Below, one piece after another: positions 1 to 64,000 of a stretch of 64,000 bases of DNA (the stretch's first letter is position 1; each line of letters opens with the position of its first letter). The notes beneath the pieces are model-generated. The model was not told where the DNA came from. It was given only the letters and a program-made list of their open reading frames with translations, and did no database searches. This stretch comes from Alphaproteobacteria bacterium (GTDB taxonomy: Bacteria > Pseudomonadota > Alphaproteobacteria > UBA6615): contig JAJFIX010000027.1 of the NCBI GenBank assembly GCA_021774575.1, forward strand, positions 1 to 64,000. The letters are read 5' to 3'. The position numbers were made by a program, and so were the translations under genes.

Positions 1-95
1 TCCTTGATTGCCTTGGCTCCACCCGTCTGTCGGGTCTCCGATTTCTGCCTCATCTGCGTTCCCTTCGGTCACTACGATGAGCCAGAAATCCTCTC

Positions 96-3000
96 TTATG
101 CAATACCGCTAATCTGTTCCATAGGCGCTGATGGCAAACAGGTAAGAGAAATCCGCATTAGGTCCACTAACATGAGCATGATGGCAGGATCGTGCTCCGC
201 ACAAGCTTTGATCGCCTGAGCATGAAAGGTCGTGAGCGGTGTGTCCTGACTTAATGCATCTAACACTTTCTGAATCGCTGCGTCCCTGCGGGTTTCATCC
301 AACAGGTCTTGCCATAGCTCTGTGATCGCGAGATGGTAGGCAGCAAGCACGGATACTGTCGTAACGGTGTGATTGTGACCGTTTGTCATTATGGATGAAT
401 AAACGCGCATCCAAGGGGCCTCAATCTCTGGTGCACGCGGACTATCGCCAGCCAAACCTCGACGGGCTTGATCGGCAGGCACAACTGGCAAAGCATAGAA
501 GGACCTATAGATGGAAGTGCCAGGGTATGGGAAATGCATGTGTCGCCGCTGGTATAACGCGCCAAACTGTTGTTGAGGCACGCTGACCGTCGCTGTTGCC
601 GCAACTACTTTAGGAAGACGAACACTCTTCGTGCCTATTGGATTGCGCGCCACACGGCTGCCAAGAAGGTCGGCCGTGCGAACAAATAGTTGCTCAAGCA
701 TCGTTTCAAACAAGCCAGCGAAGGTGCCCAGACTCTCTTCAAGCAGATGGGCTTCGTCCTGGATAACCAGCGAAGGGAAAGGATCACAGAACACTTCGCG
801 CCCGTTCTGATAACTAGGGGCGACTGGCTCACAGTTGTTTGCCGCCGGGCCTTCTCGAAGCATTTTACGCGTCGGCATAACAAAATGGCCCGTGTCACGC
901 TCCTGCCAACGCGCCAATCCAAACATACCCATTACTCTGTTTATTGTAGCGGGATGCTGAGCGATCAGAGCTAGCTTGTCTATTACACCCAACAGGACTG
1001 CTGGTGCGTGCCTGTATATATCACGGTCCACAATCAGGAACGGCAATGGACTACGCTCAGTCTCCAAATTCCATGTGCACTGCGCGTTGAAGCAGACGAT
1101 ACCGATCTCATCGGCAGTACCAGTAGATATCCGGCGTATGCCTGTGTTCTGATTGCAAAGCGGACAAGTTGGGATTTTGTTGAAGCTTTCGTTGACCTCC
1201 AGGTAGTCCGCTGTCGGGTTGTCATCGTTTTCTTGTTTGGGGTCTTCAAAGCCGGGCACGGGATCAAGCCGAAGGTCGTCGGGTTTGTTCGGCGTGTTGC
1301 CACTGCCAACCCAAAAGCCGATCTCAAAGGGCTGTCCATCGATGGAGGCACGACAACGCAACAATTCTGCTTCCATCAAAATAGCTAGCAAACGTTGTGC
1401 CTGCTGCAGAGTCAACAATCTAAGAGGATAACGAATTAGAGCTGTCACGCCCGTGCTCTTACCACGCAAGCGGTCAAAGAAAAGATTGAAAACTAGCAGA
1501 CCAAAGAATGCCTCCGACTTGCCTCCACCTGTTGGAAAATAGAGAAGTGTCGCCGTTTCCTCGTCAAATTCAAGGTCAAACCAAGGTGCCTTAGCATATT
1601 CATCCATGCGGGATACGATGGTCGGAATGTGGGCAAGAACGAATGCAACCTGAAACAGACGCCAACTCTCGATGCCACGTTTCGCACCAGCTTTCATAAA
1701 AGTCTTGTTCAGGAGAAGCCAAGCACGATAGGGCAACGCCTCCCTGCATATTGGGTCTTTCAAAAAGTGTTTATGTGCAAATTCCAGTAGATCGATGCCG
1801 AGCGCAATCCTTTTTGCTTCGCGCCTGTAATTTTCGATGTCCTCTTCGAATTTTCTCCGTTCTTTGTCAGCTTCGTCTGTGTCCTTAGCGCCTTGTGTCG
1901 GGTCTAGGCTCTTCTCTTCCGCAGTAATCCACGCCAGATAGGCGTCGATAAGAGGCCGTAGACTCGCAGGATCAAATTCACCCGCACCTAGAACAACGAA
2001 TTGGATAGGAACGCCGCTAATCTCATTCGAAACAATCCTCGGCTGTTGATAACGAGGCATCCAGGTGGTGGTAAGACGCAACCTATCGCCCTTGACAACT
2101 TCGGCGACGCCACAATTAATACCGATGGCCGGATAGGAGAGAAAATCACGAAATCGGTATGACGCCTCCACGCGGTCGAGTTTCAAAGGCCTGTGAACAT
2201 CGGTGGGGATTTCGATAGAGAGTTGCACCTGGTGGATCGCATGATCGTAGTGGTGCCGCCGCCTTTTGGTTACTTCATTGCTGTTGTTTTCCAGCATGAC
2301 CCTCAGATTGCGGCGACCGGAATCACGCAAATCGTTATCAGTCTGGATTGTCAAAGATAGACCATCAAGATTGGGGGCCATGTCTTTGACAGAAGGTGCA
2401 ACCTTCCGCAATTCCTCGAGAAAATCATTCCAAGATTCTTTAGACCGAAAATGACTGGGCCTAATAGTGGCGGCTCTGTACGCCCAATTCCGCCCATCGT
2501 TGCTTGCAATCCAGTTGGCAACTGTACCGGTCACTGCCATCCGCATATTTTGGGACCACGACGCAGTAGCGGCGTAGTGGCTCTTTTCATCAGAAAGCGC
2601 AACAGACAACAGTTCAAGATTTACTGGGAGCCGACGCCACTTTTGTGGAATATCAATCTCCTGTGCCGCCAGGTCATCATCAAAAATATATTGTCCTCGT
2701 TGTGCAGCTAGGCGCGGAGTTCCATCCTCCACCTCGTCGTCTGGACTGTCCGTTTCCTCATCTTCATTCAATGAGTCGTCGGCATAATCAATGGCCTCCT
2801 CTGCGCCTGCCACCCATCCATCATCGGACAGTCTTACACCGTGCTCAGCAAGCAGGGTTCGGTAGATCTCTTGCTGAATTTCGCGGCGGTGCCGTCTTTG
2901 GTCTTCAGGCCTGCTTTCTTCTTCGGCCAGTGCCACATCCAGGCGTTCCTTCATCTCTTCAAGGACCGCGCTTTCAAGTTCCTTCCGCAATGGTGGATTT

Positions 3001-3368
3001 GGGTAGAGATCAAGCTCCTGCTTGACGAGTTCATCCCAACTTGGAAGGGCACGCACGTAAATTGAAAAGGAGGCGCTTACAGTCAGATCACCAGCCATGT
3101 CGGCTGCAATTTGGCAATCGATGCCATGAGTGCTGAGATGAATGTCAGAAGTCTCATCCTCCTGGCCGGTTTCCTTATAGCGAGGCAATAGGAATCCGGA
3201 AGCAAATCGCAAAGACGGCTTGGTCCCGTAGACTATCTCCCCGTCAGGACCAGCACCGCTGGATCGTTGCCAAGTTAAGTTCAGGAGTGCGTCAACCAGT
3301 CCTTCTTTGGCGTCGTTAACGCGGGAAGCCAATGCCGGAGGCAGCTCTTTCAAATCGACAGTTTTCAT
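96..3368 (-). CDS. DrmA-like DISARM helicase, apparently C-terminally truncated
   Basis: Resembles DrmA, the SF2 helicase core component of DISARM anti-phage systems. From the chosen ATG the protein is 1090 residues. Visible are an acidic linker (about 198-216), Walker A FPTGGGKS (about 611-618), the motif IRYPLRLLTLQQ that I associate with DrmA proteins, a four-Cys zinc-binding insert starting CPLC (about 735), a DEAH box in IQDEAHLLEE (about 870) and a motif III AATAT (about 923). The ATG at 3368 overlaps the upstream stop as ATGA and follows a strong GGAAGGGAG ribosome site, so a longer reading frame starting at 3437 is rejected. The frame ends shortly after motif III: no second RecA lobe with an arginine-finger QASSRVGR-type motif is present. 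That suggests a frameshift, a split gene or truncation. Helicase identity is firm; DISARM membership is inferred. Confidence 0.72.
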   Translation of the reverse strand: MKTVDLKELPPALASRVNDAKEGLVDALLNLTWQRSSGAGPDGEIVYGTKPSLRFASGFLLPRYKETGQEDETSDIHLSTHGIDCQIAADMAGDLTVSASFSIYVRALPSWDELVKQELDLYPNPPLRKELESAVLEEMKERLDVALAEEESRPEDQRRHRREIQQEIYRTLLAEHGVRLSDDGWVAGAEEAIDYADDSLNEDEETDSPDDEVEDGTPRLAAQRGQYIFDDDLAAQEIDIPQKWRRLPVNLELLSVALSDEKSHYAATASWSQNMRMAVTGTVANWIASNDGRNWAYRAATIRPSHFRSKESWNDFLEELRKVAPSVKDMAPNLDGLSLTIQTDNDLRDSGRRNLRVMLENNSNEVTKRRRHHYDHAIHQVQLSIEIPTDVHRPLKLDRVEASYRFRDFLSYPAIGINCGVAEVVKGDRLRLTTTWMPRYQQPRIVSNEISGVPIQFVVLGAGEFDPASLRPLIDAYLAWITAEEKSLDPTQGAKDTDEADKERRKFEEDIENYRREAKRIALGIDLLEFAHKHFLKDPICREALPYRAWLLLNKTFMKAGAKRGIESWRLFQVAFVLAHIPTIVSRMDEYAKAPWFDLEFDEETATLLYFPTGGGKSEAFFGLLVFNLFFDRLRGKSTGVTALIRYPLRLLTLQQAQRLLAILMEAELLRCRASIDGQPFEIGFWVGSGNTPNKPDDLRLDPVPGFEDPKQENDDNPTADYLEVNESFNKIPTCPLCNQNTGIRRISTGTADEIGIVCFNAQCTWNLETERSPLPFLIVDRDIYRHAPAVLLGVIDKLALIAQHPATINRVMGMFGLARWQERDTGHFVMPTRKMLREGPAANNCEPVAPSYQNGREVFCDPFPSLVIQDEAHLLEESLGTFAGLFETMLEQLFVRTADLLGSRVARNPIGTKSVRLPKVVAATATVSVPQQQFGALYQRRHMHFPYPGTSIYRSFYALPVVPADQARRGLAGDSPRAPEIEAPWMRVYSSIMTNGHNHTVTTVSVLAAYHLAITELWQDLLDETRRDAAIQKVLDALSQDTPLTTFHAQAIKACAEHDPAIMLMLVDLMRISLTCLPSAPMEQISGIA

Positions 3369-6028
3369 CTGCTCCCTTCCGGCTCGTTCGAAACAACAGT
3401 CACGACATGGTGCTCGGCAGTCTCGTAGATCCGCCATACTTCATGCCGACGCTTTTCAGGAAGCTGGGAGATAGTGCCATACGGATCGATGAGAATGCGC
3501 ATGAATACCTGATGGAAAGCTGAACCAGTGCGAATTCGCATGGAACGTGTCCAAAAAATTCCCCAGTCCCAATAGTGACGCGCCACGTCCTCACTAATCC
3601 CAAGTGCATTCATGAAACTCAGGTAATGGTGTCGGTTGCGTGGTGCCTGGGGTCTGACTTCGTTCCGTGGAGCATCGATAAGGTCGGCGACATCTATCCA
3701 GTGTCGCATAGCCAAAAGCCCCGGCAAGGCCAATGTAGGGTCAATATTGAGCATGCTCTCGCGGAGAGCATTGACCTTAGCCGTAATGTCAGCACCAGGT
3801 AAATTTTCAACCGCACCGACAACCGCCTCGTGATAGAGGGACAAGACATTTGAGGCATCGGCAGTGAGGCTCAACTTTTCGCGCGCCATGTCTACGAAGT
3901 CATGGCTAAATACACAAATTTGTTCACCTGGCTGTAAGTCCTTTGCCAGCTTCCGAGTAAAGACCTGCAGCGCCTCAGGATCGTAGAGCGCAACCTCTGA
4001 ACCGTCGAACGCCCTAATCTGAAGATTGCCGGAGGTAGTAATAATCCGAGGATGTCCGGAACCTGGCGCGGCGACAGTTGTCAGGTCGAGAGTTCCGAGG
4101 CGCGGTAATTGCGGCTCGGCATCTAGATCGGGAATATCCATGGATCGACCGTCCATGGCGCGTTCAAATTCCGTTTGAACAGCGAGAAGCATATCCCCGA
4201 TGGGCTCGATACCGTCAATCTCAAGCAAAATACGAATGCGTCGCAAGGTTTGTTCTACGCGCGCCAAATTTGAGAGAACGTAGACGCTCTCAGGAAGCCA
4301 CGGTCGAGTCAGAACATGTAGCAGGTCATCTGCGTACGGCTCGATAAAAATGATGCGCTGAAATAGCTTCTGCTCTTGCTGACTGAGGTCAAGCTCTTCA
4401 ATGGCTTCGCGGCGATCCACTAAAAGAAGTTTCCGTCCTAGACTCGGACGCACGTCAGATAGCGCCGCATCGCCTTCGATACGCCACTCAGCGAAACCAC
4501 GAAGTAACTCACTCGAAAATACGATGATCGAACGCGTAGCTTTGCGCGTAAGGCCGCGAACACACTCATCAAAAAGCTTGTGTCCTGGGTTGTTAGTATC
4601 CGCTAGCTCACATAACTTGTCGTACGAGATGAGAAACTGCGAGAGACGCTTGTGATTTGCGCCGGCAAGCCCCAATTTCAGGGCTGGTTTGATCTTACTA
4701 CGTGGTGCTATGTGGTCGAATTTCGCGCCCATGCTCTGAAGTTCGAAGCCCTCGTAATTCTCTGTGAGGAATTTGTTAAGTTCGCGTGGTGATCCCGGCA
4801 ATCCGATTATATTTTGAAGTACGCTCACCGCAGTGGTAACTGCATCGGCGATCTCTTCTTCCCCGGCGTCCAGCAGGGCTCGCCTTAGCTTGAGGCCAGA
4901 ATCAACAACCTCCAGAACGTCCGCGCCATAGACCTCTGCGGTAATTTGGGAGAGGCCGGTGCCAGAGGCAGATTCCTGACCCAGCAGATCTGGCTTGGAG
5001 TTGAGAACAACATGAGATTTAGCGGGCCTCTTGTGATGCGTGATGGTACTGCGCCGAATGTCGAACTCCTTGATGATTTCCCACCGAAGTGCTTGCAGAA
5101 CAAAAACATCATCGGTTACAGCCAGTACGGGCGGACATTCGGTGCCATAAAGGTCGCGTACTATACTGAGAAAGCGTGCCAGCGGCTGACGCCAGTTTTT
5201 TCCGAGCCTGTTTCGAGCGCGCCGCGTGAGATCGATTAGAATGATATCTGGTCGGCGACCGCCATGGCGGGGATCAAGACTAGCTGCGCGTAACAATTTG
5301 ATGCGTGCAGCATTGGCATGAACACCGAATAAAAAGAATGGAGTGCGCAATGGATCAGCCGCCGCATCAGTATGTTCTCGACGTTCTGATATCCAGGTAT
5401 GACGTTGGAGGCGCCGTAGAAACTGATCCTCATATGTGCGCACGCCTGCATTCTCGATACCGTTCTGGGGAGTGATCTCAAAGAGCGTAGGATGAACAAG
5501 ACCAGGATCGTTCTCTATGGCTTTTCTGAACCTCATGTCCTTCTTGCCACTTGTGAGAAGATGCTTAAGGCTATGCAACGCCATGAGATAGCCAGTGACG
5601 GAACTGCCGGAAGACTCGAGCAAAACCCGGTTAAGAGTGGGTAATGTGGCTTCGTCGATATAGCTGCGGTCAATCAAGAGCGTTCTCTGGGTTCCACCTG
5701 TACTCCGACTCCAGGGAAAAAAGAGAGTGGCGAACCCTGTGCTATCGCAGCTACCGAGGCGCTGAAGCGCCGACAGGGCATGTATTATGGCGACACCGTC
5801 AAGCTGTTGGGGCCAAATCAACGCGGCTTCGCTCGTGCCGCTGGTCAGCACGCGGTCGAATAACCGGAGTAACTCGGTTGCCGACGGTCCAATGCCACAA
5901 AGGTTTTCAGGTTCACTGCGGCGGCGAAGACGCAACCTCTCGCTTGTGGAAAGTGTTTCAGCGCCGCCACGGGACGAATCATACAGGCGGGTCGCGCTGG
6001 TACATGAACTTTGGCTATCTCCCATCAT
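3365..6028 (-). CDS. Large protein of unknown function, possible DrmE-like DISARM component
   Basis: About 887 residues, lying between an adenine methyltransferase and a DrmA-like helicase with coupled starts at both ends. I see no intact Walker A motif. A stretch IILIDLTRRARNR near the middle looks like a degenerate strand-plus-acidic site, and another, IIVFSSELLRGF, resembles a Rossmann-type strand; neither is diagnostic. In class 2 DISARM an uncharacterised protein, DrmE, is found with drmA, and the position here fits that role, but this is inference from context and size. The frame extends to 6133; I prefer the tandem ATGATG at 6025-6028 because it overlaps the methyltransferase stop by only 11-14 bases and lies close to the usual coupling distance. 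The residues before it are rich in Ser/Thr and look untranslated. Confidence 0.5.
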   Translation of the reverse strand: MMGDSQSSCTSATRLYDSSRGGAETLSTSERLRLRRRSEPENLCGIGPSATELLRLFDRVLTSGTSEAALIWPQQLDGVAIIHALSALQRLGSCDSTGFATLFFPWSRSTGGTQRTLLIDRSYIDEATLPTLNRVLLESSGSSVTGYLMALHSLKHLLTSGKKDMRFRKAIENDPGLVHPTLFEITPQNGIENAGVRTYEDQFLRRLQRHTWISERREHTDAAADPLRTPFFLFGVHANAARIKLLRAASLDPRHGGRRPDIILIDLTRRARNRLGKNWRQPLARFLSIVRDLYGTECPPVLAVTDDVFVLQALRWEIIKEFDIRRSTITHHKRPAKSHVVLNSKPDLLGQESASGTGLSQITAEVYGADVLEVVDSGLKLRRALLDAGEEEIADAVTTAVSVLQNIIGLPGSPRELNKFLTENYEGFELQSMGAKFDHIAPRSKIKPALKLGLAGANHKRLSQFLISYDKLCELADTNNPGHKLFDECVRGLTRKATRSIIVFSSELLRGFAEWRIEGDAALSDVRPSLGRKLLLVDRREAIEELDLSQQEQKLFQRIIFIEPYADDLLHVLTRPWLPESVYVLSNLARVEQTLRRIRILLEIDGIEPIGDMLLAVQTEFERAMDGRSMDIPDLDAEPQLPRLGTLDLTTVAAPGSGHPRIITTSGNLQIRAFDGSEVALYDPEALQVFTRKLAKDLQPGEQICVFSHDFVDMAREKLSLTADASNVLSLYHEAVVGAVENLPGADITAKVNALRESMLNIDPTLALPGLLAMRHWIDVADLIDAPRNEVRPQAPRNRHHYLSFMNALGISEDVARHYWDWGIFWTRSMRIRTGSAFHQVFMRILIDPYGTISQLPEKRRHEVWRIYETAEHHVVTVVSNEPEGSR

Positions 6029-7754
6029 GGCCGCCACGTGTACAGTTTCTATCGGAAAGACATTTGGTATTCCCACGGATTGAAAGCTCGTATGCGACTT
6101 CGGCAGCCTCGTCATCCTTGACGCCCCGGCCAAAGGCAGCGTGAATCTCGCGCGCGGCAGGAAGCGGAAGCTTGCGCAAGGCCTTCGTCGATACGCTGAC
6201 GGAACCTGAGATTCGTCGGAACCGAGAATCTACAGCTGATGTATTCAGAAGGCGGCAAAGTAACTTTAGTGAAATCGTCTGAGATTTGGCAGGATCTGGG
6301 AATATTACAATAGTGTGATTTTCGCTAACAAATCCCTGCTGACCGGGGACCCTATCCTTCCGAACAACGGCCGCGATCAATCGACGTTTCTGCCGACGAT
6401 TGCTCGTACGCTGAAGGATTATTGCATCGCTACGAACAATTGCAGTGCTATCTCTTGCGATCTTCACGAGGCCAATGCGATTGGAATCAAGCTCCCCATC
6501 GTGAGGTTCGCAAATCGTGTTGGGCTTTATGTTGTGCGCCCAGAATAGAGGAACCTCGTTCGCGCGCGGCTTAAAGCCCCTTCTGTACCGGTGCTGCTCT
6601 CGGTTCCACACGAAGTATCCTGCCTTTGCTGCATAACCATAGTCGTGGAGCGTCTCCAGCCCGTCCTGAAAAAGTCGGTCATGCAGCGTGCCATCTGGCA
6701 AGGCCCAGAGACGCTCGCTTGGCTGCACGGGAAGGTCGAGACAACCAAGGCTGCGCGGAGGCTTGTCGATCAAGAGAAGCGCACTCGTGGCGGGAGCGGC
6801 ATGCGCCTTTTGGCCCTTCTTCCTCAGTACTAGAACACATACGTCGTACATCACATCCAAAAATAAATCACGGCGCTTATCAATCGGATCAAGGCGCAGA
6901 ACATGCGATGTTTCGAGGATGCGCTTTCTTAAAGCGGCGAAGTATGCGCCACCCACAAAGGATGTGGGAACGATAAGACAGATCACGCCGTCGGGCCTCA
7001 CCCACCGCAATGCCTGCTCAATAAACAGAGCATAAAGGTTGACATACCCATCTGTAATGATTGGTTGAAAACGCGTTAGAAGGTCCTTGGAAGGACGAAA
7101 AACCCGACCGTATGGGGGATTCCCAATGACGGCATCGAAGAGAGTATCCGGTGCGGGCGATTTCAGTGTGTTAACCCTCTGGATCGGAACGCGGAGCTTC
7201 CTCCCTGCTTCCTTAATCTCAGCGCGCAATAAACTAGAAAGGAGGGTGCGTGACAGACATGCAAGATGAGGTTCTATTTCCATACCAGCCAAGGTTGCTT
7301 CGATCTTTTGAAGAATGATCTCCGGCTTTATCCCACGCTGTCGGCCATTGCAGGCAATCCGAGAAGCAAGGGGGACCAGAAACGCAGCGCCACCAGAAGC
7401 AGGGTCAAGAATTCTGTGTTTGCCTGGCTCAATACCAGCCTCGACCAAGACATTGATTGCATGGTCAACCAGGTGAGGCGGTGTGAAATAGGCTGCAAGA
7501 CGCCTCCGGCGACCCTTCGGCATCAGGAGCGCATAAAGGCTTGATATCCAGTAATGCTTCTCATCATCAGCCAAGTCTTGAAAAAAAATTCGCGCCGGCG
7601 GACAAATTAACCGGTTCTGGACGATAGCCTCGCACACTTGCAAAGGCGTCATTTCGAAATATTCTAGCTCAGACACAATCCGCCGAAGGTCACGCAACCG
7701 CCGAATACGTGTCTGCTCAATTTCCTGTATGTCGGTGGTGTCCTGTAAGTGCAT
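6015..7754 (-). CDS. N6-adenine DNA methyltransferase (Eco57I/HsdM-like fold)
   Basis: About 579 residues. The N-terminal half carries a YFTPP motif (about 90-94), the AdoMet-binding motif I as DPASGG (about 118-123, in place of the common DPACGSG) and the catalytic motif NPPY (about 213-216), so it should transfer a methyl group from S-adenosylmethionine to adenine N6. The C-terminal ~250 residues probably recognise the DNA target; a stretch YFVWNREQHRY resembles those seen in Eco57I-type enzymes. It is the first gene of a three-gene operon with a DrmE-like gene and a DrmA-like helicase, so its likely job is to mark self DNA for a defence system. It starts at tandem GTG-ATG (7757/7754) after a weak AAGAAG site. 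No separate nuclease or specificity gene is adjacent in the visible DNA. Confidence 0.83.
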   Translation of the reverse strand: MHLQDTTDIQEIEQTRIRRLRDLRRIVSELEYFEMTPLQVCEAIVQNRLICPPARIFFQDLADDEKHYWISSLYALLMPKGRRRRLAAYFTPPHLVDHAINVLVEAGIEPGKHRILDPASGGAAFLVPLASRIACNGRQRGIKPEIILQKIEATLAGMEIEPHLACLSRTLLSSLLRAEIKEAGRKLRVPIQRVNTLKSPAPDTLFDAVIGNPPYGRVFRPSKDLLTRFQPIITDGYVNLYALFIEQALRWVRPDGVICLIVPTSFVGGAYFAALRKRILETSHVLRLDPIDKRRDLFLDVMYDVCVLVLRKKGQKAHAAPATSALLLIDKPPRSLGCLDLPVQPSERLWALPDGTLHDRLFQDGLETLHDYGYAAKAGYFVWNREQHRYRRGFKPRANEVPLFWAHNIKPNTICEPHDGELDSNRIGLVKIARDSTAIVRSDAIILQRTSNRRQKRRLIAAVVRKDRVPGQQGFVSENHTIVIFPDPAKSQTISLKLLCRLLNTSAVDSRFRRISGSVSVSTKALRKLPLPAAREIHAAFGRGVKDDEAAEVAYELSIRGNTKCLSDRNCTRGGHDGR

Positions 7755-7865
7755 CACTTCTTTTTTTCTAATTTCTCAAACGAGAGTGTAACCATCGAGC
7801 ACCCACTTGAATAGAGAAACATGGGCACCATATCAGGCCACCCAATTGGAATGAATGGCCTGTCA

Positions 7866-9506
7866 TCACCCCATCGACCTCCCACCACCGCCGGGACCAT
7901 CACCCCTACCACCGCGTTCCTGCCCTCTAGCCGCTCGACTATGCGCGGACTTCACGGACCGAGGCTCCTTGCTGCGCTGATTAAAGGCGTCGTAGGCGCG
8001 TTTCAGGTCCGACTTGCTCATGCCGCTGGTTTTCTCGCGGCCCGATTTCGAGACGCCATGCGCCTTGAGTTGGGCCTGTTCCTGCGACTTCTCGTTGGCT
8101 TTCGCAATCGCCATGTCGATTTTGCCGACCGCCAGCGCGTGGGTGCCGCGTATTTGGCTGCGGCGGGTGCTCTCGTTGTGGCGCATGCCGTTGCGTTCCT
8201 TGGTGAACCCCTGCCTGACCTGCCCTTGCTCGCGCTTGACGGCCTTGCTCTGCTGCGTGCCTAGGGCCTTGCGCTCCTTGTCCTGCTGCTTGGCAAGTCC
8301 GGGGGCTTCGCCCTTGATGACCCAGCGGAAGGCCGGGGCCAAGCTGCCCTTGGTCTGGTCATTGAACAGGTTTTCGCCGCGTAGGTTCTTGAGCAGGTGC
8401 TTGACCCGTCCATAGGCAGTGCGCCGCGCGTAATCCATGCCCTTGCGCTGCTGTTCCTGACGTTGCAACAAGTCGCGCCATTCGGGCTTGTGACCCTCCT
8501 TGACCCGCTTGCTGACCTCGGCAAGCGCTTTGGCCTCGCGAGCGTGTAGACCCTCCCGAAGCGCCTTGAACTCGGTATTCGCCGCTTTGTTCTCGGCCCA
8601 CATGGCGGCGGTCGCATGGGCCTTGGCGGTTTTCATCTCGTCGATGGTGTTGGCGGTCTCGCGGGAGCGTTCGGCTTGGGCCATGGCGCGACCGGCGATG
8701 AACACCCGTGCCCGTTCGACGGAGGGCAATTTTTCCGACGGACGGTCGGCGAGTTTGATCTTGATCTCGCGGGCCTTGGCGTCCTCGACGTGGCGGCTCA
8801 CGGAAAAGACCTCGCCCGCCATATCGACGACGACATAGGCACGTCTCTGACCCTGCGCCAGATGATAGCCGCGTTCTTCGAGGGCATGGACGAAGCTCGC
8901 CCCGTTATCGGCCTCGCGATAGGCGGCGGTGATTTCGGTGATGCGCTGATCCTTGGTGATGCCGGTGCGCTTTTCCTGATTATATTCAGCCCAGTTTTTC
9001 CGGGACCGCTCGTTGAACCTGTCGGTGCCCCGGTCCTTCTCTAGACCCTCGGGCAGTTTGTGACCGAACTGGTGGGCCAGTTTTCTCGCCATGTCGCGGT
9101 TACGCTGCCGGTCGAACGAATTGTGAATGATCTTCATATTTTCGGCATCGACCCGCGACCAGACGACATGGGCATGCTCGCGGCCCTTCTTGTTGTGAAA
9201 CACGACGACACGCGGCTGGCCAACGAGATTATGCGCTTCTTCGAGCTGGTCGATGGCCGTGGCGTATTGTTCGCGGGTCATCGGCTCGCTCGGATTGATC
9301 GACAGCGAAAACAATGGCTTGGTGCCTTTTGTTCCAGCGGCGACCGCTTCCATCTCCTTGAACGCACCCATGACATCGTCGGCGACCGTGCCGCGCACTT
9401 CGGCAATCTCGAAGGTCTGGTCGAAGCCATCCTTATCGACGGTGCGCTGAAGGTGATACGCCAGATCGACACCGTTGGCGCGGATATTAGATTTAATGAT
9501 TGTCAT
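7866..9506 (-). CDS. MobA/VirD2-like relaxase (MOBP type)
   Basis: 546 residues. Relaxases nick oriT and stay attached to the 5' end of the transferred strand. The N-terminal domain has the expected metal-binding histidines: His104 in VVFHNKKGR, then HAH at 111-113 followed by VVWSRVD. Tyr17 is a candidate nucleophile. The C-terminal half is charged and alpha-helical, and ends in a glycine-rich tail (GRGDGPGGGGRSMG). The start ATG overlaps the mobC stop (ATGA), so the two are translated together. An inverted repeat CAGGCCA/TGGCCTG at 7834-7862 lies just after its stop in the otherwise empty spacer to the methyltransferase gene, without a T-tract. GC is visibly higher than in the methyltransferase operon, which suggests a separate origin. 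Confidence 0.87.
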   Translation of the reverse strand: MTIIKSNIRANGVDLAYHLQRTVDKDGFDQTFEIAEVRGTVADDVMGAFKEMEAVAAGTKGTKPLFSLSINPSEPMTREQYATAIDQLEEAHNLVGQPRVVVFHNKKGREHAHVVWSRVDAENMKIIHNSFDRQRNRDMARKLAHQFGHKLPEGLEKDRGTDRFNERSRKNWAEYNQEKRTGITKDQRITEITAAYREADNGASFVHALEERGYHLAQGQRRAYVVVDMAGEVFSVSRHVEDAKAREIKIKLADRPSEKLPSVERARVFIAGRAMAQAERSRETANTIDEMKTAKAHATAAMWAENKAANTEFKALREGLHAREAKALAEVSKRVKEGHKPEWRDLLQRQEQQRKGMDYARRTAYGRVKHLLKNLRGENLFNDQTKGSLAPAFRWVIKGEAPGLAKQQDKERKALGTQQSKAVKREQGQVRQGFTKERNGMRHNESTRRSQIRGTHALAVGKIDMAIAKANEKSQEQAQLKAHGVSKSGREKTSGMSKSDLKRAYDAFNQRSKEPRSVKSAHSRAARGQERGGRGDGPGGGGRSMG

Positions 9507-9874
9507 GGGTTACGCCCCAATGCTGACATGCAGGCCGAGCGTATATCCGTGACCGTCCTCAAGGCGTCCTCGATGGCCGCTTGAGACGGGTTGTCGCCGG
9601 GGGAGTTCAGTGCCTTGGCGATCTGGTTGACGTTGCTGCCGACCTTGCCAAGATGCCCGAGCAGCTGGGCAACGTCCTTGCGGGGTTGGGTAGGCACCCG
9701 CGAGGACCGGGGCGGCGGTACGTCGAGGGCGAGCATGCGCAAATACGCGCCCGCGGTAAGGCCAACGGCTTGCGCTTTAGCGTGGATCTCGTTGCGTTCC
9801 GCCTTGGTGAAGCGAACGGAGAGCGCCACATCGCGCTGCCGTTTTTGTGAGCCTGAGCGATGCTTCTTTGTCAT
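9503..9874 (-). CDS. MobC-like relaxosome accessory protein
   Basis: 123 residues. It has a ribbon-helix-helix-like beginning (DVALSVRFTKAERNEIHAKA) and the MobC-type core GKVGSNVNQIAKALN, about residues 75-90. Such proteins bind oriT and help the relaxase melt the nick region. It overlaps the relaxase start by four bases and directly follows a hairpin-rich spacer that is the natural place for oriT. Family assignment is based on the core motif and on the neighbour. Confidence 0.8.
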   Translation of the reverse strand: MTKKHRSGSQKRQRDVALSVRFTKAERNEIHAKAQAVGLTAGAYLRMLALDVPPPRSSRVPTQPRKDVAQLLGHLGKVGSNVNQIAKALNSPGDNPSQAAIEDALRTVTDIRSACMSALGRNP

Positions 9875-9894
9875 CGTGATGTCTCCAAAAACAA

Positions 9895-9978
9895 ACGGTC
9901 AAGCGACCGTGGAGAGGGGATGAAACGGGGGGATACCTCCCCCCTTTCCAAGATGCGCGGTCATACCGCGCACATCTT
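9895..9978. other. Candidate oriT / regulatory hairpin cluster upstream of mobC
   Basis: Three inverted repeats lie in 84 bases before mobC: ACGGTC-aagc-GACCGT (9895-9910), a G6/C6 pair (9927-9932 and 9939-9944), and an imperfect palindrome with outer arms AAGATG/CATCTT and inner arms CGCGGT/ACCGCG (9950-9978). MOBP origins of transfer usually contain an inverted repeat next to the nic site and sit beside mobC. I could not pick out a convincing nic consensus, so the oriT call is inference. The promoter of mobC should also be here or in the AT-richer DNA at 9985-10055. Confidence 0.45.
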
Positions 9979-10056
9979 GCAGCCACGCAATCTATAGACA
10001 TACGATTTACATAACATATGCACTATGAATCCATGACATACCCTCTGTCAATTACG

Positions 10057-10091
10057 AAAAACAGCCATCCCGGAAAGATCCGAGACGGCTG
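10057..10091 (-). terminator. Rho-independent terminator of the 10466-10717/DUF3768 pair
   Basis: On the minus strand a hairpin with 13-base arms (CAGCCGTCTCGGA and TCCGGGATGGCTG, joined by TCTT, two mismatches that can form G-U pairs) is followed directly by TTTTT. It lies 21 bases after the DUF3768 stop. Confidence 0.7.
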
Positions 10092-10112
10092 CAACTGTGC
10101 TCTGGACGAGCG

Positions 10113-10466
10113 TTAATATTCTTCGGCGAGCATGACCGTCATGACGCGAAAACAGCTGTCAGGATCGGACGGGTTTTCACTGCCAAGGTCACATTGGTCA
10201 TCGGCGTAGTAGTCGATTTTCCAGATGACTTTGCCGACATCGACAACCTCGAAGCTGCCGTAATCGTGTTCGCCGTGGGGATCGTTATCGCCGTCGAAAT
10301 CGTCGAAAATCACGACGTTGCTCCAAATTCCGGCAATCGTTACCGGGTCCAGAGCCGCTATACCCCGCGTGAGGACGGTTTTTCCCGTCGCACACGTTAT
10401 CCCGCCACGGGCGCGGAGCTGATCGTTCAGCTCCGCGATCCGCTTTGCGTATGGAACGCGACCCAT
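10113..10466 (-). CDS. DUF3768 family protein
   Basis: 117 residues. The pattern FDDFDGDNDPHGEHDYGSFE, followed by IWKIDYY and a terminal VMLAEEY, is the hallmark of DUF3768, small proteins common on alphaproteobacterial plasmids and integrative elements. The function of the family is unknown to me. It starts at an ATG overlapping the upstream stop (TAATG), so it is coupled to the preceding small gene, and a terminator follows. Confidence 0.8.
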   Translation of the reverse strand: MGRVPYAKRIAELNDQLRARGGITCATGKTVLTRGIAALDPVTIAGIWSNVVIFDDFDGDNDPHGEHDYGSFEVVDVGKVIWKIDYYADDQCDLGSENPSDPDSCFRVMTVMLAEEY

Positions 10467-10717
10467 TAGGCCGGTCCCTGCGCTTTCGGGGGTTTCACCG
10501 GCGTGATGAAGGTCACACCGTTGTGCTTGGGCAGTTCAATGGGGATATGGTCCCACTGGAGAATGCCGCCTTCCTTGTTCTCGGCCTTTCTGGCCCAGAT
10601 CGCGCCGATTTCGCGGGCCGGACCGAGTATGTCCTTCCCGTTTTGGTCCTGCCCTGTGATCCGTGAGAAGCTCACACGGTACATGGGGCGGGTCTTTTCT
10701 GTGGTTTCGTAAGTCAT
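10466..10717 (-). CDS. Small conserved mobile-element protein
   Basis: 83 residues from the chosen ATG, which has GAAAGGAAA just upstream; an in-frame start at 10756 lies in the inverted repeat and is rejected. The body reads YRVSFSRITGQDQNGKD then EIGAIWARKAENKEGGI, a compact mostly-beta pattern recalling DUF736-like plasmid proteins, but I am not certain of the family. Its first ten codons are duplicated in inverted orientation at 10909-10938 before the coupling-protein gene. It forms a two-gene unit with DUF3768. Confidence 0.65.
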   Translation of the reverse strand: MTYETTEKTRPMYRVSFSRITGQDQNGKDILGPAREIGAIWARKAENKEGGILQWDHIPIELPKHNGVTFITPVKPPKAQGPA

Positions 10718-10938
10718 CGAATTTTCCTTTCGATAAGTTTGAGGGGCTGGAACCATTCCAACCGTGCGCAGACGTCTCGGGCTGGGCGGACCGGGGCTGT
10801 CAAGGGCGCGAAGCGCCGTCAGGGGTACCCTTGATAGCCCCGGTCCGTCCTGCCAGGCTGTGTACGGTTGGAATGGTTCCAGCCCCTCAAGTCGCAGAGT
10901 TTGGATCGATGGCTTACGAAACCACAGAAAAGACCCAT
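10690..10938. repeat. Large imperfect inverted duplication between two divergent genes
   Basis: The spacer between the small gene ending at 10466 and virD4 is a near-palindrome. A perfect 25-base arm at 10741-10765 (ends GAGGGGCTGG...) is repeated inverted at 10864-10888, and inner arms (CCCTTGAYAGCCCCGGTCCG) match at 10784-10804 and 10828-10848, with a short GC-rich centre. Outside a diverged ~20-base spacer on each side, the start of the small gene (27 of 28 bases from the ATG) is repeated on the plus strand at 10909-10936. The whole could form a cruciform or give both directions the same promoter and leader. Confidence 0.85.
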
Positions 10939-11004
10939 TCGACCTCTGGACGAGTCATGCGCCTTTCGTTAAACCGCAAGCATGAAAGGACTTTCGTTCC
11001 CTAA
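10909..11004 (+). pseudogene. Inverted copy of the 5' end of the small gene at 10466-10717
   Basis: A 31-codon frame starting MAYETTEKT matches the MTYETTEKT start of the small gene on the other strand and then diverges. It runs into the start of the coupling-protein gene. It may be a leader peptide or just the remnant of an inverted duplication. No independent evidence of expression is visible. Confidence 0.4.
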
Positions 11005-12511
11005 GCGCAAAGCACTGGTTCCCAAGATCATGCCGTTTCCCCGTGGCGTTTATGATCGTCCACGCGATAAGGGAGCACTGCCGTTTGCCCGCTGGCTGAT
11101 GGACGAGGAAATCCTCGATGGACGGTTCCGCTACATACCCGGCCAGTCGATCTTTCTGGGGCAATGGAAGGGACAATTCATCGGTTCGAACGACGACCGC
11201 CATATTCTGACCGTGGCCGGGTCGCGGACCGGTAAATCGTCGGCGGCGCTCATTCCCAATTTGCTCGATTATCGCGGCGCAACCATTGTCATCGATCCCA
11301 AGGGCGAGCTGGCGCGCGAGACGGCTTTATGGCGCAATAAACCTGACGGAGCCGATCAGCCGGTTCATATTTTCGACCCGTTCGGAACCGTGCGCGGCAA
11401 GGCCGCCGATCTGCCGAAAGCCCGGTTCAATCCCATGGACCTGCTCAGCGTCGACCCCGAGGACGAAAATCTCGTCGATGACGCGGACATGATGGCCGAA
11501 AGCCTTGTCCCGGAAGATCCGGGCCGGGGGGCCGATCACTGGACGGCGGCGGCCCGGAACATCGTCAAGGGGATTATCCTGCATGTCGCCCTTAATTCCG
11601 ATCCGGAAGACCGGACACTTCTGAGCGTGCGGCGGTTTTTAACCGACACGGAATTCGAAAAAGCCGACGATACGGACGGCGACTCGCTTTTGGATGTCAT
11701 GGAAATGGGCGCGGGCGGTGGCGGTGCTTTCGACGTGGTCGCCGGAGAGGCTGCGACCATCCGCACGATGGGGCCGACCGAACGCGGCTCCGTCCTGTCG
11801 GTCGCCCGGACGCAAACAAAATTCCTGAGCTCCCCGCAAATGAAGGACGTTTTGTCGTCATCGCCCAAACCATTCAGATTCGAGACCCTGAAGGACCGCC
11901 CCGCGACCGTCTATTTATGCCTGCCCGCGATGCGCATGGGCACCCATAGCCAATGGCTGCGCCTAATGATCAATATGGCCTTCGGCGCGATGGAGCGGAA
12001 CGAGACCATACCCAAATTGCCGGTCCTGTTCATTCTCGAAGAATTCCCGGTTCTCGGTCATATGAAGCAGATCGAGACCGCCGCCGGTCTGATGGCCGGG
12101 TTCGGCGTCAAGCTGTGGACCGTCGTGCAGGATTTCGGGCAGCTGAAAAGCCTCTATCGCGACAGATGGGAAACATTTCTGGGTAATGCCGGCGTGTTGC
12201 AGGCCTTCGGCAATAACGACGTATTGACCCTCGACTATCTCTCCAAGCGCCTTGGCAGGACGTTTTTTGTCCAGCGCGAGGAGCGCCATGTCGGGTCCGG
12301 CCAAGCCCAGCACGGCGAAATCGGCGAGCGCGAATCCGCCCAAAGCTCGGCCCTTCTGGACCCGGCGGAACTAGCGATCTGGTTCGGTCGTCATAAGGAC
12401 AAAAAGGAACAGCCGCAATTGCAACTGCTCATCATCGGCGACCAGCATCCCGTCGTTATCGAGCGCGTCGCCTATTACGAACACGAATATTTCAAGGGGC
12501 GGTATGCGTAG
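10982..12511 (+). CDS. VirD4/TraG-like type IV coupling ATPase, no membrane anchor
   Basis: 509 residues. Coupling proteins bring relaxase-DNA complexes to a secretion channel using ATP. Walker A is AGSRTGKS (79-86), followed by IVIDPKGEL (102-110), a signature of this family; Walker B is in LFILEEFPVLGH near residue 350; QTKFLSS and VQDFGQLKSLY are further family stretches. Most VirD4 proteins begin with two transmembrane helices, but here the nucleotide-binding core begins almost at once. The next gene, overlapping by 8 bases, has two hydrophobic segments and could supply an anchor. No VirB genes are in the window. Confidence 0.85.
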   Translation: MKGLSFPKRKALVPKIMPFPRGVYDRPRDKGALPFARWLMDEEILDGRFRYIPGQSIFLGQWKGQFIGSNDDRHILTVAGSRTGKSSAALIPNLLDYRGATIVIDPKGELARETALWRNKPDGADQPVHIFDPFGTVRGKAADLPKARFNPMDLLSVDPEDENLVDDADMMAESLVPEDPGRGADHWTAAARNIVKGIILHVALNSDPEDRTLLSVRRFLTDTEFEKADDTDGDSLLDVMEMGAGGGGAFDVVAGEAATIRTMGPTERGSVLSVARTQTKFLSSPQMKDVLSSSPKPFRFETLKDRPATVYLCLPAMRMGTHSQWLRLMINMAFGAMERNETIPKLPVLFILEEFPVLGHMKQIETAAGLMAGFGVKLWTVVQDFGQLKSLYRDRWETFLGNAGVLQAFGNNDVLTLDYLSKRLGRTFFVQREERHVGSGQAQHGEIGERESAQSSALLDPAELAIWFGRHKDKKEQPQLQLLIIGDQHPVVIERVAYYEHEYFKGRYA

Positions 12512-13106
12512 GAGTCTCTGGCTATCCGTGAAAGAACGGAAAGACGGCACCGTCCGAATTCGCTGGCGGGAGCATTTCCTCCTCTTTGAGATGCTTATCA
12601 TAGCTCCCATTGCAGGCGTGACTGCGATGATCCTTCTTCACCTGCTGCTTTCCCTATTCTTCGGCGATAAGGTTATCGAATCCGGTATCGGAGGCAATCT
12701 CACAATCGCCTATATCATTTGGTGTCCGCTCTCGGTCTATAGGTTTACGCCATGGAACGGGTTTGCCGCCGTCGATATCGGCCCGAAGTTCGTTAAAATT
12801 CGAGGAAACAGTCGATGGAGGTGGCGCAAAATCCCACGCGACGCGATTGAGAGCGTCGAATATGGTCAGGCCAGCGAATGGAATTGGCAGCCAAATGATG
12901 TTGCAACGATTGGCGGGCCGGAGTACCGACCGAGCAGAAAAAAATATGGCGACCTATTCCAAATCGCCATCTTCGCCAAAGGGCGGCGATACCTGGTTAT
13001 CGCCACCCGATGGGATCGTGACTACGTCCACGAAATCACGGAAACGATCAAGACCCACCTCGCCCCCAAACGCATGACCGAGACCGTCGAGGATTATATC
13101 CGCTGA
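12504..13106 (+). CDS. Two-helix membrane protein of unknown family
   Basis: 200 residues, overlapping the coupling-protein stop by 8 bases. Two hydrophobic segments (about 29-52, LLFEMLIIAPIAGVTAMILL, and about 67-80) follow a basic beginning; the rest is soluble, with beta-rich stretches (VDIGPKFVKIRG, RYLVIATRW) that recall bacterial PH-like membrane proteins. Family unknown. Its coupling to an anchor-less VirD4 makes a role in membrane attachment of the transfer apparatus possible, but this is inference. Confidence 0.68.
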   Translation: MRRSLWLSVKERKDGTVRIRWREHFLLFEMLIIAPIAGVTAMILLHLLLSLFFGDKVIESGIGGNLTIAYIIWCPLSVYRFTPWNGFAAVDIGPKFVKIRGNSRWRWRKIPRDAIESVEYGQASEWNWQPNDVATIGGPEYRPSRKKYGDLFQIAIFAKGRRYLVIATRWDRDYVHEITETIKTHLAPKRMTETVEDYIR

Positions 13107-13389
13107 CCGGATGAGCGAGGGATTTGCCGTCAAGACGACCTTCGCCGCTGCTCATCCCGATTGTGTGAAGCCCCATACCCGAATTACCGCATCGCCCGGA
13201 CGCAACTAGAGCGGCCCGGTAAGCGGCCTTTCGCGTGTGATATAGGTGAAGTAAAATGCATGGATTCGTGCTGATAATGCTTAGGAACGTATCACACTAT
13301 TAAGGTTTTATGAAGATAAATTTGCAATATTCTCAACTATTATGATATTTTCATTTCTTTTTTATTCAATTTTATTTGAGGATTTTAAA
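13107..13389 (+). promoter_or_regulatory. Spacer turning strongly AT-rich before the 13390 gene
   Basis: The first half has no gene that I can support. From about 13290 the sequence becomes strongly AT-rich and ends in TTTGAGGATTTTAAA just before the ATG at 13390, giving a good GAGG ribosome site. The AT-rich stretch is a likely promoter or a binding region for a nucleoid silencing protein. No exact -35/-10 pair is asserted. Confidence 0.4.
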
Positions 13390-13833
13390 ATGTACGTCAA
13401 GTTGAGAGAGGGAATTGGTATCAATCCATTTATCGTCACGGGTATGCGTGAGCTTCACAGAGAGCCCGCGACAGTCGAGAATACGACATACAGCAACGCG
13501 GAACTGGATCGAGTCACGGGGTTGCGAAGGCGAGACCAAGTGCTGACGACCCGCGAAGATCTCAAGGCCGCGTATGACGCTTTTAATATAGCCAGAAAAC
13601 CCGAGTTCAGGAGGGACCTAGCGGCACGCACCCAAACGCTTACTGCTCAATATCACACCAAATTGTTCTTCGACGGAGGCACGGCCATGGAAATTCACGA
13701 AACGCCGGCGGAATATCGTCAAGCCGTGCAGGATCAACTTGGAAATCTATCTCCGGCCTTGCTTGCCGCCTATCTGGCGAATTCCCGAACGCAAGGCCCT
13801 CGGCGGACAGGATGTCGTCCCGGAGAATCATAA
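13390..13833 (+). CDS. Hypothetical protein in AT-rich surroundings
   Basis: 147 residues from the ATG that follows GAGG; a longer frame starting at 13342 lies in AT-rich non-coding-like sequence. Composition is charged and mostly helical, with no signal peptide, membrane segment or motif that I recognise. A strong hairpin follows the stop by five bases. Its isolation between a transfer block and a recombinase block suggests an element cargo gene. Confidence 0.55.
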   Translation: MYVKLREGIGINPFIVTGMRELHREPATVENTTYSNAELDRVTGLRRRDQVLTTREDLKAAYDAFNIARKPEFRRDLAARTQTLTAQYHTKLFFDGGTAMEIHETPAEYRQAVQDQLGNLSPALLAAYLANSRTQGPRRTGCRPGES

Positions 13834-13838
13834 TTATC

Positions 13839-13862
13839 GGGGTGCAGACACCTCTGCACCCC
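13839..13862 (+). terminator. Hairpin after the 13390 gene
   Basis: Perfect 10-base stem GGGGTGCAGA / TCTGCACCCC with loop CACC, five bases after the stop. There is no clear T-tract, so termination is likely but not certain. It may also serve the convergent lipoprotein gene. Confidence 0.55.
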
Positions 13863-14018
13863 TTGGAGAGCCAATTTTATAGCGGGGGTACGGGGTCAAC
13901 GGAAAAGCGAGAAAGATTATCTTCGTTTTCGAACCCTGCGGGGGCGAAAACGCAATAATCTTGCGCTGCTTTTCGGTTGATGCCGTGGGGGTCGCAGATC
14001 CCTTTTTGTCCAGTAGGT

Positions 14019-14729
14019 CTATCCCGCCTCCGTAAAGCGGGTGATCCAGACGCGGCGATCCTGACCTTCGTTCCAATCGAAGCCCATTTTGTACAAGACG
14101 CTGTAGAACATGAAACCGGGAAGATAGCGGAACGTCATCGTACTTCCGCCGAGCGCCACGCCACCAAGCAATCTTTGATGTTTCGGGTCTGACGGGATCG
14201 GCTGGGCGGGCGGAACAGGTCCGTTGGTGCGCGTGTTGCCCGTACTTTCGTGAAGGGGCGCGGTCGAGAACAAATGGGCACCCCCCGGCCACAGTTGGGC
14301 GTCCGCCAGCGATATGCCGTAGGCCCCATCCCTCGGCACACACCACTCGATATCGTTCACCGTCTCGCTTTGATCGTGACCGCGCCATATGACGGCGCTT
14401 AATTCAAAACAGCCCGTCGGCTCGCTGGACATCGATGCATCCTGAATGTTTGGCGGCACTTTCTCCACCGTCAGGGCGACGCGCGGAAACTGATCGTGGA
14501 AATGGGCTTGCGGATTGTAAGGGGCGTTGTCGAATAGTCCGGCCAAGGCCGAATTGTCGATAGCCGTGTTACCGGATGTTCCGCTTCGGGACGCAACGGC
14601 TCCGCTGGTCGGCGCAAAGGCCGCGTCAAGCGATGCCGCCATTTCATTGAGTGCCTGTTCGGTCGCTTCGCACCCCGTCAACGCGGCCAGCATCGCTATG
14701 CCCGCCAAGACCCTCCCCGCATATACCAT
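14019..14729 (-). CDS. Lipoprotein of unknown function
   Basis: 236 residues from the ATG giving MVYAGRVLAGIAMLAALTGC: a basic-hydrophobic signal ending in the lipobox LTGC, so the mature protein should begin at Cys20. An upstream in-frame start at 14816 would bury the signal and is rejected. The mature part contains PRVALTVEKVPPN, a pair of cysteines (CFEL and EWCVP) and a C-terminal RVWITRF. No family recognised. It is transcribed towards the 13390 gene; the 185 bases between contain only the hairpin at 13839. Confidence 0.62.
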   Translation of the reverse strand: MVYAGRVLAGIAMLAALTGCEATEQALNEMAASLDAAFAPTSGAVASRSGTSGNTAIDNSALAGLFDNAPYNPQAHFHDQFPRVALTVEKVPPNIQDASMSSEPTGCFELSAVIWRGHDQSETVNDIEWCVPRDGAYGISLADAQLWPGGAHLFSTAPLHESTGNTRTNGPVPPAQPIPSDPKHQRLLGGVALGGSTMTFRYLPGFMFYSVLYKMGFDWNEGQDRRVWITRFTEAG

Positions 14730-14892
14730 CGTATTCACCCCGGAATTTTTACAAAAACGTCTGCGCCCCAATCCCTGCCGGGCTTGAGACGGGTTCGACG
14801 GTGCGCATATAAACAAAGGTTCCTTTTTCCGCCTTTCAAATTCTATTTATCCGGGTCACGATAACCTGTTGGATTCGCTTGTTTCCCGAACA

Positions 14893-14922
14893 GGAAAATC
14901 GCGCTGGAGACCGCGATTTTCC
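14893..14922. repeat. Inverted repeat upstream of the resolvase gene
   Basis: Perfect 11-base arms GGAAAATCGCG / CGCGATTTTCC with an 8-base loop, between the divergent lipoprotein and resolvase genes. Candidate resolvase site half or operator; no direct proof. Confidence 0.5.
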
Positions 14923-15021
14923 TTGCTTCATAAAGGAACCATTTCGAGCCGTTTTGGAATTAAATTACGAAGCAATAACATGATGTTAGTCATATATTTT
15001 TTGCAAACCGGGAATGCATTC

Positions 15022-15612
15022 GTGAAGATTGGCTATGCAAGAGTATCGACCGAAGAGCAGAGCCTTAACCTGCAATTCGATGCCTTGAAAGCCGCTGGGT
15101 GCGAAAAGGTTTTTCAGGATAACGGCATATCAGGAGTGGTCGCCGACCGACCCGCGCTGAAGGCCGCGCTGGCGGCGGTCGGTCCCGGCGATGTGCTCGT
15201 TGTCTGGAAGCTGGATCGGCTGGGGCGCAGTCTCGGGCATTTAATCCAGCTGATTAACGAGCTGGGCCAACGCGAGGCCGGTTTTCAGTCTCTATCCGAG
15301 AGTATCGATACGACGACGGCGGGCGGGTTGTTGCTGTTTCATGTCATGGGCGCGTTGGCGCAATTCGAACGGGCGCTGATCAGCGAACGGACGAAGGCGG
15401 GCATGAAGGCCGCAAAGCAACGCGGTCAGGTTTTGGGACGGCCCCGCAAGCTGACCGACGACCAGATCCGTGAAGCCGGACTTCTAATCGCGGGAGGAAC
15501 GCCGCGCAAGACGGTGGCGCGGTTTTTCGGGGTCGCGCCCGAGACGTTGCGCCGGTCGCTGGCAGAACAATCAACCAAACCAAACGAAAGGAGAAAGACC
15601 GATGACAAATGA
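15022..15612 (+). CDS. Small serine recombinase (resolvase/invertase family)
   Basis: About 196 residues from a GTG giving VKIGYARVST, the standard beginning of the family; longer frames from 14869 or ATG 14980 add non-conserved sequence. The catalytic serine is in YARVST, followed by LDRLGRSLGHL, the regulatory-helix region FERALISERTKAGM and GRPRKLT before a helix-turn-helix end (GGTPRKTVARFFGVAPETLRRSL). Such enzymes resolve cointegrates or invert short DNA segments. It overlaps the following 58-residue gene by 11 bases. Confidence 0.9.
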   Translation: MKIGYARVSTEEQSLNLQFDALKAAGCEKVFQDNGISGVVADRPALKAALAAVGPGDVLVVWKLDRLGRSLGHLIQLINELGQREAGFQSLSESIDTTTAGGLLLFHVMGALAQFERALISERTKAGMKAAKQRGQVLGRPRKLTDDQIREAGLLIAGGTPRKTVARFFGVAPETLRRSLAEQSTKPNERRKTDDK

Positions 15613-15778
15613 ACCGCCCACCAAAATGCAAATGGCCGCCACGGTAAAAATGGCGCGCGGACGCTTCGACGAGATTAAAGCGCATATCAATACCGCCATG
15701 TCGGAATTGCGGGATGTCGAATTGGCGCTGGAAGATGGCGAATACGACGGCAGAACCCAAACCTCGCCGAAAAAATAA
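15602..15778 (+). CDS. 58-residue protein coupled to the resolvase
   Basis: A short gene starting at the ATG that overlaps the resolvase end, with AAAGGAGAAAG in good position. The product (MTNEPPTKMQMAATVKMARG, then helical and acidic, ending TSPKK) has a helix with regularly spaced Ala/Met and no recognised motif. The strong ribosome site and the overlap argue that it is real. A role as partner or regulator of the resolvase is inference. Confidence 0.6.
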   Translation: MTNEPPTKMQMAATVKMARGRFDEIKAHINTAMSELRDVELALEDGEYDGRTQTSPKK

Positions 15779-15923
15779 TCGCACGCTGTCCCCGGCAAAC
15801 CGCATTGCCAAGCCAGCCGAAGGCCCTTCCCTTCCATACAGGTTGCTCGGCGCGGGCCTGATCGCACCTCTTATCGACACCATGTCTAATGGGCGCCGCC
15901 CCTCGCGCAGGACAGAAAAATAG
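15735..15923 (+). CDS. Possible 62-residue basic protein
   Basis: A frame starting MANTTAEPKPRRKNNR overlaps the end of the 58-residue gene. It is basic and low in complexity with no known motif, and its ribosome site (GGAAG) is too close to be convincing. A GCCCCAG/CTGGGGC pair (15922-15980) follows it. From 15924 to 16112 I see nothing else that I can support. Confidence 0.25.
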   Translation: MANTTAEPKPRRKNNRTLSPANRIAKPAEGPSLPYRLLGAGLIAPLIDTMSNGRRPSRRTEK

Positions 15924-16112
15924 CCCCAGCCGTGTCCTCGCCTTCGGCTGCGGGCCGCACCAAGACTGGGGCGATTTGTCTGGCCTTTGCTACCCCCGGT
16001 CTCGGCGACGGCCAAGGGGTCGCGTGCGCAACCCCTCTTCTAATTAAGGGAAGATTTGGTCATGAAACCGGGCGGCAAGGTGAGATTGTTTGAACGTCAA
16101 AACACAAATAAA

Positions 16113-16245
16113 CAACTTTTAGTTGCATTATTAGGAATATATCCCTACTATACACTTCAAGCAGGGAGGCGATCTCAAACGGATCGACCACCTATAACAA
16201 GAAACGACAACGACAAGAACCGAGCACCACAACAACAATTAGTTG
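16113..16245. promoter_or_regulatory. Two 13-base dyads around a sigma70-like promoter
   Basis: CAACTTTTAGTTG (16113-16125) and CAACAATTAGTTG (16233-16245) differ at two bases only. The second lies within a longer palindrome CCACAAC/GTTGTGG (16227-16248). Between them is a promoter-like TTGCAT-17-TACTAT (16123-16151), whose -35 overlaps the first dyad. This fits operators of a self-regulated operon, or recombinase binding sites, ahead of the micro-gene/recombinase trio. Confidence 0.5.
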
Positions 16246-16276
16246 TGGATAGCTCGGCGGTCAGAAGGCAAAGACA

Positions 16277-16471
16277 TTGACGGAGCGAAGACCAAAGGCG
16301 GATAGTGATTCTAGGCGTCCGCGTCCGTCCGAGGGAAAAGAAGTCGATTCCCGGCTTGTCGATTTGGTCGACTTTCTCGCCCGCCGCGCCGCCGAAGAAG
16401 ATTTCGAGATATTTTTGAAAACCGGCAAACTGCCTTTTCAACATGGTAGTCCAGAAGAAGAGTCCGCATGA
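16277..16471 (+). CDS. Micro-protein A of the recombinase operon (64 residues)
   Basis: Starts at TTG 16277 and ends in ATGA shared with the next gene. Its second half (LARRAAEEDFEIFLKTGKLP) is clearly related to the following micro-protein (LARRAVERDYERLLKTGKQP), so the two are tandem paralogues. The first part is basic and rich in Arg/Ser/Pro. No known family recognised. The position directly before a large serine recombinase suggests a partner, such as a directionality factor or repressor; that is inference. Confidence 0.6.
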   Translation: MTERRPKADSDSRRPRPSEGKEVDSRLVDLVDFLARRAAEEDFEIFLKTGKLPFQHGSPEEESA

Positions 16472-16614
16472 TGCGTAGCGAAAAACCCCACCCACGTCTG
16501 ATCGAGATAGCGCAATTTCTGGCACGCCGCGCCGTCGAAAGAGATTATGAACGCCTACTGAAAACCGGAAAACAGCCCTTTGAAAACGATGACAGTGAGT
16601 TAAAAGCACCATGA
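16468..16614 (+). CDS. Micro-protein B of the recombinase operon (48 residues)
   Basis: Starts at ATG 16468, overlapping micro-gene A by four bases, and ends in the ATGA shared with the recombinase start at 16611. The product is mostly one helical segment, IEIAQFLARRAVERDYERLL, then KTGKQPFE, paralogous to micro-protein A without the basic leader. Both junctions being 4-base overlaps means translation of all three is coupled. Confidence 0.65.
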   Translation: MMRSEKPHPRLIEIAQFLARRAVERDYERLLKTGKQPFENDDSELKAP

Positions 16615-18323
16615 AACGAGTCGCCATATACGCCCGGTACAGTTCCGACCTGCAAAAGGAAACCTCGATTGAGGATCAAGTGCGCCTGTGCGAAGAACGC
16701 GCGGCTAGGGAAGGTTGGCAAATCATTAATTGCTATACCGACCCTGCCCTCTCCGGTTCGAACATGATGCTGCGTCCGGGTGTCCGGATGCTGATGCAGG
16801 ACGCAATAGACGGGAAATTCGAAATCATTTTGTCCGAGGCGCTGGACCGGTTGTCGCGTGATCAGGCCGATATGGCCGTGATGTACAAACGATTGAACTA
16901 CGCCAATGTGAATATCGTCACCCTGACAGAAGGCGAAGTTGGCATTATCGATATCGGCCTGAAAGGCCTAATGAACCAGCTTTATATCGTCGAGATGGCG
17001 AAGAAGGTGAAGCGCGGACAGCGCGGACGCATTGAGGCGGGCAAGGTCACTGCCGGACTGGCCTATGGCTATAACGTCGTCAAGAAATTCGATGCGCGCG
17101 GCGAGCCAATCCGGGGCGAACGAGAAATCAATGAAGAACAGGCGGCTATCGTCCGACGTATTTTTACCGAATACGCGGATGGGCGGTCGCCCAAGGCCAT
17201 CGCGGCGCAACTGAACGAGGAAGGCGTGCGCTCGCCGACCGGCAAGGGGTGGAACCAAAGCTCCATCAATGGCCGACGGGACCGGGGATACGGCCTCCTG
17301 AACAATCACATATATATCGGCGAATTGGTCTGGAACCGGGTGTCGCAGTGGAAATGCCCCGATACCGGCTCGACGAAACGCCGTTTGAACCCCGAGGAAG
17401 AATGGATCAGGAACGAAGCGCCGGAGCTGCGCATTCTCGATCAGGACCTATGGGACCGGGCAAAAGTGCGCCAAGCGGAACTGACAAAACAATCGGGGAA
17501 ATTCTGGACGGCGCACCGACCACGTTACCTGCTTTCGGGCTTACTGAAATGCGGCACATGCGGGGGCGGCTTTTCCAAGGTCAATCATGAGCGCTATGCG
17601 TGCTCCACAGCGCGCAACAAGGGCACCTGCGAAAACCGGTTGAGCATGAAGCGCGATGACATCGAGCGTAGCGTGCTCCACGCCATTCAGCACAAGATCA
17701 TGGCCCCAAACGCGCTGGCTCTGTTCTGCGAACAGTATATGCGCCACTGGAATGAATTACGGGCCGAGCGTAATGCCAATATCCATTCCTATCGAGCAGA
17801 GCTGGAAAAACTGGCGCGAGGCAAGAAAAAGATCGTCGAGGCGATTATCGCCGGTGTACCCGGATCGGAAGTGAAGGACGATATGAACGAAATTGTCCGC
17901 CGCCGCACCGAATTGGAAATGTTGCTCGACCAGACGGACGAAATTCCAGTGTTGCTTCATCCAAAAATGGCAGATCATTACAAACGGCAAGTCGGGCGTC
18001 TTGTCGCCGCGTTGGAATCGGGGAGCGAATCCGAGCGGGACAGGAACTGTCTGCGCACCCTGATCGACAAGATCACATTGACCCCGAATACAACCGGGAA
18101 CGCACTGCAAGTCGATCTATATGGCAATTTAGCAGGTATTTTGGCGATGGCCGATGAGGCTGAAACGCCCAGCCAGCGCGCGATTGCGGCTGGTGGGCGC
18201 GTCAAATTGGTGGGCCCGGCGGGCCTTCGACTTGAGTACCGGGAGATTTCTGCAGATCCGCACATCGGCGCGCCCCCTTTCTACCGGCAGGTCGAGATTA
18301 AATCCGGCTTCCGGGCGATCTGA
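16611..18323 (+). CDS. Large serine recombinase (site-specific integrase)
   Basis: 570 residues. The N-terminal catalytic domain starts AIYARYSSDLQKETSIEDQ with the nucleophilic serine, and has EALDRLSRDQ. The recombinase domain follows (about 165-270: GLAYGYNVV, FTEYADGRSPKAIAAQLN, GRGxx-type helix region), then a zinc ribbon with Cys pairs LLKCGTCGGGF and YACSTARNKGTC (about 310-345), and a coiled-coil-like end (HSYRAELEKLARGKKKI). This is the standard large serine integrase layout. Being the last gene before core chromosome, it probably integrated the element. No matching att repeat is identifiable within the window; the 66 bases to the next gene hold nothing obvious. Confidence 0.92.
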   Translation: MKRVAIYARYSSDLQKETSIEDQVRLCEERAAREGWQIINCYTDPALSGSNMMLRPGVRMLMQDAIDGKFEIILSEALDRLSRDQADMAVMYKRLNYANVNIVTLTEGEVGIIDIGLKGLMNQLYIVEMAKKVKRGQRGRIEAGKVTAGLAYGYNVVKKFDARGEPIRGEREINEEQAAIVRRIFTEYADGRSPKAIAAQLNEEGVRSPTGKGWNQSSINGRRDRGYGLLNNHIYIGELVWNRVSQWKCPDTGSTKRRLNPEEEWIRNEAPELRILDQDLWDRAKVRQAELTKQSGKFWTAHRPRYLLSGLLKCGTCGGGFSKVNHERYACSTARNKGTCENRLSMKRDDIERSVLHAIQHKIMAPNALALFCEQYMRHWNELRAERNANIHSYRAELEKLARGKKKIVEAIIAGVPGSEVKDDMNEIVRRRTELEMLLDQTDEIPVLLHPKMADHYKRQVGRLVAALESGSESERDRNCLRTLIDKITLTPNTTGNALQVDLYGNLAGILAMADEAETPSQRAIAAGGRVKLVGPAGLRLEYREISADPHIGAPPFYRQVEIKSGFRAI

Positions 18324-18389
18324 ACCACCAGAACCCCGCTTCATTTTGGAATACTTGCCTTCAACGCGGCGGCGGGGCAAATTTGGAGC

Positions 18390-19043
18390 ATGCAAATCGA
18401 CATTCATGCAGACACTGTCTGTCCGTGGTGCCTGATCGGCATTGGACGGTTGCGCCAGGCGATTGCTGCGCGGCCTGGGGCCGGTGCGAAATTTCGCTGG
18501 CGCAGTTTTTTGCTCAACCCGGACATGCCGCACGATGGCATGAGCTGGGACGATTACCTGACGATCAGGTTTGGGACGGTGGCCCGTGGACAGGCCGTTC
18601 ATGAACGTATTGCCGAGGTCGGAAAAGAAGTCGGCGCGGTGTTTCGGTTTGATCGCATCCAGCGGATACCCAACAGTCTCGATAGCCACCGGTTGTTGCT
18701 GCATGCGGTGGCTCAGGATCTCGAAGCCGAGTTTTTTGCTGTTCTCACCGGTGGTTTTTTTGTCGAGGGCGCGGATATTGGCGACAAAGAGACCCTTATC
18801 GGATTGGCCCGCTCAGCCGGATTGAATGGCGACGATGCCCGCGCTGTGCTCAACGGCGACGCGTATCGCGACGAAGTTCTGGCCCAGGACCGGCGCACCC
18901 GGCGGGTCGGGTTCGACAGTGTTCCAACATTTGTTTTTGCCGACCGGTTTGCCGTCGCCGGCGCGCAAACCGAGGAAACCTTAACACCGATGCTCGACCT
19001 CGCAAGAAGCCAAAGTGAACAAGCGCTGGGGCTAAAGCCGTGA
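18390..19043 (+). CDS. DsbA-family (FrnE-like) thiol oxidoreductase
   Basis: 217 residues with a CPWC redox site at 11-14 (DTVCPWCLIGI), as in the FrnE subgroup of the thioredoxin fold; the long helical insert (about 60-160) and the C-terminal GFDSVPTFVFADRFAVAGAQ, containing the cis-proline strand, agree. No signal peptide, so cytoplasmic. First core gene after the mobile element; convergent with the Sel1 lipoprotein gene. Confidence 0.88.
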   Translation: MQIDIHADTVCPWCLIGIGRLRQAIAARPGAGAKFRWRSFLLNPDMPHDGMSWDDYLTIRFGTVARGQAVHERIAEVGKEVGAVFRFDRIQRIPNSLDSHRLLLHAVAQDLEAEFFAVLTGGFFVEGADIGDKETLIGLARSAGLNGDDARAVLNGDAYRDEVLAQDRRTRRVGFDSVPTFVFADRFAVAGAQTEETLTPMLDLARSQSEQALGLKP

Positions 19044-19064
19044 CCAGCCCCCTGCTCCGGCACC

Positions 19065-19649
19065 CTACTCGGCTATATGCGCCTCGCGCCATTCGCCCAG
19101 GCGCCGTCCCGCCTCAATGATCTGCTCTTCGGTGAGATTTCGCTCGAGGGTAACCAGCATCCGTTGCGCATCCTGGCTGCCCCCCGACGCGGCCAGGGTA
19201 AACCACATATAGGCTTGGGACTGGTCGCGCATGACGCCGTTTCCGGCGTTATTGAGCAGGCCCATATTATATTGGGCCCGGGCATTGCCCTCGGCTGCCG
19301 CGACATTAAACCACCGCGCTGCCTGACCGAAATCCCGCTCCACCCCGAAACCACCGAGATAGGCGGTGGCGAGGTCAAGCTGGGCCTCGATATGGCCTTG
19401 CTCGGCGGCCAGCAGATAAAGTTCCGCAGCCGCGCTATCATCCTCGTCGATCCCGTTTCCCAAGGCCAAGAGACGACCCAACGCCGCCTGGGCGTCGCCA
19501 TCCCCATCATCGGCCAGATCGCGAAATATTTCGACAGCGCGCACGGTGTTTCCTGCGGCAAGAGCGGCTTGCGCGTCTTCCAGCTTCGGGCCACGCTCGC
19601 AAGCAATAAGGGCCATCAAGATGGTCACTGATAAGGTAAATATTTTCAT
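19065..19649 (-). CDS. Sel1-repeat lipoprotein
   Basis: 194 residues. The signal ends in lipobox LIAC with Cys17. The mature part is made of Sel1-type TPR repeats (GDAQAALGRLLALGNGI, HIEAQLDLATAYLGGFGV, ARAQYNMGLLNNAGNGV, MWFTLAASGGSQDAQ). Such repeats bind proteins, often in envelope complexes. Partner unknown. Downstream of mfd in the opposite direction of frnE, 39 bases after the mfd stop. Confidence 0.85.
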   Translation of the reverse strand: MKIFTLSVTILMALIACERGPKLEDAQAALAAGNTVRAVEIFRDLADDGDGDAQAALGRLLALGNGIDEDDSAAAELYLLAAEQGHIEAQLDLATAYLGGFGVERDFGQAARWFNVAAAEGNARAQYNMGLLNNAGNGVMRDQSQAYMWFTLAASGGSQDAQRMLVTLERNLTEEQIIEAGRRLGEWREAHIAE

Positions 19650-19688
19650 CGGTGAAAGGCTAACATGCGGCGCCCCGGCTTAGCCAGT

Positions 19689-22600
19689 TTACTTAGGTGC
19701 CCGGCGCGCCATGGTTGCGAGCTGGCGCATCAGCAAGGCGGCGGCGTCATGGCGGGCCGCCAAATCCTCCCAATCACCGGACAGGACCAATTTATGATCA
19801 GGCCGGAGTTTCAGACGTGTTGTATATTTGGAAATGAATTCGATCAGCGCCATTGGATTGGCAAACTGGTCGCCGCGAAAAGTGACCACCGCCCCTCTCG
19901 GTCCGACATCGAGTTTTTCCACCCCGGCCTCAACGCATAAATGCTTGAGTGCCACTGTGTTGAAGAGGTTTTCAACCTCGGCCGGCAAGGGGCCAAAGCG
20001 ATCGATCATTTCGGCGGCGAAGGCATCCATTTCTTCCCGAGTGACCAATCCCGCCACCCGGCGGTAAAGTCCCAGCCGCGTGTCGAGATCCGGCACATAG
20101 GCCTCGGAAATCAGCACCGGTGTTCCAAGGGAAATATTCGGTGACCAGGTGTCGACGAATTCGACGTCAGCGTCGCCGCTTTTTGCCGTCTCACCACCGC
20201 CAATGCCAGCTTCGCGGGCGGCCGCCACTGCTTCCTCCAGCATTTGCTGATAGAGCTCGACACCGACCTCCTTGATATGTCCCGACTGCTCGTCGCCGAG
20301 CAAATTGCCTGCCCCCCGGATATCCATATCGTGACTGGCCAGGGAAAATCCTGCTCCCAGCCCGTCAAGGGTCTGCATGACGTCCAGCCGCCGCTGGGCA
20401 TTTGCCGTTACCTTATAATCGGCTGGCAGGAACATATAGGCGTACGCACGGTTCTTAGATCGGCCAACCCGGCCGCGCAATTGATAGAGCTGGGCAAGGC
20501 CGAACATATCGGCGCGATGCAAAATGATGGTGTTGGCATTGGGAATATCCAGGCCCGATTCGACGATATTGGTCGACAGCAGCAAATCATAACGACCATC
20601 GTAAAATGCCGTCATAATGTCTTCGAGTTCGGCTGGCGGAATTTGTCCATGGGCGACCGCGACCTTGACCTCGGGCACCAGCTCGGCCAGGCGCTCGCGC
20701 AGCCCCGCTAGGTCGGCAACCCGTGGACAAACATAGAAAACCTGGCCGCCTCGATAACGCTCACGCATGATTGCTTCGCGTAGGATCACTGGATCTTCGG
20801 GCACAACAAAAGTGCGCACCGCCAACCGGTCGACCGGCGGGCTGGCGATTAAGCTCAGCTCACGCACCCCGGCCAGCGCCAGTTGCAAGGTGCGCGGGAT
20901 CGGGGTTGCGGTCAGGGTCAATACATGAACCCCGGCCTGCAATTCTTTGAGCCGTTCTTTTTGGGTGACGCCGAAACGCTGCTCCTCGTCAACGACCAGC
21001 AACGCCAAGTCCTTAAAGGAAATTGATTTGGCCAATAACGCGTGGGTACCGATGACGATATCGACATTGCCATCGGCAATGCCCGCCTTGGTGGCGGTCG
21101 CCGTCGCTGCGGGAACCAAGCGCGATAGCTGGCCGATACGCACCGGCAATCCGGCAAAACGCTCGACGAAATTTGCATGGTGCTGGCGGGCCAGCAAGGT
21201 TGTTGGCACCACCACAGCCACTTGGCGGCCGGTCAATGCGGTGACGAAGGCGGCGCGCAGGGCAATTTCAGTTTTTCCAAAACCGACATCGCCGCAAATC
21301 AGCCGGTCCATCGGTTTACCGGACCGCAAGTCGCCCAGGGTATCGGCAATCGCCTTTTCCTGATCGGCGGTGACAAAATAGGGGAACCGCGCGACAAATT
21401 CCTCGTAAAGTCCTTGTTGGGGCAGAAATTTATCCGCTTGTTTCAGTTCCCGTTCCGCCGCGATTGCCAGCAATTTATGGGCAATTTCGCGAATACGTTC
21501 CTTTGCCCTGGATTTGCGCGCCTGCCAACCCGCACCTCCGAGCTTATCGAGCTGTGCCCCGGCATCATCGGACCCGAACCGCGAGAGAAGATCGATATTT
21601 TCAACCGGCAGGAATAATTTGTCATCGCTCGCATAGACCAAGCGCAGGCAATCATGGGGCGCGGACCCCAGCTCCAAGGTCTCCAGCCCCTCATACCGGC
21701 CTATTCCGTGATCGACATGAACGACCAGATCACCGGCACTCAAGCTCGATAACTCGGCAATAAAGTTCTCGGCCCGCCGGGATTTCGGGGCACGCCGCAC
21801 CAGCCGGTCGCCAAAAATATCCTGCTCTGTATAAAAAGCAAACCCGTCGGCGCTAAACCCGGTTTCAAGCCCCAGGACGACAAGGGCGATGCCATCGCTA
21901 TCAACTGCCGAGGCCCAATTATCGACCGGCTGAGTTCCCGCCACCCCATGATCGACGAGCAACCCGGCCAGCCGGTCCCGGCTGCCCCGGCTATAGCAAA
22001 TAACGACGACGCGGCGCCCGGCCTCAACGTCGCGGACGAAACGTTCGCGCACAGCGTCGAGCAAATTGATATCGGGCCGATTGCGCGCCGTCGAAAAATC
22101 TTCCGACCGGCGCCCACCCAACGAGGTTGTTCCGGCAATGCCTTCGGGTGCAGCAAACGCGGTGAACGCACCGACGGCCCGCGCATCCAGTGTCGCCGAC
22201 CATTCTTCGCCGGTCAGGTACAGCCGGTTGGTCGGTAGCGGGTTATAAACCACATCGCCCGATTTCTTAGATTTTCCGCCGACCAGCCGGGACCGCGCTT
22301 GAAAATATTCATCGATCAGACCCAGCCGATCTTCGACCGCCTCGTCAATACCGGCATCCAGGGTAACCGAGGCTCCCGGCAAATAGTCAAACACTGTCTC
22401 CAGTTTTTCATGGAAGAGCGGCAACCAATGCTCCATTCCCGGATGACGAAGCCCTTCGCTCACCGCCTCATAGAGATAGTCGCCACCGCGCACGGCACCG
22501 AAAAGTTCCCGATATTCAGTGCGAAATCGCTCGATAGCGGCGGCGTCGAGGGGAACTTCGCTGGCCGGCGAAAGGCGCAGCGTCTCCAAGTTTTGCTCGG

Positions 22601-23204
22601 ATCGCTGGCTGATTGCATCAAAGGCGCGTATCGCCTCCAGCTCGTCGCCAAAAAAATCGAGACGCAGGGGCGTCTCGGCACCCGGCGGATACAAATCAAG
22701 GATACCACCGCGCACCGAATATTCTCCCGGCTCACGAACCGTGCCCGTATGGACGTAGCCCTGGCGTGAAAGAAAGTCGGCAATTTCGGCCGGGTCATGG
22801 CGTCCACCAACCGCCAATTCAATCACCGCCTCGGCAAAATATGTCCGGGCGGGCAAGCGCTGTAGAACGGCGCTGACCGTGGTGACGATAATCCTGATTT
22901 TGCTCCTGGTCGGCATCGCCAGACGCGCCAATGCGTCAAGGCGGCGCGCTTCGATATCGGAATGGGGCGGCACCCGGTCATAGGGCACACAGTCCCAGGC
23001 CGGCAGCAGCACGATATCGGCGTCCGGGGCGAAAAAGCCCAGGCATTCGGCAAACAGCTCGGCCCGCGCATCGTCGCTTGCAATATGGAGGTGGGACGAT
23101 GCCGTCTCCCCAGCCCGGAGCTGGCGGGCCAGCCACAGCGCATCGCCACCATCGGGCGCACCGGCCAAAATTTGGCGGCCGGTTTGGGTAAGGGCAATAT
23201 CCAT
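19689..23204 (-). CDS. mfd: Transcription-repair coupling factor Mfd
   Basis: About 1171 residues from the ATG giving MDIALTQTGRQIL; a longer frame to 23300 would overlap sdhE. Mfd removes stalled RNA polymerase and recruits UvrA. Visible are the UvrB-homology region (DADIVLLPAWDCVPYDR), the polymerase-interacting domain (AGDLVVHVDHGIGRYEGL), helicase motifs GDVGFGKTEIALRA, VVDEEQRFGV, TLTATPIPRTL and QLRGRVGRS, and the C-terminal TRCF domain. Full length. Lies 17 bases after sdhE and is probably co-transcribed. Confidence 0.97.
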   Translation of the reverse strand: MDIALTQTGRQILAGAPDGGDALWLARQLRAGETASSHLHIASDDARAELFAECLGFFAPDADIVLLPAWDCVPYDRVPPHSDIEARRLDALARLAMPTRSKIRIIVTTVSAVLQRLPARTYFAEAVIELAVGGRHDPAEIADFLSRQGYVHTGTVREPGEYSVRGGILDLYPPGAETPLRLDFFGDELEAIRAFDAISQRSEQNLETLRLSPASEVPLDAAAIERFRTEYRELFGAVRGGDYLYEAVSEGLRHPGMEHWLPLFHEKLETVFDYLPGASVTLDAGIDEAVEDRLGLIDEYFQARSRLVGGKSKKSGDVVYNPLPTNRLYLTGEEWSATLDARAVGAFTAFAAPEGIAGTTSLGGRRSEDFSTARNRPDINLLDAVRERFVRDVEAGRRVVVICYSRGSRDRLAGLLVDHGVAGTQPVDNWASAVDSDGIALVVLGLETGFSADGFAFYTEQDIFGDRLVRRAPKSRRAENFIAELSSLSAGDLVVHVDHGIGRYEGLETLELGSAPHDCLRLVYASDDKLFLPVENIDLLSRFGSDDAGAQLDKLGGAGWQARKSRAKERIREIAHKLLAIAAERELKQADKFLPQQGLYEEFVARFPYFVTADQEKAIADTLGDLRSGKPMDRLICGDVGFGKTEIALRAAFVTALTGRQVAVVVPTTLLARQHHANFVERFAGLPVRIGQLSRLVPAATATATKAGIADGNVDIVIGTHALLAKSISFKDLALLVVDEEQRFGVTQKERLKELQAGVHVLTLTATPIPRTLQLALAGVRELSLIASPPVDRLAVRTFVVPEDPVILREAIMRERYRGGQVFYVCPRVADLAGLRERLAELVPEVKVAVAHGQIPPAELEDIMTAFYDGRYDLLLSTNIVESGLDIPNANTIILHRADMFGLAQLYQLRGRVGRSKNRAYAYMFLPADYKVTANAQRRLDVMQTLDGLGAGFSLASHDMDIRGAGNLLGDEQSGHIKEVGVELYQQMLEEAVAAAREAGIGGGETAKSGDADVEFVDTWSPNISLGTPVLISEAYVPDLDTRLGLYRRVAGLVTREEMDAFAAEMIDRFGPLPAEVENLFNTVALKHLCVEAGVEKLDVGPRGAVVTFRGDQFANPMALIEFISKYTTRLKLRPDHKLVLSGDWEDLAARHDAAALLMRQLATMARRAPK

Positions 23205-23221
23205 CTGAGCTATAGTCGGCA

Positions 23222-23479
23222 CTATAGGGTGAAACCCTGTAGCATTGTCATCACATCGCTCTCCCATTCCGGCGGCACCGGCCGTTGTCCGGCGATCCAC
23301 AGATATAGGTCGGGATCCGCCGCATCGACCAAAGCGGTAAAGCGGCTCAATTGCCCCTCATCCATGCTGGGCAGCGCCTTGAGGGCAAAACGATACAGGA
23401 GTTCATCGGTCTCCTTGGTGCCTGTATACTTGCACCGATAGAGAAGCATTTTTACGTTAGGGTCGGTTATATCTGCCAT
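23222..23479 (-). CDS. sdhE: SdhE/CptB family FAD assembly factor
   Basis: 85 residues from ATG 23479 (a GTG three codons earlier is possible). SdhE helps attach FAD covalently to the succinate dehydrogenase flavoprotein. The fold pattern is clear (VKMLLYRCKYTGTKETDELL ... FTALVDAADPDLYLWIAG). The usual RGxxE motif reads TGTKE, so the conserved Arg is Thr here, an oddity for this family. Its neighbours mfd (same strand) and recG (divergent) are a common alphaproteobacterial setting. Confidence 0.9.
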   Translation of the reverse strand: MADITDPNVKMLLYRCKYTGTKETDELLYRFALKALPSMDEGQLSRFTALVDAADPDLYLWIAGQRPVPPEWESDVMTMLQGFTL

Positions 23480-23585
23480 ATCGATCACGAGTTTTGGGGG
23501 AAGAGCCCAAGGATATAACCGGCGCGGCCGGTCCTGTCATCACCGAGACGACAAACTTTTTATCACGAGGCTCACTAAATCTAAA

Positions 23586-25682
23586 ATGCGACCCGAAATT
23601 CTATATCCACTGTTTGGGCCGACGACGAACCTGGCCGGTATTGGCCCGCGCCTGGCGGCCCTTTATACCCAGCTTTGCGGCGATAGTGTCGTCGATTTGC
23701 TCTGGCACTTTCCAATCTCGGTGATCGACCGGCGCTATCAGCCGAAAATCAACGCCGCCGAGCCCGGTCGGGTCGCCACCCTAACCGTGACCGTCGGCAC
23801 CCACGCCAAACCACCGGGTCGCAACGCCCGCCAACCCTATCGAGTGACCGTATTCGACGACACCGGCGAAATGGGCCTGGTGTTTTTCCACGGCCGAGCC
23901 GACTATCTCGAAAAGTCCCTGCCCGAGGGTTCGACACGGGTCATCAGCGGTCGGGTGGAAGCCTATAGCGGCAAATTACAAATGACCCACCCGGATTTCA
24001 TCGTGCCCGAAAGTGAACGCGATCAGGTGACGATTGTGCAGCCGGTCTATCCGCTGACCGCCGGCATCAGCCAAAACCAAGTCGGCAAGGCACTGCGTAA
24101 CGCGCTGGCGAAAACCACCGAGCTGCCCGAATGGATTGACCCTTCAGTGCTGCAACGGGATGGTTGGGCGAGCTGGCACATGTCGCTAAAGGCCGTCCAC
24201 GCCCCCGGTTCGCCAGATAATCTTGAAGCCGATGACCCGGCCCGAATGCGGCTCGCCTATGACGAATTACTGGCCAGCCAGCTCGCCGTCGCCATGCTGC
24301 GCGCCAATCGCCGCCGCCAAACCGGGGCGCGGGTGACCGGCGATGGGGCCTTGCGGGCCCGTGTACTCGCCGCCCTCCCCTTTCGCCTGACCAATGGTCA
24401 GGAACAGGCGGTCCGCGATATCGCCACCGATATGGCGTCGGATAATCGGATGCTGCGCCTGCTGCAGGGTGACGTTGGCAGTGGCAAAACCGTCGTCGCC
24501 CTGCTGACCATGCTGATCGCCGTCGAAGCCGGGTCCCAGGCCGCCTTGATGGCCCCAACGGAAATTCTCGCCCAACAGCATTATCAAACCATTTTGCCCC
24601 TCGCCGAGGCCGCCGGGATCGAGATCACCCTGATCACCGGGCGAACCAAAGCAAAAGCCCGCAGAGCGACCCTCGACGGGCTGGCCTCGGGTCAGATAGC
24701 CCTGGCCATCGGTACCCACGCTTTGTTTCAAAGCGACGTGGCATTCAAAGCGCTCGCCCTGGCGGTCATTGACGAGCAGCACCGGTTTGGTGTCCATCAA
24801 CGCCTGACTTTGGGCGCCAAGGGCCGCGCGGTCGACATGCTGGTCATGACGGCGACGCCAATTCCACGCACTTTGACCCTCGCCCTATATGGCGATATGG
24901 ACGAATCACGGTTGACGGAAAAACCCGCCGGACGGCGGCCGATAGACACCAGAACCATTGATTTAGAACGCCTCGACGATGTTTACGGCGCCGTCGGCCG
25001 CGCCCTCGACCAAGGCGCCAAAATCTATTGGGTTTGCCCGTTGGTTGAGGAGTCGGTGGCCATAGACCTCGCCGCCGCGACCGACCGAGCGCACTCGCTA
25101 GGTCAATTTTTTGGCGACCGGGTCGGGCTGGTGCACGGCCAAATGAAGGGCAAGGAAAAAGACGCGGTGATGAACCGTTTTGCCGGTGATAGCGATGCAC
25201 CGGTCGATCTGCTGGTGGCCACGACGGTGATCGAGGTCGGGGTCGATGTCGCCGCGGCGACGGTGATGGTGATCGAGCATGCCGAGCGTTTTGGCCTGGC
25301 CCAGCTCCATCAACTGCGCGGCCGGGTGGGGCGTGGCGAGAAGCCTTCGACCTGCCTCTTACTTTATGGCAAGGGCATCACCGGGACCGCCCGTGCCAGG
25401 CTGAAAATTTTACGCGACTCCCAGGACGGATTTCGAATTGCCGAAGAAGATTTGCGGTTACGCGGCGGCGGCGAAATCCTTGGCACCCGCCAATCGGGCC
25501 TGCCCGATTTTCGCCTGGCCGACCTTTCCGCCCATGCCGACCTATTGGCCATGGCACGCGATGATGCGCGATTGATTTTAGATCGCGATCCAAACCTGGA
25601 AACGGAGCGCGGGCGCGCCCTTCGGGTGCTGCTTTACCTTTTTCGGCGCGATGCTGTTGCCGGTTATCTTAAATCGGGATGA
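23586..25682 (+). CDS. recG: ATP-dependent DNA helicase RecG
   Basis: 698 residues, typical length. RecG reverses stalled replication forks. The wedge/OB domain (VATLTVTVGTHAKPPGRNA, about 63-81) is followed by Walker A GDVGSGKT (295-302), DEQH (396-399), TATPIPRTLTLAL and motif VI QLRGRVGRGE. Divergent from sdhE; the 106 bases between hold both promoters. Convergent with the DUF502 gene with only 3 bases between stops. Confidence 0.97.
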   Translation: MRPEILYPLFGPTTNLAGIGPRLAALYTQLCGDSVVDLLWHFPISVIDRRYQPKINAAEPGRVATLTVTVGTHAKPPGRNARQPYRVTVFDDTGEMGLVFFHGRADYLEKSLPEGSTRVISGRVEAYSGKLQMTHPDFIVPESERDQVTIVQPVYPLTAGISQNQVGKALRNALAKTTELPEWIDPSVLQRDGWASWHMSLKAVHAPGSPDNLEADDPARMRLAYDELLASQLAVAMLRANRRRQTGARVTGDGALRARVLAALPFRLTNGQEQAVRDIATDMASDNRMLRLLQGDVGSGKTVVALLTMLIAVEAGSQAALMAPTEILAQQHYQTILPLAEAAGIEITLITGRTKAKARRATLDGLASGQIALAIGTHALFQSDVAFKALALAVIDEQHRFGVHQRLTLGAKGRAVDMLVMTATPIPRTLTLALYGDMDESRLTEKPAGRRPIDTRTIDLERLDDVYGAVGRALDQGAKIYWVCPLVEESVAIDLAAATDRAHSLGQFFGDRVGLVHGQMKGKEKDAVMNRFAGDSDAPVDLLVATTVIEVGVDVAAATVMVIEHAERFGLAQLHQLRGRVGRGEKPSTCLLLYGKGITGTARARLKILRDSQDGFRIAEEDLRLRGGGEILGTRQSGLPDFRLADLSAHADLLAMARDDARLILDRDPNLETERGRALRVLLYLFRRDAVAGYLKSG

Positions 25683-25685
25683 CGA

Positions 25686-26498
25686 TTAGCCGTTGCTGTC
25701 GACGAGTTTTGGCGGCACGGGCAAATCTGCATCGGGCCCAATGGTCGGCGTATCGCCATGGGACGGAGCAATTAGCGGTCGCGCCTGAACCTCTGGCGGC
25801 CGCGGGTCCGGTGGCACGACGATACCGCCGGAAATGATCATCTTTGCCGCCTCTTCGACGGTCATTTCGAGATAAACAAGCTCGCGCCGAGGCAAAAACA
25901 GCAAAAACCCAGAGGTCGGATTTGGCGTCGTCGGCAGGAAAACATTCACCACCTCATCGGCGGTAATATGCTGCACCTCACCTTCCGTCGCGCCGGTGAC
26001 GAAACCCAGGGCCCACATGCCCCGACGGGGATATTCAAGCATCACGACCTGGCGAAAAGCATCGGATTTATGCGCCAGAACCGTCTCAAAAATCTGTTTT
26101 AACCCGCCATAAACGGTGCGAACGACAGGCATGCGGCGCAATATACGCTCGGCGGCATGCATAAAATAGCGACCGACGAAAATCCGCATCAGCAGGCCAA
26201 CGAAGATCAGCGCGACAATAAGAACGATCAGGCCAACGCCCGGAATATTGACATTGAACGGCGTGACCGCATCGAGATAGGTGTTCGGGTTATAGGCCTG
26301 CGGGATCATCGGCGTGACTCGCGCATCGACGAATGTCAGAAATTTCCAAGCAATCCAGACGGTCAACCCAACCGGCGCGACAACCAATACGCCGGCAACA
26401 AAATAGGCGCGCAAATGCGCGATCAGTCCACGATGGGGTGTTGAGGCCATTTCGGCGCCATCAGTTTCATCACCGGTCGTCTTTTTTCTGTGGGGCAC
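25686..26498 (-). CDS. DUF502 membrane protein
   Basis: 270 residues from a GTG with GAAGG upstream; an ATG at 26450 (MASTPHRGLI) is a possible alternative. Two transmembrane helices (about 30-52, YFVAGVLVVAPVGLTVWIAW, and about 83-107) are followed by the conserved DUF502 block (RRMPVVRTVYGGLKQIFETV, YPRRGMWALGFVTG, VFLPTTPNPTSGFLLFLPR). Function of the family is not established. The C-terminal tail is proline-rich. Confidence 0.9.
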   Translation of the reverse strand: MPHRKKTTGDETDGAEMASTPHRGLIAHLRAYFVAGVLVVAPVGLTVWIAWKFLTFVDARVTPMIPQAYNPNTYLDAVTPFNVNIPGVGLIVLIVALIFVGLLMRIFVGRYFMHAAERILRRMPVVRTVYGGLKQIFETVLAHKSDAFRQVVMLEYPRRGMWALGFVTGATEGEVQHITADEVVNVFLPTTPNPTSGFLLFLPRRELVYLEMTVEEAAKMIISGGIVVPPDPRPPEVQARPLIAPSHGDTPTIGPDADLPVPPKLVDSNG

Positions 26499-26648
26499 GA
26501 GGTACCTTCAACCCTTTCAAGATAAATCAACATCGGCGTAAATTGTGGCAGTGTTATGGTGCCATTCCACCTGTTTAAACATTTATGTCGACTTTGCCAC
26601 CACACAAGCAAAAACCGGCAAAACAGCACCACAATTTGGGAGCAGCCA

Positions 26649-27407
26649 ATGCGGCTACAAAATAAGATTGCCGTGATCACCGGCGCCGGGTCGGGTTTTG
26701 GTGAGGGCATGGCCCACCGCTTTGCCCGCGAGGGCGCCAAAGTCGGCGTGGCCGATAAAAACCCCAAGACAGCGACCGCCGTCGCCAACGCCATTAGAGC
26801 CGAAGGTGGCAGCGCAATTTCGCTGACCGCCGACGTCACACGGCGACGCGATGTCAACGCAATGGTCGCCCAAATCGAGGCAGAATTCGGGCCGATCGAT
26901 ATCATGGTCAATAATGCCGGAATGCCTCAAACCAACGGCCCCGCAGTGGATGTCGACGAAGAAACCTTCGACCGTATTTTTGCCGTCAATGTGAAGGCCA
27001 TTTATTTGACCTCCCAGGCCGTTGCCCCGGCGATGCTGGAGCGCGGGTCGGGGGTCATCCTCAATACCTCGTCGACCGCCGCCCTGCGGCCTCGCCCCGG
27101 CCTGGCCTGGTACAATGCCAGCAAAGGTGCGGTAAATTTGCTGACCAAATCTCTGGCGATCGAGTTTGCGCCGCGCAATATCCGGGTCAACGCGCTTTGC
27201 CCGGTTGCCGGGGAAACCGGAATGCTGGCCGAGTTTATGGGAGGCGAGATAACCGACGAGGTGCGGCAGAAATTTATCAATACCATCCCGCTCGGCCGGT
27301 TCAGCACCCCCGATGACATTGCCGAGGCAGCTGTCTATCTTTGTTCGGACGCGGCCTCCATGGTCACCGGCGTGTGCCTGGAGATCGATGGTGGCCGCTG
27401 TATTTGA
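26649..27407 (+). CDS. Short-chain dehydrogenase/reductase
   Basis: 252 residues. The Rossmann motif TGAGSGFGEG (about 11-20), NNAG, and the catalytic Ser and YNASK place it in the classical SDR family, closest to FabG-like 3-oxoacyl reductases and glucose dehydrogenases. The ending MVTGVCLEIDGGRCI is typical. Substrate cannot be told from sequence. The frame extends to 26556 but the ATG at 26649 gives the standard SDR beginning (MRLQNKIAVITG). Confidence 0.92.
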   Translation: MRLQNKIAVITGAGSGFGEGMAHRFAREGAKVGVADKNPKTATAVANAIRAEGGSAISLTADVTRRRDVNAMVAQIEAEFGPIDIMVNNAGMPQTNGPAVDVDEETFDRIFAVNVKAIYLTSQAVAPAMLERGSGVILNTSSTAALRPRPGLAWYNASKGAVNLLTKSLAIEFAPRNIRVNALCPVAGETGMLAEFMGGEITDEVRQKFINTIPLGRFSTPDDIAEAAVYLCSDAASMVTGVCLEIDGGRCI

Positions 27408-27424
27408 GAAACATAAACCTTCGA

Positions 27425-27511
27425 TGGTGCGGCTGGAGGGACTCGAACCCCCACGGGCATGCGCCCACTAGCACCTGAAGCTAGCGCGTCTACCAATTCC
27501 GCCACAGCCGC
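27425..27511 (-). tRNA. tRNA-Leu (anticodon CAG)
   Basis: 87 bases including encoded CCA. Acceptor stem GCGGCTG/CAGCCGC, anticodon stem CTAGC/GCTAG around loop TTCAGGT, a long variable arm (TGGGCGCATGCCC) and T-loop GTTCGAGTC are all visible. Class II tRNA reading CUG. Confidence 0.97.
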
Positions 27512-27565
27512 GACATCGAAGTAGAGCCTAATATTCCGGCCCGGTTATCTTTATCCATAAGCTGG

Positions 27566-27652
27566 TGGTGCGGCTGACAGGACTTGAACCTGTACGGGGT
27601 TTCCCCCACAACGCCCTCAACGTTGCGCGTCTACCAATTCCGCCACAGCCGC
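27566..27652 (-). tRNA. tRNA-Leu (anticodon GAG)
   Basis: 87 bases with encoded CCA. Identical acceptor stem and D-arm to the neighbouring tRNA-Leu; anticodon stem CAACG/CGTTG around loop TTGAGGG; variable arm TGGGGGAAACCCC; T-loop GTTCAAGTC. Reads CUC/CUU. The pair probably arose by duplication and is likely co-transcribed. Confidence 0.97.
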
Positions 27653-27771
27653 ATAACACGAGCCTTTGGAAGCCGCCTATTTACCCGATGGCGCGGGCGC
27701 GTGCAAGCCGCGATTAACGGCCATTCATCCGGTCAAAAAAAGAAGTGGAGGCCAATCGCCGCTAATCGTCT

Positions 27772-28191
27772 CTAGTCGTCCCTGTGGGTTTTTTCGGCCC
27801 GTTCATGGCGTTCCTGCGCTTCCAGACTCAAGGTCGCTATTGGCCGGGCGACCAGGCGTTTGAGAGAAATCGGCTCGCCGGTATCTTCGCAATAGCCAAA
27901 GGAGTTATCTTCGATACGCTCCATTGCGTCACCAATTTTCGACAGCAATTTCCGCTCCCGGTCGCGGGTACGTAATTCCAACGCTCGATCAGTCTCCAGC
28001 GAGGCCCGGTCGGCAACATCCGGCTCTTGCAGGCTTTCTTCCTGCAAATGCTCCAATGTCTGCCCATTTTCCTTTAAGATTTCATCTCGCCAGTCCAGCA
28101 GCCGCTGGCGAAAATAGGCCAGCATGGTTGGATTCATAAACTCATCTTTGGGCGACGGTTCATAATCAGGAGGCAACACAATCGTCGACAT
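27772..28191 (-). CDS. dksA: RNA polymerase-binding factor DksA
   Basis: 139 residues from the ATG giving MSTIVLPPDYEPSPKDEF; a longer frame to 28272 has an unlikely hydrophobic leader. DksA works with ppGpp in the stringent response. The coiled-coil with acidic tip (DVADRASLETDRALELRTRDRE) and the end GYCEDTGEPISLKRLVARPIATLSLEAQ are clear. Only one of the four zinc-finger cysteines remains, as is usual in alphaproteobacterial DksA. The 119 bases to the tRNAs hold nothing clear. Confidence 0.95.
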   Translation of the reverse strand: MSTIVLPPDYEPSPKDEFMNPTMLAYFRQRLLDWRDEILKENGQTLEHLQEESLQEPDVADRASLETDRALELRTRDRERKLLSKIGDAMERIEDNSFGYCEDTGEPISLKRLVARPIATLSLEAQERHERAEKTHRDD

Positions 28192-28425
28192 TCCCATCCC
28201 TTTCATTTCCGATTTTTTTGACGCAAAAAACCAAAGTTCGCGCGAGTATAGGAAAAAAAACACGTGCGGCAAGTCGGTTCTGCGGTTTTTTTATCCTTAA
28301 ACTCGAAATTAACGTCCGCAGCCCCACCGCGACCATTAAAATTGGTCTACTTTCCCTGGCCGAATGTACCTGTGGTAGCGGCCCGAATTCGGCTATGATC
28401 TCCCGGAACAGAGAGTTAACAGTAT

Positions 28426-29244
28426 ATGCAATCCACCCATAGCTTGATGATCACGATAAGCTTGATCATCGCCGCGACCATGAGTGCCGCGGCCTATATC
28501 GGCATCCCAAACCCTCCGCCAATACCGGAAACGAATGTTTCCCTGTCCGGTGGCAACATCACCGTGGTCGAACTTTTCACCTCCCAGGCATGTATTTCAT
28601 GTCCACCGGCAGAGGCATTTTTGACCGAAATGGTCGAACAGAACAGTGATATTCTTGGATTGGAATTTCATGTCACCTATTGGGACGACCTTGTCGACGG
28701 TGATCGTGGCCGCTGGAAAGATATCTTTGCCGATCCGGCCTATACCGACCGTCAGGCCCAATATAACCAGACCATTCGTTTCGCCCGGAACTCCTATACC
28801 CCGCAGATGATTATCGACGGGCACGTGCAGGCTGTCGGCTTTGACCGCGACGAAGTATGGGCCGGTATCATCGCCGCCCGCGACGACAGTAGGCCCGACC
28901 CGCCTCGAATAGATGTTTCTATTAACGACAATATGATTTCTATAGCCATTGTGGCGCCGGTCGAAGCCCCAAGCGCCAGCGGAAATATTTGGCTGGTCCA
29001 CTACGACAAAGTTCACACCACCGGCGTCACGAGCGGTGAAAACCAAGGCCGAAGCTTGGTCAACCGCAACGTGGTCACGGATTTAAAAATGCTCGGCTTA
29101 TGGCAAGGCGCGTCGGTCGAGCTGGACGATATATCGTTTTCAGCGCTCGCCACCAACCAGGCTTGCGCGATTATTGTTCAAGGCAGTAACGCCGGGCGTA
29201 TCCTTGCGGCCGCCCGTTGCCCGGAAACCTCGTCGCTAAATTAA
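28426..29244 (+). CDS. DUF1223 thioredoxin-like exported protein
   Basis: 272 residues. An N-terminal hydrophobic segment (about 8-26) suggests export or anchoring. Then comes the DUF1223 hallmark VVELFTSQACISCPPAEAFL with a CxxC pair, and QMIIDGHVQAVGFDRDEV. These are thioredoxin-fold proteins of unknown role. Its stop overlaps the convergent MreB-like stop. Divergent from dksA; the 234-base spacer holds both promoters and a GC-poor stretch. Confidence 0.88.
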   Translation: MQSTHSLMITISLIIAATMSAAAYIGIPNPPPIPETNVSLSGGNITVVELFTSQACISCPPAEAFLTEMVEQNSDILGLEFHVTYWDDLVDGDRGRWKDIFADPAYTDRQAQYNQTIRFARNSYTPQMIIDGHVQAVGFDRDEVWAGIIAARDDSRPDPPRIDVSINDNMISIAIVAPVEAPSASGNIWLVHYDKVHTTGVTSGENQGRSLVNRNVVTDLKMLGLWQGASVELDDISFSALATNQACAIIVQGSNAGRILAAARCPETSSLN

Positions 29245-30275
29245 TCGCCGGGCCGGGCGGGAAAACGGGCGCGGGATTCGAGGGCAACCCCCATCCCGGC
29301 GGCCACACAAACGAGAGGATCGGGCGCCATAGTCACGGTCAAGCCGGTTGCTGTTGCAATGACCGCATCAAGATTATGGGTTAGGGCGCCGCCGCCGGTC
29401 AGCAAAATCCCACGCTCGGCAATCGCTGGCCCAAACTCAACTTGCGTACGGTCTAGGGCAAACCTGATGCCTTCGTATATAGAACCAACTGTTTCTTTAA
29501 GACTTTCGGCCGTTTCGGCTTCATTGAACACGAATTCACGTGGGACCCCACGACCCAAATCTTGCCCCCGCAGCGCCACCGAACGGCCGTTGCCGGGATC
29601 AGCGAAATAGGCCGACCCAATTTCGAATTTAACCTGCTCGGCCGTCACCCCACCGATCAGCACATTGTGATGAGCTCGAACATAGTCGCAGATCGCCGAA
29701 TCCATTGCCGCCCCGCCGACATCGACGGATCGCGCGTAAAGGGCCCCGCCCAACGCCAATACCGCGACATCGGTCGTGCCCCGCCCGATATCGACGACCA
29801 TGACCGGTCCCGCATCATCGACGGCCACCCCGGCGCCCAGCCCGGCGGCCAGGCAGCTATCAACCAACGTCACCCGGCGTGCGCCGGCACTCGCCGCCGC
29901 CTCATTGGCTAATCGGCGCTCAACCGGTGTCGACCCGGAGGGTATGGACATTAGAACTTTGGGTCGTGCGCCGCTTTTCTTACCCCGCGCCATCGCAAGA
30001 AATTGTCGGATCATCGCGCTTGCCGCTTCGGGGTGCTCGACGATACCGCTGCGGATGGGCTGGATGACCTCAAGCCCATCGGGGGCCCGTCCAATCATTT
30101 GCGCCGCTTGCCTACCGACTTCGCGAACGCGCATACGACCTCGAGACCAGGTTACGGCGACCACGCTCGGCTCGTCGAGCACGACCCCCTCGCCCTTCAC
30201 ATAAATCCGCGTATTTGCCGTTCCCAGATCAAGCGCGAGATCGCCGACAAGCCTGGCCGGTTTGCCGGACTTCAT
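29241..30275 (-). CDS. MreB-like actin-family protein (paralogue outside mreBCD)
   Basis: 344 residues. Actin-fold ATP-binding motifs are intact: phosphate 1 DLALDLGTANTRIYVKGEG, phosphate 2 VVDIGRGTTDVAVLALGG, adenosine LTGGGALTHNLD. Length and order match MreB, which shapes cell wall synthesis. No mreC or mreD adjoins, and substitutions such as ASAGARRVTLVDSCLAAGLG are unlike a housekeeping MreB, so this looks like a second, specialised copy. It is followed by gloB upstream on the same strand with 22 bases between. Confidence 0.85.
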   Translation of the reverse strand: MKSGKPARLVGDLALDLGTANTRIYVKGEGVVLDEPSVVAVTWSRGRMRVREVGRQAAQMIGRAPDGLEVIQPIRSGIVEHPEAASAMIRQFLAMARGKKSGARPKVLMSIPSGSTPVERRLANEAAASAGARRVTLVDSCLAAGLGAGVAVDDAGPVMVVDIGRGTTDVAVLALGGALYARSVDVGGAAMDSAICDYVRAHHNVLIGGVTAEQVKFEIGSAYFADPGNGRSVALRGQDLGRGVPREFVFNEAETAESLKETVGSIYEGIRFALDRTQVEFGPAIAERGILLTGGGALTHNLDAVIATATGLTVTMAPDPLVCVAAGMGVALESRARFPARPGD

Positions 30276-30297
30276 CTACGTAACCGGCCGATTGAGG

Positions 30298-31089
30298 TCA
30301 CCAACTATTCCTGAGTTCACGCAGTTTTAAAAACACCGCCTTGGCATTCGGAGCCGAGCCAATATCAGGAAAACGCGCTTGAATTTCCGCAATGACCGAC
30401 GGGCTTTGGAGGCGAAAGAAGGTATTTATTTCACGCTCCAACCCAATTGTCGAAACCAGAGGGTTGTTCGTATCCTGACCATCGACGGTTGCCAGCAAAT
30501 CTTTAGCCGCCGTGTTATCGGGCTCCCGGTCCAGGGTAAAGCGCAGATTATTCTCGATATAATCATGGCCGGGATAGATCCGCGTTTGATCCGACAGGGA
30601 ATTTAACTGATTGGCGAAGGTGCCATAAAGTTCCTCGGGATGCCCGCCGCCCTTGCAGTGGCCTGCCCCGGCGTTAAACAACGTATCGCCGCAAAACAAG
30701 GCGGGCTGATCGGTATGGGACAACAGGCAAACATGGGCCATTGTGTGGCCCGGCGTATCCAGCACTTCCAGCTCCACCGTCCTACCGATTTTTATGATGT
30801 CACCAGCGCCCAGACCCCGATCAATGCCGGTAATTTTTTCTTTGCCGTTGGCGTGGGCGAGAAGCTGCGAGCCGGTCTCTGCAATCATCACATCATTGCC
30901 GCCAATATGGTCGTGATGCTCATGGGTATTGAGAACATAGCGGATCGACCAGCCGTTTTTTTGCGCCAGACCGAGGCATTTTTCCGTGTCGAGGGGATCG
31001 ACCGCCAAGGCCTCTCCGGTCTCGGGGCAGACGATCAGATAATTGAAATTTCGATAATCATTCCCAGTCCAAATCTGTTCAACGATCAT
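30298..31089 (-). CDS. gloB: Hydroxyacylglutathione hydrolase (glyoxalase II)
   Basis: 263 residues. Metallo-beta-lactamase fold with the two-metal motif THEHHDHIGG, LDTPGHTMAHV, CGDTLFNAGAG and YPGHDYIENNL. It hydrolyses S-lactoylglutathione to lactate and glutathione. The C-terminal glutathione-binding part (EINTFFRLQSP) is the GloB signature. Starts at TAATG shared with the upstream membrane protein. Confidence 0.92.
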   Translation of the reverse strand: MIVEQIWTGNDYRNFNYLIVCPETGEALAVDPLDTEKCLGLAQKNGWSIRYVLNTHEHHDHIGGNDVMIAETGSQLLAHANGKEKITGIDRGLGAGDIIKIGRTVELEVLDTPGHTMAHVCLLSHTDQPALFCGDTLFNAGAGHCKGGGHPEELYGTFANQLNSLSDQTRIYPGHDYIENNLRFTLDREPDNTAAKDLLATVDGQDTNNPLVSTIGLEREINTFFRLQSPSVIAEIQARFPDIGSAPNAKAVFLKLRELRNSW

Positions 31090-32171
31090 TATTTGAGATC
31101 CTCTTCTGCCAAGTCGGGACCGAACATGCCCGCCTGATCCAGCACCCGAACCAAAATGGGCACCACCAGAACAATCAGCAATATTCGGAAAATATGATGG
31201 GTCGAAACATAGGCCGTGTCGACGTTGAGAGCCAGCGCAATCAACGTCATTTCGGCAAATCCCCCCGGCGCGAAAGCCAGCAGCAGTGATTGAATTTCAA
31301 ACCCGGTCAGCCGCGCCAACAGGGCGGCAACGGCAAAGGTCGCGGCAATCATCAGCACCGTCGTGACCAGCGCATGGCGAACCGCCCGCCACAGAACACC
31401 GCTGGCAAGGCCGGCAAAACGCGTGCCGATCGCCGACCCAATAACGATCTGCGCAAGGATAATAAATATCGTCGGCAATTGTTCGGTCGAGAGGCCCGTG
31501 CCATGGATCAGCGCACTGCCGAACATTGCGCCAATGAGTATCGGCGAGGGAAAACGCAACACCCGGCAGATGATTAATCCAGCAAGCGACCCGGCGCATA
31601 TTTTTGCGATCTCCAGCACCCGCGCGTCACCGAGCGCGTAGATTGTCGTCGCCGACACGCCCCGCTCGTACCAGCCCATTGCCTGAAAGATAAAGGGCAC
31701 GCTCATCACGACGACAAAAATCCGCACCGAATGGGCAAGACTGATCATCCGGTCGTCGGCACCCATGGCCCGGCCCATCACCGCCATTTCGTTGAGACCG
31801 CCGGGCAGGCAGGAAAATATTGCCGTTCGCGCATCGAAACCAGCGACCAGTCGGAAATAGGCAAAAACCAGTGCGCCGACCGCGACGACAAAAACGCCCA
31901 TCGCCAGCACCGAAACCCACCAGCGTCCGGCATCAGCCACGACCGAGGGCGCAAAAGCCCCGCCGATCATGATCCCGAGCACAACAATCATCGCCATCCG
32001 CAGACGGCTATCCATGCGCAAGCCAAGCCCCATGACCGCCAGCGGTGTTGTCGCCGCCATGGCGCCGATCATCCAGGCCAAGGGCAGGCGAAAATAGGCA
32101 AAAATCGCCCCGCCAATTGCCCCAATACAAAGGGTCATAATGAGTCGCGGTAGATCACGCAGACCGAGCAC
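31089..32171 (-). CDS. AbrB-family (ammonia monooxygenase-like) membrane protein
   Basis: 360 residues, about ten hydrophobic segments in two similar halves, each with a short polar signature (LPLAWMIGAM, FPSPILIGAMFG; FSCLPGGLNEMAVMG and FAPGGFAEMTLIAL). This is the AbrB duplication family, named after an E. coli gene product reported to affect aidB; its transport role is uncertain. Starts at GTG 32171 after GAGGG, 11 bases past the upstream stop. Confidence 0.85.
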   Translation of the reverse strand: MLGLRDLPRLIMTLCIGAIGGAIFAYFRLPLAWMIGAMAATTPLAVMGLGLRMDSRLRMAMIVVLGIMIGGAFAPSVVADAGRWWVSVLAMGVFVVAVGALVFAYFRLVAGFDARTAIFSCLPGGLNEMAVMGRAMGADDRMISLAHSVRIFVVVMSVPFIFQAMGWYERGVSATTIYALGDARVLEIAKICAGSLAGLIICRVLRFPSPILIGAMFGSALIHGTGLSTEQLPTIFIILAQIVIGSAIGTRFAGLASGVLWRAVRHALVTTVLMIAATFAVAALLARLTGFEIQSLLLAFAPGGFAEMTLIALALNVDTAYVSTHHIFRILLIVLVVPILVRVLDQAGMFGPDLAEEDLK

Positions 32172-32182
32172 GGTATTCGCCC

Positions 32183-33169
32183 TCAGTCCGCCGCCGCGGC
32201 CTGCGCCGGGCTAATATAGCGCCCGAGCCGAACGGCGGTATGGCCGCGCCCCAACCGATGGGTCGGCATGACCAGCACGCAATTATCATAGGGTGTAAAA
32301 ACGGGCCGCCGACCGTCATGCCCAAGCAGCGTTCCCATTTTGGCGATCACTTCCAGTTCGCGAAAGTTTTGGCTGAAACGGAATTCAGCCCCGGTGATGG
32401 TCACCGCGTCGGTGACCTCGATAACTTTTTGCAAAGGAGGGGGCTTGGCAGAGAGATGTGCCGCAATAACCGACCCCGACAGCATGTCGAGATGCCAGAG
32501 AAAACGTAACACCGCCTCAATTGCCACCTGCCCGCTATCGCGTTGCCAATGTTGGCCGCACTCGACCAGCAGCGCATTTTTAGGGCTATCGGCCTGCCCG
32601 AACCCACCATAATCGCGCATCCGTCGGCCGGAACGATGGCCGTCATCCATCACCACCACTTCCGGCACACCGACGGTCAAGGCCAAGTCGCGCCCTTTTT
32701 CCAGCGGCCCAGACAGTGACAATGGTCGGGCCCAATGCTGCATCGAATGAATATCGAGCAGCGTGTCCACGCGATCAAGCATGGGCCGAATTTCGCGCGC
32801 CCGGTCGAGCTCGACACTGCGTCGTGACGAGCCAAGTACCTCGTGCGTCCACACCCGGTTCATATCCTCATCGACGAACCGAGAATTGGTCGGCTGTGTC
32901 GGGTCAAAATTTTGATAGGCCGCGACATTCATAAAGGCCAGCGTCAACCGGCCGCGGGTCGGGCGCACATCATGGCGATGTAAAAAATCGAGGGCAGTCG
33001 CGCCGCAAATTTCATTGCCATGCACCAGACCGGTGATCATCGCGTGCGGCCCGGCGACACCGCTATCCAGGCTGGTAACATAATCGATGCCTGTATTGCC
33101 GTGCGCATAGGCGCTGATATCGGGGGGCGCTACCTCTATCGGGTGGATTTTCTGGCCGGGGTGCATCAT
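32183..33169 (-). CDS. Aspartoacylase/succinylglutamate desuccinylase-type zinc hydrolase
   Basis: 328 residues. The zinc site motif TGLVHGNEICGATALDFL (His and Glu ligands), the strand LTLAFMNVAAYQNFD, DEDMNRVWTHEV and the second ligand region DIHSMQHW are those of AstE/AspA enzymes of the M14 superfamily. It should remove an acyl or aminoacyl group from a small amide; the substrate is unknown. Starts at tandem ATG (33169). Next upstream gene, argE, handles a similar amide bond. Confidence 0.85.
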   Translation of the reverse strand: MMHPGQKIHPIEVAPPDISAYAHGNTGIDYVTSLDSGVAGPHAMITGLVHGNEICGATALDFLHRHDVRPTRGRLTLAFMNVAAYQNFDPTQPTNSRFVDEDMNRVWTHEVLGSSRRSVELDRAREIRPMLDRVDTLLDIHSMQHWARPLSLSGPLEKGRDLALTVGVPEVVVMDDGHRSGRRMRDYGGFGQADSPKNALLVECGQHWQRDSGQVAIEAVLRFLWHLDMLSGSVIAAHLSAKPPPLQKVIEVTDAVTITGAEFRFSQNFRELEVIAKMGTLLGHDGRRPVFTPYDNCVLVMPTHRLGRGHTAVRLGRYISPAQAAAAD

Positions 33170-33215
33170 GGGCTGAACATAGCCGGTCCAATCGCGCCGC
33201 CAAAATCTATTTGAA

Positions 33216-34418
33216 CTAAGCGGATGGGATTAGCAAATCACCAGTTAACCGATTAGTCAGCCGGCCCAAAAATAGCTCGCATTTTGCGATCTGATCGAAG
33301 CTGATAAATTCGTTGGGTTTGTGCGCCTGATCGATTGAGCCCGGTCCGCAGACAACCGTCGGAATTTCGATGCCGCTGAAAAGTCCGGCTTCGGTGCCAA
33401 ACGCCACTTTGCCTGTCTTATTGGCCCCGGTCAGGGATTTGGCCAAGGCAACTGCCGGGCTGTCTTCACTCTCATCCAGGGCGACGATGAGTGACGTCTG
33501 CTCCCAATTTATCGCCACTTCCTCCGCCACAGCTCGAAGTTTTGGCAAAATTTCGTCTTCGGCAAACCGGCGAACATCCTCGATCAGAAGACTATAATCA
33601 TGACCGGGCAGATACCGAATTTCAAATTCAAAGCCGCACTGGCTGGGCACAATATTCAGGGCCTCGCCGCCATGAATTGGCCCCACATGCACCGTGGTGA
33701 AGGGTGGGTCCATATCGTCCAAATAGGGTCCTTCGTCGCGCTGTCGTTGCGCCATATCGGAAAGGAACACCACCAACCGAGACGCCGCTTCAACAGCATT
33801 GGCAGCCTTGTGAGTTTGGCTCGAATGCGCCGCCTTCCCCGTGACCGTGCAGGTCAGCGTGACCTTGCCCTTATGGGCATTGATCACGGACATGCCGGTC
33901 GGCTCACCGACGATGCAGGCCAGAGGGCGAACCGGTCGGTGGGCCAAATCTTCGATCAAGGAATGAACCCCGACACAACCGATTTCCTCGTCATAGGAAA
34001 ACGCCAAATGGACCGGCGACTGCAGATCGGCCGCGAGAAAATGCGGCACCTGGGCCAATGTTGCGGCGATAAAACTTTTCATGTCCGCCGTGCCGCGCCC
34101 GTAAAGTCGGTCCTCGATCCTGGTCATGGTGAAAGGATCACTCGCCCAGTTCTGTCCGTCGACCGGCACAACGTCGGTATGCCCGGAGAGCACAATTCCA
34201 GGCCGGTCCTCGGGTCCGATTGTGGCAAATAGATTGGCCTTGGTGCCGCTTGGGTCCTCGATCAAATTTGCCCCAATCCCGTATTTGCCCAGATAGTCGG
34301 CGATAAACGAGATCAACTCCAGATTGGATTTATGGCTTGTCGTATCAAATCCAACCAGCTTTTCGATTAGGTCAATCGTCTCTTGTGACGGCGTCACCTC
34401 ATCATTTCGTAACATCAT
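33216..34418 (-). CDS. argE: Acetylornithine deacetylase
   Basis: About 400 residues. M20 metallopeptidase: LSGHTDVVPVDGQNW (metal His, catalytic Asp), GRGTADMKSFIAATL, and FSYDEEIGCVGV with the base Glu and metal Glu. The dimerisation domain contains GKVTLTCTVTGKAAHSSQT. It hydrolyses N-acetylornithine to ornithine. ATG 34418 forms TGATG with the nadK stop; GTG 34421 is also possible. Confidence 0.9.
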   Translation of the reverse strand: MMLRNDEVTPSQETIDLIEKLVGFDTTSHKSNLELISFIADYLGKYGIGANLIEDPSGTKANLFATIGPEDRPGIVLSGHTDVVPVDGQNWASDPFTMTRIEDRLYGRGTADMKSFIAATLAQVPHFLAADLQSPVHLAFSYDEEIGCVGVHSLIEDLAHRPVRPLACIVGEPTGMSVINAHKGKVTLTCTVTGKAAHSSQTHKAANAVEAASRLVVFLSDMAQRQRDEGPYLDDMDPPFTTVHVGPIHGGEALNIVPSQCGFEFEIRYLPGHDYSLLIEDVRRFAEDEILPKLRAVAEEVAINWEQTSLIVALDESEDSPAVALAKSLTGANKTGKVAFGTEAGLFSGIEIPTVVCGPGSIDQAHKPNEFISFDQIAKCELFLGRLTNRLTGDLLIPSA

Positions 34419-35191
34419 CACGGTGCAAACTGTTCTTTCAAGATCCGCTCTTCGAGATTGTGCTCGGGATCGAACAGCAGGGTCAGGCGCACATCACGAT
34501 CCTCACGAATACGCACATGGGCAACGTCCCGCACTTCGAAATGATCGGCAACGGCACTCACCGGACGTTTCTCGGCCTGCAAAATCGTCAGGTCGACGAC
34601 CGCCCCGTGAGGCAATAAGGCGCCGCGCCAGCGCCGAGGGCGAAAGGCGCTAATTGGTGTCAATGCGAGTACCCCAGCACCCAATGGCACAATCGGTCCA
34701 TAGGCGGAGAGATTATAGGCCGTGCTCCCCGCTGGTGTCGCCAGGATCACCCCATCGCAGTTAAGCTCGGCCAGTCGCTCAACACCATCGATAGTAACGC
34801 CGATTTTTGCGGTTTGGCGGGTCTGGCGGAGCAATGAAACTTCGTTGATTGCCAGCGCGTCAACCGACTTGCCGGCAATATCGGTTGCCGTCATGCGCAA
34901 CGGGTGAAGCTCAACCGGCACCGCCGCCGCGACCCGCGCGGGCAAATCCTCGACCCCATAGCTATTCATCAAAAAACCCACCGAGCCTTTATTCATGCCG
35001 AAAATCGGCACGCCCTGGCCAAGATATTTATGCAAAGTTTGGAGCATGAAACCATCACCGCCCAGCGCCACAATGATATCGGCTTCGTCGGGCGGAACGT
35101 GCGCGTGACGTTGCTTGAGTTCAGCCGCCGCCGCCCCAGCCTCTTTGGATGAAGAGGCAACGATCGCCAGTTGTCCGGACATGGATTTCAT
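34418..35191 (-). CDS. nadK: NAD kinase
   Basis: 257 residues. Phosphorylates NAD to NADP. The GGDG motif ([16 protein letters not shown]), [32 protein letters not shown] and the C-terminal RHAxxxF-like region fit short alpha-type NadK. Overlaps moaA by one base (TGATG). Confidence 0.93.
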
Positions 35192-36240
35192 CACCCGCCG
35201 GTCGCGTTCATATGACGGGCAACCGCTGGCGCGCTATCGTGCCCAATGGCAAAATCATGGCCTTTCGGCTTTACGCCAATGGCGCGAGAAATCGCCTGTT
35301 GAAGTTCCGTTCCGTCGCCGCCAGCGCGCAATAAATCGCGCAGATCCGACCGATCATCTTGGCCTAAACACATGAAAAGACTACCGGTGCAGGTCAAACG
35401 CACCCGATTGCAATCGTCGCAAAAATTATTGGTCAAGGGCGTGATAAAGCCGAGTTTACGCCCGGTTTCAGCCACCCGCACATAGCGCGCCGGACCACCG
35501 GTATTATCGTCGATATCTTGCAAGTCCCAGTTTTTTGCCAAACGGCTTTGCACCAGCGACAGGGGTAAATATTGATCGAGCCGCATCGGCCCCCCCATAT
35601 CGCCCATCGGCATCACCTCGATCAATGTGAGGTCGAAACCCTGGCGGCCGCACCAGGCGAGCATATCGCTGATTTCATCTTCATTATGATCGCGCAGGGC
35701 AACCATGTTGATCTTTACCGAGAGGCCGGCCGATTTTGCCGCTGCCAGCCCATCGAACACTTTTTCGATCCGACCGAGCCGGGTGATGGCGGCAAATTTG
35801 GCCGGATCCAGAGTGTCGAGGGACACATTCACCCGGCGCACGCCAGCGCCATAGAGGTCATCGGCAAACCGATCCAACTGGGTGGCGTTTGTGGTGAGCG
35901 TCAGTTCGTTGAGCGCCCCGGTTTTCAGATGCTGCCCCAGCCCCTGAAACAGCGACATCACCCCCCGGCGCACCAGCGGCTCGCCACCGGTTACCCTAAT
36001 TTTGCGCACGCCCAGGCCAATAAATGCACTGCACAGTCGCTCCATTTCTTCCAGGGACAAAACATCATCCTTGGGCAGGAACGTCATATCCTCGGCCATG
36101 CAATAGACACAGCGCAGATCGCAGCGATCCGTGGCCGAAACCCGCAAATAGGTGATTTCCCGACCAAACCCGTCGGTCAATTCACTCCCCGGCTGTTGGC
36201 CGTTGGTTAAAACTTGTTCGCCCGTCACCCGAAACTCCAT
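35191..36240 (-). CDS. moaA: GTP 3',8-cyclase MoaA
   Basis: 349 residues. Radical SAM enzyme for the first step of molybdenum cofactor synthesis. N-terminal cluster CDLRCVYC in [24 protein letters not shown], and the C-terminal cluster start [14 protein letters not shown] are present. It begins a run moaA-nadK-argE with coupled junctions and lies 96 bases after tupA, so it may share the tungstate importer transcript. Confidence 0.95.
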
Positions 36241-36281
36241 CGCATCATCGAAAATCGAGACCAGTATAAAACAAACTCGAC

Positions 36282-36309
36282 CCTGAGTTAAAAAGCCTGA
36301 GTTAAAAAG
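36282..36309. repeat. Tandem duplication, 14-base unit, between tupA and moaA
   Basis: Two perfect copies of CCTGAGTTAAAAAG. The unit has no other recognisable feature. Confidence 0.9.
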
Positions 36310-36336
36310 ATAGCTTTGCCGCGCTGGGAAGCAAGT

Positions 36337-37176
36337 CTATTCGCCCCCACCGGTCGGCACAAAGGGATGTTCGCCGCTCACCACAAATCCGGCAATAGCC
36401 GCCCGACCCTCGGGCCCGGTAAGCCAATCGATAAAGCGCCGCGCCGCATCGGTATCAAGATGAGGGTGGCGGACTGAATTGACCAAAATAATGCCATATG
36501 GATTGGCCAGTCCCGGTTCGGCCAGTCGGGGATCGGTGCCTCCGACCATAATCTCCAATCCGGCACGATTGCCAAAACCGAGCCAGGTCGCGATGTCGGT
36601 TAGCGCATATGCGCCCAAACCGGCAACTATGTTCAAGGTTGCCCCCATCCCCGCCCCTGATTGCCGATACCAGCTTGGCTGATCGATTTGTGGTGCCAAC
36701 CCAGCGCCCTCCCATAATCGGAGTTCTGCGGCATGGGTGCCGCTCTCATCGCCACGGCTGATGAAGAAATTTCCAGTTTCAGCAATTTGGCGCAAGGCCG
36801 AGACCGGGTCGCCCAGCCCTCTTATCCGGGCTGGATCCTCGGCAGATCCGACAATCACAAAGCGGCTGGCCATCACGTCGCGACGCAGCTCGCCCCAACC
36901 GGCCTCCATAAACCGATCCTCGCCAATCCGATCATGGACCAGCAACAGGTCGAGATCGCCGGTTTCACCCAGTTTTAAAATAGCGCCGCTACCTTGAACC
37001 ACCACCTGTACATTCAGCCCAGTGGCGACGGCAAATTGCGGCAAAATTTCGCCAAGCAAACCGGAATTTTCCGTGGTCGTTGTTGCGCCGAGCGTAATGG
37101 TTTGCGCCTCAAGCGGCACCGGGAGACCAAAAACCAGCAACAAAGCGCATAAACCAGATTTCAAAAGCGCTACCAA
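36337..37176 (-). CDS. tupA: Tungstate-binding periplasmic protein TupA
   Basis: 279 residues. Signal peptide to about residue 25 (ALLLVFGLPVPLEAQ). The mature start TITLGATTTTENSGLL holds the TTTT ligand stretch of TupA, and later LLLVHDRIGEDRF and SRGDESGTH. Imports tungstate with TupBC. The start is an unusual TTG (no ATG or GTG in frame nearby) overlapping the tupC end. It is the last, not first, gene of the set. Confidence 0.9.
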   Translation of the reverse strand: MVALLKSGLCALLLVFGLPVPLEAQTITLGATTTTENSGLLGEILPQFAVATGLNVQVVVQGSGAILKLGETGDLDLLLVHDRIGEDRFMEAGWGELRRDVMASRFVIVGSAEDPARIRGLGDPVSALRQIAETGNFFISRGDESGTHAAELRLWEGAGLAPQIDQPSWYRQSGAGMGATLNIVAGLGAYALTDIATWLGFGNRAGLEIMVGGTDPRLAEPGLANPYGIILVNSVRHPHLDTDAARRFIDWLTGPEGRAAIAGFVVSGEHPFVPTGGGE

Positions 37177-37889
37177 AGCAAATCACCGGCGATAAATGCC
37201 TTGGCTTCTTTGCTCTGGGGGGTTTTAAAAAAGACATCCGCCGGTGTTTGCTCAACCAACTGGCCGCGATGCAGAAATATGATTTCGTCGCCGACCCGGG
37301 CCGCCTGGCCCATATCGTGGGTGGTCATGACGATTTTGACACCGGCGGCATGAAATCCATCGATCATCGTCTCGACCGAACGGATTGCACTGGGGTCGAG
37401 GCTGGCCGTCGGCTCATCGAGAAAAAGGATTTGCGGTTCCAACGCCCAGGCACGGGCCAAGGCCAGCCTTTGTTGCTCGCCCCCGGAAAGCACCCTAGCC
37501 GGTCGCTCCGCCATCTCGGTCAAGCCGGCCATGGCCAAAGCCCCCCGCGCGCGGCTCCGCCGATCAATTCGACCGATGCCTTTTAGTTTGAGGGCGTGCT
37601 CGATATTGGCGAGCACCGAACGGCGCAGCAATACCGGGCGCTGGAAGACCATCGCCTGGGTGGTGTCCGCATCTCCCCCGCCGCGCCAGAGAACCTGACC
37701 GTTGCTCGGCGCAATCAATCCATGGGCCAGGCGAAGAAGCAGGCTTTTTCCAGCGCCGTTCGGCCCGAGAATAACCGTCCGCTGGCGCGGGCCGATTTCA
37801 AAACTCGCTTCGCCAAACAGCCTTTCACCGCCGACGATATAAGTTACCCGAGAAAACGCCAGGGGCAGAATGGGAGCAGGACTACGCAA
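37170..37889 (-). CDS. tupC: Tungstate ABC transporter ATPase TupC
   Basis: 239 residues. Walker A LGPNGAGKS, Q-loop FQRPVLLRRS, signature LSGGEQQRLALARA, Walker B ILFLDEPTASLD, switch His in MTTHD. Powers tungstate uptake. Starts at TTG 37889: an ATG 14 bases upstream is out of frame and stops after 8 codons, and no other start lies between the tupB stop and here. Confidence 0.9.
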   Translation of the reverse strand: MRSPAPILPLAFSRVTYIVGGERLFGEASFEIGPRQRTVILGPNGAGKSLLLRLAHGLIAPSNGQVLWRGGGDADTTQAMVFQRPVLLRRSVLANIEHALKLKGIGRIDRRSRARGALAMAGLTEMAERPARVLSGGEQQRLALARAWALEPQILFLDEPTASLDPSAIRSVETMIDGFHAAGVKIVMTTHDMGQAARVGDEIIFLHRGQLVEQTPADVFFKTPQSKEAKAFIAGDLLW

Positions 37890-37921
37890 CGGAAATTCGA
37901 CCTTTCATGATCTGGCGGCCT

Positions 37922-38629
37922 TCAAGCGAACGCGGCCATGTGACCGGCCCGCGCCCGCATAAAATAGGCAAGGGCGTTGATCGACATGGTGATTGACAGC
38001 AACACAATTCCCAACCCCAATGCCAGTGCCAGATTGCCCTTGCTCGTTTCCAGCGCAATCGAGGTCGTCATCAGCCGGGTTGCGTGATCGATATTTCCAC
38101 CGACAATCATCACCGCGCCAACTTCGGCACTGGCCCGGCCAAACCCGGCCAAGGCCACCGTAATTAAGGAAAAACGTGCGTCCCACAATAGGGTCATCAC
38201 CGACTGCATCGTCCCGGCCTTCAGCGAGCGCAAATGCTCGCCATATTCGAGCCATAAATCGGCGATGATTTGGCGGGTTAACGCCGCGACAATCGGCGTC
38301 ACCAGAATGGTTTGGGCGATGATCATCGCCGTCGGGGTAAACAGCAGCCCCAGCACCCCAAGCGGCCCCGACCGGCTCAACAGAATAAACACCACCAATC
38401 CGACGACCACCGGCGGCAATCCCATGAACGCATCTATGGCAATGGTCACAAACTGACGGCCAGGAAACCGATATAAGGCCACCGCCCCGCCCAGTGGCAG
38501 GCCGATCAGACAAGCACAGGCAACGGCAGTCAAATTAACCGTCAGTGAAAGCACAATGATCTCGGCCAAATCCCGATCAAATCCGGCAATCAATCCCGCT
38601 GCCTCGCTCAAGCTTTCTAAAAACCCCAT
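37922..38629 (-). CDS. tupB: Tungstate ABC transporter permease TupB
   Basis: About 235 residues from ATG (MGFLESLSEA). Five to six membrane segments with the BPD permease EAA-like loop, here EYGEHLRSLKAGTMQSV-GFGRASAEVGAVMIVGG. Transports tungstate across the inner membrane. First gene of the tupBCA order, divergent from fdhD; the promoters should be in the 113-base spacer. Confidence 0.9.
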   Translation of the reverse strand: MGFLESLSEAAGLIAGFDRDLAEIIVLSLTVNLTAVACACLIGLPLGGAVALYRFPGRQFVTIAIDAFMGLPPVVVGLVVFILLSRSGPLGVLGLLFTPTAMIIAQTILVTPIVAALTRQIIADLWLEYGEHLRSLKAGTMQSVMTLLWDARFSLITVALAGFGRASAEVGAVMIVGGNIDHATRLMTTSIALETSKGNLALALGLGIVLLSITMSINALAYFMRARAGHMAAFA

Positions 38630-38742
38630 ATGGGACCCCACCAATCCGCTACCAGACCTGCATCATGGCCATTTTATCGGCCCGAGCAAGCCCTTGCCGA
38701 CACCTAAGCTTTGGGCCTAATTTGCCTCAAAAGGAACCCTTC

Positions 38743-39570
38743 ATGGCCCGCTATCTCGTCAAACCCGACCCACACAACCCCAAGCTCACCTCGCCGGTGA
38801 CCGGCCAGGATGAAACTGGGACGCAGATCGAGGCTTCGGTGGTCGTTGAGCGACCGCTCACATTATATCTAAATGACCAGGAAATCGTCACGCTAATGAC
38901 CGTCGGCGACCATCCGGGCTATCTCGGGGCTGGCTATCTGCTCAATCAAAACATGCTGACCGGCGCCGCCGACATCACCGGAATAGACTATGACGAAGAT
39001 CTTGAGGTGGTGGTGGTGCGCACCGATAAAAAAACCAATCACGAGGCCAAACTTGAACGCCGCACATTAACCAGCGGCTGTGCCCAAGGCACGGTTTTTG
39101 GCGATATGATGGAGCGGTTCGAAACAATTGAGTTGCCCCGCGACGCGCAGATCAAGACCTCTTGGCTGCAATCTCTATCGCGGACAATCACGCAGACACC
39201 GAGCCTCTACCTTGCCGCCGGGGCCATTCATGGCTGTGTCCTCTGTGAAGCCGACGAACCGCTCATTTATATGGAAGATGTTGGACGACATAACGCCGTT
39301 GATAAGATCAGCGGATATATGGCCCTGGAGAATATTACCGCCGCTGGAAAAATCCTCTACACCACCGGCCGCCTGACATCGGAGATGGTGATTAAAACCG
39401 TGCAAATGGAAATCCCGATCCTGGTCTCACGCTCGGGCTTTACCGCCTGGGGGGTTGAGCTGGCCCGTCAGGCCGATCTCACGCTGATCGGCCGGGCGAA
39501 AGGCAAGCGTTTCATTGCCTTGGCGGGCGCACACCGTATTGAATATGACGGTCAAAATGACCAAGACTAG
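38743..39570 (+). CDS. fdhD: Formate dehydrogenase sulfurtransferase FdhD
   Basis: 275 residues. FdhD passes sulfur to the pterin cofactor of formate dehydrogenase. Conserved region ERRTLTSGCAQGTVFGD with the reactive Cys, GAIHGCVLCEADEPL and EDVGRHNAVDKISGYM are typical. The ATG at 38743 (MARYLVKPD) has good spacing to AAAGGAACC; a longer frame from 38665 is rejected. Overlaps mobA. Confidence 0.95.
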   Translation: MARYLVKPDPHNPKLTSPVTGQDETGTQIEASVVVERPLTLYLNDQEIVTLMTVGDHPGYLGAGYLLNQNMLTGAADITGIDYDEDLEVVVVRTDKKTNHEAKLERRTLTSGCAQGTVFGDMMERFETIELPRDAQIKTSWLQSLSRTITQTPSLYLAAGAIHGCVLCEADEPLIYMEDVGRHNAVDKISGYMALENITAAGKILYTTGRLTSEMVIKTVQMEIPILVSRSGFTAWGVELARQADLTLIGRAKGKRFIALAGAHRIEYDGQNDQD

Positions 39571-40180
39571 GGTCCTCGGCGTATTGCTCGCCGGTGGGTC
39601 GAGCCGACGCATGGGGGGCGGCGATAAATGCCTGCTTCCATTGGCCGGACGCCCACTAATCGATCATTGCATTGAGCGCCTAGGACCTCAGGTCGACAGG
39701 CTGATCATCAGCGCCAATGGCGACCCAGCGCGGTTCGCCGCCTGGGACCTACCCGTTATCGCCGATCAAGGTTCCGACTTGGGGCCCTTGGGGGGGATCG
39801 CCGCCGCTCTCGATTGGGCCGCCGCCCAGACCCCTGCCTGGCCCCTCATTGCCACGGTTCCGACCGATGCCCCATTTCTGCCCACCGACCTGATTGCCCG
39901 ACTCGGCACGGCGAAGTCGGCAATTGGAGCAGATCTTGCTTGCGCGGTGCGCACAAAAAACGGATCGGAGCGCACCCAACCGGTCATCGGGCTTTGGCCG
40001 ACCTCATTGCGCCACGATTTGCGCGACGCCCTCGACGAGGGTTTGCGCAAAGTTGACAAGTGGACAGCCCGCTATAGCCTGGCCCAAGCACCCTTCTCCG
40101 CCGACAATTTTGACCCTTTTTTCAACATCAACCGCCGTGAAGATTTAGCCGAAGCCGACCGAAATTTTAGGCTCAGGTGA
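39545..40180 (+). CDS. mobA: Molybdenum cofactor guanylyltransferase MobA
   Basis: About 211 residues. Attaches GMP to molybdopterin. Motif VLLAGGSSRRMGGGDKCLLPL (nucleotide binding), DRLIISANGD, VPTDAPFLP, and FFNINRREDL are characteristic. Starts within fdhD at ATG 39545 or 39557. Together with fdhD and tupBCA it points to bis-MGD enzymes such as formate dehydrogenase. Confidence 0.93.
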   Translation: MTVKMTKTRVLGVLLAGGSSRRMGGGDKCLLPLAGRPLIDHCIERLGPQVDRLIISANGDPARFAAWDLPVIADQGSDLGPLGGIAAALDWAAAQTPAWPLIATVPTDAPFLPTDLIARLGTAKSAIGADLACAVRTKNGSERTQPVIGLWPTSLRHDLRDALDEGLRKVDKWTARYSLAQAPFSADNFDPFFNINRREDLAEADRNFRLR

Positions 40181-40298
40181 TGCCTAAAATCCACACTGCT
40201 CAATTGTGACTAAATTGGGCATAATTTCGTCACATTTCGATGCTTCTCTCCTTCTCGCAGCGCAATGCTGCAGTGATCGGCAAGCGGAATAGACCAGA

Positions 40299-40487
40299 AT
40301 GGCAACGCTTGCCTTTCGGATGCACCGCACGGTGTATTGGTTCGGCACAACGAGCCGGTCCGACAAAAAGGGAAGACATGTTGACACGGGAAGATACGTT
40401 GACACGGGAAGATACGTTGACAAAAGGGATTACGAACCCCCTACGGCCCGAGTTACAGGGAGGAGTCTAAGCACGATAGGAGATTGA
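40299..40487 (+). CDS. Possible 62-residue protein containing a tandem repeat
   Basis: Frame with GGAATAGACCAGA before ATG; product MATLAFRMHRTVYWFGTTSR then a repeated VDTGRY and RVTGRSLSTIGD. The 18-base repeats keep it open, so translation is uncertain. Could be random opening around a non-coding RNA. Confidence 0.25.
   Translation: MATLAFRMHRTVYWFGTTSRSDKKGRHVDTGRYVDTGRYVDKRDYEPPTARVTGRSLSTIGD
40380..40422. repeat. 18-base tandem repeat downstream of mobA
   Basis: Two perfect copies of GTTGACACGGGAAGATAC and a third partial GTTGACA. Each unit starts with a -35-like TTGACA, but no -10 lies at the right distance. Confidence 0.9.
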
Positions 40488-40588
40488 AACCGGTAAAAAT
40501 TCCGGTCGGCGCAATTAACCGCCATCACTGTCATGCGACACCAATAAGAAAAAGAAAAATCAAAGAAAATCATTAAGTTGCTTATACA

Positions 40589-40628
40589 GGCTCGGATTTG
40601 ACCTTAGGTCAATCCGGGCCGTTTTTTT
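40589..40628 (+). terminator. Rho-independent terminator in the mobA-pccA spacer
   Basis: Hairpin GGCTCGGATTTGACC-TTA-GGTCAATCCGGGCC (one bulge, one G-U type mismatch) then GTTTTTTT on the plus strand. It ends 409 bases after mobA, much too far for an ordinary 3' end, so a separate plus-strand transcript in 40190-40628 is suggested. On the minus strand there is no T-tract. Confidence 0.75.
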
Positions 40629-40670
40629 GCCTAATATAGCTCGGACACAGTCGCTGTTCAGCGGGGAAAA

Positions 40671-42635
40671 TTACTCAAACTCGATAATTTGCTGATCGAC
40701 ACGCAGGCTATCTCCGACCGCAACGTGAAGCTTGGCGACCACCCCATCACGCTCCGCCCGCAGGATATTTTCCATCTTCATCGCCTCTATGATGGCCATG
40801 GCCTCGCCCGACTTGACCTCCTGACCAACCACAACGCCGAGCGAAATAAGAAGGCCAGGCATTGGCGCGATGACGAATTTACCCGTATCCGCAGCAATTT
40901 TTTCCGGCATGCGGGCGAGAAGAGGCGCCAGACGTAGCGGTAGAACATGAAATGTCAGATCAAAACCGCCGTGCCGCAAACGAATGTCGAGTCCCGCTCG
41001 CTCGACCGAAATGGAGATTTCCCCGCCATCAACTTTTGCTTCGAGCCGAGGGTCCGCCGGTCGCCAATCACATAAAAAATCGACCGCAGCGTTATGATCG
41101 ATTTCCGAAACCCGAAAACCACCCTCTATCGGCGCGGCCTCCAACTTATATTGATCGCCATGGCCGCCAGCCCGCACCACGACCCACAAGCCACCAACAT
41201 CGTGTCGTCCCTCTCGCAGAGTAATAAAGAGGGCGGCGGCAGCCAAATGCCGATAGGCGTCGCCTTGAGGAACGGTGGGCGCAAAGCCTTCGGGCCATTC
41301 GGTCTGAATGAAATCCGTCGACAGATCCCCCGCGACAAAGCGTGGATGCCGCGCCACCGCCTGCAGAAAGCCGATATTATGATTGAGGCCGTGGATCACA
41401 TATTGATCAAGCGCCGATGCCAGGTTGGCCGCAGCAGCTTGACGATCAACGCCGTGTACAATCAGCTTGGCGATCATCGGATCATACTGAACGCCGATTT
41501 CATCGCCCTCGCAAACACCCGTATCGACCCGCAGGTCCGAATTAATTTGCTCGGGTTCCCGGTAACGCACCAGGCGCCCGGTCGACGGCAAAAATCCCCG
41601 CACCGGGTCTTCTGCATAGACCCGCGCCTCCATCGCCCAACCGTCCATATGCACATCATTTTGGGCAAAATCGAGTTTTTCACCGGCGGCGATGCGGATC
41701 ATCCATTCGACGAGATCAAGACCGGTGACGGCTTCGGTCACCGGGTGCTCGACCTGCAACCGAGTGTTCATTTCCAAAAAATAGAAATTGCGCTGCTGAT
41801 CGGCGACGAATTCAACCGTGCCCGCGGACCGGTACCCGACAGCGCGGGCCAGATCCACCGCTTGGTCGCCCATGAGGCCCCTTGTTTCCGCATCGAGGAG
41901 CGGCGACGGTGCTTCTTCGATGATTTTCTGGTGACGGCGTTGAATTGAGCATTCCCGTTCGCCCAAATGAACGACATTACCATGGGCGTCTGCCAGAATT
42001 TGAATTTCGATATGGCGGGGATTTTCAATAAATTTTTCGACAAAAACCCGCCCATCACCGAACGCGGCCTGAGCCTCACGCACCGCCGACCCATATGCCT
42101 CGGCCAAGCCCGGCTCATCCCAGACGACGCGCATGCCCTTACCACCGCCGCCGGCGGCCGCTTTTAGCATGACCGGAAAACCAATTTCCCCTGCAACTTT
42201 GGTCGCCATGTTCTCGTCAGTCAGAGCGACATCGCCGCCGGGAATAATGGTCACCCCGGCATTTGCCGCGATGGCCTTGGCGGTCAGCTTATCGCCCATA
42301 TCACCAATGACGCTCGGCGGTGGACCGATAAAGACCAGACCTTCGGCCTCACAAGCAGCGGCAAATTCGGCGTTTTCAGAGAGAAATCCGTACCCCGGAT
42401 GCACCGCATCGGCACCGGTACGCTTGGCGGCCGCAATGATCTTGCCCATATCGAGATAAGTTTCGGCCGCCGTAATTCCCACTAGGGCCTCCGCCTGGTC
42501 CGCCATGCCGACGGCCAACGCCTCTTGATCGGGATCGGCATATGCCGTTGCCGTTCCAATTCCCATGGCCCTGCAACTGCGCAATATGCGCATCGCAATT
42601 TCGCCCCGATTAGCGACAAAAATCCGGTCGAACAT
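40671..42635 (-). CDS. pccA: Propionyl-CoA carboxylase alpha subunit (biotin carboxylase + BCCP)
   Basis: About 654 residues from ATG after TGGGGGT (the frame runs on to 42692). Biotin carboxylase domain: VANRGEIAMRI, GYGFLSENAEFA, KAAAGGGGKGMRV, EKFIENPRHIEIQ, LEMNTRLQVEHPVTE; C-terminal biotin site EAMKMEN. The middle AEDPVRGFLPSTGRLVRYREPE fits PCC rather than methylcrotonyl-CoA carboxylase, but the latter is not excluded. With PccB it makes methylmalonyl-CoA. Confidence 0.88.
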   Translation of the reverse strand: MFDRIFVANRGEIAMRILRSCRAMGIGTATAYADPDQEALAVGMADQAEALVGITAAETYLDMGKIIAAAKRTGADAVHPGYGFLSENAEFAAACEAEGLVFIGPPPSVIGDMGDKLTAKAIAANAGVTIIPGGDVALTDENMATKVAGEIGFPVMLKAAAGGGGKGMRVVWDEPGLAEAYGSAVREAQAAFGDGRVFVEKFIENPRHIEIQILADAHGNVVHLGERECSIQRRHQKIIEEAPSPLLDAETRGLMGDQAVDLARAVGYRSAGTVEFVADQQRNFYFLEMNTRLQVEHPVTEAVTGLDLVEWMIRIAAGEKLDFAQNDVHMDGWAMEARVYAEDPVRGFLPSTGRLVRYREPEQINSDLRVDTGVCEGDEIGVQYDPMIAKLIVHGVDRQAAAANLASALDQYVIHGLNHNIGFLQAVARHPRFVAGDLSTDFIQTEWPEGFAPTVPQGDAYRHLAAAALFITLREGRHDVGGLWVVVRAGGHGDQYKLEAAPIEGGFRVSEIDHNAAVDFLCDWRPADPRLEAKVDGGEISISVERAGLDIRLRHGGFDLTFHVLPLRLAPLLARMPEKIAADTGKFVIAPMPGLLISLGVVVGQEVKSGEAMAIIEAMKMENILRAERDGVVAKLHVAVGDSLRVDQQIIEFE

Positions 42636-42730
42636 ACCGATTAACCCCCAATGCTGAGCCCCCGCGACCATCTCCCGACCCGCGACATTCACATAAAAAG
42701 TCTAAACGAACCTCCGGAGCACCGCCATTG

Positions 42731-42780
42731 AGAACTAAGGAGAACTAAGGAGAACTAGGGGGAGCAAGGGGGAGCTAATG
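42731..42780. repeat. 10-base degenerate tandem repeat upstream of pccA
   Basis: Five units: AGAACTAAGG twice, AGAACTAGGG, GGAGCAAGGG, GGAGCTAATG. Lies about 100 bases upstream of the pccA start, in its probable leader or promoter. Confidence 0.85.
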
Positions 42781-43240
42781 GGAACAGAAGTGCAATCATG
42801 GGGAAATTGACCTCTTGATTAAATCTGCCGACCGATAAAAACGGGGTCAGCAGGTAACCGAATTTCTCGGATTTGCAACGTGACGGAATTATTACTAGCA
42901 GCACCATGCTATGCCATAAGTAATTCTTTTACATAAACCTTTAATATAGCCCATTAGTATTGGTACCTATTTTTACCTTATTTTTCCTATAGTTATATAC
43001 TTATTTTTTGATAAACAAACTACCACACAGAAAATTTGCGTAAAAAAAAAGTAATATTTTTTTTGAAAAACCCGCGAATCATTGTTGTCCGCATTTCCTG
43101 TTCCGGATAAATTACAATCATTAAAGAGGTCGTTCTTACTTAAAAGCGTAATTGCCGTTTTATTTCATGCGAGCGTTCTTGAAAATTTGAACAGTTCTTA
43201 TTAATTGCTACCGTGTATTTTGCGTACTTAATTTTTAATC
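42781..43240. other. AT-rich spacer between pccB and pccA, no gene seen
   Basis: 460 bases with much lower GC than the flanks, with A/T runs and no open frame of note. It should contain the pccA promoter on the minus strand. The low GC might reflect a mobile-element remnant or a silenced region; no terminal repeats identified. Confidence 0.5.
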
Positions 43241-43285
43241 CAGTACTTACCCAAGATCAGTACTTACCCAAGATCAGTACTTACC
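43241..43285. repeat. 17-base tandem repeat near the pccB terminator
   Basis: Two perfect copies of CAGTACTTACCCAAGAT and a third partial CAGTACTTACC. Confidence 0.9.
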
Positions 43286-43296
43286 TAGTTCGTGAC

Positions 43297-43329
43297 AAAA
43301 TGGGGCGCCTTATTAGGGCGCCCCATTTT
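43297..43329 (-). terminator. Bidirectional-type terminator after pccB
   Basis: Perfect 13-base stem AAAATGGGGCGCC / GGCGCCCCATTTT with a 7-base loop, 33 bases past the pccB stop. T-rich on either strand. Confidence 0.85.
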
Positions 43330-43361
43330 TAATGGAAACTCATTATTCGCCCAACAGACCG

Positions 43362-44882
43362 TCAAAGTGGGATATTGTCATGCTTTTTCCATGGATTCTC
43401 GAGCTGTTTGCCGCGAAGCAATGACAAAGCCCCGGCGATCCGGGTCCGCGTCTCACGAGGGGCAATAACATCATCGATAAACCCCTTCTGAGCGGCAATG
43501 AATGGATTGGCAAAACGCTGGCGATACTCATCGGCCAGGGTTTCTATTTTTCCCGCATCTCCGGCAACGTCACGATGCAGTATTTCCACCGCACCCTTGG
43601 GGCCCATCACGGCAATTTCCGCGCTAGGCCAGGCGTAATTCACATCGCCCCGTAAATGCTTCGACGCCATGACGTCATAGGCGCCACCATAGGCTTTCCG
43701 CGTGATCAACGTCACCTTGGGCACGGTTGCCTCGGCAAAGGCAAAGAGCAGCTTGGCCCCATGCTTGATGATGCCGCCATATTCTTGGTCGGTACCGGGC
43801 AAAAAGCCGGGAACATCGACAAATGTAACCAGCGGAATTGAAAAACAATCGCAGAACCTGACGAATCGCGCTGCCTTTTTTGACGAGCTGATATCCAGAC
43901 ACCCAGCCAGCACCATCGGTTGATTGGCGACAAATCCCACCGTGTGGCCTTCAATCCGCCCAAAGCCAATAACAATATTTGCCGCGTGGGTCGGTTGGAT
44001 TTCAAAAAACACCGCCTCGTCGGCAACTTTATGGATCAATTCTTTAATGTCATAGGGATGCGCCGGATCGGCGGGGACCAGGCTATCAAGCGATGGCTCC
44101 GTGCGTGTGGCTGCATCCTGTGTCGCGCGGACCGGCGGTTTTTCCCGATTTGAAGACGGCAGAAACCCCATCAGTTGGCGCAATTGCAGCAAGGTCTCAA
44201 TATCGTTCTCAAACGCCCCATCGGCAACGCCGGATTTGGTTGTGTGTGTGACCGCCCCGCCGAGCTCCTCGGGCGTGACGTCTTCGTGGGTCACGGTCTT
44301 TAAGACGTTGGGCCCGGTGACAAACATGTATGAGGTATCGCGCACCATAAAAATAAAATCGGTCATCGCCGGTGAATAGACCGCCCCACCGGCACACGGC
44401 CCCATGATCGCCGAAATTTGGGGCACCACACCCGAGGCCAGCACATTGCGCTGGAAGACCTCGGCATATCCGGCCAAAGACGCGACCCCTTCTTGAATGC
44501 GCGCACCGCCGGAGTCGTTGAGCCCGATAACCGGCGCACCGACCTTCATCGCCTGATCCATGATTTTGCATATCTTGGCGGCATGGGCCTCTGACAGAGA
44601 TCCGCCAAAGACGGTAAAATCTTGGCTGAAGACAAAAACCCGCCTGCCCTCGATCATGCCCCATCCGGTGACCACACCGTCACCGGGAATTTGCTCGTCA
44701 TCGCCGTCCGGGGACTGAACATACATGTCCCATTCCTCGAACGAGCCTTCGTCGAGTAGGACCTCCAGACGCTCCCGGGCCAGCAATTTGCCCTTCGCCC
44801 GTTGGGACGCAATTCTCCGATCGCCGCCCCCAGCATGGGCACGAGCCCGGCGGGCCTCCAATTCATCAAGAATTTCGCGCAT
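43362..44882 (-). CDS. pccB: Propionyl-CoA carboxylase beta subunit
   Basis: 506 residues. Carboxyltransferase of the biotin-dependent acyl-CoA carboxylase family: [42 protein letters not shown] (oxyanion hole), [17 protein letters not shown], and C-terminal [16 protein letters not shown]. Works with PccA, here 700 bases downstream on the same strand. A perfect hairpin precedes its start and overlaps part of the ribosome site GGAGGGA. Confidence 0.93.
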
Positions 44883-44889
44883 GAGTTCC

Positions 44890-44924
44890 CTCCGCTCAGC
44901 GTTTCACTAGAACGCTGAGCGGAG
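44890..44924 (-). promoter_or_regulatory. Perfect leader hairpin overlapping the pccB Shine-Dalgarno sequence
   Basis: On the minus strand CTCCGCTCAGCGTT-CTAGTGA-AACGCTGAGCGGAG forms a perfect 14-base stem. The GGAG at its 3' edge is the first half of the pccB site GGAGGGA, 4 bases before ATG. No T-tract follows, so this is not a standard terminator; an RNA switch for translation or a dyad operator is more likely. Confidence 0.7.
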
Positions 44925-44962
44925 TGTACTCGATTTGCCTACCCGGGCGCGAGCGCCCTTGC

Positions 44963-46123
44963 CTAGCAGGTAAAGAAAATAAAGTTATTGCCAAAGTTGG
45001 CGTCATTCGCATCGAGCAAAGCCACCCGGTAATCATCCCCCCGGACCGCCGGACGGAAGTTGAAGGTGATGGATTCGCCTTGTCCCAACCGGCGGACATC
45101 CCATCTAGACACCACCGTATCGGTCGGGTCGATTAAAATGACGCTGGCCTCTGGTGTCCGCCCGGCGCCGTCATTGCTGACAGTGAACCGGAGCCGGTTT
45201 CCACGGCAATTTCCGCTATCCAGACTGATATCTGGGCCAAAATTGGTCGGCGGCGGCACAGTCGATCCACCATCATTGCCACGGCAAGAGAAACTCACCG
45301 TATCATTTCCGGGATCGTCGTCATTATTGCGCACCAAGGCCACAACGAAATCATCTAGCCCCCGCGGCTGGGCAAACGAAAATTCGAGGAATTCACCATT
45401 TCGCAGCGCCTGTACCTGCCAAGTATTGAGCACCCGGTTGGTATTTGCATCCAGCAACACAACTTGCGCCTGGTCACTGCGAAGTCGGCCGATATTTTGC
45501 ACTTCGAAGGTGACCCGCCGAGAGCTGCAACGTTCTTGCACAACAGCCAAATCAAAGCCATTTCCGACAATTGGCGGCGCCCCAACAACAGGCGGCGGGT
45601 TTGACCCCGGTTGGCAAACCGTTACCGGAATCCCCAGCACTTCAATTTCCCGGCAATCATCGTTGCCTGTATTACTTTGCCCAGACCCAGACCCGGAACT
45701 TGACCCGGCACCGGCACCACAGAAAATGCTGAGCGAGTTATTCGCAGGATTTCTATCGGGAATGAGATTTCCGGGATCAACGGTCACGCGAAATGTTTGT
45801 GCCCGAATATTGGTTAGCTCCAAGGTCGCGTTCACGGTTCTGGTATTTGACAGCGACGATTGAGGGCCAAAATTGGAGATATCCCGTCCGGATATGTCGG
45901 TTACGGCAATTCGATATGTGCCCGAAGGCGCTGTGCCGAAATTGACCACGCTAAAAGTAATGCGCTGGCCGCTCTCGCAGCGGATATCCGTCACCGCCAA
46001 ATCTTGGCTGGCCACAGTAATTTGCGCTTGGGCCGAAAACGGCGCAAACGAGACAAAAAAGACGAGGGCGACGAATATATTGCGTATCCAAGACACAGCA
46101 GAAATCCTCCCATTGTTTCCCAA
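44963..46123 (-). CDS. Secreted protein with three CARDB-like domains
   Basis: 386 residues. Signal peptide (FVALVFFVSFAPFSAQAQ). Three Ig-like beta domains of the CARDB type, each starting D(L/I)-x-x-x-x-x-C and ending (I/V)xFxC (NNSLSIFC, NDTVSFSC, NNFIFFTC), so each probably closes with one disulfide. Linkers are Gly/Ser/Pro-rich (SSGSGSGQSN, GSNPPPVVGAPP). Adhesion or envelope role possible. A GTG at 46096 with GGGAGG upstream is an equally likely start. Confidence 0.72.
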   Translation of the reverse strand: MGNNGRISAVSWIRNIFVALVFFVSFAPFSAQAQITVASQDLAVTDIRCESGQRITFSVVNFGTAPSGTYRIAVTDISGRDISNFGPQSSLSNTRTVNATLELTNIRAQTFRVTVDPGNLIPDRNPANNSLSIFCGAGAGSSSGSGSGQSNTGNDDCREIEVLGIPVTVCQPGSNPPPVVGAPPIVGNGFDLAVVQERCSSRRVTFEVQNIGRLRSDQAQVVLLDANTNRVLNTWQVQALRNGEFLEFSFAQPRGLDDFVVALVRNNDDDPGNDTVSFSCRGNDGGSTVPPPTNFGPDISLDSGNCRGNRLRFTVSNDGAGRTPEASVILIDPTDTVVSRWDVRRLGQGESITFNFRPAVRGDDYRVALLDANDANFGNNFIFFTC

Positions 46124-46227
46124 CAGCTCCCGACATAAGAGCGAGAGGAGACTGTCAGCGATGGCAATTACAGCACGCTAAGCTATCGCGCGACTCTAGG
46201 TTAGCATCTTTCTCGGTTTTTAGGTGC

Positions 46228-46932
46228 CTAGCAAGCACGTAATAGTGTGAGGAAACTTTGCGCCAATTCCAAATCGTCTCTTGCGGCCCGACTTCGTTTC
46301 TCCGCCTCCTCCTCTTCCCCCCATCGGTCCACTTGAAAAATCTCATCGAGCATGCAGGCGGCGTGAGCCGCGGCGGCATCGATCCGTCCTTGGCTCAGAG
46401 CCAAGCCAATGACGAGCGAGCGCGCCGTACCTACCGCTAAAGAAAGCGCCGCTAATTCAAAATCCGCATAGGTCGCCACGGCTGCATGCAGGTGAGCCAA
46501 TGCCGCGGCCGGTTGCTCCACCGGCATAATTCCCGTGGTCACCGTCATTCGAGCGCCATAGGTTTGGCCGACCCAGTCGACGAGCGGCTGCCACGTTGTT
46601 TCCTGCAGTTGCGTCAATTCCGTCGGCGCGTCCGCCCGATAACAAACGAGATCCGACCTTCCATGGTCGGCAATATCGGCAATCGCATCGTCGCGTCGCG
46701 GTATGACTCGGTCGATTGCCGCAGCCGCGACCTTGGTCAACGGCATTGAGTCTGGATCAATATCGGAACTTTGTGCATGCCATTCGCCGGAAATGGCCTC
46801 GGCCAATGCTTGGCTGGTTACCAGTAGTTGCGCTTTGGCCGGTGTCCGCACCGGTCGCCCATCCAGGAAAACGCCAATTTCGGCACCAGACCGGCTGGGG
46901 CCACGAGTCACTTCCTTATAGAATCGCTTCAC
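46228..46932 (-). CDS. ATP12-family F1-ATPase assembly chaperone
   Basis: 234 residues starting at GTG 46932 that overlaps the HAD stop (GTGA); a frame to 47043 lies inside the HAD gene. Homologue of mitochondrial ATP12, which binds the F1 alpha subunit. Visible: KRFYKEVTRG, FLDGRPVRTPAKAQLLV, LAEAISGEWHAQ, DPDSMPLTKVAAAAIDRV, GRSDLVCYRAD. C-terminal helix holds acidic runs (GEEEEAEKRSRA). Confidence 0.9.
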   Translation of the reverse strand: MKRFYKEVTRGPSRSGAEIGVFLDGRPVRTPAKAQLLVTSQALAEAISGEWHAQSSDIDPDSMPLTKVAAAAIDRVIPRRDDAIADIADHGRSDLVCYRADAPTELTQLQETTWQPLVDWVGQTYGARMTVTTGIMPVEQPAAALAHLHAAVATYADFELAALSLAVGTARSLVIGLALSQGRIDAAAAHAACMLDEIFQVDRWGEEEEAEKRSRAARDDLELAQSFLTLLRAC

Positions 46933-47615
46933 TCCTGCGTGCCCGAAGTCTGTTCGATAATGATATCCACAAGATCCGAGAAATCGTCGATCACGACCCC
47001 CGCACCAGCCATTTTCAAGGTCGGACCGGCGCCCGCGCCCCACGTTACGCCGATAGCGGGCACCCCGGCATTGCGCGCCATCGCCATATCGTGCACCGCA
47101 TCGCCAATCATCACCGTATGCCGGGCCTCGACGCCAAGTTCGTCCATTGCGTTCAGCAGCATTTGCGGATTGGGTTTGCCGGGACTCCTATCGGCGGTTT
47201 GCAAACTATCGAAACTGTCGCTCAAATTATGCCCTGCCAGAATTTCATCGAGCCGGTCACGCCCCATGCCGGTCGAAATCCCGATGAAAAACCCCTTTTG
47301 CCGAAGTTTGCCAACCACCTCGCGCACCCCGTGCATCAAGACATTGTCGCGCACCGCCAGGGTCTTTCGATAATGGGCGACAATTGCGTCAAGACCGGCC
47401 TCGGTCAATCCGGGATCAAGTCGCAAGACGGCGCCACTCAGAGGCAAGCCGACGGTTTCGCGCAGTAAATACTCGGCCGGTGGCTCCCGATCGATCGCCC
47501 GCCACCCTGACTGCAACGCAGCAACGATCGCGCCAAAACTGTCGATGAGCGTGCCGTCGCAATCAAACATGACCAGCCGTAACGGTTGCTCGGACTTGGA
47601 CGGGGATTGGGCCAT
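46929..47615 (-). CDS. HAD-superfamily phosphatase (Gph-like)
   Basis: 228 residues. Motif I VMFDCDGTLIDS, motif II GISTGMG, Lys and motif III GKPNPQMLL, motif IV MIGDAVHDM. Fits HAD-IA phosphoglycolate-type phosphatases; substrate not certain. Its place between rluC (3 bases) and the ATP12 gene (4-base overlap) is conserved in related bacteria. Confidence 0.9.
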   Translation of the reverse strand: MAQSPSKSEQPLRLVMFDCDGTLIDSFGAIVAALQSGWRAIDREPPAEYLLRETVGLPLSGAVLRLDPGLTEAGLDAIVAHYRKTLAVRDNVLMHGVREVVGKLRQKGFFIGISTGMGRDRLDEILAGHNLSDSFDSLQTADRSPGKPNPQMLLNAMDELGVEARHTVMIGDAVHDMAMARNAGVPAIGVTWGAGAGPTLKMAGAGVVIDDFSDLVDIIIEQTSGTQE

Positions 47616-47618
47616 GAC

Positions 47619-48629
47619 CTATTCCAGTTCCTCGAACGGATCGGTGGCATTGGCCACATCCAGTCCAAGAAACAACCAGCTCTCGGCCATGTGCCCGGTC
47701 AGGGGCGCGGTGATGGTCAACGGTTTACCGGTCGCCGGGTGGGCAATGACGATTTCGCGGGCGTGCAAATGCAGCTTGTTGGCCAACCCAGTCATGAAGG
47801 CGACGCTGCCGCCATATTTCCCGTCGCCAACCACCGGCGTTGCCAAGGCCTCGGCCGCGTGAACGCGCAACTGGTGAGTGCGGCCGGTTAGCGGCCGCAT
47901 CGCCAGCCAAGCCATACGCTGTCCGGCTGTTTCGATAATGCCATAATCAGTGGTCGCTGGTTTACCATCCCGAGTTGGCACGACTTTCTCGCCGCCTTCG
48001 GGTCCGCGTTTATCCAGAGCCATACTGATATGGCCCTGCTTCGGGCTGGGTACACCGGCGACTAGCGCCCAATAGGTTTTGACCGTTGTCCTGGCCCGAA
48101 ATTCATTGGTCAATTTGGCCGCCATGGCGGCGTTACGAGCCAGCAAAATAACCCCACTGGTATCCTTATCCAACCGATGCACCAGCCGTGGTTTTTCGTC
48201 AGTGCCGAATTTCATCGCTTGGAGCATACCGTCAAGATGACGCTTGGTACCGCTGCCCCCCTGCACGGCCAGCCCCGAGGGCTTATCCAGGGCAATCATA
48301 TAGTCATCCTTATAGAGGATCGCCCGTTCAAGCATTTCAATATCATCACGCCTGACAGGTAGCGGTTCGTGTCGAGTTGAGCTTTGCTCTTGGGCAAGCG
48401 CAGGCATTGGCGGCACTCGAATTTCTTGGCCGGGCAGGACCCGTACCCCCGCCTTGACCCGGCGGCCATCGACCCGAACTTGTCCCGTACGCAGCCATTT
48501 CGCCAACATCCCATAGCCGATATCGGGAAAGTGGCGCTTAAACCAGCGATCGAGGCGCAAATCGCCCTCGTCCGCGCCGACTGCAATATGCTGCACCCCT
48601 GAGCCGCCGTCAGTTACTCCGGCAGTCAT
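47619..48629 (-). CDS. rluC: 23S rRNA pseudouridine synthase, RluC/RluA family
   Basis: 336 residues. S4 domain at the N-terminus (RLDRWFKRHFPDIGYGMLAK), then the catalytic HRLDKDTSGVILLA with Asp, and RTHQLRVHAAEA. RluC modifies three positions in 23S rRNA; the exact RluA-family member is inferred. Starts within the crcB stop (ATGA). Confidence 0.88.
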   Translation of the reverse strand: MTAGVTDGGSGVQHIAVGADEGDLRLDRWFKRHFPDIGYGMLAKWLRTGQVRVDGRRVKAGVRVLPGQEIRVPPMPALAQEQSSTRHEPLPVRRDDIEMLERAILYKDDYMIALDKPSGLAVQGGSGTKRHLDGMLQAMKFGTDEKPRLVHRLDKDTSGVILLARNAAMAAKLTNEFRARTTVKTYWALVAGVPSPKQGHISMALDKRGPEGGEKVVPTRDGKPATTDYGIIETAGQRMAWLAMRPLTGRTHQLRVHAAEALATPVVGDGKYGGSVAFMTGLANKLHLHAREIVIAHPATGKPLTITAPLTGHMAESWLFLGLDVANATDPFEELE

Positions 48630-49006
48630 GACAAAACTATCCGCATGATCTTCATTCCAGCAAACAAGGCGCCAACGGAGAAAATCACCGACCCGGCGAG
48701 ATAGGCCACCGTAATGGTCATATTGCCCCGCTCATAAAGAGTGGCGACATCGAGGGAAAAAGTTGAAAACGTCGTGAATGCACCCAAAACTCCAATCGTT
48801 AAAAAGGCCCTCGTCTCAAGGTTTGGCGACCAAGCAAGGGCCATGACCTCAATCAGCACCCCCATCGCCAAGGATCCGACAATGTTCACACCAAGGGTCG
48901 CCCAGGGAAATCCGTGCCCCATCAGGCGAACCGCCAAGACACCGACAAAATGGCGGCCAAGCGCGCCGGCGGCGCCGCCGGCAGCAATTGCAAGCAACAG
49001 TTTCAT
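48626..49006 (-). CDS. crcB: Fluoride channel CrcB/Fluc
   Basis: 126 residues, four membrane helices. Motifs GALGRHFV, GTLxVN-like WATLGVNIVGSLAMG and LGAFTTFSTFSLDV are typical. Exports fluoride as a dual-topology dimer. Overlaps rluC. No fluoride riboswitch was recognised in the 75-base spacer upstream. Confidence 0.92.
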   Translation of the reverse strand: MKLLLAIAAGGAAGALGRHFVGVLAVRLMGHGFPWATLGVNIVGSLAMGVLIEVMALAWSPNLETRAFLTIGVLGAFTTFSTFSLDVATLYERGNMTITVAYLAGSVIFSVGALFAGMKIMRIVLS

Positions 49007-49081
49007 CAGCCCAAGCTAGCGAGCGGCACGGTACGATACAAGGTCACCTCCCCGTTCTAATTTGTGGGCAAATTTATGGGC

Positions 49082-50386
49082 TTAGCTCGATTGCCGGTCC
49101 CGCAGTTTTTGCCAATAGTCGAGCCGTTTTCTAATTTCCCGTTCAAACCCCCGGTCCGGCGGCTCATAAAACTGCCGACGGCCCATATTTTCGGGAAAAT
49201 AGTCTTGGCCGGAAAAGGCCCCGTCTTGATCGTGATCATAGGCGTAGCCATCGCCATAGCCGAGGTCGCCCATGAGCTTGGTCGGCGCGTTCAATATATG
49301 TTTGGGTGGCATCAGCGACCCGGTGTCGCGCGCCGCCTTCATGGCGCCGCCATAGGCTTTATAGGCGGCGTTGGATTTAGGCGCGGTCGCAAGGTAAATG
49401 GCCGCCTGGGCCAAGGCCAGCTCGCCCTCGGGACTGCCGATACGCTCATAGGCCTGCCAGGCTGCAATGCAATGGGGCATGGCATCGGGATCGGCCAGGC
49501 CGATATCCTCGACCGCCATCCGTGTTAACCGCCGGGCAATGAAGCGTGGGTCCTCGCCACCGACAAACATGCGCGCCAGCCAATAGAGGGCGGCATCGGC
49601 GTCGGAGCCACGAATGGATTTATGCAGGGCGCTAATCAGATTGTAATGGCCCTCCTGGGATTTATCGTAAAGCGGTGCCCGTTTTTGTATCGCCGTCGAA
49701 AGCGACGCCGGGTCGAGGGGGGCGGAGCGCTCCAAATTGCTGAGTTCTTCAGCCAAGTTAAGTAAATAACGGCCATCGCCGTCGGCCATTGCTTTTACCG
49801 CCGACCTTGCTTCGGGGGTTAAATTCAAAGGCGCGCCAAGCTGGCTTTCGGCCCGGGTCAGCAGGGTCTCCAGCGCGGCATCGTCAAGTCGGCGCAACAC
49901 CAGAACCTGGGTTCGTGACAGCAGGGCGGGGTTGAGTTCAAACGACGGGTTTTCGGTCGTGGCGCCAACCAATGTGACGGTTCCGTCTTCGACGAAGGGT
50001 AGAAACCCATCCTGTTGGGCTCGGTTAAACCGGTGTATTTCATCGACGAAAAGCAGCGTTCCCAATCCGTCGGAACGCCGAATTTTGGCTTTTTCAAAGA
50101 CTTTACGTAAATCAGCCACACCGGAAAAAACCGCCGATAGCGGTTCGAATTCAAGGTCCGTCCGCGCCGCCAGCAGCCGGGCAATCGTCGTCTTTCCCGT
50201 GCCCGGTGGGCCCCAAAGAATGAGGCTGGTCAAACGACCTTGCGCCAGCATGCGGCCCAGCGGCGCCCCGGACTCGAGCAAATGATCCTGCCCAACGACT
50301 TGACCCAGTTCGAGGGGCCGCAACAAATCGGCCAGGGGACGCGGCGCTTGGGCCGCGAATAATGTCTCGCCCTCGCCTGCTGTCAT
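49082..50386 (-). CDS. rarA: Replication-associated recombination protein RarA
   Basis: About 434 residues from ATG (MTAGEGETLF); a TTG at 50398 that overlaps the protease stop is an alternative. AAA+ ATPase: LRPLELGQVVGQDHLL, WGPPGTGKTTIARLL, FVDEIHRFNRAQQDGFLP, and the C-terminal MgsA domain (RGSDADAALYWLARM, DRGFEREIRKRLDYW). Acts at stalled forks. Confidence 0.93.
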   Translation of the reverse strand: MTAGEGETLFAAQAPRPLADLLRPLELGQVVGQDHLLESGAPLGRMLAQGRLTSLILWGPPGTGKTTIARLLAARTDLEFEPLSAVFSGVADLRKVFEKAKIRRSDGLGTLLFVDEIHRFNRAQQDGFLPFVEDGTVTLVGATTENPSFELNPALLSRTQVLVLRRLDDAALETLLTRAESQLGAPLNLTPEARSAVKAMADGDGRYLLNLAEELSNLERSAPLDPASLSTAIQKRAPLYDKSQEGHYNLISALHKSIRGSDADAALYWLARMFVGGEDPRFIARRLTRMAVEDIGLADPDAMPHCIAAWQAYERIGSPEGELALAQAAIYLATAPKSNAAYKAYGGAMKAARDTGSLMPPKHILNAPTKLMGDLGYGDGYAYDHDQDGAFSGQDYFPENMGRRQFYEPPDRGFEREIRKRLDYWQKLRDRQSS

Positions 50387-50394
50387 GCCCTGGC

Positions 50395-51834
50395 TCAATT
50401 CGTAACGGTAAAACGCGTAACTTCGCCGTCGCGCTCAATGGCAATAATCCATGCGTCGGGATCTTCGTCCAGAGCCCTATTGAGCACTTGAACGTTGTCG
50501 ATATCGGCGCCATTAATCTCGCGAATAATATCGAGCACCTGCATATTCAGCCGCGCGGCGATGCTACCGGCATCAACCTGAGTAATAACCACGCCCTGGG
50601 CAAAGGTATCGCTGCCAATCGCCTGGGCCAATGCCGGAGACAGATTGGCGACCGTACTGCCGCTAAACGGAGTGCGCCCACTCAACAAAGTTGTGTCGGG
50701 GGCGGGCTCTTCCGAGGGCGGCTCGACGGGGAATGTAAGGTCGAGAGTTTGGCCCGTGCGCACAATAGAAAGGGCCGAAAATCCACCGAGCTCGGTCGTC
50801 GCCAGGCGAAAATTTAGCGACACACCATCGTCAACGGGCCGGTTGTCGATGGCGAGAATGACGTCGCCGGGCCGAAGGCCGCTGCGATCAGCCGGACCGT
50901 TTGGATAGATGCTGGTGATCAAGACACCGGCCGGCCGGTCCAACCCAAGCTGAGAGGCGACATCCGCCGTCACGGTCTGTCCCTCGGCACCGAGCCAGGG
51001 ACGTTGCAACCCCCCGACCGCACCGACCGAATTTATAACTGTGCGAACCATATTGGCCGGAATGGCAAAACCGACCCCCTGACTGCCACCGGTCTGGGAG
51101 AAAATAGCGGTATTTATTCCGGCCAGGGTTCCGTCCATTCGGATCAGCGCGCCACCGGAATTTCCGGGATTAATGGCCGCATCGGTCTGAATGAAGAAAT
51201 TGAGATCGCTGATACCCCGGTTGGTTCGCGCCAAGGCCGACACAATGCCGCTCGTCACCGTCTGGCCGACACCAAAGGGGTTGCCGATTGCCAGAACCAA
51301 TTCACCAACTTCAAGGATTTCGCTGTCCGACAGCTCGAGATAAGGTAGGCGCTCTTCACCAATATCAATCTGCAAAATCGCCAGATCGGTACGCTCATCA
51401 TCGCGCACGATTTTTGCCGCAAATTGCCGACGATCAGACAGCACGACGGTGATTTCGTCGGCACCCTCAATGACGTGATGATTGGTAACAATAAGCCCGT
51501 CGCTCTCGACCACCACACCAGACCCCACCGATTGGGATTCGCGCGTCTGTTCCTGCTGCTCGGTGTCGCCAAAAAACTGCCGAAAAAACGGATCGTCAAA
51601 AATCGGTGATCGGAACACCCGGCGCGTCTGGACCCGGCTGGCCAAAACATTGACCACCGCCGGTCCGGCCTCGCGCACTAGCGGCGCAAAGCTCAATAGA
51701 ATTTCCCGTTGACTGGACGGCACGCGCAACTGCGCGGACGCACTCGTCGCGCCCACCGACATTAGGATCAAGGCCAGCGTTACACCAATGCCACCGCGCT
51801 TGATTGACCCTGAATTTAGCCCGACATTTTGCAT
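50395..51834 (-). CDS. Do/DegP-like periplasmic serine protease
   Basis: About 479 residues. Signal peptide (GIGVTLALILMSVGATSASAQ). Catalytic His in TNHHVIEGAD, Asp in ERTDLAILQID, Ser in NPGNSGGAL. Two PDZ domains follow (AGVLITSIYPNGPADRSGLR and GVVITQVDAGSIAARLNM). Periplasmic quality control. An in-frame start at 51912 is less likely; no strong ribosome site precedes either. Confidence 0.9.
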   Translation of the reverse strand: MQNVGLNSGSIKRGGIGVTLALILMSVGATSASAQLRVPSSQREILLSFAPLVREAGPAVVNVLASRVQTRRVFRSPIFDDPFFRQFFGDTEQQEQTRESQSVGSGVVVESDGLIVTNHHVIEGADEITVVLSDRRQFAAKIVRDDERTDLAILQIDIGEERLPYLELSDSEILEVGELVLAIGNPFGVGQTVTSGIVSALARTNRGISDLNFFIQTDAAINPGNSGGALIRMDGTLAGINTAIFSQTGGSQGVGFAIPANMVRTVINSVGAVGGLQRPWLGAEGQTVTADVASQLGLDRPAGVLITSIYPNGPADRSGLRPGDVILAIDNRPVDDGVSLNFRLATTELGGFSALSIVRTGQTLDLTFPVEPPSEEPAPDTTLLSGRTPFSGSTVANLSPALAQAIGSDTFAQGVVITQVDAGSIAARLNMQVLDIIREINGADIDNVQVLNRALDEDPDAWIIAIERDGEVTRFTVTN

Positions 51835-51884
51835 GACCAAAGAATAACCCAAGCGCATCGGCAAAAAAAGCATTCGGCAACACC

Positions 51885-51921
51885 GTATTTCAAAAACGAA
51901 AGAACCGCCCACAAGGGCGGC
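51885..51921 (-). terminator. Terminator after rplQ
   Basis: On the minus strand AGCCGCCC-TTGT-GGGCGGTT followed by CTTTCGTTTTTG. Ends the ribosomal/rpoA operon before the protease gene. Confidence 0.8.
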
Positions 51922-51956
51922 TCAGTCTAAATCACTAAACTGTCGCCAGACCCTTA

Positions 51957-52388
51957 CTAGGCGGCGGCCTCTGCCGCAACAGGGGCGTCATCGACGACAA
52001 CCGGTCCCGAATCCTGGCCCCGAGCGTCCTCGTCCCGGTCAACCAGTTCAATCACGGCCATCGGTGCCGAGTCGCCATAACGGAAACCGGCCCGCATCAC
52101 CCTGGTATATCCGCCCGGGCGCTCTTTATATCGATCAGCCAGGGTGGAAAATAATTTCTCCACCAAACCACGATCCTGGACCCGCGCCAACGCCTGACGA
52201 CGTGCATGCAGATCGCCGCGTTTGCCCAGCGTAATCAACCGGTCGACAACCGCGCGCAACTCCTTTGCCTTGGGCAAAGTCGTCAGGATTTGCTCGTGCT
52301 TAATCAGCGCGGCCGACATATTGACAAACATCGCCTTGCGGTGCGAGGCAGTGCGATTGAGTTTGCGATGACTTTTACGGTGACGCAT
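51957..52388 (-). CDS. rplQ: 50S ribosomal protein L17
   Basis: 143 residues. Conserved [20 protein letters not shown] beginning and [20 protein letters not shown]. Lines the exit tunnel region. An Ala/Asp-rich C-terminal extension ([14 protein letters not shown]) is longer than in E. coli, usual for alphaproteobacteria. Last gene of the cluster. Confidence 0.98.
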
Positions 52389-52420
52389 AGCTATTCTCTC
52401 CTAGGCTCTAAGACCGCCAA

Positions 52421-53440
52421 TCAATAGGGATCTTCAAGCTTCTTGGCCATTTCTTCAATATTTTCAGGCGGCCAACTGGATATCTGCATACCAAGATGCA
52501 GCCCCATTTGCGCCAGAACCTCTTTGATCTCGTTCAGCGATTTACGACCGAAATTCGGTGTCCGCAGCATTTCGGCCTCGGTCTTTTGCACCAAATCGCC
52601 GATATAAATAATATTGTCGTTCTTCAGGCAATTTGCCGACCGAACCGACAGTTCCAATTCGTCGACTTTGCGCAGCAAATTACGATTGAACTCCAACTCT
52701 TCCTGGGCCGGCGCCGCCGCCTGCACAGCTTGGGGTTCATCGAAATTGACAAACAATTGCAACTGATCCTGCAAGATCCGGGCGGCCATCGCCACCGCGT
52801 CTTCAGGTGTCACAGCACCATTGGTCTCGACATCCAGACTCAGTTTATCCAAATCCGTACGTTCACCAACCCGGGCATTACCAACCTGGTAAGCAACCCG
52901 TTTTACCGGCGAAAACAGCGCATCGATCGGGATCAGCCCAATCGGCGCATCGTCGGTCCGGTTTTGCGAGGCCGGAACATAACCTTTGCCGTTTTCAACG
53001 GTCAATTCCATGACCACGCGCGCGCCCTGATCCAGGGTCATCAACACATGATCGGGGTCCATGATCTCGATGTCGGGACCGGTTTCGATCTGACCAGCGG
53101 TGATTTCGCCGGGACCGGTCGCCGTCAACGTCATGCGCTTGGTTTCGGCTGAATGGCCGCGCAGCGCCAACGACTTAATGTTCAAAATAATATCCGTAAC
53201 ATCCTCGCGGACGCCGGGGATCGACGAGAACTCGTGCAAAACACCCTCGATTTGCACCGTGGTGATTGCCGCGCCCTGTAGCGACGACAGAAGGATACGC
53301 CGCAGCGCATTTCCCATTGTCACACCAAATCCGCGCTCTAACGGCTCAGCGACAACTGTCGCGTGGCGGGCCGGGTTTGCGCCGGGCTGAATATCGAGCT
53401 GACCGGGCTTAATTAAACTGGTCCAATTATTTTGCAGCAT
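52421..53440 (-). CDS. rpoA: RNA polymerase alpha subunit
   Basis: 339 residues from ATG ([17 protein letters not shown]); a GTG 3 codons upstream is possible. N-terminal dimer domain [21 protein letters not shown]-terminal domain [19 protein letters not shown] and [20 protein letters not shown] that binds UP elements and activators. Confidence 0.98.
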
Positions 53441-53591
53441 CGTCTGCACCTCGGGTCCATTTTCTTGGGCGAGCGCCGTTTTACCGGGCTCGGCCCGCCT
53501 TTGGGGGAAAAGACGGGTCTCATTCTACATTTGGCGGTTAGCCGCGCTTTCTAGCATCGTACAGCGCGCCGCCCCAACAATTGATTGGTCG

Positions 53592-53984
53592 CTATACCCG
53601 ACGGCGTTTTGGCGGCCGACAGCCATTATGCGGGATCGGTGTCACGTCTTGAATTTGAGTTATCTCAAAGCCAACGGCCTGGAGCGCCCGCAATGCCGAC
53701 TCACGACCCGAACCGGGGCCCTTAACCTGCACCGAAAGGGTCTTCATGCCATGCTCTTGGGCTTTTTGACCGGCAGACTCCGCGGCAATCTGGGCGGCAT
53801 AAGGCGTCGATTTGCGCGAGCCCTTAAATCCCGAAGATCCGGCCGACGCCCAAGCAATGGTATTGCCTTGGGCATCGGTGATTGTGATGTGGGTATTATT
53901 GAACGTCGCGCTGACATGCGCGGTGCCCGATGTAATATTTTTACGTTCGCGGCGGCGAACGCGCCCAGTTGCTGGTTTTGCCAT
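53592..53984 (-). CDS. rpsK: 30S ribosomal protein S11
   Basis: 130 residues. [36 protein letters not shown] and the C-terminal [15 protein letters not shown] are the S11 hallmarks. Platform protein of the 30S subunit. The 151 bases to rpoA hold no gene that I can see. Confidence 0.98.
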
Positions 53985-54057
53985 TGGCGAAATTCCGTTC
54001 TGGCTTTAGAGCCCCAATAAACTCATATGGAGACTCAGGTGGTGGAAACTCAGATAG

Positions 54058-54429
54058 TTATACTTTTTTCTTACCGGTAATCGGCCGTGCCTTACCCTTG
54101 CGCGTTCGGGCGTTTGTATGGGTCCGCTGACCCCGCACCGGCAGCCCGCGACGATGGCGCAAGCCGCGATAACAGCCCAAGTCAAGCAAACGCTTGATAT
54201 TCATTGCGATATCACGGCGCAGATCGCCCTCGACCTGATAGTCGCTGCTGATCGTCTCACGAATACGGATGACCTCGTCCTCGGTCAGCGTATTCACCCG
54301 CCGCTCCTCGACGATGGAGCATTTCTCACATATTTCCAACGCCTTAGCGGGTCCGATCCCATAAATATAGGTCAGGGATATATGAACCCGTTTTTGTGTC
54401 GGAATGTTGACACCTGCAATACGCGCCAC
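54058..54429 (-). CDS. rpsM: 30S ribosomal protein S13
   Basis: 123 residues, GTG start. [40 protein letters not shown] and the lysine-rich end are conserved. Contacts the P-site tRNA. The gap between this and adk (176 bases) has no gene; rpmJ, often here in other bacteria, is absent. Confidence 0.98.
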
Positions 54430-54605
54430 GCTCCAAACTCCTTCATATGCTTAGTAGCAAGTCAAAAATCGACCAAATAATCACGGCAACCGAGGCGTCG
54501 CGGATTATAGAAAAAACCGCCCCTACGTCAATGGCCCAGAATCAATGAATTGTTCAAAGGTTCAGAAGCGCTTCCGTGAATATTTTTGTCACCTCTGGCA
54601 CCAAC

Positions 54606-55181
54606 CTAGGTCAGGCCCAGAACCGTTCTAATCGACTTAGCTACCTCATCAATCGCAACCATGCCATCTACCGATTTCAGCAGACCGCTCTCTTTATAAA
54701 ACGGAAGTATCGGAGCCGTTTGCTCGCGATAAACATCCAACCTTTTTTTCACCACATCTTGCGTATCGTCGCTGCGCGACGCACCGCCTGATTCTTCCGC
54801 CCGACCGGCTATCCGTGCCGCCAGGATCTCCTCGTTCACACAAACCTCGACAACCGCGTCAAGCTTAAGCCCTTTTTCTACCAACATCGTGTCCAGCGAC
54901 CGTGCCTGGGCAACGGTCCGTGGAAACCCGTCGAGAATAAAACCGCCTTTGCAATCATCGGCGTCCAACCGTTCGGAAATTATGGCAACCATAATTTCAT
55001 CCGAGACCAGCTGGCCGGCATCCATCACCTTTTTCGCTTCAAGCCCGAGTTCGGATCCGGCACCAACCGCCGCCCGGAGCATGTCACCGGTCGATAATTG
55101 TATGAAACCAAACTCGTCTTCTAACAATTTTGCCTGTGTGCCTTTACCCGAACCCGGTGGTCCAAGCAGAACTACATTCAT
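54606..55181 (-). CDS. adk: Adenylate kinase (short form)
   Basis: 191 residues. P-loop LLGPPGSGKGTQAKLL, QLSTGDMLR, GFILDGFPRTVAQA. The LID is the short type with no zinc insert. Converts AMP and ATP to two ADP. The start overlaps the secY stop (ATGA). Confidence 0.97.
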   Translation of the reverse strand: MNVVLLGPPGSGKGTQAKLLEDEFGFIQLSTGDMLRAAVGAGSELGLEAKKVMDAGQLVSDEIMVAIISERLDADDCKGGFILDGFPRTVAQARSLDTMLVEKGLKLDAVVEVCVNEEILAARIAGRAEESGGASRSDDTQDVVKKRLDVYREQTAPILPFYKESGLLKSVDGMVAIDEVAKSIRTVLGLT

Positions 55182-56521
55182 CGTTTTCGGCCCTTCAAGC
55201 GAGATTTCTTGATCAGCCCTTCATATTGATGCGCCAACAGATGGCTCTGGATTTGCGCCACGGTATCCAAGGTAACCGAGACGATAATCAGCATGCTGGT
55301 GCCGCCAAAGAAGAAAGACAATCCATATTCGGTGACCAGCCATTCGGGAAACAGCGCAACCGCTGTGAGATAAATTGCCCCAATCGTCGTCAAGCGCGTC
55401 AGCACGAAATCCAGATAATCCGCCGTATTTCGTCCCGGCCTGATACCAGGCACAAACCCACCATGGCGCTTCAAGTTCTCCGCCGTTTCCTCCGGATTGA
55501 AGACAATCGCGGTATAGAAAAAGGCAAAGAAGATCACCAAGACCGCATATAGCAGGAAATACAGCGGTTGCCCGCGTCCGAGATAGGCCGAGACCAGGTT
55601 TAAGACCGGGCCGGCACCACCGCCGGAAAACCCAGCAATGGTCGCGGGTGTGAGTAGCAAAGACGTGGCGAAAATCACCGGAATGACACCCGATGTGTTG
55701 ATCTTCAGGGGCAAATGACTCGATTCGCCGCCAAACATCCGATTGCCAACCTGGCGTTTCGGATATTGAATGATAATGCGCCGTTGAGCTCGCTCAATAA
55801 ACACGATGATCATCATAATCGCCGCGATCATCACGACGAGGCCTATGATGAATAACGGGCTCATCTGACCGGTACGACCGAGCTCCAAGACTTGGGCCAA
55901 GGCACTGGGCAAATTCGCCACAATGCCGGCAAAGATAATCAGCGAAATTCCGTTACCGACACCGCGCGCCGTAACCTGCTCACCGAGCCAAAGCAAAAAC
56001 ATCGTGCCGCCGACGATGGTAATCACCGTGCTGGCCCGGAAGAACATACCCGGATCGGGCACTGCCGCGCCAATGCTGGACGGCAAACTTTCGAGCGAAA
56101 CCGCCAGCCCATAGGCCTGGACAGCAGCCAAAAATACCGTGCCGTAGCGGGTATATTGGTTGATCTTTTTGCGTCCGGACTCGCCCTCTTTTTTGAGCTC
56201 CTCAAGTCGCGGCGAAATCGCCGTACCCAGCTGCATGATAATGGAGGCGGAAATATAGGGAATGACATTGAGCGCAAATATGCTCATCCGCCCCAGCGCA
56301 CCGCCGGAAAACGCATTAAACACGTCCAGAATGCCACCGCTATTCTGGTCGAAGAAATCATTGATGACGATTGGATCGATGCCCGGCAACGGTATAAACG
56401 TACCGAGCCGATAAATGATCAACATTCCGAGCGTAAACAGAATACGTTTTTTCAATTCCGACGCCTTGCCGAAGGCGCCAAAATTCAAACCGGAAGAAAT
56501 ATCTGCGTTACGCGTGGCCAT
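55178..56521 (-). CDS. secY: Protein translocase subunit SecY
   Basis: 447 residues, ten membrane helices. RLGTFIPLPGIDPIV, the plug-domain region SGGALGRMSIFALNVIPYIS, and RPGRNTADYLDFVLTRLT are typical. Central channel of Sec export. Confidence 0.98.
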   Translation of the reverse strand: MATRNADISSGLNFGAFGKASELKKRILFTLGMLIIYRLGTFIPLPGIDPIVINDFFDQNSGGILDVFNAFSGGALGRMSIFALNVIPYISASIIMQLGTAISPRLEELKKEGESGRKKINQYTRYGTVFLAAVQAYGLAVSLESLPSSIGAAVPDPGMFFRASTVITIVGGTMFLLWLGEQVTARGVGNGISLIIFAGIVANLPSALAQVLELGRTGQMSPLFIIGLVVMIAAIMMIIVFIERAQRRIIIQYPKRQVGNRMFGGESSHLPLKINTSGVIPVIFATSLLLTPATIAGFSGGGAGPVLNLVSAYLGRGQPLYFLLYAVLVIFFAFFYTAIVFNPEETAENLKRHGGFVPGIRPGRNTADYLDFVLTRLTTIGAIYLTAVALFPEWLVTEYGLSFFFGGTSMLIIVSVTLDTVAQIQSHLLAHQYEGLIKKSRLKGRKR

Positions 56522-56548
56522 CTGAAATCCTATATACCGATGTCAGCT

Positions 56549-57133
56549 CTATGTGTCCGACGTGTCGGCGCCCGACGAGTCGGCGTCCGACGAGTCGGCG
56601 TCAGCAGCCTTAGCCTTTTTGGGCTCGGCTTTGGCTTTCTTAGGCTCGGCTTTGCCAGCCTCGGCGGCCTTTGCTTTCGGACGCACAGTCACGGTGCCGC
56701 CAGCCTTCTCAACCAGGGCAATCGCCCCCTTGGTCGCGCCGGTCACTTCAATATCGACTTTGGCCTTAAACTCACCACCACCGATAAGACGAACGCCGTC
56801 TAGAATACGGCGCACAACACCGGCTTCCAACAACACGGCCTCGGTCAGCTTTTGTTTCGCATCGACCCGCCCGGCTTCAATGGCCGTCGCCAGCTTGGTC
56901 ACTGTCAGTTCCTGAAAGGACTTGGCGTTCGGATTATGAAAACCGCGCTTGGGCAAGCGCCGATAAAGCGGCATCTGGCCACCTTCGAAACCCTTGATCG
57001 CGACACCGGTCCGCGCTTTCTGCCCTTTATGGCCGCGACCGGCAGTCTTGCCTGTGCCTGAGCCAATGCCACGACCAACGCGGCGCGCAGGTTTGCGCGC
57101 GCCCTCATTGTCTGCAAGTTCATTCAGTCTCAT
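56549..57133 (-). CDS. rplO: 50S ribosomal protein L15 with repeated C-terminal tail
   Basis: 194 residues, about 40-45 more than usual. [20 protein letters not shown] and [20 protein letters not shown] are conserved L15. The extra tail is made of repeats: AEPKKAK twice, then [17 protein letters not shown], encoded by a 15-base tandem repeat (GACGAGTCGGCGTCC on the plus strand). The tail probably projects from the ribosome surface. Confidence 0.97.
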
Positions 57134-57172
57134 CGTTTGAAACCCTTCAAATAGCGCCCGTAAAACCGGGTT

Positions 57173-57376
57173 TTAATTATCGTCGACCCGAACCAAATGC
57201 TGAACCTTGCGGATCATCCCGCGAACCGAAGGCGTATCCTCCAGCTCCCGCGTACGATGCATCTTATTCAGCCCAAGGCCGATCAGTGTTTGGCGTTGAT
57301 CATTCCGGCGGCCGATCGGGCTGCCGATTTGCGTCACTTTGATCAAGCTGCCTTTTTTTGCTGCTGCAGCGGCCAT
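57173..57376 (-). CDS. rpmD: 50S ribosomal protein L30
   Basis: 67 residues. [51 protein letters not shown]. Starts at TAATG shared with rpsE. Confidence 0.97.
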
Positions 57377-58014
57377 TAGTTGCTTGCCTCCGCGGTCGGC
57401 GCGTCGGCAGTGGCCGCAGCGCCATTATTCTGTTTTGCGTCCGGGTTTGCACCACCGCGACGCCGGATGATGTTTGAGACGTTCAGACCGCGGCGCGCAG
57501 CCACGGCTTTCGGCGAGGATGTTTTCGCCAATCCGTTAAAGGCCGCCTTAATCATATTATGCGGATTAGACGTTCCGATGGATTTTGCCACAACATCCTG
57601 CACACCAAGACATTCAAAGATAGCGCGCAACGGGCCACCGGCGATCACGCCCGTTCCCGGTGGGGCCGCGCGCAGCACAACTTTACCGGCGCCAAAACGA
57701 CCGTTCATATCGTGATGCAGGGTCCGGCTTTCGCGCAATGGCACTTGCACCATTTGCCGCTTGGCAACTTCGGTTGCCTTGCGAATGGCTTCGGGAACCT
57801 CGCGCGCCTTACCACTGCCGTGACCAACTTTTCCGCTGCCGTCACCGACGACGACAATTGCAGCAAAGCCAAACCGCCGACCGCCTTTAACCACCTTGGC
57901 GACACGGTTAATGCTCACTAGCTTCTCGATAAACTCCGGCTCGCCGCCTCGGTCATCGCGGCGTCTACCGCGACGCTCATCTTTGCGGCCCCGAGGGGCT
58001 GGTCCCTGCGCCAT
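57376..58014 (-). CDS. rpsE: 30S ribosomal protein S5
   Basis: 212 residues. [40 protein letters not shown] and [15 protein letters not shown] are conserved. Both ends are extended: a basic [16 protein letters not shown] leader and an Ala/Asn tail after residue 185. Confidence 0.97.
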
Positions 58015-58026
58015 AATCGGCTACTC

Positions 58027-58392
58027 CTAAAATTTCAGGCCGGCTTCGCGTGCGGCCTCCGCTAGCGCTTTGACTCGCCCATGAAAAATATATCCACCCC
58101 GGTCGAACACAACGTCGGTCACACCAGCGCCGACGGCACGCTCGGCAACAAGTTTGCCAATGGCCTGCGCCGCCGCAACATTGGCGCCACTTTTGACGTC
58201 ACCCTTCACTGTCGCCTCCAAGGTAGAGGCTGCGGCAAGTGTCTTACCGGCGGCATCATCGATAACCTGAGCATAAATGTGGCGGCCCGAGCGAAAGACG
58301 CTCAAACGAGGGCGCCCAGTAGCCAATTTTTTGAGTTTGGCCCGATTGCGAACAGCACGGCGCTGACTGAGAACTGTCTTCTGCGCGGTCAT
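58027..58392 (-). CDS. rplR: 50S ribosomal protein L18
   Basis: 121 residues. [20 protein letters not shown] and [20 protein letters not shown]. Binds 5S rRNA. Start overlaps the rplF stop (ATGA). Confidence 0.98.
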
Positions 58393-58922
58393 TTCTTTTT
58401 ACCTTCCTTGCGCAAAATCTGCTCATCGGCGTACCGTACGCCTTTGCCCTTATAGGGTTCAGGTTTACGGAAGGCGCGAATTTCAGCCGCGACCTGTCCG
58501 ACTTGTTGCTTATCGATCCCGCTAATCTCGATCACCGTTTGCTCGGGCGTCTTTATCGCAATCCCTTCGGGGATCGGATAATTGATGTCATGGCTGTAGC
58601 CGAGCTGAAGGTTCAGCACTTTGCCCTTTACCGCCGCCCGATAACCGGTCCCGGTAATGGCGAGGTTCTTGGAAAAACCCTCGCTGACACCCTGGACGAT
58701 ATTGTTAACCCGGGAGCGTGAGGTTCCCCACAGCATCCGTACTGTGCGACTGCTTGAGCGTGGCGCAAAATTAATTGCCCCATCCTTTTGCACAACTTCG
58801 ACATCCTTCGACACATCGTAGGATAGTTGTCCAAGCTTGCCTTTGGCCGATACCGTCTGCCCGGAAATCGTAATTTCCGTGCCGTCGGGCACCACAACCG
58901 GTGATAATCCTGTCCGCGACAT
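58389..58922 (-). CDS. rplF: 50S ribosomal protein L6
   Basis: 177 residues. [40 protein letters not shown], and [18 protein letters not shown]. Two-domain protein near the factor-binding site. Confidence 0.98.
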
Positions 58923-58934
58923 AATATTGGCCTC

Positions 58935-59333
58935 CTAAAACACCCGGCAGAGTACTTCGCCGCCGACATTCTGGTCGCGCGCCTCGGCATCCGACATCAC
59001 GCCTTTTGGCGTCGACAGGATCGAAATCCCCAAACCATCATAGACAGTCCGCAGATCCTTGATTTTTGAATAGATGCGCTGACCTGGGCGCGAGACACGT
59101 TTAATCTCGCGGATCGCAGGTTCGCCATCCGAATATTTGAGCTCAATCGTGAGCTCCCTGATACCTCGTGCCAATTCAGCGTCACTGAACCCACGTATAT
59201 ATCCCTCGCTCTGCAACACCTGCAAAACGTTGGACCGTAGGCCCGATGCCGGCGACTTCACCGTTTTCATCTTGGCCCGTTGTCCATTACGGATACGGGT
59301 CAGCATATCACCGAGGGGATCACTCATAGACAT
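58935..59333 (-). CDS. rpsH: 30S ribosomal protein S8
   Basis: 132 residues. DPLGDMLTRIRNGQRAKM, RVSRPGQRIYSKIKDL and the end GGEVLCRVF are conserved. Starts MSMSDP; the first or second Met could be used. Confidence 0.98.
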   Translation of the reverse strand: MSMSDPLGDMLTRIRNGQRAKMKTVKSPASGLRSNVLQVLQSEGYIRGFSDAELARGIRELTIELKYSDGEPAIREIKRVSRPGQRIYSKIKDLRTVYDGLGISILSTPKGVMSDAEARDQNVGGEVLCRVF

Positions 59334-59348
59334 ATCGTCGGTGCTCCT

Positions 59349-59654
59349 CTACCAACTCGACTTGGTCATGCCAGGAATTTGGCCAGACGACGCCAATTCC
59401 CGCAGCGCAATTCTCGACATCCGAAACTTCCGGTAATAGGCCCGTGGCCGTCCCGTCAGTTCACACCGATTCCGAATACGGGTCGGCGAAGAATTTCGCG
59501 GCATTTTGGCCAGCTTCAACCGCGCCGCGAATTTCTCTTCGGGCGGTCGATCCGGATCTTTTGCAATTGCCTTCAACGCCGCCCGCTTGGGTGCGCTGTT
59601 CGCCGCCATGCGGCGACGGCGATTATTTTTCTCTACTGAACTTTTTTTAGCCAT
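59349..59654 (-). CDS. rpsN: 30S ribosomal protein S14 (zinc-free form)
   Basis: 101 residues, the long C-minus type without a CxxC zinc site. [43 protein letters not shown] end. Confidence 0.98.
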
Positions 59655-59686
59655 ATTTTTTTCTGCCCTTCTCTATGCGGATCCGC

Positions 59687-60229
59687 TTACTCGCGGAACG
59701 GCATATCGAAACACTCCAATAATGCCTTTGCTTCGGTGTCCGATTTCGCGGTGGTACAAATCACGATGTCCATGCCGCGAATATCATCAATTTGGTCATA
59801 CTCGATTTCCGGAAACACGATCTGTTCCCGCAGTCCCATTGCGTAATTGCCCAGCCCGTCAAAACTGCGACCATTCAATCCGCGAAAATCACGCACCCGC
59901 GGCAAAGCGATATTTACCAAGCGGTCAAGAAATTCGTACATCCGGTCCCGCCGCAAGGTCACCTTGCAACCAACCTTCATGCCTTCGCGCAATTTAAAAT
60001 TGGCGACGGATTTTTTTGACACACGGACCGACGGATGCTGTCCGGCAATCAGGGTCATTTCGTTCACCGCCGTATCCAACTTCTTGGAATCCGCAGCCGC
60101 CTCACCGACACCCATATTGATGACGATCTTGTCCAGCTTCGGCACCTGCATGGCGTTTTTCAGCCCCAGATCCTGCTGCAGCTTCGGCTTGATGACGTCG
60201 GTATAATGTTCTTGCAAACGCGCGCTCAT
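59687..60229 (-). CDS. rplE: 50S ribosomal protein L5
   Basis: 180 residues. [40 protein letters not shown], and [19 protein letters not shown]. Binds 5S rRNA and the P-site tRNA. Confidence 0.98.
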
Positions 60230-60282
60230 GGCTTGCTAGCCCCTAGATATTGCATTGCTATCACTGATCAACATGCCGCTGA

Positions 60283-60606
60283 TCAGCTATCGATGACTTC
60301 GCCAGACCGCTTGGCATAGCGGACCTTGCTGCCATCATCGAGGAATTTAAAACCAACCCGTGTCGCTGCCCCGTCTTTTGGATCGGCTACCGAGAGATTT
60401 GAGACCTGTATAGACGCCTCAATCTGGTTGATACCGCCCTGGGACGTCTGGGTTGCCCGCTGATGGCGTGACACCATATTGATGCCCTGCACATAAGCGC
60501 GGCCGGTCGCAGGTAAGACGCGCAGTACTTCGCCGGTCTTACCTTTGTCGCGACCCGCGGTCACGACAACCTTGTCGCCCCGCCTGATTTTCATCTTTGT
60601 CGCCAT
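60283..60606 (-). CDS. rplX: 50S ribosomal protein L24
   Basis: 107 residues. [20 protein letters not shown] and [21 protein letters not shown] domain. ATG directly abuts the rplN stop. Confidence 0.98.
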
Positions 60607-60984
60607 TTACAGAACCTCCGGCGCGAGAGACACGATTTTCATGAAATTCTTGGCCCGAAGCTCACGGGTGACCGGTCCAAATATACGGGTGCCGATCGGC
60701 TCACCCTGCTGGTCGACCAGCACCGCGGCATTGCGATCAAAACGGATGATCGTACCGTCGGCCCGATTGACGTCATATTTGGTCCGCACAATAACCGCCC
60801 GGTGAATTTCGCCTTTGGAAACCCGGCTACCCTTGCCGCGCGGGTTTGCTTCTTTGACCGAAACAACGATGACATCTCCGATCCCGGCGGTCTTACGCTT
60901 CGAGCCGCCCAGCACCTTGATGCACTGAACCCTACGCGCACCGCTATTGTCGGCGACATCGAGGTTTGATTGCATCTGTATCAT
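60607..60984 (-). CDS. rplN: 50S ribosomal protein L14
   Basis: 125 residues starting [40 protein letters not shown] and [10 protein letters not shown] hairpin CCGGACC/GGTCCGG (61005-61023) lies in the 63-base spacer to rpsQ; there is no T-tract on the minus strand. Confidence 0.98.
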
Positions 60985-61047
60985 CGTAATATTCCCTTGT
61001 TTTTCCGGACCAAAACGGTCCGGGGTTAACCCAAATTAGACCGAAGG

Positions 61048-61284
61048 TTAACCAACTTTTTCAACCAATTCGAAACGCTTCAACTTGGACATCGGACGGC
61101 ATTCACGAATGCGCACCGTGTCGCCGATCGCCGCTGTATTTTCCGCATCGTGGGCGGCAAATTTGCGCGACCGCGTAATGAACTTTTTATACAGCGGATG
61201 CATGACCCGCCGATCAACGCGCACGACGACAGTCTTATCTGCTTTGTCGCTGACGACCGTCCCTGTGAGAACACGTTTTGGCAT
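61048..61284 (-). CDS. rpsQ: 30S ribosomal protein S17
   Basis: 78 residues. [38 protein letters not shown] and [20 protein letters not shown]. Confidence 0.98.
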
Positions 61285-61298
61285 ATCCTGTCCTCTCC

Positions 61299-61499
61299 TT
61301 AACTCTTTGCGGCCCGGCGACGTTCGCCTAACAGCGTCTTAATTTTAGCCACGTCGCGGCGCAGTATGCGCATTTGATGTGTCTGTTCAACTTGACCATT
61401 GGCTCTGCGGAAACGCAGATTGAATGATTCTTTTTTGGCGTTCAGAAGGGCTTCGGACAGCTCGTCGTCACTCTTCGTGCGTAAATCTTCGGTCTTCAT
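61299..61499 (-). CDS. rpmC: 50S ribosomal protein L29
   Basis: 66 residues, two helices. [20 protein letters not shown] and [14 protein letters not shown]. Binds near the exit tunnel. Confidence 0.98.
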
Positions 61500-61520
61500 C
61501 TCTTTATGCTCCCGCCGGCC

Positions 61521-61934
61521 CTATATGCCGAGACGTCTAACGAATTTGGTCGGGATCGGCAGTTTTGCCGCGGCCAACTCCATCGCCACCGAGGCAACTT
61601 CGTCGCTGACACCATCGATCTCAAACATAACCCGGCCTGGCTTGACCCGTGCAATCCAAAATTCAGGCGTACCTTTACCTTTACCCATCCGCACTTCAGC
61701 AGGCTTCGACGACACAGGCACATCGGGAAAAATCCTGATCCACACTTTGCCGGCACGTTTCATGTGACGGGTCATCGCCCGGCGAGCGGCCTCAATCTGG
61801 CGCGCTGTAATACGCCCCGGGCCCATCGCCTTCAACCCATAAGAGCCGAAATTGATTGCCGTGCCGGAACCAGCCAGCCCGTGAATACGGCCTTTATGCT
61901 GCTTGCGAAACTTTGTTCTTTTTGGACTAAGCAT
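61521..61934 (-). CDS. rplP: 50S ribosomal protein L16
   Basis: 137 residues. [39 protein letters not shown] and [18 protein letters not shown] are conserved. Binds near the A-site tRNA. Confidence 0.98.
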
Positions 61935-61988
61935 GTGTCACCCAATTTGCTCTCTTAAATCATCGCTTAAAGGATTAGCCGTCGCGGC

Positions 61989-62678
61989 CTAGCCTTTGCG
62001 ACCACCGAGTTGCAACTCCTCGATACGTTTATCCTGTGCCATCGGGTCGTGTTCCATAATATCGCCCCGATAGATCCAAACTTTGACGCCGCAGGTTCCG
62101 TAAGTCGTGAAAGCCGTTGCGGTTCCATATTGTACGTCGCCACGCAGCGTATGCAGTGGCACTTTGCCTTCCAGATATTGCTCCGTCCGGGCAATTTCTG
62201 CGCCGCCGAGACGACCGCCACACATAATCCGCACACCCTGTGCGCCCAACCGCATGGCATTTTGCACGGACCGCTTCATCGCCCGCCGGAAAGCCACCCG
62301 ACGCTCCAACTGCTGCGCGATATTTTCGGCAATCAACACGGCGTCAATCTCGGGCTTGCGCACTTCGACGATATTGAGGCTGACATCCGATCCAGTTCGA
62401 CGCGACAGCTCGAGGCGTAGTTTCTCGATATCGGCGCCTTTTTTGCCGATGACGACACCCGGGCGCGCTGTGTGGATTGTGATCCGCGCTTTTTTCGCCG
62501 GACGTTCTATCAAAATCCGCGATACGCCGGCCCCGGTAAGACGGTCAGCAAGATATTTGCGTAAGCCCAAATCTTGGTGCAACTGCACCGCATAGGCGTC
62601 GCCGTCTGCATACCAGCGCGAGTCCCAGGTACGATTGATCCCTAAGCGCAGGCCGATCGGATTGACCTTTTGTCCCAT
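61989..62678 (-). CDS. rpsC: 30S ribosomal protein S3
   Basis: 229 residues. [22 protein letters not shown] motif [19 protein letters not shown], and [20 protein letters not shown]. Part of the mRNA entry site. Confidence 0.98.
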
Positions 62679-62681
62679 AAC

Positions 62682-63059
62682 TTAAGCTTCCTCTTGCTCG
62701 CGCACGACCAGCGTCAAATTGCTGAACGGCTTAATGATGCGTCCCATACGTCCACGGGCCCGCGGACGGAAACGCTTCATGACAAAGGCCCGACCAACAG
62801 TAACTTCGGACACAACCAACCGATCAACATCCAGTTGATGATTGTTTTCGGCATTTGCCACCGCGCTCTCAAGCGCCGACTTAACCTCGCCGGCAATGCG
62901 GCGGCGCGAAAACGCCAGCTCGTTTAACGCAAATGCCGCTGTCTTGCCGCGGATCGTACTGGCAACCAGGTTCAGTTTTTGCGGACTGACTCGAATTGCT
63001 TTGACGAATACCCGCGCCTCGTTATCGGCAGTGCGTCGTGGTGCAGATTTCTTTCCCAT
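62682..63059 (-). CDS. rplV: 50S ribosomal protein L22
   Basis: 125 residues. [38 protein letters not shown], and [20 protein letters not shown]. Its long loop lines the exit tunnel. Overlaps the rpsS stop (TGATG). Confidence 0.98.
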
Positions 63060-63337
63060 CAGCTCCTCGTCGCCTTTTTATCGGCCGCATGGCCGTAATA
63101 AGTCCGGGTCGGCGAAAACTCGCCAAACTTGTGACCAACCATATCTTCTGTCACCAAGACCGGCAGAAATTTATGACCGTTATAGACACCGAACGTAATG
63201 CCAACGAATTGCGGCAAAATCGTTGACCGCCGTGACCAGGTCTTGATCACATCGTTGCGGGTCGAGGCGCGCGCAACTTCCGCTTTTTTAAGCAGATAGC
63301 CGTCGACGAACGGGCCTTTCCAAACAGAGCGCGACAT
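63059..63337 (-). CDS. rpsS: 30S ribosomal protein S19
   Basis: 92 residues. [39 protein letters not shown], and [20 protein letters not shown]. Head of the 30S subunit. Confidence 0.98.
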
Positions 63338-63364
63338 AGGGTCTTATCCTTCCCTTAAATTCGT

Positions 63365-64000
63365 CTATGGCCGGCGCCGGCGAACAATCAGCCGGTCGGT
63401 CTTTTTGTTCGAACGGGTACGCTTGCCCTTGGTCGGCTTGCCCCACGGGGTCACCGGATGGCGCCCACCCGATGTCCGACCTTCACCACCACCATGTGGA
63501 TGATCGATCGGGTTCATGGCCACACCACGGACCGCCGGACGTTTACCAAGCCACCGCTTGCGGCCGGCTTTGCCCAATTTCTGGTTTGACTTATCTGGGT
63601 TCGAAACAGCACCGATGGTCGCCCGACATTCGGCCCGCACCATCCGCACTTCGCCCGAACTCATTTTCAGCAAAGCATATCCGCGATCACGACCAACGAG
63701 CTGGACATAAGTCCCACCTGCCCGCGCGATTTGGCCACCCTTACCGGGCTTCATCTCGACATTATGAATGATCGTTCCAACCGGAATAGCCGATAGCGGC
63801 ATCGCATTGCCCGGTTTTACATCGACGCGAGCCCCGGAAACAACCACCGACCCTTCAGCCAACCGTTGGGGTGCGATAATATAGGCCAGTGTGCCGTCTT
63901 CATATTTCAGCAGCGCCAAAAATGCGGTGCGGTTGGGATCATATTCAAGTCGCTCCACTGTCGCCGGCATATCGTCCTTGACCCGCTTGAAGTCAACGAT
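63365..64000 (-). CDS. rplB: 50S ribosomal protein L2, 5' end outside the window
   Basis: Partial: 211 residues are visible, the frame is open to the right edge ([10 protein letters not shown] before the internal Met at 63970), and about 60-65 N-terminal residues are missing. Conserved [40 protein letters not shown], and [18 protein letters not shown] near the peptidyl transferase centre. Confidence 0.98.

Follow-up and report, generated by a model that had tools for sequence, protein, structure and literature searches.

A truncated DISARM-type operon with a divergent DrmE homologue and an N6-adenine methyltransferase: probable remnant of a DISARM variant broken by an insertion sequence

Introduction

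Do an N6-adenine DNA methyltransferase, a large protein (X) in the operon position of DrmE and a DrmA-like helicase, encoded by three overlapping genes, constitute a DISARM system, and if so, of which class? This question is raised by one end of a stretch of 64,000 nucleotides (the window) of an alphaproteobacterial genome, a 3.5-Mb draft of 46 contigs and 96.9% completeness in which the window forms the start of contig C20. In published DISARM, an autoinhibited DrmAB loads on 5'-overhang DNA that lacks modification and presumably blocks or unwinds it, its activity being lowered by methylation, and DrmC is dispensable (PMC9142583). PADLOC defines class 1 as DrmA, DrmB, DrmC, DrmD and DrmMI without DrmE, and class 2 as DrmA, DrmB, DrmC, DrmE and DrmMII (PMC9252829).

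Results

Gene layout and genomic surroundings

Three minus-strand genes joined by short overlaps had been described in a first-pass annotation of this DNA, and both the genes, at nearly the positions given there (Table 1), and the overlaps are borne out by the sequence: the methyltransferase stop codon and the start of X overlap by 14 bases, and the stop of X shares an ATGA with the helicase start (ATG 3368), an overlap of 4 bases. Start codons were picked by these overlaps and by the closest relative.

Table 1. Features of the operon and of its neighbourhood in the window
Feature	Position	Strand	Basis or remark
IS3-family insertion sequence, right end, ...GGCAAACA at base 140	1..140	.	contig C20 starts inside
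Spurious 15 codons and stop (at 96) fused to DrmA, wholly IS sequence	96..140	-	sequence, IS boundary
5' part of drmA (SF2 helicase) up to codon 1076, with RecA1 and its zinc insert, without RecA2	141..3368	-	PADLOC DrmA
X, divergent DrmE homologue, 887 aa	3365..6028	-	start ATG 6028; profile-profile match
N6-adenine DNA methyltransferase (MTase), 580 aa	6015..7757	-	start GTG 7757 or ATG 7754; Pfam, PADLOC
Relaxase	7866-9506	-	Pfam
NikA/MobC-like protein	9503-9874	-	Pfam
TraG/VirD4	10982-12511	+	Pfam
Large serine recombinase, chromosome-side edge of the element	16611..18323	+	Pfam Resolvase, Recombinase, Zn_ribbon_recom

The genes between 7866 and 18323 also include a resolvase, and past the serine recombinase follow the chromosomal genes mfd and recG and two tRNA-Leu genes. 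The G+C content is 51-53% in the operon versus 58-60% beyond about 18 kb. Because of this succession of mobility and chromosomal genes and of the shift in composition, the operon looks like the cargo of an integrated mobilisable element, which, as the gene order suggests, ends beside a DsbA-like gene at 18390.

A DrmA helicase cut by an insertion sequence

The window fragment of the helicase is recognised as DrmA by PADLOC (E 1.6e-72) and obtains 312 bits with the NCBIfam model DrmAS, under the 950-bit cut-off. It contains IRYPLRLLTLQQ, the Walker A motif FPTGGGKSE and the DEAH box QDEAHLL; it carries the RYPLRLLT segment, and the cysteine pairs CPLC and CFNAQC are located between motifs I and II, so that the DrmA-like segment and the zinc insert reported previously were both found. 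Motifs I, Ia and II are kept, motifs V and VI are missing, and none of the RecA2 motifs YVTNKKGG, ATS.ISHGVDV and QASSRVGR occurs in the window helicase. The similarity to DrmA stops at base 141, where the alignment with the closest intact DrmA (1414 aa, from a Terriglobia MAG; 69% identity over its codons 2-1075) ends, and the second RecA domain is therefore missing.

Window bases 1-96, the end of an insertion sequence (IS), recur with high identity at five places in the genome. Aligned IS copies are the same as far as GGCAAACA (base 140), diverging immediately beyond, at least nine other contig ends stop in IS copies, and a full copy at locus L012 encodes an OrfA/OrfB transposase of the IS3 type. 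The IS replaces everything past helicase codon 1076, the second RecA domain included, a truncation missed by the first-pass annotation, which had taken the helicase gene for complete. A further copy of this IS lies inside a gene whose product, as judged by eye, is TIR- or deoxyribosyltransferase-like (L012:1596-2006, contig C2), so that the defence-type genes disrupted by the element may number more than one.

X is related to DrmE at the profile level

X obtained zero matches among the PADLOC and NCBIfam models, those of DrmE included; archaeal DrmE was recognised by the same PADLOC library with an E of 2e-122. In profile-profile comparison (hhalign), ten X sequences matched five archaeal DrmE with E 4.5e-10, and with E 2.7e-16 over 560 columns when three bacterial proteins from the same operon position were added to the archaeal set. 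All controls, that is reversed profiles, ten column shuffles, DrmD (E 0.41) and DrmB, remained at E 0.04-0.9, and the match persisted at E 4e-8 to 5e-12 whichever sequence was dropped. The aligned region includes a C-terminal block with the motif '..GD.I.V.S'. As judged by these profiles, X is a very divergent DrmE, and the protein previously placed in the DrmE position by gene order turns out to be an actual DrmE homologue; as the identity is only about 14%, conserved function need not follow from this homology. The window X and its counterpart in the Terriglobia MAG are 57% identical. A search of the PDB with the X profile (hmmsearch) returned chance-level matches alone, and neither X nor the helicase turned up in scans of viral contigs. 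A structure of X predicted from a two-sequence alignment was set aside at a mean pLDDT of 34.

The adenine methyltransferase

The previous description of the methyltransferase as an Eco57I-like adenine methylase agrees with its Pfam domains (Eco57I, E 7e-16; N6_Mtase, E 6e-14) and with motif IV, IGNPPYGRV, which contains the NPPY motif of N6-adenine enzymes. It matches PADLOC MTase_II (PDLC03338) with E 5e-103, TIGR02987 of NCBIfam under the cut-off, and the TaqI methylase in the PDB with E 2e-8. DrmMI is absent among the best 25 of its 57 PADLOC matches; DrmMI models give >1100 bits on class 1 methylases. The search of the three proteins against DISARM profiles that had been proposed as a check thus held for DrmA, gave no direct model match for DrmE and did not return DrmMI among those best 25.

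Intact relatives

In PLSDB, X is encoded by six plasmids and the helicase is matched across at least 80% of its length by eight plasmid records. X, drmA and drmB occur together at all ten other loci, and drmC, encoding a phospholipase D (PLD) protein, in eight of these. The order MTase-X-drmA-drmB-drmC is found in Mesorhizobium, Sphingomonas and Polaromonas and in two further genomes (L052, L053). Rhizobium 3841 has the methyltransferase located after drmC, R. phaseoli has X-drmA-drmB-drmC with a non-adjacent methyltransferase, and Afipia keeps the five-gene order with a methyltransferase from another family. The closest relative, the Terriglobia MAG, encodes MTase-X-drmA-drmB and has no PLD gene beside drmB; in Sinorhizobium americanum (L002:8859-23326) IS66 copies interrupt drmB, and the annotation of X covers part of its length. 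Altogether, a methyltransferase of the same family lies directly upstream of X at eight loci, the window and one partial locus at a contig end included, and downstream of drmC at a ninth.

The fourth gene encodes DrmB according to PADLOC (E 7e-13 to 9e-17) and to profile-profile comparison with known DrmB (E 5e-33), and its product matches the DrmB chain of structure 7s9v over the cysteine module; DrmC matches of the PLD protein, the product of the fifth gene, are weak. DrmA of the intact relatives is about 1380-1480 aa long. The SNF2 helicase DrmD is found neither in the window nor in the annotated operons of the relatives. The clade was detected in one of 385 genomes of the window's class, which is the window's own, and in three of 398 genomes of its phylum, again with its own included.

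Position within DISARM

A maximum likelihood tree of 24 DrmA helicases, midpoint-rooted and with several long branches, recovers the window clade as monophyletic (100/100) on the DrmE-type side, apart from class 1. Compared with the DISARM core, the window copy has an incomplete DrmA, and DrmB and DrmC were not found. As to class 2 features, DrmE was detected by profile-profile comparison alone, and the methyltransferase is of the NPPY adenine type, not the cytosine enzyme DrmMII; as to class 1, there is no DrmD, and the methyltransferase of 580 aa is not DrmMI. The intact relatives satisfy neither PADLOC class rule, and the clade, with another methylase in place of the cytosine enzyme, lies outside the class 2 definition. 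No paper on a named 'DISARM class III' came up in a literature search.

Related loci were noted on the way. Plasmid-borne DrmE-type DISARM loci are present in Streptomyces, Rubrobacter and Allocoleopsis (L056:2567-13679, L059:2589-13762 and L058:1502-12932), two of which carry a DUF1156-like methylase instead of a C5 methylase; the Streptomyces and Allocoleopsis DrmE score weakly with NCBIfam and have no PADLOC match, and that of Rubrobacter has no NCBIfam match. A 1798-codon frame (L048/L054, G665:C89), whose C-terminal block resembles DrmE (80.8 bits to NF038316), may carry a DrmE domain within a different kind of protein. In Sphingomonas parapaucimobilis (L040:1-19773), a class 1 DISARM, in which drmC is not annotated, is located between cas3 and casA of a type I-E CRISPR-Cas system.

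Discussion

A DISARM variant of five genes, MTase-drmE-drmA-drmB-drmC, has very probably left its 5' part in the window, as cargo of an integrated mobilisable element and with drmA broken by an IS3-family insertion, and the intact relatives most likely act as DISARM. The DISARM-type assignment made in the first-pass annotation is upheld by the DrmA profile match and by drmB and drmC in the relatives; the absence of DrmC next to the closest relative counts against the five-gene model. In the intact relatives, the N6-adenine methylase would mark the cell's own DNA, with N6-methyladenine as the presumed self mark, and the DrmA helicase, together with DrmB, a separate partner of the DUF1998 type, would load on unmarked incoming DNA to block or unwind it. 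DrmC may degrade incoming DNA, and the DrmE-like protein may be an accessory factor.

With respect to the window copy itself, drmB and drmC had been expected left of the window, where base 1 proved to be the contig end. The intact DrmA, as query against all 46 contigs, returned the window fragment alone, searches with DrmB and PF09369 found no drmB in the draft, and drmC or its PLD protein was likewise not found, the DrmB and the drmC searches having been run without a positive-control genome. Absence of the two genes from the flank, named previously as refuting the DISARM reading, thus applies to this copy and not to the family, as relatives have both. Conceivably, the cell retains the remainder of the operon, either because drmA is simply interrupted by the IS or because the assembly collapsed at the repeat, with the 3' part of drmA, drmB and drmC outside the draft. 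Contig C20 starts in the IS, other contig ends stop in its copies, and a draft of this completeness with several contigs ending in the IS may have left the missing part unassembled. This is nevertheless unlikely, as neither the remainder of drmA (expected at about 69% identity) nor drmB was found in any contig, and the seven contig ends bearing the other IS end all lack drmA sequence; nor do contigs with that end show a GGT target duplication matching C20. In any case drmA would be IS-split. A helicase without RecA2 is unlikely to function here, so that the methylase, perhaps as an orphan, is the most that could remain active, and the window copy is most likely dead, without defence activity.

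The other alternatives concern the identity of the genes. An ordinary type II modification gene might by chance have come to lie beside a helicase remnant without forming a joint system. The methyltransferase family is indeed broad and plasmid-borne, with BsuBI/PstI-type nucleases adjoining some members, and the Afipia and R. phaseoli loci depart from the common arrangement; such a coincidence is very improbable given the recurrence of the same family upstream of X at eight loci and after drmC at the ninth, and given the two gene overlaps. That X is an unrelated protein in the operon position of DrmE has in its favour the missing PADLOC and NCBIfam matches and the low identity, and is still harder to maintain against a profile-profile E of 2.7e-16 over 560 columns with every control at E >0.04. 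YprA helicases, and in part methylases, are also common to ARMADA, Druantia, Dpd, BRIGADE and TALON (PMC12458937), and the operon could belong to one of these rather than to DISARM. We consider this scarcely credible, since DrmA is the best helicase match (DpdF and DruE reach a mere E 3e-5 to 0.01), the BrxHII helicase and a methylase of PglX size are both absent, and the canopy module is encoded in the relatives by the separate gene drmB, described as a DISARM hallmark; a fused OB-CON-DUF1998 protein or BrxHII/PglX partners, as marks of ARMADA, Druantia or Dpd, were not found.

Within the preferred DISARM reading, the first-pass suggestion of a 'mixed or new subtype' was right, as a DrmE homologue is combined with an adenine methylase other than DrmMI. 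More tentatively, and with the odds somewhat against it, the ten relatives and the window might form a third DISARM class, a DrmE-A-B-C core with exchangeable adenine methylases (mostly Eco57I-like, of another family in Afipia, DUF1156-like in distant DrmE-type loci), in which self-recognition would not depend on a single methyl mark and the class would be set by DrmE rather than by the type of methylase.

DISARM itself is known; new here is the variant with a divergent DrmE and an adenine methyltransferase. Counts of DISARM should miss such systems, since the intact relatives fit neither PADLOC rule and the annotation of their DrmE and DrmA reads hypothetical or helicase-related. Members of this rare clade, which has no model, can readily be sought with the new profiles, which also make testable whether DISARM self-recognition depends on which base is methylated; with two very divergent DrmE groups now comparable, what DrmE does becomes testable as well. 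The window itself captures a defence system in the course of loss to an insertion sequence.

Among known systems, the 'Uncharacterized DISARM-like classes' in the Figure 1 legend of Bell et al. 2025 (PMC12458937) are alike in having YprA helicases of DISARM-like type that belong to no named system, their members not being named in that legend. Against the Serratia DrmAB structure (7s9v/7s9w), the relatives' sequences give distant matches that span the two RecA parts of DrmA and, in DrmB, the C-terminal cysteine module; the window copy lacks RecA2. With class 1 (drmD, drmMI, drmA, drmB, drmC) the clade shares adenine methylation and the drmA-drmB-drmC order, but it is without DrmD, has a methyltransferase of about 550 aa versus the 1300-aa DrmMI and a helicase outside the class 1 clade. 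Class 2 (drmE-drmA-drmB-drmC and drmMII) differs in its cytosine DrmMII, whereas the clade has an adenine methylase, placed first, a DrmE too divergent for existing models and, in intact relatives, a DrmA of the length given above; alike are the DrmE homologue just upstream of drmA, followed by drmB and a PLD protein, and the position of DrmA on the same side of the tree. Judged by sequence, the operon is thus a DISARM variant, class-2-like by DrmE and DrmA, with an adenine methyltransferase of about 550 aa that is neither DrmMI nor DrmMII.
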